Origin: Verrucomicrobiia bacterium
GTDB taxonomy: Bacteria > Verrucomicrobiota > Verrucomicrobiia > Verrucomicrobiales > DEV007
NCBI GenBank assembly: GCA_020439925.1
Contig: JAGRPC010000194.1
Span: forward strand, 1 to 33,567
Direction of reading: 5' to 3'
Length of the DNA stretch: 33,567 nucleotides
Shown: one piece after another, positions 1 through 33,567 of the stretch
Numbering within the stretch: position 1 is the stretch's first letter
Layout: every line of letters starts with the position of its first letter
Translations under genes and position numbers: made by a program
The notes under the pieces: model-generated
What the model was told of the DNA's origin: nothing
What the model saw: only the letters and a program-made list of their open reading frames with translations
Database searches by the model: none

Positions 1-1027
1 CGATGTCGGTGTTCTTGTCGAGCGGGTCACCGACCCGCAGGGTGCGAAGTCGGCGATCGAGCCGGGCCACGAACTCGTCGTGGATCGATTCCTGGACGAG
101 GAGGCGGCTCCCCGCGCAGCAGACGTGTCCCTGGTTGAAGTAGATGCCATTGACCACACCCTCGACCGCCTCGTCGATCGGAGCGTCGGCAAAGACGATA
201 TTGGCCGCCTTGCCCCCGAGTTCGAGGGTGAGGCGTTTCCTGGTGCCGGCGACGGCGGCGGCGATTCGTTTGCCGACCTCGGTGGAACCGGTGAAGGCGA
301 CCTTGTCGATCCCGGGATGGGAGACCAGGGCGGCTCCGGTCTCGCCTCCTCCGGTGACGATGTTGACGACGCCCGGCGGCAGGCCCGCGTCCTGGAAGAT
401 TTCCGCCAGGTGAAGAGCGGTCACCGAGGTGGTCTCGGCCGGTTTCAGCACCACGGTGTTCCCGCAGGCCAGGGCCGGGGCGATCTTCCACGCGGCCATG
501 AGGAGGGGGAAGTTCCAGGGGATGACCTGGGCCGCGACACCCAGCGGGGCCGGCTTCCTTCCGGGAAAGGCGTAGTCCAGCTTGTCGGCCCAGCCGCCGT
601 GATGGAAAAAATGGGCGGCAACGAGGGGCAGGTCGAAATCGCGACTTTCGCGAATCGGCTTGCCGCCATCCAGGGACTCGAGCACGGCCAGTTCCCGGGA
701 CTTTTCCTGGATGAGCCGGGCGATGCGGAAGAGATATTTGCCGCGTTCCGCCGGGGCCATCGGACCCCAAACCTTTTCAAAGGCACGACGCGCACTCTTC
801 ACCGCCGAGTCGAGATCGGCCTGTCCTCCTGCAGCGACGAGGGAGTGGCGTTTCCCGGTCGCGGGATTGACCGAGGCGAAATACTTTCCCGATTTCGGGG
901 CGACGAAACTTCCGTTGATGAAGAGTTCGTAGCGTTTCTTCACCGTCACCGGGAAGGTTTCAGGAGCCGGGGCATACGCGAGCGCCGAAGCGAAGGTGAG
1001 ATCGGGGGTGTTCGGGCGTTTCTTCAT
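1..1027 (-). CDS. NAD(P)-dependent aldehyde dehydrogenase, 3' end cut off by window edge
   Basis: This frame is open from an ATG at 1027 to the window edge, giving 342 residues. It reads as an aldehyde dehydrogenase, which oxidises an aldehyde to the acid with NAD(P)+. Visible family motifs are VIPWNFPLLMAAWKIAPALA (cofactor and substrate region), KPAETTS, FTGSTEVGK (Rossmann glycine motif), LELGGK with the general-base Glu near residue 271, and NQGHVCCAGSR with the catalytic Cys at about residue 303. The ATG lies 4 nt after the deoC stop, so the two are almost certainly co-transcribed. Together they suggest that acetaldehyde released by deoxyribose-phosphate cleavage is oxidised onwards (inference). 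The N-terminal region (YAPAPET then LFINGSFV) resembles the deoC-linked, ALDH16-like bacterial group, some of which carry a second ALDH-like domain; the missing 3' end prevents checking this. Confidence 0.93.
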   Translation of the reverse strand, partial: MKKRPNTPDLTFASALAYAPAPETFPVTVKKRYELFINGSFVAPKSGKYFASVNPATGKRHSLVAAGGQADLDSAVKSARRAFEKVWGPMAPAERGKYLFRIARLIQEKSRELAVLESLDGGKPIRESRDFDLPLVAAHFFHHGGWADKLDYAFPGRKPAPLGVAAQVIPWNFPLLMAAWKIAPALACGNTVVLKPAETTSVTALHLAEIFQDAGLPPGVVNIVTGGGETGAALVSHPGIDKVAFTGSTEVGKRIAAAVAGTRKRLTLELGGKAANIVFADAPIDEAVEGVVNGIYFNQGHVCCAGSRLLVQESIHDEFVARLDRRLRTLRVGDPLDKNTDI

Positions 1028-1031
1028 CGGC

Positions 1032-1931
1032 TCATCCCTTCGCAAAATACTCCGCACTCTGGTAGCGCCCTTCCTCCATCCGCGCGATCTGCATCTCCAC
1101 GTCGAGAAGCAGCGAACTCGCCCCGAAACGGAAGAGGTCCGGGGTGAGCCAGTCGTCCCCGGCCGTTTCCTTCACCATGACGAGATACTGCAGGGCCTCC
1201 TTCGCGGTGCGGATGCCGCCGGCGGGCTTGACACCGATGCGGCGTCCGGTGGCGAGGAAGTGGTCACGCACCGTCTCGACGAGCACGAGAGTGACCGCGA
1301 GGGTCGCCGCGGGAGAGACTTTGCCCGTGGAGGTCTTGATGAAGTCCGCACCCGCCTCGATCGCGAGCTGGCTGACAAAACGGACGTTGTCGTAGGTCTG
1401 CAACTCTCCCGTCTCGAAGATCACTTTCAGGTGGGCGTCCCCGCAGGCCTCTTTCACCGCCGCGATCTCGTCGAAGACCCTCGCGAAATCTCCTTCGAGA
1501 AAAGCTCCCCGGCTGATGACCATGTCGATCTCCGAGGCTCCCTCAGTCACGGCAAAGCGGGTGTCGGCGAGGCGCAACTCGAGAGGGTATTGTCCACTGG
1601 GAAACCCTGTCGCCACCGAAGCCACGGGGATCCCGCTGCCCTCCAGCTCCTTCACCGCGTGGGCCACGAGGTTGGGATAAACACAAATGGCGGCACAGGG
1701 AGGGCAGCCATATTTTGCGGGCATGGGCTGTCGCGCCTTGCGGCAGAGTTGGGAAACTTTGCCCTTTGTGTCCGCTCCCTCGAGCGTGGTGAGATCCATC
1801 ATCGAGACGGCGAGGCGCAGCCCGGCACACTTCGCCTCGTTCTTGACCGAACGTTTCGTGAAGAAGGAAGCGCGGGCCTCGACCCCGACCTGGTCGACGG
1901 GAGGGACGGGGTGCTGGAGGGAGAAGCTCAT
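1032..1931 (-). CDS. deoC: deoxyribose-phosphate aldolase
   Basis: A 299-residue class I aldolase that cleaves 2-deoxy-D-ribose 5-phosphate to glyceraldehyde 3-phosphate and acetaldehyde in deoxynucleoside catabolism. The Schiff-base Lys lies in ADFIKTSTGK and the second conserved Lys in GVKPAGGIR. Other family blocks are MDLTTLEGADT, AAICVYP, IPVASVATGFPSGQ and EIDMVIS. Length and wording (DLTTLxGxDT, LFRFGASSLLLDVE, GRYQSAEY) match the long DERA type that includes the human enzyme better than the short roughly 220-residue bacterial type. It is the first gene of a pair with the aldehyde dehydrogenase immediately downstream. A promoter-like TTTACC-17-CACAAT lies just upstream, giving a very short leader. 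Confidence 0.96.
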   Translation of the reverse strand: MSFSLQHPVPPVDQVGVEARASFFTKRSVKNEAKCAGLRLAVSMMDLTTLEGADTKGKVSQLCRKARQPMPAKYGCPPCAAICVYPNLVAHAVKELEGSGIPVASVATGFPSGQYPLELRLADTRFAVTEGASEIDMVISRGAFLEGDFARVFDEIAAVKEACGDAHLKVIFETGELQTYDNVRFVSQLAIEAGADFIKTSTGKVSPAATLAVTLVLVETVRDHFLATGRRIGVKPAGGIRTAKEALQYLVMVKETAGDDWLTPDLFRFGASSLLLDVEMQIARMEEGRYQSAEYFAKG

Positions 1932-1945
1932 CGTGACGAAGCGCG

Positions 1946-1974
1946 ATTGTGGACGGAATCGGGCGGGCGGTAAA
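1946..1974 (-). promoter_or_regulatory. candidate sigma70-type promoter of deoC
   Basis: On the minus strand, TTTACC (1969-1974), a 17-nt spacer and CACAAT (1946-1951). The predicted transcription start is near 1939 and the ATG is at 1931, so the leader would be about 8 nt with no room for a normal Shine-Dalgarno. Confidence 0.45.
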
Positions 1975-2040
1975 CTGCAAAGCTCGGGTCGGATGGGTTC
2001 TTGAACGGAGTTTCCGTGAAACGCTACGGTTTCCGAGTGG

Positions 2041-3438
2041 TCATTTCTTGATCACCGTCTGACGCGCGAGGGAAGACTCGCCTCCCGGACCTTCGGCGAA
2101 GGCAAAGATCTTGTTGGAGCCGGAACGCAGCTTCACCCGCGCCTTCCACGAGTTGGTTCCATTTGCGGTGCGGAAGGCCGAATTGCCGACCCGGTAGCGC
2201 ACCCGTGTCACCTCACCCGTTGCCCGGCCGCTGGTCGTGAAGACGGGACTGCTTGTCGATGCTTTCGTACGGGTGAACCGGATCGTGGGAGTGCGGAAGG
2301 GGCTGAAGCGCAGGACGCGTCTCTGGAAGCTCTGCACGATCAGGAGACCGCCTTCCGGACCCAGGGCGATCCCCGCGGGGGTTCCGAAGGTCCGGGCGTC
2401 GGCCACGGATGCGTCGGACACGAAATTGGGCTGACCCAGCACTCGGCTCGCCGGTGAACCGTCCGCCAGGTTCGCGGCGTTGAAGAAGCCCAGCGCACGG
2501 TTCTGTCCCAGTTGCGTCACCCAAAGCGTACCGTTGGGTTCGACCACGAGGTAGAAAGGGGAATCCATTCCGGATTGCGAGAGCAAGGTTCCGTTCGTGA
2601 CGAAGCCCGGCTGCCCGAGCACTCCGTCGGCGGCGGCGCCGTTTGCCTTGCCCGCGGCATTGTCGAAACGAAGCACTCGGTGGTTGCCGGTATCGGCCAC
2701 CCAGAGGGTGCCGACGGCATCGACGCAGACGCCGAAAGGCGCGCTCATCTTGCCAGCCGTGGTCCCATTGCTACCCGTGACGAAGTTCGGCTGACCCAGC
2801 ACGAGGTCCGCCGCGGCACCGCCGGGAGCCTTGCTGGAGATAGCAAAAAAGCACAAGACCCGGCTGTTGGTCGTGTCGCCCACCCAGAGATTGTCGGCGT
2901 CGTCCACCCAAACGCCGGAGGGACCGCTCATTCCGGTCTGAGAGGTGGCGGCGGCATTGTTCGTGAAGAGCGTCTGGCCGAAAACAAAATCCGCCTCGGC
3001 ACCCGTTGCCCGCGTCGCAGCCTCCACGTAGCAGAGGACCCGGTTGTTGTCCTGGTCGGCGACCCACAGGCGTCCCCGCGCATCGAGATGGAGTCCGTGC
3101 GGTTCGTCCAGAGTGGATCGCGTCGTTCCCGCGCTGGCGCTGGTGAAATTCGGCTGGCCCAGAACGGCTTCGGGATCCCCTCCGTTTCTGGCGGCGGCGT
3201 CGCTCGAGTAACGCAAGATCCGGTTGGTGTTGCCGTCCGAAACAAAAACCTTGCCCGTGACCGTGTCGCGCGTGACCCCGATCGGCAGGGCCAGCAGACC
3301 GGGGAAGTAGTTATTGGTGATGTCGGTGAAATTCGCCATTCCCATGACCACATCCGCGGCTTGGCCGTCGACGAACTGGTCGGCCGCCGCGGGCGCCGCG
3401 AGGAAGATCGGAAGGAGGAACGCAAGGCTTCGTTTCAT
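2041..3438 (-). CDS. secreted six-repeat NHL beta-propeller protein
   Basis: The start at 3438 is chosen because MKRSLAFLLPIFLAAPAAA is a good signal peptide; an in-frame start at 3480 would put a polar stretch in front of it. The mature protein is six units of about 60 residues with the signature VLGQPNFV...GxxxDxxGxLWVADxxNxRVLRF. This is the NHL repeat type, and six copies predict a six-bladed propeller. A roughly 75-residue C-terminal module (VTRVRYRVGNSAF, then SWKARVKL and KIFAFAEGPGG) looks like a beta-sandwich adhesion or IPT/Ig-like domain common in Verrucomicrobiota extracellular proteins. No catalytic residues are evident. A role in extracellular binding or scaffolding is plausible but not shown. 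It stands alone on the minus strand with about 110-250 nt gaps on either side. Confidence 0.85.
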   Translation of the reverse strand: MKRSLAFLLPIFLAAPAAADQFVDGQAADVVMGMANFTDITNNYFPGLLALPIGVTRDTVTGKVFVSDGNTNRILRYSSDAAARNGGDPEAVLGQPNFTSASAGTTRSTLDEPHGLHLDARGRLWVADQDNNRVLCYVEAATRATGAEADFVFGQTLFTNNAAATSQTGMSGPSGVWVDDADNLWVGDTTNSRVLCFFAISSKAPGGAAADLVLGQPNFVTGSNGTTAGKMSAPFGVCVDAVGTLWVADTGNHRVLRFDNAAGKANGAAADGVLGQPGFVTNGTLLSQSGMDSPFYLVVEPNGTLWVTQLGQNRALGFFNAANLADGSPASRVLGQPNFVSDASVADARTFGTPAGIALGPEGGLLIVQSFQRRVLRFSPFRTPTIRFTRTKASTSSPVFTTSGRATGEVTRVRYRVGNSAFRTANGTNSWKARVKLRSGSNKIFAFAEGPGGESSLARQTVIKK

Positions 3439-3518
3439 GGAAAGAGCGGATGTCGCTATCGGATCGTTGACGCCGCACAAAAAAGACCACCTGCCGGACT
3501 CGGCGAGGCACGCCAGCT

Positions 3519-3530
3519 TCAGTTAACTGA
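3519..3530. promoter_or_regulatory. 12-bp perfect palindrome upstream of the NHL gene
   Basis: TCAGTTAACTGA is a perfect 12-bp palindrome about 80 nt upstream of the NHL protein start, in the gap between this gene and the acyl ligase. It could be an operator, but a single palindrome of this length can occur by chance. Confidence 0.2.
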
Positions 3531-3691
3531 CGAACGGCGTCAATCTTCGAAAAGGCGACGTTTTCTATTGTGCCGCCCTACCCGGGGAGAAAGGCTCCAC
3601 CTAACCGAGTCAAAAAAGCTGCTTCAATCTATCCGTGTTCGGTCCCAATTTTGCACGTTCCGTCCCTCGCCTTACCCTCATGGGGGCCGCT

Positions 3692-5242
3692 CTAGCCAAC
3701 GACGCTCTCCGCGATCCTCTGCGCCGCCTTGAGGTCCACCTTGCCGGATCCAAGCTGGGGGATCTCCACGACCCGGAGAAACTGCCCCGCCTTCGGCTTC
3801 CAGAGATTGGGAATCGAGGCTTCGTTGAGCTTCTCGATGATCGTCCCGAGCCGGTCGTCGTCCACGGTGTGCAGGACGACGAGCTGTTCCCCCTTCTTGT
3901 CGTCGGGAACGCCGACCACGAGGAAGAGTCGCTCGCCCTCGCCGGCGAGATCGTTGAGGACCTCTTCGACGTTGCCGTGCGGAACCATCTCGCCTCCGAT
4001 CTTGCTGAAGCGGCTCAGGCGGCCCTCGATCCAGAGAAAGCCGTCCTCGTCGCGGCGCACGATGTCACCGGTGTTGTACCAGCCATCCCGGAGCACCGCC
4101 TCGGTCTTCTCCCGCAACCCGAGGTAGCCGCGCATCACGTTGGGTCCCTTCACCTGCAGCAGGCCCGCCTGGCCGTCGGGGAGTTCTTCCCCGGTCTCGG
4201 GATGAACGATCTTCGCCTCAAGGTCGCGCACCACCTTTCCGATCGACCCGACCCGGTTGAACTCCGGACCGTTCAAGGCGACCCCGGGCGAGCATTCGGT
4301 GCAGCCGAAGGCTTCGAAGGGACGGATACCGAACTTGTCGACGAAGGAGTCGGCGACCCGGGCGGGCAGTTTCTCCGCCCCCACCACCACCAACCGCAGC
4401 GCCGCGAATTCCTCCGGCTTCACCCCGCGCACGTAGAACTGAAGGAAGGTCGGCGTGGAGATCACGATGGTCACCCCGTACTTCTCCGCCAGAGAGCCGA
4501 TGACCTTCGCGTCCATCGGGTTGAAGTGGAAAATGCAGGCGAAGCCGCAGACGGCGGGCCCCGCGATGGTGGCCATGAACCCGAAGGAATGGAAGAAGGG
4601 CAACACGCCCAGCATCCGGTCCTCGGGGACGAAGTGATAGACGTCGCCGACCTGGTGGACGTTGCTGATCACGTTGGCGTGGCTCAGCATGACGCCCTTC
4701 GGTTGCCCCGTGCTCCCGCTGCTGAAGATGATCGTGGCGAGATCATCCGTATCGGCCGCGGCCCCGCCCAGTCGCCGGAGCAGGCTCTCCACCGAAGTGG
4801 CTCGTGCCAGGAAACCGGCCCGCAGTTTCTCGAAGAGGGATGGATCTTTCACGAGGTCCTCGAGCACGTGGACCCGGACGGGAAGTTCGAGGCCGAGCCG
4901 GTCCATCAGTTTCCCCGAGACGACCACATCCGTGATCCCGCATTGCTCGATGCAGGAGAGAATCCCCTCCTTCGACAGGGTGTAGTTGAGATTGACGGGA
5001 ATCTTTCCCATGAGCAGGGCCGCCCAGTTTACCAGCACGCCGCCCACCGAGGGTGGCAGGAGGATGCCGACCTGGTCCTGGTCCCGCCAGATGGATTTCA
5101 GCCTTCCGGTGAGAAAGAGGCTCTTCGTGAGCGCCTCCCCGAACGTGATCTCGGCACCGCTCGAGTCGGCGAAGGCCAGATCGCCGGATTGTTGGCGACA
5201 GGTTCGAACCAGGGTTTCCTGAAGGGTGGGATTTCTCCTCAT
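3692..5242 (-). CDS. AMP-forming acyl-CoA/acyl-ACP synthetase (Aas-ligase-like)
   Basis: A 516-residue member of the ANL superfamily, which activates a carboxylic acid with ATP to an acyl-AMP and then transfers it to CoA, ACP or a lysophospholipid. Core motifs appear in order: the ATP-binding loop SSGSTGQPKGVMLSHANV near residue 190, FGCTECSPG (A5), GWYNTGDIVRRDEDGFLWIEG with the conserved Asp (A7), GRLSRFSKIGGEMV (A8 hinge) and the catalytic Lys in GSGKVDLKA close to the C terminus. The sequence resembles the ligase half of the fused acyltransferase/ligase Aas, but here it is a stand-alone protein with no acyltransferase or MFS domain. Fatty acid recycling or phospholipid remodelling is the best guess. 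The neighbours are unrelated. A weak -10-like TAGTCT sits 6 nt before the ATG. Confidence 0.88.
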   Translation of the reverse strand: MRRNPTLQETLVRTCRQQSGDLAFADSSGAEITFGEALTKSLFLTGRLKSIWRDQDQVGILLPPSVGGVLVNWAALLMGKIPVNLNYTLSKEGILSCIEQCGITDVVVSGKLMDRLGLELPVRVHVLEDLVKDPSLFEKLRAGFLARATSVESLLRRLGGAAADTDDLATIIFSSGSTGQPKGVMLSHANVISNVHQVGDVYHFVPEDRMLGVLPFFHSFGFMATIAGPAVCGFACIFHFNPMDAKVIGSLAEKYGVTIVISTPTFLQFYVRGVKPEEFAALRLVVVGAEKLPARVADSFVDKFGIRPFEAFGCTECSPGVALNGPEFNRVGSIGKVVRDLEAKIVHPETGEELPDGQAGLLQVKGPNVMRGYLGLREKTEAVLRDGWYNTGDIVRRDEDGFLWIEGRLSRFSKIGGEMVPHGNVEEVLNDLAGEGERLFLVVGVPDDKKGEQLVVLHTVDDDRLGTIIEKLNEASIPNLWKPKAGQFLRVVEIPQLGSGKVDLKAAQRIAESVVG

Positions 5243-5486
5243 GGCGAAAGACTACCGCAGAAATCGCCCCGAAGGAAAATCGATTCGACACGGACCGAGC
5301 ATTCGCCTGGACGATGTTTCGAGGTCGGGAAGGGAGATGATGCTCGGGTCGTTTCGATCGAATTCAGCGTGGACCAGACCGTTCGTCAATGCAGAGGCCA
5401 GAGAATCGAGCCGGGGGGACTCAAGAGCGATCAAGCATGGCCCGGAGAAACCGGTGTCTGCGGATTGCGGCGGAAACAGGAAAGAG

Positions 5487-6386
5487 TCATTCTCCGGAAA
5501 GTTCCTCCACCTGCTCGGCGAAAGCTTTTCCCAAGCGAATCTGTCCGTCGGCATCGTAGTGCACCGTGTCATTGAGCAGGCCGAAACCGTCCGTCGAGAC
5601 CATCCGCACTTTCGGAATCGCCTCCGGTTGTCCCGAACGTTCATCAGCCGACGCCATTTGTTCGCGAACCTGTGGACGATGGGTGAAACGCTCCATCGCC
5701 GGCTCGTGAGGAAGCACCTGCCCGAACACCATGGGTAAGGTCTTCGTTGCGCCCACGTCTTCCGCCACCCGGTCACGCAAACGCTTCAGGCTCGCTGCAT
5801 AGGCGGTGGCGGATTCTTCGTGCTTGCTGTCCTGCTCGCCCTGCATCCAGAGAAAACCGCGAATCACGGGCGTGTCCCCCCGGTCCTTCAAGTGCTCGAG
5901 CCCAGTCTGAAAGCGCTTCAGCATTTCTCGGTAGAGTGTTCCCTGATTGGGATCCGTCGCCGATTCGCCCGGATAAAAGTTTCGTCGGTTCGGCTGCGGA
6001 GCGCCGCCTTCCCACCGATTGCCGTTCCACCCATGATGCAGCGGCATCCCGCTGGCCGCGTACTTGATGAGGTAAGCCGATCGTCCAGTTTTCGAGATTT
6101 CCAGGGCAAAGCCCAGTTCTGGCCCAAATTCACCCGGTCGGTTCGAGGTTCTGGTTTCCCCGATCCGGAAGGACTCGAACTCCTTGCCATTCCAGAACCA
6201 GGCCCGCGGAATCTCCTTTGGGGTTTCCTTGGGCAGGTCGGTGATCTTGGCGATGCCTTGCATATTGGACTGCCCCCCGAAAAGGAAAACATCCACTTCC
6301 TCCGCGTCCACAAGTCTGGCGGCAGGCCCCAGCAGGAGGATTCCCACAAGCAGGCATGAGAAGAGATGGATTTTCAGCGTGATCAT
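5487..6386 (-). CDS. secreted sialate O-acetylesterase-family (SASA) esterase
   Basis: From the ATG at 6386 the product is 299 residues with a signal peptide (MITLKIHLFSCLLVGILLLG followed by a cleavage region at LVDAEE). A longer reading frame to 6491 has an implausible leader, so it is not used. SGNH-type esterase blocks are visible: FGGQSNMQG with the nucleophile Ser, a central FLWMQGEQD block with Gln/Gly/Glu, and DTVHYDADGQIRLG with the C-terminal catalytic His. The family removes acetyl groups from sialic acids and from plant or algal polysaccharides; Verrucomicrobiota encode many. Substrate cannot be told from sequence. A weak promoter-like TTGCCC-17-CTTAAG lies at 6396-6424, ending 9 nt before the ATG. 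Confidence 0.88.
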   Translation of the reverse strand: MITLKIHLFSCLLVGILLLGPAARLVDAEEVDVFLFGGQSNMQGIAKITDLPKETPKEIPRAWFWNGKEFESFRIGETRTSNRPGEFGPELGFALEISKTGRSAYLIKYAASGMPLHHGWNGNRWEGGAPQPNRRNFYPGESATDPNQGTLYREMLKRFQTGLEHLKDRGDTPVIRGFLWMQGEQDSKHEESATAYAASLKRLRDRVAEDVGATKTLPMVFGQVLPHEPAMERFTHRPQVREQMASADERSGQPEAIPKVRMVSTDGFGLLNDTVHYDADGQIRLGKAFAEQVEELSGE

Positions 6387-6522
6387 CGTGCCCGACTTAA
6401 GAGACGCGGGCTTGGGTGGGGCAAGGAAATTCTGTCCAAACTGCCCTTTCGATCCGCCCGGTGCCGATCGTTCGAAATGCATGACTGACAAACCGACTGT
6501 CAGGCACTCTTCCTCTCCCGTA

Positions 6523-8472
6523 TCACCGCTCCCCTTTCGCCTCGATGGGGCTGAGGAGTGCTTTGAGGGCGGGATAGAGTCGGAAACTGCCGTTGAAGTT
6601 CAAGTGATTGTCGTCGGCGTAGAGAAGGAGATCGTCGGAATCGTAGGGATTCGGAATGTGCAGATGGGTGGGGAAATAATAGACGCCCTCCCGATGAGCG
6701 GCACGTTCGTAGGCTCCCCGTTCCAACTCGAGGACGGGAGTGATCTCGCCGCCAAGGAGGATGTCCCTCTCGTGCCAATCCCTGCGAAGCATCCGATCGC
6801 CGAGAGAGGGGCCGGGTTTGGGTTCCCTCGCCAGGGGTGCAGCCTGTCCGAGCAGGACGACTACGATTCCTTTCTCGGCCAAGGGATTGATGAAGGCCTC
6901 GAGAGAGTTGGAATAATTCTCCCGGCGATGCGGCCGGGACTGCAGGTATATGGCGGTTCGCTGGGCGAGAAAAACGACCTTCAGGTTTTCGGACTCCAAC
7001 AGGTGACTGCGAAGGCGCATGGCGATGCGTCGATCTTCCTCGGCTTTGCGACCGGCATTCCTGTCGATCGTGTCGTCGAGCAGGGCGAAAAAGTTGTTTC
7101 GATAAAAGGTGAAGCAGGTCAGGCCCTTCTCTTCTGCCCACCTTTCAACCGCGGGAGCGAAATGGCGCGCATGCGAGTCGCCCACGAGAACTGCCTCCGC
7201 CTTCTGCGCCCGGACATAGGGAGCATCGGAATTGGACGATCGGGCGGCGATCTCGGGGAACTGGGACGGCTCGCGGTAGTTTTCGGCCTCGGGCAGGCTC
7301 GGGGGGGAAGAGAATCTCCAGGCAGCCTCGTCCTCCGATCGCAGGGCAAACCCTGCCCCTGCGATGATTGCGAGCGCGGAGCAGGCGGTGGCCGACTTCC
7401 AACTGAGCAAACGTTTCCAGTTGCGATCGTAATGGAGAGGGAGTTCGACCAAGTGATAGGAAGCGATGGCACCGGCAAACATCAGGGCCATCGACCAGGG
7501 AAGGCACGAGGCGGGGGCATGATTGTTCAGCAGATAAGCGGCAAAGCAGATGAACGGCCAGTGCCACAGGTAGAGGGAGTAGGAGATGTCTCCCAGGTAG
7601 GTGACCGGCTTTCGAAGGAAAAAGGGAAGGCGGTGCATCCCCTTTTCCGGATGGAGGAGGACGAGGCAGGTGGCGAGACAGGGGATGGCGCGAAGGAGTG
7701 GATTGGCGGCGTGGTCCGCCGTGAGCAGAGGGAGGGAAATCAGGATACCAATCCACCCCAGGGAGCTAAGCAGAGAGGCTGCAATCTGCCGTCCGAATCC
7801 GCGTTGCATGAAGAAGGCGAGCGCTCCCATGGCGAACTCCCAGCCACGGCTGAGCGGGGAGAAGAAGTTTACGGTATCGCCGAAAAACCTTCGTGTAGCG
7901 ACTTCTGCCAGCAGGCTGAGGACGAGGATTGTGACGACAATCTTCCAGGGTCGGAAATGGTCTCCTCGGGAAGCGCTGTTTCTTCTGTGGACATGAAAGA
8001 GGAGGAGCAGCGCGGGCGCCCAGACGAGATAGAATTGTTCTTCCACCCCGAGCGACCAAGTGTGAAGCAGCGCGTTTTCTGAATGGTTCTGGTCGAAATA
8101 TCCGGCCCCCTTCATGAAGGAGAAGTTCGACACCTGAAGAGCGGCGAAGGGGAGTTGCTGCATGAACCCTTTGAAGGGAAGGGGTGGCAGAAAGGCGATG
8201 GCAAGCAGTGTGAAGGACAGGAGAGCGAAGGCGAGGGCCGGAAAGAGGCGCTTGATGCGGCGCAGGAAGAAATGGCTCAACGAAAACGAGCCGCTATCGA
8301 GCGATTTCACCACGATCCCGGTGATGAGAAAGCCGGAGATGACAAAAAAGACATCGACTCCGAGGTAACCTCCGGGCATCCAGTCCGGGTCGAGGTGAAA
8401 GACGACAACGGAAGCCACGGCGATCGCGCGCAGAATCTGGATGTCGTCTCTCTTGCGGGATTTCGCGGACAT
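6523..8472 (-). CDS. OafA-type membrane O-acyltransferase with C-terminal SGNH domain
   Basis: A 649-residue integral membrane protein. Residues about 8-340 are an acyltransferase-3 domain with ten or so hydrophobic segments. The conserved pair Arg15 and His26 are spaced as R-x10-H (RAIAVASVVVFH), followed by GGYLGVDVFFVISGFLITG. After a linker, residues about 400-645 form a periplasmic SGNH hydrolase-like domain with VLVGDSHARHF (nucleophile Ser) near residue 430 and DDNHLNF (DxxH dyad) near the end. Such two-domain proteins move acyl groups, often acetyl, across the inner membrane onto lipopolysaccharide O-antigen, exopolysaccharide or peptidoglycan. It lies just downstream of the secreted esterase's upstream region on the same strand, but no operon is evident. 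The glycan acceptor is unknown. Confidence 0.93.
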   Translation of the reverse strand: MSAKSRKRDDIQILRAIAVASVVVFHLDPDWMPGGYLGVDVFFVISGFLITGIVVKSLDSGSFSLSHFFLRRIKRLFPALAFALLSFTLLAIAFLPPLPFKGFMQQLPFAALQVSNFSFMKGAGYFDQNHSENALLHTWSLGVEEQFYLVWAPALLLLFHVHRRNSASRGDHFRPWKIVVTILVLSLLAEVATRRFFGDTVNFFSPLSRGWEFAMGALAFFMQRGFGRQIAASLLSSLGWIGILISLPLLTADHAANPLLRAIPCLATCLVLLHPEKGMHRLPFFLRKPVTYLGDISYSLYLWHWPFICFAAYLLNNHAPASCLPWSMALMFAGAIASYHLVELPLHYDRNWKRLLSWKSATACSALAIIAGAGFALRSEDEAAWRFSSPPSLPEAENYREPSQFPEIAARSSNSDAPYVRAQKAEAVLVGDSHARHFAPAVERWAEEKGLTCFTFYRNNFFALLDDTIDRNAGRKAEEDRRIAMRLRSHLLESENLKVVFLAQRTAIYLQSRPHRRENYSNSLEAFINPLAEKGIVVVLLGQAAPLAREPKPGPSLGDRMLRRDWHERDILLGGEITPVLELERGAYERAAHREGVYYFPTHLHIPNPYDSDDLLLYADDNHLNFNGSFRLYPALKALLSPIEAKGER

Positions 8473-8732
8473 GGGAAGTCGTTTCTTCCGACAAGCTCAT
8501 TGGAAACGCCAGCGGATAATTGCATGGGTTCCTTTGAATGCCGTTCCACCAAAGGGCGGCAGAATACAGCCGCCTTGATTCGCTGGAACCATGAGGTGAA
8601 AGAGGGTCGCCACTTTCGTTGGGGTTCCGTCTTCGTGGGTCAAGATCGCGGGATGGTCGGTGAAGAGCTCGGATCGGATATGATTTTCAACGACGGAACC
8701 CGTCACTCATGACCCGTGCACAAGGCCCTCCC

Positions 8733-9566
8733 TCAGCTCATCCGCACCATGTCCTTGACCAGCTGGCAATAGAGATAGACGAGGCCGCGCCAGGAGTAGC
8801 GGAAGGTGCCGGCGGCTTCGCCGGGCTTGATAAGTCCGGTGTCGAGATTGTGCCTGATCTGGCGACCGGTTTCCTGCTCGATGAGTCCGGTGAGTTGGTC
8901 GGGGTCCTCGGCGACGAGGTGCTCGGGGAGGAAAGCCAGGCCGTTCATCCAGTGACGGTGAGTTTCCAGCAGGCTGGCGAAGCTCTCCGCGTCGGGCGCC
9001 TGGCGCAGGCAGATGTCGGGTGGCATCTTCATCGGACTGCTGAAGGGCAGGTTGGTCGTGCGGTAGGTGGTTCCTCTCCGGTCCCGTGTCGTGAGGGCCA
9101 GGCTCGCCCAGGCCATGCCGTCCTGTTCCGTGAGACAAATCGAGGCCTGCTCCCGGTTTTCGCCGTGGTAGAAGAGCCGGTAGAACTGGTGCATCCCATC
9201 CCAGTCCCAGCCCGAGTCGGCGACGTATTCGAAACCCTCGTCCTCGATCTCGCGGGTGAGTTCGTTGAGCTCGGGAAAACGGGAGTGACCCGGAGGCGCC
9301 TCCCGTTCGAGGGTCTTTCCGATGGGCAGCCGCAGGCGGCGGATGCGGGTGAGCAGCTCGACCCAGGGCAAGAGAAACCAGAGCAGCACCCCGACGACGC
9401 CGGCCGCGACACTGTTGGTGAAAAAATAGAAGGCGAGGAAGGTCGCTCCGAGGATGCCGAGGGCGCCCGCCTTGCGAAGAAGGCGAAGCCGCGAGGTGCG
9501 GAGCGCGAAGGAAAGGGCCAGCACGCCGGCGACGATGAGAAGGTTGGTCATCGGAGTCGCGTCCAT
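8733..9566 (-). CDS. hypothetical membrane-anchored protein, two N-terminal TM segments
   Basis: I do not recognise this family. The ATG at 9566 is preferred because GGCGGGA lies about 6 nt upstream; another ATG at 9551 is possible. Two N-terminal hydrophobic segments (starting NLLIVAGVLALSFAL, and GILGATFLAFYFF through VGVLLWFLLPW) are followed by a soluble region of about 180 residues with no cysteine cluster or obvious catalytic motif. It contains Trp/Tyr-rich stretches (DSGWDWDGMHQFYRLFYHG) and the conserved-looking block LETHRHWMNGLAFLPEHL. Codon usage matches the neighbours, supporting a real gene. It follows the methyltransferase gene by 60 nt on the same strand and may be co-transcribed with it. 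Confidence 0.7.
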   Translation of the reverse strand: MDATPMTNLLIVAGVLALSFALRTSRLRLLRKAGALGILGATFLAFYFFTNSVAAGVVGVLLWFLLPWVELLTRIRRLRLPIGKTLEREAPPGHSRFPELNELTREIEDEGFEYVADSGWDWDGMHQFYRLFYHGENREQASICLTEQDGMAWASLALTTRDRRGTTYRTTNLPFSSPMKMPPDICLRQAPDAESFASLLETHRHWMNGLAFLPEHLVAEDPDQLTGLIEQETGRQIRHNLDTGLIKPGEAAGTFRYSWRGLVYLYCQLVKDMVRMS

Positions 9567-9626
9567 GCTAATCCCGCCGGGTGACGGGAGAAAGCGCGTA
9601 TTTCCGGTGCATGCCAAGTTGTCGCT

Positions 9627-10292
9627 TCACTTCTTCCGACGGAAGATCGCGACGTGGCGGTCCATTGACTTGCCCGGGGTGACGAGGGCGCGGGTCTCCT
9701 CGTTGAACTCGGTGTGGACCAGTTCCCCGCCGAGCCGCTGGATCGCCTCCAGGGCGAGGGCGTGTTCCTGGTCGAAATAACTGGTGATGACGAGGCGCCC
9801 GTCGTCCCCCGTCTTCGAGAGGGCATGATCGAAGATCTCCTCCCAGTCGCGGGCGCCGTTCCAGTAGTTCTGGTGGCGCAGGAAAACGAGATCGAAATCG
9901 GCACCCAGTTCGGCATGCTCGTCGAGCTGCGTCGCGTCGCCGGTGCGGAATTCGAAATCACGACGTCCGCGTCCTTCGCGCGGGCCCTGGCGTTTCCCGA
10001 ACTTCCGCGCGGCATCGGCGATCTCTCTCGCGCGCACGTCGATGCCGGTCAGCTTCACCGCGGCATCGGGAGCGCCCTTGAGTTCGGCGACAAAATCTCC
10101 GAGCACCTCGGCCTCGCGGCAGTCGCCGCAGGCGATGTCGAGCACGCGGAGTTCATCGTTCCCGGGGCGCACTTTGGCGAGCCGGTCGAGGCGGCGTTTC
10201 ACCGCTTCGGGATCCCTGGATGCGACCCGGCTGAGCATGCGTCGCAGCTGCTGCAGGTCTTCCTCGTTCGCCTTCTGGATCTTTTCCGACAT
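9627..10292 (-). CDS. class I SAM-dependent methyltransferase
   Basis: A 221-residue Rossmann-fold protein with motif I VLDIACGDCREAEVL (residues about 50-64), an acidic strand-2 end GIDVRAREI, a further nucleotide-binding block RTGDATQLDE, and the motif IV-like stretch FDLVFLRHQNYW followed by GRLVITSYF. These are the expected AdoMet-binding positions. The N-terminal 45 residues are charged and probably helical. No target-recognition domain is visible, so substrate is unknown. The gene is preceded by a good promoter-like sequence and by a hairpin placed where a Shine-Dalgarno would be expected. Confidence 0.85.
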   Translation of the reverse strand: MSEKIQKANEEDLQQLRRMLSRVASRDPEAVKRRLDRLAKVRPGNDELRVLDIACGDCREAEVLGDFVAELKGAPDAAVKLTGIDVRAREIADAARKFGKRQGPREGRGRRDFEFRTGDATQLDEHAELGADFDLVFLRHQNYWNGARDWEEIFDHALSKTGDDGRLVITSYFDQEHALALEAIQRLGGELVHTEFNEETRALVTPGKSMDRHVAIFRRKK

Positions 10293-10301
10293 GGATGGAT
10301 G

Positions 10302-10323
10302 GGGGACGGATCGACTCGTCCCC
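10302..10323 (-). promoter_or_regulatory. leader hairpin immediately upstream of the methyltransferase start
   Basis: A 7-bp perfect stem (GGGGACG / CGTCCCC, 8-nt loop) starts essentially at the predicted transcription start and ends 9 nt before the ATG. No Shine-Dalgarno lies between the stem and the start. The loop side carries GTCGATCC, which is repeated in the leader of the gene starting at 33369. Confidence 0.4.
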
Positions 10324-10331
10324 GGACTTCC

Positions 10332-10359
10332 TTCATACCGTCGAACCTGCCCAAGTCAA
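10332..10359 (-). promoter_or_regulatory. candidate promoter of the methyltransferase gene
   Basis: On the minus strand, TTGACT (10354-10359), a 16-nt spacer and TATGAA (10332-10337). The predicted start is near 10325, giving a leader of about 32 nt taken up by the hairpin. Confidence 0.5.
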
Positions 10360-10375
10360 TCGACGCCTTGGCGCG

Positions 10376-11455
10376 TCAGGGCGCTAGCCAGTGTTCGAGA
10401 AAGCGGTACGATTCCTCGCGTTCGTTCGTGGGAAAATCGTGCTCGTCGTCGGGATAAGCGATACGGAGTTTCGTCGGAACCTCGTGAAGTTCGTAGATGC
10501 GTCGGGCCTGGGGAGCGACCTTCTCGACACCACGCCAGTCGAAGTTGCTGTCGCGCAGGGGAGAATTCGAGAAGAAGGCCGCGGGCGCGAGGGCGGCGAT
10601 GAGTTCGTAATAATCGAAGGGCACCCGGTCGGGGTCGAGAGCGTAGCGGTCGCGGATCGAGGGGATGTAGCGGTCGCTCGTCCATCCCTTGAGATCGCCC
10701 CCGTAGTAGTCGTGAAAGGGAGTCCAGCCGCAGCTGGAGACGATGACCTTCACGCGCCGGTCGAAGACGCCGAGAAAAATCGCGTTGTGCCCTCCGAGGG
10801 AGTGCCCGATGGCGGCGAGCTTTTCCGGATCCACTTCGGGACGCGAGACGAGCAGGTCGACGCAGCGCATGTGGTTCCAGATGCCCTTCATCGTGCCGGA
10901 CTCGTAGCGGTCGGTGGCGAAGTCGTAGTCCTTGTAGTCGCCGAAGGAAAGATAGTCCGGCGCAATGACGACGTGACCCCGCTCCGCGAGTTCGCGGGCA
11001 TAGGCGCGGTTGGGGCGTTCCCCCTGACCGTCGACGATGGCTTTTCCAAGAGCTCCGGTCGGGTGCAGGGCGACGATGCCGGCGCGTCGTTCGTCGGGTT
11101 TGAGGTTCTTCGGCAGGTAGAGGTAGGCGGGGGTGCGGTCGCCTTCCTCGGAGGCAAAAGTGATCGTTTCGCGGACATACGAGGCGGTTTCGATCCGCTC
11201 GCCCACCTGCACATCGAGGGAGGGGAGCTGGTCCCGCGGGGGCAGCTTCCCGGCGGCTTCCTCGAAACCCGAGAGGATGGCGGTGCGACGGCGTTCCCAG
11301 TCCTCGAGGGTCCGCAGGGGAACCACTTTCCCATCCTCGTCCGGAGCCCAGGCGAGAGACTGGTGGCCGCCGACTTTGGTCCGGGGCTCGTCTGCGGCAA
11401 GGGCGCCGGCGAGAAGGAGAAAGCACGCGGAGAACGGGAGCGGTCGAAGCTTCAT
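10376..11455 (-). CDS. exported alpha/beta-hydrolase (dienelactone hydrolase/acetyl-xylan-esterase-like)
   Basis: A 359-residue protein with a signal peptide (MKLRPLPFSACFLLLAGALA, cleavage near AADE). The hydrolase fold is supported by TPAYLYLPKNLKP, GIVALHPTGALGK (oxyanion strand region), GHVVIAPDYLSFGDY, the nucleophile elbow AAIGHSLGGHNA (Ser) and the late YPDDEHDFP, where a catalytic His is expected. This arrangement matches the large exported hydrolases of Verrucomicrobiota and Planctomycetota annotated as acetyl xylan esterase or dienelactone hydrolase; the substrate is unknown. A promoter-like TTGCCA-17-TGTGAT ends only 6 nt before the ATG, implying a leaderless transcript. Confidence 0.87.
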   Translation of the reverse strand: MKLRPLPFSACFLLLAGALAADEPRTKVGGHQSLAWAPDEDGKVVPLRTLEDWERRRTAILSGFEEAAGKLPPRDQLPSLDVQVGERIETASYVRETITFASEEGDRTPAYLYLPKNLKPDERRAGIVALHPTGALGKAIVDGQGERPNRAYARELAERGHVVIAPDYLSFGDYKDYDFATDRYESGTMKGIWNHMRCVDLLVSRPEVDPEKLAAIGHSLGGHNAIFLGVFDRRVKVIVSSCGWTPFHDYYGGDLKGWTSDRYIPSIRDRYALDPDRVPFDYYELIAALAPAAFFSNSPLRDSNFDWRGVEKVAPQARRIYELHEVPTKLRIAYPDDEHDFPTNEREESYRFLEHWLAP

Positions 11456-11461
11456 CGCTCC

Positions 11462-11490
11462 ATCACACCGGATCTCTCGCCGCCTGGCAA
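11462..11490 (-). promoter_or_regulatory. candidate promoter giving a leaderless mRNA for the exported hydrolase
   Basis: TTGCCA (11485-11490), 17 nt, TGTGAT (11462-11467) on the minus strand. Only 6 nt separate the -10 element from the ATG at 11455, so transcription would begin at or beside the start codon. Confidence 0.45.
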
Positions 11491-11533
11491 GGTCGTGCCG
11501 GGGACGCGCTTCCGTGATCCCGCGGGTGCGGGT

Positions 11534-13405
11534 TCACTCGACCGGTTCGCGCATGAGCGGATTGGCCATCTTCTCGGGACTGAGAAGATCGTCGAGCTCA
11601 ACCTGGGTGAGCCAGCCCTTTTCGAGAACCAGTTCGTAGACGCCCCGGCCGGAGGCGAGGGCCTCCTTGGCGATCGAGGCGGAGCGCTCGTAGCCGAGGA
11701 TGGGGTTCAGGGCGGTGACGATCCCGATGGAATTCTTCACATAGCTGGCGCACTTCTCGCGGTTGGCGGTGATGCCGTTGATGCAGCGTGTCGTCAGTAC
11801 GATGGCCGCGTTTTTCAGGAGCATGAGACTGCCGAGAAGGTTGTAGGCGATGATGGGTTCGGCCATGTTCAACTCGAACTCGCTGGCCTCGGCGGCGAGG
11901 GAGACGGTCGTGTCCGATCCGATGATCTGGTAGCAGATCTGGTTGACGACCTCGGGCAGCACCGGGTTGACCTTTCCCGGCATGATGGAAGAGCCGGGTT
12001 GCAGGGGAGGGAGATTGATCTCGTTGAGGCCGCAGCGCGGTCCGGAGGAGGCCCAGCGAAGGTCGTTGCAGATCTTCGAGATCTGGATGGCGGTGACCTT
12101 GAGGGCGCTGCTCATGGTCGCGAACTCCGCGGCGTCCTGGGTCGCCTCGACGAGGTCGGTGGCAAGGGTGACAGGATGTCCGCTGATCGTCGCGAGTTTC
12201 GCGGTGCAGAGTTCGGCGTATCCGCGGGGACTGTTGAGTCCGGTCCCGATCGCGGTCGCGCCCATGTTGACCACGAGGAGATCCTCGGCGGCCCGGTTGA
12301 GCCGGCGGATGCCGTCGTTCAGCATCGTGGCGTAGGCGGTGAACTCCTGTCCGAGGGTCATGGGGACGGCGTCCTGGTTCTCGGTGCGCCCCATCTTGAG
12401 AACCCCGGCGAACTCGGCGGCCTTTGCCTGGAAGGCCTTGCGCAGCACGCCGAGGGCCGAGACCGTCTCGTGGGTGGCGGAGACGACCGCGAGTTTCACG
12501 GCGGTCGGATAGACATCATTCGTCGACTGGGAGCAGTTGACGTGGTCGTTCGGGTGGCAGTGAACGTAGTCTCCCTTTTCGTGACCGAGGATCTCGAGGG
12601 CGAGGTTGGCGATGACCTCGTTCGCGTTCATGTTCGAGGAAGTTCCCGCGCCTCCCTGGACCATGTCGACGACGAAGTCTTCATGCCGCTCGCCGGCGAG
12701 AATCCGGTCGCAGGCCCGGCCGATGGCGGTGGCAATGTCAGGGTCGAGGACGCCGAGCTCGGAGTTCGCCTCGGCCGCCGCCTTCTTCACGTGGGCGAAG
12801 GCGTTGACGAGGTGCTGGAAGTGGGAGAGGCGGACTCCGGAGAAGGGAAAGTTCTCCACCGCCCGCATCGTCTGGATGCCGTAGTAGTGGGTGTTGGAAA
12901 CCTCCCGTTCCCCGAGGGAGTCGTGCTCGCGGCGGTAGCCGGTTACGGGTGCCCGTTCGATTCCGGAGCGCACCAGCATCTCCGTGGTTTCGCGGAGGCG
13001 CAGGCTGAGGCGGCGGGCGGCCCGGGCGACCATGCGGTGGAAGATCTCGGGCTGTTCGAGGCGGAACTGTTCGATGGCTTCCTTGGTGACGACCCAGACC
13101 TCGGTGTCCTCGAGGGCGAGGCCGGAGACGCTGTGGTCGAGTTCGTCGATGAAGAGGGTCTCGCCGATCATCGCTCCCTCGGTGAGGCAGGCGATGGTGA
13201 CACTTCGCCCCGCGAGGCCTCGTTGCAGGTTGATCTTTCCCCGGAGGACGATGCCGAAAAAGCGGCGGGGCGCGGACTGGTGGAAGAGATAGTCTCCGGT
13301 CGCGAACTTCCGGTTCTTCCCGTTTGCCGCGAAGCGTTTCAGCTCCTCGGCGGACACGTCCATGTCGGCCGCGAGACGTTCGATCAGTTCGGGGGTGATT
13401 TCCAT
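11534..13405 (-). CDS. aspA: aspartate ammonia-lyase fused to an N-terminal cyclic-nucleotide-binding-type domain
   Basis: A 623-residue protein made of two families. Residues about 25-135 are a cNMP-binding/CRP-type beta-roll: FATGDYLFHQSAPRRFFGIV, LRGKINL, EGAMIGETLFIDEL, ending in helices. Residues about 157-615 are a full aspartase: THYYGIQTMRAVENFPFSG, GTSSNMNANEVIAN, HPNDHVNCSQSTNDVYPT and the catalytic mobile loop GSSIMPGKVNP with Ser 472/473 and Lys 478. Aspartase converts L-aspartate to fumarate and ammonia; the HYYGIQT wording points to aspartase rather than fumarase. Typical aspartases are about 470 residues, so the extra 150 residues are a genuine N-terminal addition in one uninterrupted frame. 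The phosphate-binding cassette keeps Gly-Glu (81-82) but has His-Ser-Val where Arg-Thr/Ser-Ala normally contacts the cyclic phosphate, so cAMP binding is doubtful. There is no C-terminal DNA-binding domain. Confidence 0.93.
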   Translation of the reverse strand: MEITPELIERLAADMDVSAEELKRFAANGKNRKFATGDYLFHQSAPRRFFGIVLRGKINLQRGLAGRSVTIACLTEGAMIGETLFIDELDHSVSGLALEDTEVWVVTKEAIEQFRLEQPEIFHRMVARAARRLSLRLRETTEMLVRSGIERAPVTGYRREHDSLGEREVSNTHYYGIQTMRAVENFPFSGVRLSHFQHLVNAFAHVKKAAAEANSELGVLDPDIATAIGRACDRILAGERHEDFVVDMVQGGAGTSSNMNANEVIANLALEILGHEKGDYVHCHPNDHVNCSQSTNDVYPTAVKLAVVSATHETVSALGVLRKAFQAKAAEFAGVLKMGRTENQDAVPMTLGQEFTAYATMLNDGIRRLNRAAEDLLVVNMGATAIGTGLNSPRGYAELCTAKLATISGHPVTLATDLVEATQDAAEFATMSSALKVTAIQISKICNDLRWASSGPRCGLNEINLPPLQPGSSIMPGKVNPVLPEVVNQICYQIIGSDTTVSLAAEASEFELNMAEPIIAYNLLGSLMLLKNAAIVLTTRCINGITANREKCASYVKNSIGIVTALNPILGYERSASIAKEALASGRGVYELVLEKGWLTQVELDDLLSPEKMANPLMREPVE

Positions 13406-13432
13406 GCGAAGAAAAGGGGTTTTGTCAGGATC

Positions 13433-13648
13433 CTAGTGTGGTGTTAGCCAAATCCCTGCACAAAACGTTTTTCAATTCTTGGGGCATCAGCTCGCTTCGC
13501 TCGGATTGTTTTTCGAACCCGCGGGTCTCTTTTCCACCTTCCGCGTTGCTCGTCGGTCGCTGAGCTCGCTCAACTCCCTCCTCCCGCCTTGAAGTTGAAA
13601 AAGATTTCTCACGGGTTTTGCACCGGAATTTGGCCAACACCACACTAG
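13433..13648. repeat. MITE-like 216-bp element with about 34-bp imperfect terminal inverted repeats
   Basis: The left end 13433-13466 begins CTAGTGTGGTGTTAGCCAAA. The right end, read on the opposite strand from 13648, begins CTAGTGTGGTGTTGGCCAAA and continues to a matching GTGCAAAAC-like block, as on the left. The interior of about 150 bp has no credible gene. Both ends carry CTAG, so a TA target duplication (IS630/Tc1-mariner style) is possible; a GATC direct repeat also lies next to both ends, offset by one base. The element sits 28 nt upstream of the fusion gene and may supply or alter its promoter. Together with the two hairpins at 13654-13717 it fills the 315-nt gap between the fusion gene and hom. 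Confidence 0.65.
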
Positions 13649-13653
13649 CGATC

Positions 13654-13688
13654 CCTTCCGCTTTTGGCGAGCCTTCGAATGCGGAAGG
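13654..13688. repeat. 8-bp stem hairpin between the MITE-like element and hom
   Basis: CCTTCCGC (13654-13661) is complementary to GCGGAAGG (13681-13688) with a 19-nt loop. It lies directly between the 216-bp element and the hom-proximal terminator-like hairpin. Function is unknown; it may be part of a larger repeat. Confidence 0.4.
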
Positions 13689-13691
13689 TTG

Positions 13692-13717
13692 GGACGAAAC
13701 CAATTTCGTCCTTTTTT
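13692..13717 (+). terminator. terminator-like hairpin with T-run on the plus strand, beside the hom stop
   Basis: GGACGAAA (13692-13699), loop CCAA, TTTCGTCC (13704-13711), then six T on the plus strand. It is a perfect 8-bp stem. hom is on the minus strand and ends at 13721, so for hom the stem is downstream but the T-run is on the wrong side. As drawn it would stop transcription entering hom antisense from the left. Confidence 0.5.
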
Positions 13718-13720
13718 CCT

Positions 13721-15022
13721 TCACCCTACATCCTCGACCCGGAGCAGAATGGGACGCTCCCGCACACAATCGAGCGCCGCGATCTGGTCGAGGGCACGCT
13801 CCACGATCCCGAACGGGGCGTAATGGAGCATCAGGACGATGGCGGCATACTGCTCGTCGTGATCCTCGGGCTGGATCACCGAGAGGATGCCGATTTCGTT
13901 CTCCCCGAGGACGGTGGCGATGCGGGCGAGTACGCCGGGACGATCCTCGGCCTCGACGCGAAGGTAGTACTTCGAGACCGACTCACTCACGGGGAGGGTC
14001 TCTCCGTAGAGGGAATGCGTCACGAGGCCGGAGCCCAGCGCCGGCTGGGTCCACATCGCGGCATCGGCAATGTCGGCAATGACCGAGCTTGAAGTGGGGT
14101 CCTGCCCCGCCCCGGAGCCGTAGAAAAGCGCTTCCCCGACGATGTCCCCGCGTACCATCACCGCATTGTAGGCGCCCTTGACCGAGGCAAGGATGTGTTT
14201 CGAGGGAATAAGCGAGGGCTGCACCCGAACCTCGATCGAACCGGAATCCTCGTGCAGTCGGATCACCCCGAGAAGCTTGATGGTATAACCGAGGCGCTCT
14301 GCGAAGCCGATGTCCTCGGCCCGGACCCGCTCGATCCCCTCGACGTGGATGCGGTCGCACGGAACCCAGCATCCGTAACTGAGCGAGGCGAGGATGACCG
14401 CTTTGTGGGCGGCATCCCAGCCGTTCACGTCCAGGGTCGGGTCGGCCTCCGCGTAACCGAGGGCCTGCGCCTCGGCGAGGGCGTCCGCATAGGAAAGTCC
14501 CGCCTCAAACATGCGGGTGAGGATAAAGTTGCAGGTGCCGTTGATGATCCCCACGACCGACTGGATGTGGTTCCCGATGAGCGATTCCTGGACCGCCTTG
14601 ATGATGGGGATGCCGCCGGCCACTGCGGCCTCGTAGTGGATGGGACGCCCGCAGGCCTCGGCGATGGCGAACAGCTCCTGGCCGCGTTCCGCGAGGAGCG
14701 CCTTGTTGCCCGTGACGACCGCCTTGCCCTTTTCGAGGGCCGACTTCACGAGGTCGAAGGCCCGGTCCGTGCCGCCGATCAGCTCGACGACGATGGAGAT
14801 TTCCGGATCGTCGACGAGTTCGTCCAGGTTCGTGGTCACGAGGTCGGCGGGCACCTCGACACTGCGGGCCTTGGAGGGATCCCGCACCGCCACGCGAGCC
14901 ACCTCGAGATGGTAGCCCGTGCGCTCCTGCAGGAGATGCCGGTTCTTCGCGAGGTTCTTGTAAACTCCCGCGCCGACATTGCCGAATCCGGCGAGTCCAA
15001 TCTTGAGGGTGGGCACCGACAT
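13721..15022 (-). CDS. hom: homoserine dehydrogenase with C-terminal ACT domain
   Basis: A 433-residue enzyme that reduces aspartate semialdehyde to homoserine with NAD(P)H, the branch point to threonine and methionine. The start at 15022 places the dinucleotide fold right at the N terminus (KIGLAGFGNVGAGVY); an upstream in-frame ATG at 15058 is less likely. Family blocks are VVELIGGTDRAFDLV, VVTGNKALLAERG, IHYEAAVAGGIPIIKAVQESL, GIINGTCNFILTRM, EADPTLDVNGWDAAHKA with the catalytic acidic/Lys region, and a C-terminal ACT domain (YYLRVEAEDRPGVLARIATV) for amino-acid feedback. Monofunctional; no aspartokinase is fused. A weak TTGCTT-17-TTTGGT at 15030-15058 ends 7 nt before the ATG. Confidence 0.96.
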   Translation of the reverse strand: MSVPTLKIGLAGFGNVGAGVYKNLAKNRHLLQERTGYHLEVARVAVRDPSKARSVEVPADLVTTNLDELVDDPEISIVVELIGGTDRAFDLVKSALEKGKAVVTGNKALLAERGQELFAIAEACGRPIHYEAAVAGGIPIIKAVQESLIGNHIQSVVGIINGTCNFILTRMFEAGLSYADALAEAQALGYAEADPTLDVNGWDAAHKAVILASLSYGCWVPCDRIHVEGIERVRAEDIGFAERLGYTIKLLGVIRLHEDSGSIEVRVQPSLIPSKHILASVKGAYNAVMVRGDIVGEALFYGSGAGQDPTSSSVIADIADAAMWTQPALGSGLVTHSLYGETLPVSESVSKYYLRVEAEDRPGVLARIATVLGENEIGILSVIQPEDHDEQYAAIVLMLHYAPFGIVERALDQIAALDCVRERPILLRVEDVG

Positions 15023-15117
15023 GGCGGCAACCAAAGGACGCGGAAGCCGAGGAAGCAAGCGGAACCTTCGTCATCCCGGGTTCGGGCGATCAGCCTGGCT
15101 GTGACGCATCTTCGGCA

Positions 15118-15146
15118 TTGCACGCGAGAGCGCGGTCTGGCACAGT
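15118..15146 (+). promoter_or_regulatory. candidate promoter of the DUF1080 gene
   Basis: TTGCAC (15118-15123), 17 nt, CACAGT (15141-15146), and only 8 nt to the ATG at 15155. The predicted start is within 1-3 nt of the ATG, so the mRNA is probably leaderless. Confidence 0.45.
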
Positions 15147-15154
15147 TCCCGCCC

Positions 15155-15838
15155 ATGAAAAAGACACCCTTGTTCTCTCTCTTCGTCCTGGCCGCGGGCC
15201 TTTCCCTGGCCACCGCCGAGGAAGGCTTCGTCGAACTCTTCAACGGCAAGAGCCTCGACGGATGGACCCCTTCCTCGGAAAACCCCCAGTCCTTCTCGGT
15301 GAAAGACGGCATTCTCGTCGTCAAGGGAGGCCGCAGCCACCTTTTTTACACCGGTGAGGTGAACGGCGGAAAGTTCAAGGACTTCGAACTGAAGGTTCGC
15401 GCCAAGACCTTCGCCGGCTCGAACAGCGGCGTTTATTTTCACACGAAGGTCCAGCCCGAAGGCTGGCCGGACAACGGCTACGAGTGCCAGGTCAATTCCA
15501 CCCACAAGGATCCCAAGAAGACCGGCAGCCTCTACGGTGTGAAGAACATCGTCGTGCTCAAGGAAGGGCAGGAGGTGCCCAAGGGCGGTGAAAGCGAGGT
15601 TCGCGAGAAGGCCCCCAGCACCGACGGAGAGTGGTTCGACTACCACATCACGGTGAAGGGCAAACACATCGTGATCCGCGTCAATGGCGAGGTCACCGTC
15701 GACTACACCGAACCGGAAGGGGCCGGAGGAGCGGCCGGTTTCGCCGGACGCAAGATCGGCGAGGGCACCTTCGGGATCCAGTCGCACGACCCGGACAGCG
15801 AGGTCCACTACGAGCGCATCGCCGTGAAACCCCTCTGA
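15155..15838 (+). CDS. secreted 3-keto-disaccharide hydrolase domain (DUF1080) protein
   Basis: A 227-residue protein with signal peptide MKKTPLFSLFVLAAGLSLA. The mature part is one DUF1080/concanavalin-like beta-sandwich: EEGFVELFNGKSLDGWTPSS, ILVVKGGRSHLFYTGE, FELKVRAKTFAGSNSGVYFH, GYECQVNS, GEWFDYHITVKGKHIVIRVNG and a closing GTFGIQSHDPDSEVHYERI. Members of this family hydrolyse 3-keto-glycosides or bind glycans and are greatly expanded in Verrucomicrobiota and Planctomycetota. The start is the first Met of the signal peptide; the frame stays open far upstream, antisense to hom, but that part is not coding. No downstream partner gene is evident, as tRNA-Phe follows. Confidence 0.9.
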   Translation: MKKTPLFSLFVLAAGLSLATAEEGFVELFNGKSLDGWTPSSENPQSFSVKDGILVVKGGRSHLFYTGEVNGGKFKDFELKVRAKTFAGSNSGVYFHTKVQPEGWPDNGYECQVNSTHKDPKKTGSLYGVKNIVVLKEGQEVPKGGESEVREKAPSTDGEWFDYHITVKGKHIVIRVNGEVTVDYTEPEGAGGAAGFAGRKIGEGTFGIQSHDPDSEVHYERIAVKPL

Positions 15839-15855
15839 CCGGCGTTCCCGCGAGG

Positions 15856-15876
15856 ACGGGAATTCACCCGTTTTTT
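15856..15876 (+). terminator. intrinsic terminator after the DUF1080 gene
   Basis: ACGGG, loop AATTCA, CCCGT, with a six-T run at 15871-15876, beginning 17 nt after the stop codon. The stem is short (5 bp), so termination may be partial. Confidence 0.5.
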
Positions 15877-15880
15877 CCGG

Positions 15881-15908
15881 TTGAGTTTCCCGATCTTGCG
15901 GGTATTAC
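15881..15908 (+). promoter_or_regulatory. candidate promoter of tRNA-Phe
   Basis: TTGAGT (15881-15886), 16 nt, TATTAC (15903-15908). A GC-rich 8-bp hairpin (15920-15945) lies between the predicted start and the tRNA and would be removed as 5' leader. Confidence 0.4.
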
Positions 15909-15958
15909 TTTCTCCCCCCGCCCCGGAAGGTTCTCCCTCCGGGGCTCACGGAAGCAAA

Positions 15959-16031
<73 letters not shown>

Positions 16032-16067
16032 CTTCCCCTTCCGGGTCCATTGCTCCGGACTCCTCTT

Positions 16068-16622
16068 TCAGTTCCCTGTCCCGCCCATGGCCGCGGGGCC
16101 CGTCGTGAGCGATCCGGTCGCGGGTTTGGCTGGAACGAGCGTGACGTTGAGAGATGAGGCGTCACCGGCTGCATATTCTTCCCAGTGAAGATGGCCGTCT
16201 CCGTTGGCATCCATCTTTTGAAAGGCAGCCCGATATCCTTCCTGGGCGGTGATGTGGGCAACCGCTTCGCTTTCATCGAGGTAGCCGTCCCGATTCAGGT
16301 CGAGCCTGGCAAAGAGGGCCTCCTCGGACGGTGAAACCGGCCTGACGGTCTTCCACTCCGACAGGGAAACGCGCTTGTCGTTGTCCAGGTCGATCTCGGC
16401 GAGTCCTTCCGCGTGCTTGTATTTCGCCATTTCCGAGGGAGAGACCCTTCCATCTCCATCCACATCGATGAGTGCGAATGTCGGCTGGTCGATCGCTCCG
16501 AGGGCCACCGGCGGGTCGCGTTCAAGCGTGCGACAGGAAGACAGCAAAAGAACTGGTGCGAACGTCGCAGCGGCGAGAAACCGATGAGGGTGAGATCGGG
16601 GTGCTGCGGGGGAAGCGACCAT
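16068..16622 (-). CDS. EF-hand calcium-binding lipoprotein
   Basis: A 184-residue product from the ATG at 16622, chosen because GGAGG stands 10 nt upstream and the N terminus then reads as a lipoprotein signal (FLAAATFAPVLLLSSC, lipobox LSSC). An in-frame ATG at 16727 would add an arginine-rich leader. Four EF-hand loops follow in two pairs: DVDGDGRVSPSE, DLDNDKRVSLSE, DLNRDGYLDESE and DANGDGHLHWEE. All four keep Asp at position 1 and acidic residue at 12; the second is slightly degenerate (Lys at 6). This predicts a calcium-binding, membrane-anchored periplasmic or outer-membrane protein. Partner unknown. Confidence 0.88.
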   Translation of the reverse strand: MVASPAAPRSHPHRFLAAATFAPVLLLSSCRTLERDPPVALGAIDQPTFALIDVDGDGRVSPSEMAKYKHAEGLAEIDLDNDKRVSLSEWKTVRPVSPSEEALFARLDLNRDGYLDESEAVAHITAQEGYRAAFQKMDANGDGHLHWEEYAAGDASSLNVTLVPAKPATGSLTTGPAAMGGTGN

Positions 16623-16790
16623 CGGGAGATTGTCCTCCACCTTCGCCTCGCCTTCAAGCCTGCGAAGCTCGTCTCCCCGGTCAACGCGCACTAACCGGCG
16701 TGAAAATGACAAGAAACGCATCGCCAAAACCTCTCAAAGCGGTCATCTTTCCAAGAACGAACCTTCATTGGACCGCCCCCGATTTCCACC

Positions 16791-17243
16791 ATGAAAACCG
16801 CTTCCATTCCAGTTCTCATTGCCGCCTTTGCTTCCCTCGCAGGTCTTGTCCCGGCGGGAGCGGAGGACAGTAAGGGTTTCCGTTTCCCGGGGGGAGAGGT
16901 TGAGAACGGGCGCGAGGCCTTCATTGCCCTGAACTGCATCCAGTGCCACACGGTGGCGAAGACCGAACTGCCCGATCCGAAGACTCCACGACGCATTGAA
17001 CTGAATCTTGGCGGTCAGTTGCGTTTTGCCACGAATTACGAAAAGCTGGTGGTGGCCATGACCAATCCACGCCACGTCGTCGCCGAGCAGTACCGAGCCA
17101 TTCTGACGAGGGCTGAAGCCGCCGGCGGAATCGATCCGGTCATGCCCGACCTGACGCGGGACATGAGTGCCCGCCAGCTCATGGACCTCGCCGCCTTCCT
17201 CGATTCCGCCTACAAGGCCGCTCTTCCCGACTACGGCAAGTGA
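16791..17243 (+). CDS. exported monohaem cytochrome c
   Basis: A 150-residue protein with signal peptide MKTASIPVLIAAFASLAGLV and a single haem-binding CIQCH motif near residue 45. The remainder, with MPDLTRDMSARQLMDLAAFL (candidate Met ligand) toward the C terminus, fits a small class I cytochrome c. It would carry electrons in the periplasm; no oxidase or reductase genes are adjacent. It is followed at once by the DUF4404 gene. Confidence 0.88.
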   Translation: MKTASIPVLIAAFASLAGLVPAGAEDSKGFRFPGGEVENGREAFIALNCIQCHTVAKTELPDPKTPRRIELNLGGQLRFATNYEKLVVAMTNPRHVVAEQYRAILTRAEAAGGIDPVMPDLTRDMSARQLMDLAAFLDSAYKAALPDYGK

Positions 17244-17305
17244 TCCTTTCGTCTCACCGACCCGGTTCCCCCAACTCCCCTTTAGACCTCCTCACTCCCA
17301 CAGGC

Positions 17306-17620
17306 ATGCTGAAAGAAATCGAAGCCATCCGCGAGTCGTTGCGCGCTCTCGACGCCCTCGATGAAGACACCCGCGACGCGCTCCTCACCATCGAACACGC
17401 CCTCGAGGAGATTGAGCGGCATCCGGTCTCGAGCCAGGTTCGCGAGGTGGTGACGCAGACGGCGGGAGCGCTCGCCGCCGGAGACCAGTCGGAAAACGAG
17501 GGCCTTTCCGGGAAATGGGAAGACCTCAAGGGGCAGTTGATTCACTGGGAGGAAGAACACCCGCGACTGGTTCTTGCCATCGGTCGGATTTCCAACTCAC
17601 TCGCCGCTTTCGGTCTCTGA
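17306..17620 (+). CDS. DUF4404 family small protein
   Basis: A 104-residue protein starting MLKEIEAIRESLRALDALDE at 17306; the frame is open 22 codons further up but those residues are non-helical. It is acidic and helical, with a conserved-looking C-terminal block WEEEHPRLVLAIGRISNSLA typical of DUF4404, a short family with no known function. The 3' end overlaps the end of the convergent rlpA gene by 24 nt. It lies 63 nt after the cytochrome stop, so co-transcription is likely. Confidence 0.75.
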   Translation: MLKEIEAIRESLRALDALDEDTRDALLTIEHALEEIERHPVSSQVREVVTQTAGALAAGDQSENEGLSGKWEDLKGQLIHWEEEHPRLVLAIGRISNSLAAFGL

Positions 17621-18100
17621 GGTCACGGCCCCATTGGGTGGTGTCTCCGAGGCTTGCAGCACATCGACCCGGCAGGTGGTGATTCCATTCTTGTGGAAGT
17701 CGAGTTTCTTTGCCGCACCGATCGAAACATCGAGGACCCGCCCCTTCGTGAAGGGTCCCCGATCGTTCACGCGCAGGATCACGGTCCGGTCGTTCGCGAG
17801 GTTGGTCACCTCGATGAGAGTGCCGAAGGGAAGGCTGCGATGGGCCGCCGTGTCCTCGTGGTCGGACAGTTTCTCGCCGCTTGCAGTACGCGTGCCTCCG
17901 TTTGTCCTGACGCTGTACCAGGAGGTTGTGCCCGTAAAGGACTCTCCCGTGCGAACCAGTCCGAGTCCCGGGACGTGCGGCGAGGGCGAGACGACCACCG
18001 TCGGAGCGCTTTCCCCGGGACCTTCCGTCAGGGAAAGCATTTCGCATCCGGGCAACGCCGGCAGGCAGAGAAGCAGAACGTGGAGTCCGTGGCGTATCAT
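17597..18100 (-). CDS. rlpA: RlpA-like lipoprotein (double-psi beta-barrel)
   Basis: A 167-residue lipoprotein with signal MIRHGLHVLLLCLPALPGC (lipobox ending in Cys19), followed by a Ser/Pro-rich spacer and the RlpA core: FTGTTSWYSVR, GTRTASGEKLSD, AAHRSLPFGTLIEVTNL, TVILRVNDRGPF and GRVLDVSIGAAKKL. The family includes septal-ring peptidoglycan lytic transglycosylases acting on naked glycan strands. The conserved acidic residue after WYG-type motifs is less clear here (WYS), so enzymatic activity is not assured. There is no C-terminal SPOR domain. An in-frame upstream start at 18181 would give an unlikely leader and overlap the cytochrome gene. Confidence 0.87.
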   Translation of the reverse strand: MIRHGLHVLLLCLPALPGCEMLSLTEGPGESAPTVVVSPSPHVPGLGLVRTGESFTGTTSWYSVRTNGGTRTASGEKLSDHEDTAAHRSLPFGTLIEVTNLANDRTVILRVNDRGPFTKGRVLDVSIGAAKKLDFHKNGITTCRVDVLQASETPPNGAVTSETESGE

Positions 18101-18126
18101 GCCCGATTGGCCTTGTTTTCGCGGGA

Positions 18127-18543
18127 TCACTCTTTCGCCTTGAACGGCGGAACGATGCGGCCGGCGGGCCCCTCGGGCCAATCCGCTCCCCCGGCGATCC
18201 AGCGGCGGATCAGGGCGATCTCGTCCACATTCGGGCGGGGTCCCACGAGAGGCATGGCTTTTTCGTGCAGGGCCGGAGTTTCGAGGGCGATGACCATGTA
18301 ACTTTCGTCGGGTTTGCCGGGGACGATGACAGGAAGCCCTTCCTTCGTGTTCACGAACGCGAACTCCCTCGATTCGAAGCTGACCTTATCCGGAAGGGTT
18401 TCACGGTTGTGACAGTGGGAACACTTCTCGCGAAGAACGGCCTTGATATCCTTGGCAAAGGTCGGAGCCGCCTCCTGGGACCAGGCATTGAGGACCGGCC
18501 AGCAAAGCAGGGGGGACAGGAGGATGAGGGAAAAGGGTTTCAT
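18127..18543 (-). CDS. planctomycete-type small cytochrome c
   Basis: A 138-residue exported protein with signal peptide MKPFSLILLSPLLCWPVLNA and one CSHCHN haem motif near residue 46 (FAKDIKAVLREKCSHCHN). The following text (VIVPGKPDESYMVIAL, EKAMPLVGPRPNVDEIALIRRWIAGGADWPEGP) is the classic planctomycete cytochrome C domain that in large proteins precedes DUF1549/DUF1553. Here it is a free-standing single domain. It ends 26 nt before the rlpA start, so the two may be co-transcribed. Good promoter TTGCGA-17-TATCTT upstream. Confidence 0.88.
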   Translation of the reverse strand: MKPFSLILLSPLLCWPVLNAWSQEAAPTFAKDIKAVLREKCSHCHNRETLPDKVSFESREFAFVNTKEGLPVIVPGKPDESYMVIALETPALHEKAMPLVGPRPNVDEIALIRRWIAGGADWPEGPAGRIVPPFKAKE

Positions 18544-18554
18544 GGGGCGAACGA

Positions 18555-18583
18555 AAGATAATCCTGCGAGATCGGGCTCGCAA
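18555..18583 (-). promoter_or_regulatory. candidate promoter of the small cytochrome c gene
   Basis: TTGCGA (18578-18583), 17 nt, TATCTT (18555-18560) on the minus strand; 11 nt separate the -10 from the ATG, giving a leader of about 5 nt. Confidence 0.5.
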
Positions 18584-18649
18584 GCCGCGTCCCATCCTCG
18601 TTTCGTGCCGGGCGGATTCCCGAATCGGGCGTATGATAGGAAGGCACCC

Positions 18650-19735
18650 ATGGCAGATACGGAACATGACAGCAGTGGCTCGCTCGCCTCGGAGGCCTTC
18701 CGGATCGTCAACGACCTCAACCGACCGAACCCCACCATCTACTGGACGGATTTCCTCTGCAGCCTCTTCGTCGCCTTTGGGGCCGCCACGCTTTATCTGG
18801 AGGGGGCCTTTCCGGTATGGGCCAGGCTCGTTCTCTATTTCGTTTCCGTGGGTGGACTTTATCGGGTCGGCACCTTCAATCACGAAGTGGCGCACCTTCC
18901 GAGGGGAACGGTGCGGGGTTTCAAGACAGCCTGGAACCTGCTTGCGGGCATTCCCATGCTGACTCCCTCCTTCCTCTACGTCTGCCATCTCGAACACCAC
19001 CGGGTCCGTCGCTACGGTACCTCGGGGGACGGCGAGTATCTCCCGCTCGCTCACGACACGGGCAAGGGCCATGCCTGTTTCTTCCTGCAGGTTCTTTTCC
19101 TGCCGTTCCTCGTGGTGCTCCGGTTTGCGCTGCTGGGTCCGCTGAGTTTTCTTCATCCCTCATTGCGGCGCTGGACCATCGAACGTGCCTCCTCCCTGGC
19201 GATTCACTGGCATCCGGACTCCCGGAGGCGACTTTCGGCCGGCGATCCGACGGGCTGGTGGGCCGTGCTCGATCTCGCCTGCAGTGCCAGGGTCTGGATG
19301 ATGCTTCTGGCTCCAACGTTCGGGTGGACCGAGTGGAGTCGGCTCCCGCTCCTTTACTCGCTCGCCGTGGGAGTGCTGGTCCTGAACCAGCTTCGCACGC
19401 TTGCTGCTCATCGCTTCCTTTCCGAGGGTGACCGGCTGGATCACGATCAGCAATTCCTCGACTCGACCAACATCACGGGCTCGTGGTATTCGGAGTATCT
19501 GTTCCCGCTCGGTCTCCGTTATCACGCCCTGCATCACCTGCTGCCTTCGTTGCCCTACCACTCCCTCGGGAAGGCGCATCGACGTCTCCTCGCTGCCCTG
19601 CCGCCGGAATCTCCCTACCGTCAGAATCTCTTTCCGAGCCTGCTCTCGGTGTTGCGGGAGCTGCGCAGGCAACGGCTGGCGCGTCACGAGGATGCCAGGG
19701 CAAAGTGGGATCGGTGGCAGAACGCAAAGTCCTGA
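18650..19735 (+). CDS. membrane fatty acid desaturase
   Basis: A 361-residue integral membrane protein from the ATG at 18650, which has AGGAAGG a few nt upstream. The three histidine boxes of the type 1 desaturase family are HEVAH (residues about 85-90), HLEHH (about 114-118) and HALHH near the C-terminal third; they bind the di-iron centre that introduces double bonds into fatty acyl chains. About four hydrophobic stretches lie between them, such as FLQVLFLPFLVVLRFALLG and RLPLLYSLAVGVLVLNQL. Hydroxylase or ketolase members share the same motifs, so the exact reaction is not fixed. It is transcribed divergently from the cytochrome gene; a -10-like TATGAT lies at 18632-18637. Confidence 0.88.
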   Translation: MADTEHDSSGSLASEAFRIVNDLNRPNPTIYWTDFLCSLFVAFGAATLYLEGAFPVWARLVLYFVSVGGLYRVGTFNHEVAHLPRGTVRGFKTAWNLLAGIPMLTPSFLYVCHLEHHRVRRYGTSGDGEYLPLAHDTGKGHACFFLQVLFLPFLVVLRFALLGPLSFLHPSLRRWTIERASSLAIHWHPDSRRRLSAGDPTGWWAVLDLACSARVWMMLLAPTFGWTEWSRLPLLYSLAVGVLVLNQLRTLAAHRFLSEGDRLDHDQQFLDSTNITGSWYSEYLFPLGLRYHALHHLLPSLPYHSLGKAHRRLLAALPPESPYRQNLFPSLLSVLRELRRQRLARHEDARAKWDRWQNAKS

Positions 19736-19762
19736 TTTCGCCGTGAAGAGTTCCTTTCTCTC

Positions 19763-20302
19763 CTACTTTACGGACCGCTCGAGCAGTCTTCCCCAGAGTT
19801 TGTTGTAGGGGTGCACTTGGCGGGTCGGGTTCCCCTCCTCATCGACGAGGGATCGCCCCTCGTTGGCCCACTGGAAAATCCCGCCCTCCAGATAGAAGAC
19901 CTTGTCCGGTTGCGGGGAATCGGTCGATTCAATCCATTCGGCGGACCGGAAGCCGACGGAATCATACACGACGAGGCGTTTTTCCGCGATGGCAGGTCCC
20001 GTCGGCGACCCTCCGGAAAGGTCGCCTTTTGCCTTCGAAAGCGCCCCGGGGATTCTGCTTGCGAGAAACTCCTCTTCTTCTCTCACGTCGAGAAGAATGA
20101 CTCCTTCCGGTTCTTCCAGCCAGGTCGCGAGTTCCGCGGTGGCCAGCGGTTTCGATTCGGGGAAGTCCCTCCGCACCGCCGCCATCGCTTTTTCCATCGA
20201 CTGCATCGCCTCCACCTCGCGGTAGCCGCGTGTGGCGGCGGCAAGCAGAAGAAAGGCGATCCCGAAGATCGCAACGATGACGAGGATTCCCTTCCTGCTC
20301 AT
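19763..20302 (-). CDS. membrane-anchored rhodanese-like protein lacking the active-site Cys
   Basis: A 179-residue protein with an N-terminal transmembrane anchor (GILVIVAIFGIAFLLLAAA) and a rhodanese fold from about residue 50: LATWLEEPEGVILLDVREEEEF, ASRIPGA and VVYDSVGFRSAEW, then VFYLEGGIFQWANEG. In active single-domain rhodaneses the loop reads VVYCSVGxRS; here residue 114 is Asp, so sulfur transfer is not expected and it is probably a binding or regulatory module. It is the last gene of the ileS-lspA unit, starting 14 nt after the lspA stop, and is probably exposed to the periplasm. Confidence 0.87.
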   Translation of the reverse strand: MSRKGILVIVAIFGIAFLLLAAATRGYREVEAMQSMEKAMAAVRRDFPESKPLATAELATWLEEPEGVILLDVREEEEFLASRIPGALSKAKGDLSGGSPTGPAIAEKRLVVYDSVGFRSAEWIESTDSPQPDKVFYLEGGIFQWANEGRSLVDEEGNPTRQVHPYNKLWGRLLERSVK

Positions 20303-20316
20303 CGCGGCAATCGGTT

Positions 20317-20847
20317 TCAGGCCGAGGCCTTTTTCCCGGATCCGCCCGGCTTGCGGAAGGCCGAAAGAATCAGCAGCCCCGCCGCAATACAGATGCAGGA
20401 GTCGGCGATATTGAACGAGGGGAAATGTCCCCCGGACTCCGGCACCAGCTTGTCGTAGAAGGGCAATTTGAAATCGAGAAAATCGACGACGTAACCGCGA
20501 CCCGGGAGGATGCGATCGGTGAAGTTGCCGAAGATGCCGCTGACGAGAAGGGCGGCCGCGGTTTTCGACACTTTGTCAGGAAAGGCTCCCTTCTTCCACA
20601 GGAGAGAGATGCCTGCCAATGCCGCGAGGCCGATCGCCCCGAAGATCCAGTTGGCATGCTCGAAACCGTTCAGGACCCCGAAGGCCATTCCCGTGTTGTG
20701 GACTCGGACGAACTGGAAAAAGCCGGGAATGACTTCGATGTAATTCTCCGGAGACCCGTAATTCGGGAAACGCTGCAGGACGAGCCACTTGGTCCACTGG
20801 TCGAGACCGTAGAGCGGCAGGGTGAGGAAGAGGAAATAGCGGATCAT
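20317..20847 (-). CDS. lspA: signal peptidase II (lipoprotein signal peptidase)
   Basis: A 176-residue, four-TM aspartyl protease that cleaves the signal peptide from diacylglyceryl-prolipoproteins. Motifs are DQWTKW, VRVHNTGMAFG (NTGxAF), GIFGNFTDRI with catalytic Asp111 and FPSFNIADSCI with catalytic Asp149. The start at 20847 (MIRYFLF) lies 4 nt after the ileS stop; an in-frame codon further upstream is inside ileS and is not used. ileS-lspA is a widely conserved gene pair. Substrates are visible in this window (EF-hand and RlpA lipoproteins). Confidence 0.96.
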   Translation of the reverse strand: MIRYFLFLTLPLYGLDQWTKWLVLQRFPNYGSPENYIEVIPGFFQFVRVHNTGMAFGVLNGFEHANWIFGAIGLAALAGISLLWKKGAFPDKVSKTAAALLVSGIFGNFTDRILPGRGYVVDFLDFKLPFYDKLVPESGGHFPSFNIADSCICIAAGLLILSAFRKPGGSGKKASA

Positions 20848-20851
20848 CGGA

Positions 20852-23608
20852 TCAGGGGGCGGCCGGCTCGAGCGTGACGACAACTTCCTCGCAGCGCCCG
20901 CAGAGCCCGCTCGCAACGAGAGGGAGGGAGCGGCGGCACCGCGGGCATTCGGCGTGTGTCGTTGCGGCGACGGTGGCGCGAGCCTCGCCCTCGACGACGG
21001 TGTAGTCCGAGATCATGAGGAACTCCAGGGTCTCCCCCCGGGAATTCTCGAGGAGCGTGCGAGCCGCATCGTCGGCGGGGAGTTGAAAGACGACCGAAGC
21101 GACCTCGCGTTTCTTGAATTCGTCGGCCTTCACCGCCGCATCGATCGCGACCTGGGCGAGGTCGCGAAGTCGGGAAAGGAGGGCGATCTTCTCCGAAGCG
21201 TCCGTTCCGGCATAGGCGGGATCGGGTTCGGGAAAGAGCTCGAGGTGGACCGAATCCTTTTTGCCCGCATACTCCCAGGCTTCGTCGGCGGTGAAGGAAA
21301 GGACCGGTGCGAGGAGTCTCACGAGCGCTTCGAAAACGCGGTGCATCGCCGTCTGCGTGGCGCGGCGACGGGGGGAATTCGCGGCGTCGCAATACATGCG
21401 GTCCTTGGTGATGTCCACGTAGAGGGCGCTGAGGTCGACCGCGCAGAACTGGTTGAGCGTGTTGAAGACCTTGCGGAACTCGTAGGCCGCATAGGCCTCT
21501 CTGCACTCCACGACGACCTGATGGAGCCGCTCGAGGATCCACCGATCGAGCAGGGTGAATTCGGTGTCGTCGACGGAGTCGTTTTCGGCGTCGAAATCGT
21601 AGAGGTTCGCGAGGAGGATGCGCAGGGTGTTGCGGAAGCGCCGATAAGGTTCGGCGGTCTGCTTGAAGAGATCCTCGCCAAAGGGCACTTCGTTCTGCCA
21701 GTCCACGCTGCTCACCCAGAGACGGAGGATGTCGGCCCCGTACTTGTCGTAGAAGTAGGCGGCGTCCACGGGCTTGCCCGACTTCGCGGCCTCGGATTTC
21801 GAAATCTTCTTCTTGTCCTGGTCGACGACAAAGCCGTGGGTCATCACCGCCCGGTAGGGCGCGGCGTCGCGCACGGCGACGCTGAGCATCAGTGAACTCT
21901 GAAACCAGCCACGGTGCTGGTCGGTGGCCTCGAGATAGAGGTCGGCCGGACAACTCAACTCGGGATGGCGGTCCATTACCGCGACGTGGCTCGAACCCGA
22001 GTCGATCCAGACATCGAGGGTGTCGGTGCAGCGCGTCGTTCCCGCGGGCAAGCCTAGCTGCTCCGCCCACCAGTCGTCATCCTTCTCGAACCAGAGATTG
22101 GTTCCTCCGGATTCCGTGAGATCGGCGACGCGGCGCGCGAGGCCGGCATCGAGGATGGGTTTCGAGGTTTCCGCGTCGTAGAAAACCGGCAACGGAACAC
22201 CCCAGGTGCGCTGGCGCGAGATACACCAGTCGGGACGTGACTCCACCGTACCGTAGATTCGGTTGCGGCCCCAGTGAGGGAGCCACTGGACGCGGTCGAT
22301 CTCCTTCAGCGCAGTACCCCGGAGCTGGTCGATGCGGATGAAGAACTGCGGCACCGAGCGGAAGATCACGGGCGTTTTCGAGCGCCAGCAGTGTGGGTAG
22401 CTGTGGAGATAGTTTTCCTTGCCGATCAAGGCGCCCTTTTCCGCGAGCAGCTTGATGATCGGCACGTTCGATTCGTGAACGTGTTGTCCGATGAGAAAAT
22501 CGACGCCGACCTCATCGGTGAATCTGCCCTCGTCGTCGACGGGAGAGAGAAGGCCGAGTCCGTTCTGCTGTCCGGCCAGGTAATCCTCCGAACCATGTCC
22601 GGGAGCGATGTGGACCGCGCCGGTTCCGGTCTCGGTGGTGACGAATTCGGCGAGGATGATCCGCGAGGTGCGCGGGAGGAAGGGATGCTGCGCTTCGGCA
22701 CCTTCGAGCTCCGCTCCCTTCAACTCGGAAAGATCGCCGTCGGGGACAAAGCCGGTCTTTTGTCCGAAGGCTTCCACGAGTTCGCGCACGATGACAAAAT
22801 CCTCCGTCACTCCGCGTTCGGGATGGGAGAACTTGCCGCGCAGGTAGGTGAATTGCGGATGCACCGCGATGCCGAGATTTGCCGGGAGGGTCCAGGGCGT
22901 CGTCGTCCAGATCACCATCGAGCTTTCCCCGGCAAACCTCCCGGTGACGAGCGGGAACTTCACGAAGATCGCCGGGTCCTTGACGTCCTTGTACTCCACC
23001 TCGGCCTCGGCGAGAGCAGTCTGGGCGCCGTAACTCCACTGCACCGGCTTCTGGCTCTGGTAGACGAGCCCCTTTTCCACGAGGGTGGCGAAAACGCGGA
23101 TGATGTCGGCCTCGTATTCGGGCGAGAGGGTGAGATAGGGGTTTTCCCAGTCTCCGAGGACTCCGAGGCGGCGGAAGGAATTCCGCTGGATGTCGATGTA
23201 CTGCCGGGCAAAGGTCTCGGATCGCCTGCGGATCTCGGCGGGTTCGAGACCGCGGGATTCCTTCACCACCTTGAATTCGATGGGCAGTCCATGGCAGTCC
23301 CATCCGGGAATATAGGGGCACTCGTGCCCCGCCATCGACTTGCTCTTGATGACGAGGTCTTTCAGCACCTTGTTCAGGGCCGTTCCCATGTGCACGTCGC
23401 CGTTGGCGAAGGGCGGACCGTCGTGGAGGATGAACTTCGGGAGGGACGCGGCCCTGCGACGCTCAACGATGCGGTGATAAAGCCCATCCTTCTCCCAGCG
23501 GGCGAGACGCTCGGGTTCACGCTTGACGAGATCTCCCCGCATCGGGAAAGCCGTGTCGGGCAGGTTCAGGGTCGCTTTGTAGGAAGAGGAGCCGTCGGTA
23601 TCGCTCAT
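20852..23608 (-). CDS. ileS: isoleucyl-tRNA synthetase
   Basis: A 918-residue class Ia enzyme that attaches isoleucine to tRNA-Ile. Expected features appear in order: HDGPPFANGDVHMGTALNKV (HIGH motif as HVHMG-type), the CP1 editing domain with TTPWTLPANLGIAV and the GHGSEDY editing block, DVWIDSGSSH, the KMSKS loop as KKISKSEAA, a helical anticodon domain and a C-terminal zinc-binding CPRCRR...CGRC. The ATG at 23608 is the only sensible start. It heads the operon ileS-lspA-rhodanese with a strong promoter-like sequence 28 nt upstream. No T-box leader is present. Confidence 0.98.
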   Translation of the reverse strand: MSDTDGSSSYKATLNLPDTAFPMRGDLVKREPERLARWEKDGLYHRIVERRRAASLPKFILHDGPPFANGDVHMGTALNKVLKDLVIKSKSMAGHECPYIPGWDCHGLPIEFKVVKESRGLEPAEIRRRSETFARQYIDIQRNSFRRLGVLGDWENPYLTLSPEYEADIIRVFATLVEKGLVYQSQKPVQWSYGAQTALAEAEVEYKDVKDPAIFVKFPLVTGRFAGESSMVIWTTTPWTLPANLGIAVHPQFTYLRGKFSHPERGVTEDFVIVRELVEAFGQKTGFVPDGDLSELKGAELEGAEAQHPFLPRTSRIILAEFVTTETGTGAVHIAPGHGSEDYLAGQQNGLGLLSPVDDEGRFTDEVGVDFLIGQHVHESNVPIIKLLAEKGALIGKENYLHSYPHCWRSKTPVIFRSVPQFFIRIDQLRGTALKEIDRVQWLPHWGRNRIYGTVESRPDWCISRQRTWGVPLPVFYDAETSKPILDAGLARRVADLTESGGTNLWFEKDDDWWAEQLGLPAGTTRCTDTLDVWIDSGSSHVAVMDRHPELSCPADLYLEATDQHRGWFQSSLMLSVAVRDAAPYRAVMTHGFVVDQDKKKISKSEAAKSGKPVDAAYFYDKYGADILRLWVSSVDWQNEVPFGEDLFKQTAEPYRRFRNTLRILLANLYDFDAENDSVDDTEFTLLDRWILERLHQVVVECREAYAAYEFRKVFNTLNQFCAVDLSALYVDITKDRMYCDAANSPRRRATQTAMHRVFEALVRLLAPVLSFTADEAWEYAGKKDSVHLELFPEPDPAYAGTDASEKIALLSRLRDLAQVAIDAAVKADEFKKREVASVVFQLPADDAARTLLENSRGETLEFLMISDYTVVEGEARATVAATTHAECPRCRRSLPLVASGLCGRCEEVVVTLEPAAP

Positions 23609-23635
23609 GGAAAAGCCGGGTGTCGAAAGGCGGGA

Positions 23636-23664
23636 AGCCTAGCACCCCCGGCTGGACGGGTCAA
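23636..23664 (-). promoter_or_regulatory. candidate promoter of the ileS-lspA-rhodanese operon
   Basis: TTGACC (23659-23664), exactly 17 nt, TAGGCT (23636-23641), with TG one base before the -10 (extended TGn). The predicted start is near 23629, leaving a leader of about 21 nt. Confidence 0.6.
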
Positions 23665-23946
23665 AGGGGGAGTGGACAGGGCTTTTTCGCCAATACCCGA
23701 AAACGGCTCGGTGGAAGCGGATGGCATGGATTATTGCCGCGGCCCTCTCCTCGCCTCCCCTTTTGCAGGCATAGGACAGTGAGCAGCCGGTAAACGCCAT
23801 GCCAGACAAGAAGTGGATGAGCCCGAGCCATCGATCGGCGTTCCCGTCATAACGAAGACGGCATTCCCTCACGACAGGAACGGACAACACCCACTATCTC
23901 ACTGATGGCGTAGTATCGCCTTCAGAATCCTTGTATTCGATCGCGA

Positions 23947-23973
23947 GCGGAGTAGGGGCGAGTCCCCTCCCGC
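23947..23973 (-). terminator. GC-rich hairpin downstream of recA
   Basis: About 10 bp of stem with two single-base bulges (GCGG..AGGGG / CCCCT..CCGC) begins 5 nt after the recA stop. No T-run follows on the minus strand, so it may protect the 3' end or terminate weakly rather than being a classic intrinsic terminator. Confidence 0.4.
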
Positions 23974-23977
23974 GTTC

Positions 23978-25189
23978 TCACTTCCCGGTAGCCTTGTCGA
24001 GGGCGGCCTTGACCTCGGCCTCGATGTCGGCGTAGAGGGACTCATCGGCCTTGAGCACTTCCTTGGCCGCATCCCGGCCCTGGGCGATCTGGGTGCCCCT
24101 GAAGCTGATCCAGGAACCACGCTTCTGGAGGATTTCGTGTTCAATGGCAAGGTCGAGGAGCGAACCGACGGCGGAGATCCCCTCGTTGAACATGATGTCG
24201 AACTCGGCTTCGCCGTAGGGTGGAGCAACCTTGTTCTTCACCACCTTGAGCTTGGTGCGATTGCCGGTGACGGTGCCGTCGGCAGCCTTGATACTGCCGG
24301 TGCGGCGGATGTCGCAACGAACCGAGCTGTAAAACTTGAGAGCGCGCCCGCCGGGCTGGGTTTCGGGGTTGCCGAACATGATCCCGACCTTCTCGCGGAT
24401 CTGGTTGGTGAAGATGACGACGGTGCGGGCCTTGGCGATGATCGCGGTGAGCTTGCGAAGAGCCGCGCTCATGAGACGGGCCTGGGCGCCGACGGTGGCA
24501 TCGCCGATTTCTCCGTCGAGTTCCTGCTTCGTGACAAGGGCGGCGACGGAGTCGAGGACGATGACATCGAGGGCGTTGGAGCGCACGAGGGTTTCGACAA
24601 TGCGGAGGGCCTCTTCGCCGGAACTGGGCTGGGAGAGGAGGAGATTGTCGAGATCGACCCCGAGACGGCGGGCATACTGCGGATCGAGCGCATGCTCGAC
24701 GTCGACGAAGGCCGCGAGGCCGCCCTGCTTCTGGGCCTGGGCGATCACGGTGAGGGTGAGGGTGGTTTTCCCGGAGGATTCGGGCCCGTAGACCTCGACG
24801 ATACGGCCCCGTGGGAAACCGCCGGCCCCGAGAGCCCGGTCGATGAGGACATTGCCGGTGGGGATCACCTCGACTTCGACGCGGTTTTCCGTGCCGAGTC
24901 GCATGATGGCGGATTCTCCGAAGTCTTTCTGGATCTGGGAAATGGCGAGATCCAGGTTCTTCGCGCGGGCTTCGGCGATGCGGCTGGTTTCCTTGTCGGT
25001 GGCTCGTTCGTTGCCTGAATCTTTGCTTTTGGGGGCGGCCATGTCGGAAGAGGTGGTGTTGGGAACGGCGGCGCGGGTGGAGCCTTTGCGGGAACCGGCC
25101 GTCTTGGAGGTGGCGGGCGGGGTTTCGTCGAGGTCCGTCGCGGGGATCGCGCCTTTTTCGGCTTCGGTAGGAGATAGCAGTTCAACCAT
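23978..25189 (-). CDS. recA: recombinase A
   Basis: A 403-residue homologous-recombination and SOS co-protease ATPase. The RecA core begins near residue 76 ([24 protein letters not shown]), with the Walker [10 protein letters not shown] at about 135-143, the catalytic-Glu region [13 protein letters not shown], Walker [13 protein letters not shown], loop 1/loop 2 regions and [15 protein letters not shown]. Compared with E. coli RecA the Walker A motif is shifted by about 69 residues, because of a Ser/Thr/Ala/Pro-rich N-terminal extension. An alternative ATG at 25042 would shorten this extension by 49 residues; neither start has a clear Shine-Dalgarno, but the promoter placement suits 25189. 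Divergent from trpS. Confidence 0.97.
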
Positions 25190-25216
25190 GGGATGACAAA
25201 TTGTTGTTTCCCGGCC

Positions 25217-25244
25217 AGTTTACAAAAAAGTGTTCAGACGTCCA
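25217..25244 (-). promoter_or_regulatory. candidate recA promoter with TGTTC/GAACA half-sites
   Basis: On the minus strand, TGGACG (25239-25244), 16 nt, TAAACT (25217-25222). A GAACA half-site lies in the spacer (25231-25235), and an 11-bp GAACAATGTTC inverted repeat lies at 25255-25265, just upstream. These may be LexA-type SOS sites. Confidence 0.35.
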
Positions 25245-25287
25245 GTAAAAAAACGAACAATGTTCAAGTTTTCGCCGAGCGGAGGGC

Positions 25288-25316
25288 TTGCGTTCCCCGG
25301 AGGTGTGCGGGATGAT
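25288..25316 (+). promoter_or_regulatory. candidate trpS promoter
   Basis: TTGCGT (25288-25293), 17 nt, GATGAT (25311-25316). The predicted start is near 25323, giving a leader of about 39 nt ahead of the ATG at 25362. Confidence 0.45.
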
Positions 25317-25361
25317 CCCTGCTCCTTCGCGGACGCTCCCGTCCGGCTTCCCGTTTTTCCC

Positions 25362-26327
25362 ATGCGAATTCTCTCAGGCATCCAACCGAGCGGCCGACTC
25401 CACATCGGTAACTACTTCGGCATGATGGAACCCTCGATCCGTCTCCAGGACGAGGGAGATGCTTTCTATTTCATCGCCGACTACCATGCCCTGACCTCGA
25501 CCCACGACCCGAAGGAACTCAGGGAGAACGTCCGCAACCTCGCGATCGACTTCCTTGCCTGCGGGCTCGATCCTGACAAGGCCACTTTCTGGAGACAGTC
25601 GGACGTGGTCGAGGTGACGGAGCTCGCCTGGATCCTCAGCTGCGTCACTCCGATGGGATTGCTGGAACGCTGCGTCTCCTACAAGGACAAGATCGCGCAG
25701 GGGATCTCGCCCTCGCACGGGCTTTTTGCCTACCCGGTGCTGCAGGCGGCGGACATTGTCATTTTCGACGCCAACGTGGTTCCGGTGGGACGCGACCAGA
25801 AGCAGCACCTCGAAGTGACGCGCGATATTGCGCAGAAGTTCAACGACCGCTATGGCGAGGGGCTGCTCGTCATTCCCGAACCGCGCATTCGCGAGGAGAC
25901 TGCGGTGGTCCCGGGGCTCGACGGCCGCAAGATGAGCAAGAGTTATGACAACGCCATCGACATCTTCGAGGAGACGGAGAAGGCGCTGCGCAAGAAGGTC
26001 ATGAAAATCGTGACGGACTCGACTCCGGTCGAGGAACCGAAGGATCCGACCGACAGCTACATCGTGCAGCTCTACCGGCTCTTCGCGACGGCGGACGAGG
26101 TCGCGGAGATGGAGGCATCGTTCCGCACCGGTGGGCAGGGATACGGACACTACAAGCAGCAGCTCTTCGAACGCATCCGCGATTATTTTGCCCCGATGCG
26201 CGAGCGCCGCGAAGCACTCGTGAAGGACGCCGGCTACGTGGATGACGTTCTCGCAGCGGGAGCGGAGAAGGCCCGGGAAGAAGCCCGCAAGGTGATCGAC
26301 CGGGTGCGCGCAGCCGTGGGGATGTAG
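25362..26327 (+). CDS. trpS: tryptophanyl-tRNA synthetase
   Basis: A 321-residue class Ic synthetase charging tRNA-Trp. The ATG at 25362 gives the usual N terminus MRILSGIQPSGRLHIGNYFG with the HIGH-type motif HIGN. Other blocks are FIADYHALT, the dimer and tryptophan-pocket region LLERCVSYKDK, YPVLQAADIVIFDANVVPVG, DQKQHLEVTRDIA and the KMSKS loop DGRKMSKSYDN. Length is normal for the family. The gene faces the OB-fold gene convergently across a long inverted repeat. Confidence 0.97.
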   Translation: MRILSGIQPSGRLHIGNYFGMMEPSIRLQDEGDAFYFIADYHALTSTHDPKELRENVRNLAIDFLACGLDPDKATFWRQSDVVEVTELAWILSCVTPMGLLERCVSYKDKIAQGISPSHGLFAYPVLQAADIVIFDANVVPVGRDQKQHLEVTRDIAQKFNDRYGEGLLVIPEPRIREETAVVPGLDGRKMSKSYDNAIDIFEETEKALRKKVMKIVTDSTPVEEPKDPTDSYIVQLYRLFATADEVAEMEASFRTGGQGYGHYKQQLFERIRDYFAPMRERREALVKDAGYVDDVLAAGAEKAREEARKVIDRVRAAVGM

Positions 26328-26339
26328 GCGCTTCGAGAC

Positions 26340-26431
26340 GTTCTTCGTTCCTTCGTTCTTCGTTTCCCCGTTCCCAAACGGAGAAACTGTCCAGCCAAGA
26401 ACGAAGAACGAGGGAACGGAAAACGAAGAAC
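26340..26431. repeat. nested inverted repeat/cruciform between convergent genes
   Basis: GTTCTTCGTT (26340-26349) pairs with AACGAAGAAC (26422-26431), and CGTTCTTCGTT (26354-26364) pairs with AACGAAGAACG (26400-26410). The arms are internally repetitive in GTTCTTCG units. Position between convergent trpS and the OB-fold gene suggests a bidirectional terminator or a dispersed palindromic repeat. Confidence 0.6.
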
Positions 26432-26436
26432 TTTAC

Positions 26437-26964
26437 TTACTCCTTCTTCTTGAAGTATTCAGAGGGATCGACGGGAGGTTTGCGTTTGGGGGTTTCGGGA
26501 GCGGGTTCGCCCGCCGAAGCAGCCTTCTCTGCGGGCATTGGTTTGGCAGAAGCGGCCGGTGCTTCCTTTTTTTCCGACGGAGGTGGAAAGACGGCGTCGT
26601 CTTCGAGCAGGGTGACCTGCCGGGGGTCGGTCAGCTTGATCTGCGGTTTGCCCTGATAGATGGAAATGGTCCCCTCGACGGCGAGGCGTTTTCCCTCGTA
26701 GACTTCGGACGGCTCTCCTTCTGGAAAGCGATTGAGGTCGCTCTTGAAGGTGACGAGAAAAAACTCGGCGCCATCGAAGTTCACGAAGTTCGTTCCCGAA
26801 CCCGACTTGCCCGAGCCCTTGGTCCGGCCGTGGACGACCACCTTCTGGCCCTCCTTGGCCATGAGGGCATCGGTCTCGGTAGCGGCGAGATACAGTTTGT
26901 CATCCGCGTGAAGTGGGAAGAAACCACAGGCCAGGACAGCAAATGCAAGCAGGACGGTTTTCAT
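26437..26964 (-). CDS. secreted OB-fold-like protein
   Basis: A 175-residue protein with signal peptide MKTVLLAFAVLACGFFPLHA. Residues about 38-122 look like an exported OB-fold: GQKVVVHGRTKG, FVNFDGAEFFLVTF, YEGKRLAVEGTISIYQGKPQ and IKLTDPRQVTLL, the pattern of Gly-bounded strands seen in nucleic-acid-binding-like OB domains of secreted proteins. The C-terminal 50 residues are low-complexity, Pro/Ala/Glu/Lys-rich. Its ATG overlaps the stop of the upstream gene (ATGA), so the two are translationally coupled. Function is unknown. Confidence 0.75.
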   Translation of the reverse strand: MKTVLLAFAVLACGFFPLHADDKLYLAATETDALMAKEGQKVVVHGRTKGSGKSGSGTNFVNFDGAEFFLVTFKSDLNRFPEGEPSEVYEGKRLAVEGTISIYQGKPQIKLTDPRQVTLLEDDAVFPPPSEKKEAPAASAKPMPAEKAASAGEPAPETPKRKPPVDPSEYFKKKE

Positions 26965-27632
26965 GGAGCTTCGTAGTCGGGGTTGTGAAGACTGGCGACT
27001 CTTCCGTTCGCGTAGACGACGGCGATCTCGGGTGCCCCGGACGGGGCCAGTTGCTGGATGACGACGACGGAATCGGCGATGGCGGCAAGGACGGGTCGGT
27101 CGTGGGGGACCAGTTCAAAGGCGATTTCCTTCCCTCCAGGCCAGGGACTCCTCAGGAGATCCGCCAGATCGTCCGCGGGGAGGTATCGACCCGCAAGATC
27201 ATCCCAGTTTCCCGGGTAATGATCGCGATTGGCCCGCGCATAAGCCTCGCAGGCCACGAAAAGGCTGGAGGCATGAGCCCGGCTCTCGGCACGGAAGCGG
27301 GTCTCCTGGTCCGCCTTCCACTTGCCGAGTGCGGGAACGGTGAGGGCCGCGATTACCATCAGCACCGGGAAGAAGAGCATCGTGGCATAACTCAGCCACA
27401 GACTGAAGGTGGCGAGTCTCCGACCCCGCAGGGGGAAAGCCTTGGTTTCGTATCTCGCCACATGCCCGCAAACGGCGGCAATGGCCGAGAGAAAAAGTCC
27501 CGCCACCAGCCAGACTGTCGCGGATCCGATCACCGCCAGCACCGCTCCGAAAATGGCCGGCTTCGACCATTCGGTCCGGAGATCACCGGAAGATGGGGGC
27601 GCGTGGCTCATAAGGTACGTTTCCTTTATCAC
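26961..27632 (-). CDS. two-TM membrane protein with pseudopilin-like soluble domain
   Basis: The GTG at 27632 overlaps the MFS stop (GTGA), suggesting coupling and giving 223 residues; an ATG at 27611 with AAGGA 10 nt upstream is an equally good start. Two or three hydrophobic segments (AIFGAVLAVIGSATVWLVAG and LFFPVLMVIAALTVPALG) are followed by a soluble part with FVACEAYARANRDHYPGNWDDL, like the region after the N-terminal helix in Verrucomicrobiota pseudopilins and DUF4190-type proteins. No pilin-type cleavage site is present. Middle gene of a three-gene operon. Function unknown. Confidence 0.7.
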   Translation of the reverse strand: MIKETYLMSHAPPSSGDLRTEWSKPAIFGAVLAVIGSATVWLVAGLFLSAIAAVCGHVARYETKAFPLRGRRLATFSLWLSYATMLFFPVLMVIAALTVPALGKWKADQETRFRAESRAHASSLFVACEAYARANRDHYPGNWDDLAGRYLPADDLADLLRSPWPGGKEIAFELVPHDRPVLAAIADSVVVIQQLAPSGAPEIAVVYANGRVASLHNPDYEAP

Positions 27633-28906
27633 GTGACCGAGGGAGAGGAAACCGCATTTTCCCGCACTTCTTCGCGAGGAGGAATGCGGGAGAACAGAAA
27701 CGCGATAACGAGAAAGGAGCAGGTAGAGAGCGACGCTCCCAGAAGCAAATTGGACTTGAGTCCGAAAGTCGAAGCCATAAAGCCGGCGGAGAGACTGCCC
27801 AGCACCCTGGCGGTACCTCCGATGGCCATGGTGTAGACCCCCTGGATGGAATTCCGGAATTCATCGCTGGCAAGGCGATTGAGAAACATGACCGGCCCCA
27901 CGTAAAGCGCGAGGACTTCGAAACCGTGCCCGAGCTGCGCCAACACGGCGACGACCGGGTTCGGAAAAAAGGAGAGGAGGAGCATCCGCGTGACCATGCA
28001 GGCGAGGCCGAGGACCATGATCCCTTTCAAGCGGAGACGCGCCTGCAGCCAGGGCATGAGGAGGGTACAGCCCACCTCGATGAGGACGCCGAGATTGATG
28101 ATGAGGGAGATATAGGGTTTCGGCACGTTAACGACTTCGTCGAGGTAGTTGCCGATGAAGGAGTAGTAGGTTGCGGCCGAGAGAAAGGCGAAGAGCAGTC
28201 CGATCGAGAGCCAGCGGGCGTTGGGCGCAAAGAGCGCGCGAAGGGCCTCGCCGGAGGGAAGCCGGGAACCTTCCCGGCGCTGCGTTCTCGCGACGACGGG
28301 AAGCGTGAAGGTGTTTGCCAGGCTGAGGAGAGAAAAGATCACGGAACAAGGCAGGATAAGGCGTGGTTCGGCACCCTTGAGCAAAGGGTAGTAGAGGAGC
28401 AGGCTCGGAAGGATGTAACCGCTCGTGCCCCAGATCCGGACCGTGGGGTACTCGACGGAGATCCCGTCGCGTTTTCGCTGGGCCTCGGCGAGTGAAAAGA
28501 AATAACCGTCCTGCAGGGGCAACATCGCCACCGCCGCAAGTCCGTGGAAGAAAAACAGGGCGAGGGTGAGGGCGATGTGCCGGGAAAAGAACATCGTCGT
28601 CAGCACCAGGGCGCTGGTGAGGAAGGCCACCGCAAGAATCCGCCTCGTGTCGACCCGCCGATCCGCGAGAAGGGTGATGAGCACCGGCGAACACAGCGTG
28701 GGAACCCCCATGAGAGACATGGCTAACCCGATCTGAAGGAAATTGAATCCCCCCTGCTCACGCAGAAAGACGGTGATGAGGGGCATGATGCTGCCAATCG
28801 CGGCGTAGCTCAGGAAGAACTGACGACGAAGGGCGGTCATGGAGGCGGCGCGTGACTCGTACGGCGGCAAAACGAAACGCGCACGACGAGATGGAGATTC
28901 CGCCAT
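27629..28906 (-). CDS. major facilitator superfamily transporter
   Basis: A 425-residue, 12-TM permease. Hydrophobic segments alternate throughout, with MFS-type loop 2-3 wording (LLADRRVDTRRIL) and repeats around MPLQDG and IQGVYTMAIGGTARVLGSLSAGFMA, resembling the MFS_1-like (NupG/LacY-type) group. Substrate cannot be named. The first ATG (28906) is used; an internal ATG at 28840 is possible. An 8-bp hairpin lies 3 nt upstream of the ATG. First gene of a unit with overlapping stop/start codons into the next two genes. Confidence 0.87.
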   Translation of the reverse strand: MAESPSRRARFVLPPYESRAASMTALRRQFFLSYAAIGSIMPLITVFLREQGGFNFLQIGLAMSLMGVPTLCSPVLITLLADRRVDTRRILAVAFLTSALVLTTMFFSRHIALTLALFFFHGLAAVAMLPLQDGYFFSLAEAQRKRDGISVEYPTVRIWGTSGYILPSLLLYYPLLKGAEPRLILPCSVIFSLLSLANTFTLPVVARTQRREGSRLPSGEALRALFAPNARWLSIGLLFAFLSAATYYSFIGNYLDEVVNVPKPYISLIINLGVLIEVGCTLLMPWLQARLRLKGIMVLGLACMVTRMLLLSFFPNPVVAVLAQLGHGFEVLALYVGPVMFLNRLASDEFRNSIQGVYTMAIGGTARVLGSLSAGFMASTFGLKSNLLLGASLSTCSFLVIAFLFSRIPPREEVRENAVSSPSVT

Positions 28907-28909
28907 TGC

Positions 28910-28930
28910 CAGCCGGAGTCAATCCGGCTG
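28910..28930 (-). promoter_or_regulatory. 8-bp inverted repeat immediately upstream of the MFS gene
   Basis: CAGCCGGA, loop GTCAA, TCCGGCTG, ending 3 nt before the ATG at 28906. It may act as an operator or as an RNA hairpin that hides the ribosome entry site. The pilin terminator lies 22 nt further upstream. Confidence 0.4.
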
Positions 28931-28952
28931 AGCGAGGCTCACCAATAAAATA

Positions 28953-28985
28953 AAAACCCGTTCCGGAAAGACCGGAGCGGGTTTT
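28953..28985 (-). terminator. strong intrinsic terminator of the pseudopilin gene
   Basis: A 14-bp stem (one G-U pair, 5-nt loop) is followed on the minus strand by a T-rich tract (TTTTTATTTTATT). It sits 33 nt after the pseudopilin stop and also separates that gene from the MFS operon. The symmetry with A/T flanks makes it bidirectional. Confidence 0.85.
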
Positions 28986-29018
28986 CGATTCGGGGATTTT
29001 TCCGCGCGGGAAAAAGGA

Positions 29019-29732
29019 TCAGTCGGGAAGAAGCACGTTGTCCGTGTCGACCGAGAGCCAACCGCCGCTGGATTCACCGTCTTCGCTGACTTCGCGCTTT
29101 TCGAAGATGTTTTCGACGAGGCGGTCCTTGCTTCGAATGGTAGCGCCTGCCGAGGCGGAAGTCAGCGTTTCCTCGGTCACGTGACCGCCGCAAAACCCGA
29201 CGACCGCCTTTTTGGATTTGAGCCAGGGATGGTACTCGCTGTACTCACCGGGGCCGTCCATGAGCCCGTCGGCGACGAGAGGCGAACGGCTGAAGCTCGT
29301 GTCGGTTTGACCGGTGACGTAGCAATAGACGTTTTCCTGGGACTCCAGTTCACCGTCCTCGCGGGGCGGTTGCAGCTTGTCCGGATGCTTGGACGCGATC
29401 CAGAACACCACTTCGGTGTCGATGTAATCGGGAATCAGGACGTTGAAAGCATCGGTCGAGGTGGTGAATTCGGAATCTTCTCCACCACCGCCACTGCCGC
29501 TGGTTTGCTTGTCGGGGTCGAAGGAAGGATAAATTCCCTCCCAGTCGGCCGCGAAGGCACGGCAAGCGAGCAGGATCTGCTTGATGTTGTTCACGTCCTT
29601 GGTGCGTTTGGCGCGCTCTTGAATGCCGTTGTAGGCGGGCATCGCGGAGCTCGCGAGGATGCCGATGATCGCGATGACGACCAGCAGCTCGATCAGGGTG
29701 AAGGCACCCCGGTATTGGCTCTTTACTTTCAT
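29019..29732 (-). CDS. type II secretion/type IV pilus-like prepilin (pseudopilin)
   Basis: A 237-residue prepilin with the cleavage and helix segment [20 protein letters not shown]. The conserved Glu follows FTLI, but the residue before Phe is Ala rather than Gly, as is common in Planctomycetota and Verrucomicrobiota. The soluble part has Cys residues, a Gly-rich loop ([10 protein letters not shown]) and an acidic C terminus. The large size and GYYP-type content ([22 protein letters not shown]) suggest the N-methylation/DUF1559-like secreted pseudopilins rather than a major pilin. No other secretion-system gene is nearby. It shares a 184-nt divergent promoter region with the HTH/MBL gene. 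Confidence 0.88.
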
Positions 29733-29800
29733 GGTGTGGTTTTTGGGTATGTTGGATTATGATGTGCCCTTGGCCGCAAAGCCTTGGACTTATCTAGTGC

Positions 29801-29831
29801 CGGAGATGACATCGTAAATACCTCATCTCCG
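29801..29831. promoter_or_regulatory. 9-bp inverted repeat in the pilin/MBL divergent region
   Basis: CGGAGATGA (29801-29809), 13-nt spacer, TCATCTCCG (29823-29831). It is perfectly symmetrical, lies between the two divergent starts, and is a reasonable binding site for a dimeric regulator such as the adjacent HTH protein. The link is inference. Confidence 0.4.
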
Positions 29832-29916
29832 TTGCGAGAATGCCATTTTTCAGATTCGACGACAAGAAAAAATCCAGCTTTTCCCTCATTTTGAAGGAAG
29901 TGTCCGCCCCGCCCCC

Positions 29917-30753
29917 ATGACACCCGCCATTCCCCTGGAAGACCTTTTCGAAGACCTCATCGCCAAGTCCATGCGCGGACGCCACCTCTCCGAATCCGAG
30001 TTGGTGGAAACGACAGGAGTGCCCCGCGACGTTCTTTCCCGCCTCTGCCGGGGCGAATTCTGTGACGAAGCGGCACTGGTCAAGGTCGCCCGGGCCCTCT
30101 CCCTCGATCCCCGCAGTCTCACCATGGCGGCCTCGAAAGTCTGGTCACCAAGGCCGGCGAGCGTCGAAGGGCTGGAAATGTTCAACCTGCCCTATCGGGA
30201 CATGCGGGTGAACGCCTATCTGGTCTGGGATCCCGCGACGAAGGCGGCGGCCTTTTTCGATACCGCCACCGACAGCATTCCCCTCGTGCAGAAGGCCCGG
30301 GAGCTCGGGGTCTCGGTCGAGTCGATCTTCCTGACTCACACCCACAACGATCATATCGCGGCGCTGGACGGACTCAGGGACGCTTTCCCGGGAGCAAAGG
30401 CGTACTCCAACTGCGCCGAGCCCTGGCCGGGCACGGAGACCTTCGCCGAGGGTGCCGCTTTCTCCATCGGCTCGCTTCGGGTCAAAACCCGGACCACTAG
30501 CGGCCACTCCGTCGGTGGTACCACCTATGTCGTCGAAGGACTTTCCCGACCCCTCGCCGTGGTGGGCGACGCGATTTTCGCGGGATCGATGGGGGGCGGC
30601 ATGGTCTCCTTCGATGACGCGTGGAAAAACAACCGCGAGAAAATCCTCACCCTGCCCGACGAGACCGTGATCTGTCCCGGCCACGGCCCGCTCACGAGCG
30701 TGGGCGAGGAAAAACGCAACAACCCGTTCTTCTCCGCCGAATTCGCCTCATGA
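29917..30753 (+). CDS. helix-turn-helix/metallo-beta-lactamase fusion hydrolase
   Basis: A 278-residue protein. Residues about 8-68 match a lambda-repressor/XRE helix-turn-helix (LSESELVETTGVPRDVLSRL, then EAALVKVARALSLDP). Residues about 87-275 are an MBL-fold hydrolase with all metal ligands: THTHNDH (His141, His143, Asp145, His146), GHS His197, GDAIF Asp218 and PGHGP His256, as in glyoxalase II-like enzymes. The activity may be thioester or persulfide hydrolysis. Its stop overlaps the ATG of maf (ATGA), so these two are co-translated; the pseudopilin gene is divergent. Confidence 0.88.
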   Translation: MTPAIPLEDLFEDLIAKSMRGRHLSESELVETTGVPRDVLSRLCRGEFCDEAALVKVARALSLDPRSLTMAASKVWSPRPASVEGLEMFNLPYRDMRVNAYLVWDPATKAAAFFDTATDSIPLVQKARELGVSVESIFLTHTHNDHIAALDGLRDAFPGAKAYSNCAEPWPGTETFAEGAAFSIGSLRVKTRTTSGHSVGGTTYVVEGLSRPLAVVGDAIFAGSMGGGMVSFDDAWKNNREKILTLPDETVICPGHGPLTSVGEEKRNNPFFSAEFAS

Positions 30754-31367
30754 CGGAATCGACCGGTAAAGCGGAGTTGATCCTCGCCTCCGGTTCTCCG
30801 CGCCGCCGTGATCTTCTCGCCGCCGCTGGATTCCGTTTTCGCGTGGAAAACCCCGGGATCGAGGAGAACGAGGACACGAGTCTGCCCATCCGCCTGCTCA
30901 CGGCCGAGAACGCTCGGGACAAGGCCGTGGCCGTGTCCGCCCGGTTTCCCGAAGCCGTCGTCATCGCCGCCGACACCCTCGTCCTCCTCGGTGAAACCGT
31001 TCTCAGCAAACCCGCCGATCTCGCCGAGGCCGCCCGCATGCTGGAGTCCCTCAGCGGCGGCAATCATGAGGTTTTCACCGCCGTGGCCATCCGGCACGGG
31101 CAGACCGGCCGCGAGGTCGACTTCACGGAGACGACTTCCGTGCATTTCAAAACCCTCACCCCGGACCAGAGGGCCGAATATCATCGCCGTATCGACCCGC
31201 TCGACAAGGCGGGCGCCTATGCGGCCCAAGAACACGGGGACCTCATCATCGATCAGATCGAGGGTTCCATGAGCAACGTCATCGGGCTCCCCATGGACGA
31301 GGTCATCCGGGTGCTGCGCGATGACTTCGGGATCACTCCCGATCCCCTGGCGACGGACCCTCGATGA
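30750..31367 (+). CDS. maf: Maf-family nucleotide pyrophosphatase
   Basis: A 205-residue enzyme hydrolysing non-canonical or pyrimidine nucleoside triphosphates to monophosphates, used in house-cleaning or septum-related roles. Motifs are ILASGSPRRRDLL, a central Asp-Thr-Leu (IAADTLVLLGE) and DKAGAYAAQEHGDLIID followed by IEGSMSNVIGLP. The start overlaps the upstream MBL stop by 4 nt; a longer open frame to 30621 is antisense-like and not used. The 3' end overlaps the convergent tilS by 35 nt. Confidence 0.95.
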   Translation: MTESTGKAELILASGSPRRRDLLAAAGFRFRVENPGIEENEDTSLPIRLLTAENARDKAVAVSARFPEAVVIAADTLVLLGETVLSKPADLAEAARMLESLSGGNHEVFTAVAIRHGQTGREVDFTETTSVHFKTLTPDQRAEYHRRIDPLDKAGAYAAQEHGDLIIDQIEGSMSNVIGLPMDEVIRVLRDDFGITPDPLATDPR

Positions 31368-32346
31368 AAAGCTCGCCGGCACGGCGACGCACGTGGTAAC
31401 CGCCGGGAAGACTCGCTTTCGCGGGGCGGGAGTCGGAAAGGAGCACCGCGGCCACGCGCTCGACTTCGAAGAAGCCGCAGTCCGGGACGCCGGATTCCCG
31501 CAGCCACGAGAGAAGCAGGCGGTTGCGCCTCGCCTCGGGAAAGGTACGGAGGGCGGCCACCTCGAGCCCACCCGAGGGCTGCCGGCGCGGCAGGTTTCCC
31601 AGCATCTCCATCGACCAGGCCTCGTCGAGGGCGGCCAAATCCGCGGCGCGCAGGATCGCCTCGCGCGGATCGCGACCGACAACCTCGGCGATCTCCGGAA
31701 GAAGCCGGCGACGGATGCGGTTTCGCAGGGTGAAATCCGAGGCGTTGCTCGCATCCTCCCGCCACGCGATGCCGTGATCCCCGGCATAGGCAAGCAGCGT
31801 CTCCCTCGAGACCGTCAGGAGGGGACGGAGCAAGGTCAGCTCCACCCCGTCGACGGACCGCCGCGACTCCGAGGCCATGCCGGCGAGTCCTCGAGAACCG
31901 GCTCCCCGGAAAAGATGCATCAGCACCGTCTCGACCCGGTCGTCCGCGTGGTGGGCGAGAAAGACGCGCTCACAGTCGTGTTCCCGCGCCACCTCCGCGA
32001 GCGCCCGGTAACGCAGTTCCCGCGCCGCCACCTCGAGCGAGAGTTTTTTTTCCCGGGCGAAGGCGGCCGCCTTGACGCGACGGATCTCGCAAGGAATTCC
32101 GCGACGCTCCGCTTCCGCCGCGACGAAGGCGGCATCGGCTTCGGACGCTTCGCCGCGCAAGCCGTGCTCGACATGGACAACCCGAAGATTTTCATAACCT
32201 TCCTCCCGCAGCCAGTGCCAGAGGACCATGGAATCCACACCTCCGGAAACCGCAACAAGGTAAGCCAGCGAAGGATCCCATCGTTCGCGAAGGGGATGCC
32301 CCAGCTCGTGCAGCTCTTTTTCGTTCCTTTTCAACCGTCCCCGCAT
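31333..32346 (-). CDS. tilS: tRNA(Ile)-lysidine synthase
   Basis: A 337-residue PP-loop ATPase that modifies C34 of tRNA-Ile(CAU) to lysidine, so that it reads AUA. The PP-loop is AVSGGVDSMVL near residue 32, followed by VHVEHGLRGEASEADAAFV, LAHHADDRVETVLMHLFRG and the LLRPLL block. The C-terminal region is short: there is a substrate-binding module but apparently no second C-terminal domain, giving a size like the Aquifex rather than the E. coli enzyme. The last 35 nt overlap the end of maf on the other strand. Start at 32346. Confidence 0.95.
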   Translation of the reverse strand: MRGRLKRNEKELHELGHPLRERWDPSLAYLVAVSGGVDSMVLWHWLREEGYENLRVVHVEHGLRGEASEADAAFVAAEAERRGIPCEIRRVKAAAFAREKKLSLEVAARELRYRALAEVAREHDCERVFLAHHADDRVETVLMHLFRGAGSRGLAGMASESRRSVDGVELTLLRPLLTVSRETLLAYAGDHGIAWREDASNASDFTLRNRIRRRLLPEIAEVVGRDPREAILRAADLAALDEAWSMEMLGNLPRRQPSGGLEVAALRTFPEARRNRLLLSWLRESGVPDCGFFEVERVAAVLLSDSRPAKASLPGGYHVRRRAGELFIEGPSPGDRE

Positions 32347-32388
32347 TGAACAGGGTGAGGCGCCAGAGTCAACCCTGTCGGGTCCGCC

Positions 32389-32402
32389 GAGCCGATCGGC
32401 TC
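32389..32402. repeat. 14-bp perfect palindrome at the 3' end of the SHD1/hydrolase gene
   Basis: GAGCCGATCGGCTC overlaps two bases of the stop codon at 32401-32403. With only a four-base turn it could form a small hairpin after the gene; no T-run follows. Confidence 0.25.
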
Positions 32403-33369
32403 AGGGCATGCCCCAGGCAGGCTTCACCACCGCTTGCAGCCATTCCTTGACCTTGGCCTGCTCGAAATCCGCGAACTGGTGCCCCGTCTGCGCCATCTCG
32501 CTCGCGACCGTCCCGGCACGCCGGCTCTTGAAGTCCTTCGCCACGCCCTCGGAATTCGCGGCGTTCGGACTCGTCTCCCCCCAGCACACGTAGGCGAACT
32601 TGCCCTCCAGCGAGGGGTAGTTTCCGTCCGCCGAGGCATACCCGCCTCCTCCGTCGGCGATCACGAAGGCACCGAAAAAATCGGCGAGGCTTCCTTCCTT
32701 GTCCCTCACCCGGAGCATCCCGTCGATGCTGTGCCCGCCGTTGCTGAAACCGGAGATCACGCTCCATTCCTTCTTCAGGTTGGGAATCTTTTCGTGGATG
32801 CGCTCGATCATGGCACGGTGAAAGGCCCAGACCTGATCGTATTCACCGACCATGTTGGCCTGTCCTGGATTGTTCGCGCCCTTGGGATAAGGCAGTCCGG
32901 CAAGCACGAAGGCGCCGCCGGGCACAAAGCCGGAACTCGGCTGGTTGCCGCCCTCACCACCGGCCAGCCAGACAACGAGGCCGCAGGGTTTCGCCGGGTC
33001 GTAGTCCGTCGGGAGACGCAGGTTGCAGGCCGCGGTTTCCCCCTTGCGGTCCTTCGGAAGTTCCGGGAACTCGAGTCGCAGGCTCGCTCCGGGCTTGACG
33101 TCCTCGTCGACCACCGCGGCCGCACCGGCAGGTTCCCCGCCGGGTTTCCACGCGCGGATGAAGGCCTGGTCGACATCGGAAAACAGGGAAACGGCGAGCG
33201 TGTAATCCTTTCCGTCCGCGCGACGGATGGTCACGTCACCTCCATTCACCGCCACGATCTCGGCCTCGATCTTCCGGCCTTTCCCATCGGTGAATTCCCT
33301 TGCCGCGAGGGCGCCGGCAAACCAGGTCGGCAGCAGGGTCGCCAAAAGAAGGAGAGGGGAACTTTTCAT
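32401..33369 (-). CDS. secreted SHD1-domain/alpha-beta hydrolase protein
   Basis: A 322-residue protein from the ATG at 33369 with signal peptide MKSSPLLLLATLLPTWFAGA. Residues about 22-75 (REFTDGKGRKIEAEIVAVNG, DYTLAVSLFSDVDQAFIRAW) form an SHD1/SLA1-type small beta domain, common at the N terminus of Planctomycetota and Verrucomicrobiota exported proteins. The rest is a hydrolase-like fold with GLVVWLAGGEGG and the nucleophile elbow VISGFSNGGHS. A late His (TGHQF) may complete the triad. Substrate unknown. A promoter-like TTGACC-17-TTCCAT and a 6-bp hairpin lie immediately upstream. Confidence 0.82.
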   Translation of the reverse strand: MKSSPLLLLATLLPTWFAGALAAREFTDGKGRKIEAEIVAVNGGDVTIRRADGKDYTLAVSLFSDVDQAFIRAWKPGGEPAGAAAVVDEDVKPGASLRLEFPELPKDRKGETAACNLRLPTDYDPAKPCGLVVWLAGGEGGNQPSSGFVPGGAFVLAGLPYPKGANNPGQANMVGEYDQVWAFHRAMIERIHEKIPNLKKEWSVISGFSNGGHSIDGMLRVRDKEGSLADFFGAFVIADGGGGYASADGNYPSLEGKFAYVCWGETSPNAANSEGVAKDFKSRRAGTVASEMAQTGHQFADFEQAKVKEWLQAVVKPAWGMP

Positions 33370-33370
33370 G

Positions 33371-33385
33371 GGGTCGGATCGACCC
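33371..33385 (-). promoter_or_regulatory. leader hairpin upstream of the SHD1/hydrolase gene
   Basis: GGGTCG, loop GAT, CGACCC, ending 1 nt before the ATG. It shares the text GTCGATCCG with the leader hairpin of the methyltransferase gene. Confidence 0.35.
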
Positions 33386-33389
33386 GCGC

Positions 33390-33418
33390 ATGGAAGCGAA
33401 TTGCCCCGCAAAGGTCAA
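33390..33418 (-). promoter_or_regulatory. candidate promoter of the SHD1/hydrolase gene
   Basis: TTGACC (33413-33418), 17 nt, TTCCAT (33390-33395) on the minus strand. The -35 is good, the -10 weak. Predicted start near 33383. Confidence 0.35.
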
Positions 33419-33440
33419 GCACGCGTGTCGGTTTCCCCGC

Positions 33441-33469
33441 TTGCAATCCGGCAAATCGGGCGGTCATTC
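33441..33469 (+). promoter_or_regulatory. candidate typA promoter
   Basis: TTGCAA (33441-33446), 17 nt, TCATTC (33464-33469), 8 nt before the ATG. This would give a leaderless or one-nucleotide leader message. Confidence 0.35.
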
Positions 33470-33477
33470 CCCGTCCC

Positions 33478-33567
33478 ATGTCAGACCCCTCCTCCAGCGC
33501 CCCGGTTCCGCCCTCGCGCATCCGAAACATCGCCATCATCGCACACGTCGATCACGGCAAGACCACG
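33478..33567 (+). CDS. typA: translational GTPase TypA/BipA, 5' fragment
   Basis: Only the first 30 codons lie in the window. After a short Ser/Pro-rich N terminus the sequence reads IRNIAIIAHVDHGKTT, the G1 loop of ribosome-associated GTPases. The wording IAIIAHVDHGKTT fits TypA/BipA better than LepA (which has SIIAHIDHGKST). TypA is a ribosome-binding GTPase involved in stress and cold growth. Divergent from the SHD1/hydrolase gene. Confidence 0.85.
   Translation, partial: MSDPSSSAPVPPSRIRNIAIIAHVDHGKTT

Follow-up and report, generated by a model that had tools for sequence, protein, structure and literature searches.

An aspartase-type lyase fused to a cyclic-nucleotide-binding-type domain recurs across bacterial phyla

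Results

The window analysed here is a stretch of 33,567 nucleotides from a Verrucomicrobiia bacterium (contig JAGRPC010000194.1). On its minus strand lies a single uninterrupted frame of 623 amino acids, with an ATG start and no internal stops, that joins an N-terminal cyclic-nucleotide-binding (CNB) domain to a complete aspartase (Table 1). The first-pass annotation had read both parts in one frame, and the open reading frame, Pfam and NCBIfam all agree with it; the three Pfam domains scored above their curated cut-offs. At the threshold used this is the sole such lyase in its own genome, the only further match being a CNB protein in its own right. A homoserine dehydrogenase gene lies upstream of the fusion and an alpha/beta hydrolase gene downstream, neither of them obviously linked to it.

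Table 1. Features of the CNB-aspartase fusion gene, in positions of the window.
Feature	Position	Strand	Details
CNB-aspartase fusion gene	11534..13405	-	623 aa + stop; ORF, Pfam and NCBIfam
N-terminal CNB part, residues 1-156	12938..13405	-	Pfam, AlphaFold2, fold matches
Pfam cNMP_binding, residues 32-114	13064-13312	-	E 6e-14, 52.2 bits, cut-off 27.5
Region of the phosphate-binding cassette (residues 77-96), containing Glu82 and His91	13118..13177	-	
His91 codon, replacing the usual cassette Arg	13133-13135	-	
Long C-helix (predicted; residues 119-146) of the kind by which CRP dimerises, continuing into the linker	12968..13051	-	AlphaFold2
Lyase_1 domain, residues 165-496	11918..12913	-	Pfam, E 6e-89
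Active-site segment GRTENQDA, residues 339-346	12368..12391	-	
Glu342 codon, replacing AspA Gln191	12380-12382	-	
Catalytic loop GSSIMPGKVNP, residues 471-481	11963..11995	-	
FumaraseC_C domain, residues 562-614	11564..11722	-	Pfam, E 7e-22

Positions 13433-13648, 27 bp upstream of the fusion start codon, hold a 216-bp element whose 34-nt ends are inverted repeats (85% complementary). It resembles a small MITE-like mobile element, which might influence the fusion promoter; neither the rest of the window nor any other locus compared contains a copy.

The fusion is a recurrent gene. Of 387 genomes sampled within the order, 44 have a full-length fusion; these belong to three families, identities are 47-90%, and some of the genes sit on single-contig chromosomes. 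When the CNB part alone was used as the query against one genome per GTDB species, 44 loci were recovered, and in 43 of them the frame continues into aspartase; in the 44th it is ended by a contig edge. Since 44/387 genomes carry the full-length fusion and 43/44 CNB loci run on into aspartase, its occurrence is far beyond chance, and related genomes encode as one gene the two parts that, as had been cautioned at first pass, might be separate genes there. The window comes from a fragmented metagenome-assembled genome (MAG) of 607 contigs, a setting in which two separate genes might be fused by an error of sequencing, assembly or binning, but dozens of independent fused homologues, including some from single-contig genomes and isolates, rule out such an origin, to which we assign virtually no probability.

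The fused homologues collected number 87 distinct proteins. Type 1, the name used here for the clade of the window protein, spans seven phyla and includes single-contig genomes and named isolates. In the scan with the CNB part alone, the loci outside Verrucomicrobiota come from Desulfobacterales, Geobacteraceae, another deltaproteobacterium and Acidobacteria, and further ones from the isolate Propionivibrio limicola and from an Anaerolineae, an Acidimicrobiia and a Mycobacterium MAG. The fusion is present in 16 of 146 sampled Desulfobacterales genomes and in 21 of 199 sampled Acidobacteriota genomes (two of the latter partial). The class of Propionivibrio, Actinomycetota and Chloroflexota each yielded a single fusion, in every case that of the genome around which the search was built. 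Some single cases are MAG contigs, for which misbinning is conceivable; the isolates are far less exposed to this doubt. Among 363 plasmid records containing a relative, none reached 80% coverage of the query, and the best plasmid matches were stand-alone aspartases. A search of open-licence papers for aspartase or aspartate ammonia-lyase together with CNB or Verrucomicrobia did not find this architecture.

The enzyme part has the features of an aspartase. It passed the NCBIfam PRK12273 aspartate ammonia-lyase subfamily model (704 bits, cut-off 510) and narrowly missed the cut-off of the strict equivalog TIGR00839 (aspA; 672 bits, cut-off 681.2), and is therefore assigned to the subfamily and not to the equivalog. 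Over the lyase part its identity to E. coli AspA is 52%; to FumC it is 38%. The aspartase-type motifs GGAGTS and QSTND are present, the catalytic loop is intact, and the aspartase-type catalytic residues are all there (T255, S294, T295, T341, K478 and N480, with the loop). The full-length model superposes on aspartases with a TM-score of about 0.92 over the target. In a tree of the lyase part it falls in a 53-row clade with E. coli AspA (support 100/99), with E. coli FumC outside. A fumarase identity was excluded by the aspartase motifs and by the tree position apart from the fumarases.

One active-site position sets most type 1 enzymes apart. The core of type 1 reads GRTENQD, where stand-alone relatives read GRTQLQD, GRTQMQD or GRTHLQD. 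At the position of AspA Gln191 a Glu is found in 64 of the 87 fused proteins, including most of type 1, and in 0 of the 51 stand-alone aspartases and fumarases examined, all of which have Gln or His; the window protein has Glu342. In Bacillus AspB this position is presumably close to the amino group of the substrate. Glu342 may tune substrate binding or the pH response, and a change of substrate is less likely. If the substrate were something other than aspartate, the sensor would control a different ammonia-lyase or lyase reaction. The loss of a Gln or His kept by all 51 stand-alone relatives and the narrowly missed TIGR00839 cut-off lean that way, but the remaining catalytic motifs are all of aspartase type, the tree places the lyase with E. 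coli AspA and apart from the fumarases, and genes for aspartate or C4-dicarboxylate transporters lie nearby in other genomes. We consider another substrate quite unlikely.

Such transporter genes are a recurring part of the neighbourhood. In other genomes, 16 of 37 loci have a gene for a DcuA/DcuB C4-dicarboxylate transporter close to the fusion, nearly always directly upstream, and 5 of 37 have one for an AspT-family exchanger. These assignments were made with Pfam for three Dcu and two AspT-family genes, the others being grouped by BLAST. The E. coli aspA gene likewise adjoins dcuA, and the Dcu linkage points to aspartate-fumarate metabolism. The fusion of the window itself has neither a transporter nor a cyclase gene next to it.

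An AlphaFold2 model built with 31 fused homologues gives the N-terminus a CNB fold (pLDDT 86) ending in the long C-helix, in accord with the Pfam profile score above cut-off. The best PDB matches of this model are CRP-family regulators such as GlxR and M. tuberculosis CRP; several of these regulators bind cAMP. The matches also include the CNB domain of the enzyme Bd1971. The first-pass annotation would fall if this region were not CNB-folded; the model and the PDB fold matches rule out a non-CNB fold.

The phosphate-binding cassette departs from that of CRP, in which an Arg holds the cAMP phosphate. As read at first pass, it keeps Gly-Glu (Gly81-Glu82) and has His-Ser-Val (His91-Ser92-Val93) where E. 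coli CRP has Arg-Ser-Ala. Among the 87 fused proteins, His91 is found in 67/67 of type 1 and 18/20 of type 2 (the fused proteins outside the window's clade), Glu82 in 65/67 and 18/20, and a further pocket residue, Arg47, in 66/67 and 17/20. Gly81 is replaced by Ser in about half of type 1. His was seen by eye at position 91 in none of six other CNB proteins, namely E. coli CRP and five from these genomes. Since the cassette Arg is replaced by His, we do not class the window's domain as a canonical cAMP-binding domain. Glu82, His91 and Arg47 are among the most conserved CNB residues over the seven phyla, and the pocket is thus kept, in a form that is not the textbook cAMP pocket. Arg136 on the C-helix was considered as part of the pocket signature and dropped, as unrelated CNB proteins of the same genomes carry it. 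The CNB part is under purifying selection, with dN/dS of 0.05-0.35 in eight pairs, roughly two- to fourfold the values for the lyase.

A small stand-alone CNB protein (157-aa frame) whose cassette also has no Arg is encoded elsewhere in the window's own genome (contig C424, positions 1399-1872, plus strand; L209), and is a possible second non-canonical sensor.

In the lyase-part tree type 1 is monophyletic, with 27 representative rows from seven phyla and support of 100/98, or 100/99 once doubtful rows were removed. The type 2 proteins are mostly 47-52% identical to the window protein, are common in Acidobacteriota, and occur at dispersed positions between stand-alone aspartases. A tree test rejected the grouping of all fused proteins in one clade (p = 3e-9), and the fused and stand-alone states require five to six changes on the tree. 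The rejection leaves two histories: a single ancient fusion that was later lost in places, or repeated fusion or exchange of domains. Because the His91/Arg47 signature is common to both types, the sequence comparison favours a common source of the CNB domain with later losses or exchanges.

Several genomes carry unusual copies. In G853 the gene L200 (4650-6551, plus strand) is a mosaic CNB-aspartase whose first half is type 1-like and whose second half resembles a stand-alone aspartase; another contig of this genome holds a type 1 C-terminal fragment. The mosaic gene was excluded from the second lyase tree. A genome of the window's own genus (G496) encodes a type 2 fused aspartase (L080, 4469-6340, plus strand) that is about 47% identical and has Tyr in place of His91; it may have arrived by horizontal transfer. 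Two divergent type 1 fused copies are present in each of G218 (L034/L035), G483 (L069/L075) and G504 (L071/L078).

Class III cyclases, of which the window's own genome has eight matches, were detected in 46 of 51 genomes with the fusion and 22 of 29 without it, so that no significant association was found (p = 0.11). A search for class III cyclases detected none in three type 1 genomes (G504, G736 and G737). Given the non-significant association and these three genomes, a cyclic nucleotide is a possible ligand and not a required one.

Discussion

Bacterial CRP-type sensors are best known for acting via transcription. Here such a sensor sits inside a core metabolic enzyme that joins nitrogen release to the fumarate/succinate branch. 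The fold and C-helix of the CNB domain are common to CRP/FNR-family regulators (CRP, GlxR and NtcA), but these carry a DNA-binding domain where the fusion has a lyase, and the fusion is without the cassette Arg. The stand-alone aspartases E. coli AspA, Bacillus sp. YM55-1 AspB and Elizabethkingia 6WNG have the same fold and catalytic motifs as the fusion lyase, but are without a sensor domain and have Gln or His where most of type 1 has Glu342.

The closest parallels are enzymes that, like the fusion, have a CNB domain and a catalytic domain in one chain. Bd1971, a Bdellovibrio CNB-EAL c-di-GMP phosphodiesterase, is activated by cAMP, its proven ligand (PMC6717892); its CNB domain is likewise N-terminal, but its enzyme part is a c-di-GMP phosphodiesterase whereas that of the fusion is metabolic. 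In mycobacterial Pat/KAT a CNB domain is fused to a GNAT domain, and direct activation by cAMP has been shown (PMC5861322). Pat/KAT shares with the fusion the order of an N-terminal CNB and a C-terminal catalytic domain; it differs in that it acetylates other proteins via a different catalytic domain, and the cAMP activation is a feature of Pat. Our best hypothesis, by analogy, is that the fusion works like these two CNB-controlled enzymes.

On this hypothesis the lyase would convert aspartate to fumarate and ammonia, with its activity set by an effector in the N-terminal CRP-like CNB domain. We think it probable that the aspartase is controlled by an effector bound in the CNB domain of the same chain. 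The regulation proposed at first pass thus stands as the best hypothesis, still inferential, now with a predicted CNB fold and a fusion conserved as one gene behind it. Known aspartases are tetramers. In the model the CNB domain ends in the C-helix, which leads through a short linker to the first lyase residues, and effector binding would move this helix and so alter subunit packing or loop closure in the lyase. We infer a role in the control of aspartate-to-fumarate flow, which could serve ammonia release or, in anaerobes, fumarate respiration.

The CNB domain might instead have lost small-molecule sensing and become an assembly or docking module, for example for a larger oligomer or for binding a partner protein. 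Such a module would fit the absence of the cassette Arg, the faster evolution of the CNB domain than of the lyase and the missing class III cyclase in some related genomes. A dead pocket, however, would not need Glu82, His91 and Arg47, which are highly conserved over seven phyla, and we regard an assembly or docking role as improbable.

No type 1 member has the cassette Arg, so that binding of cAMP is not to be taken for granted, and classical Arg-mediated binding by this domain is doubtful. The suspicion at first pass that the ligand may not be cAMP is thereby strengthened, as the change from Arg to His is near-invariant across phyla. In NtcA the same cavity is adapted to a metabolite, 2-oxoglutarate, but the Arg is kept (PMC12937710). 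For the fusion we give equal weight to an unusually bound cyclic nucleotide and to another small metabolite, neither reaching an even chance, and half that weight to no small ligand at all. The conserved non-canonical pocket thus poses a concrete question, namely what binds a CNB domain that has His for the phosphate Arg, and several fusion members come from cultured bacteria, making it testable on ordinary laboratory protein.

It is possible, though we would put it somewhat below an even chance, that these proteins form a widespread aspartase class with a built-in CNB domain of new specificity, marked by His for the phosphate Arg and recognising no classically bound cyclic nucleotide. If so, a CNB domain of new specificity, together with Glu342 in type 1, would place the aspartate-fumarate step under direct signal control in at least seven phyla. 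The recurrence of the fusion in at least seven phyla, with a pocket unlike the textbook one, suggests direct switching of aspartate breakdown by a signal in many bacteria, and if the domain is regulatory, transcription would be bypassed for this step. Four features go beyond the first-pass annotation: the occurrence in many phyla, the pocket signature with its conservation, Glu342 in the active site and the dicarboxylate-transporter genes nearby.

Two loci carry a second CNB-enzyme gene. In Chthoniobacter flavus the gene next to the fusion (L125, 7863-10178, plus strand) encodes a 771-aa protein in which Pfam finds cNMP_binding, acetate kinase and phosphate propanoyltransferase domains, and at L070 (4272-6626, minus strand) a protein resembling it by sequence likeness lies beside the CNB-aspartase, its cassette having neither the Arg nor the His. 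These neighbours may point to several anaerobic carbon steps being under the control of signals, and the Chthoniobacter fusion hints that further metabolic enzymes may be CNB-controlled.
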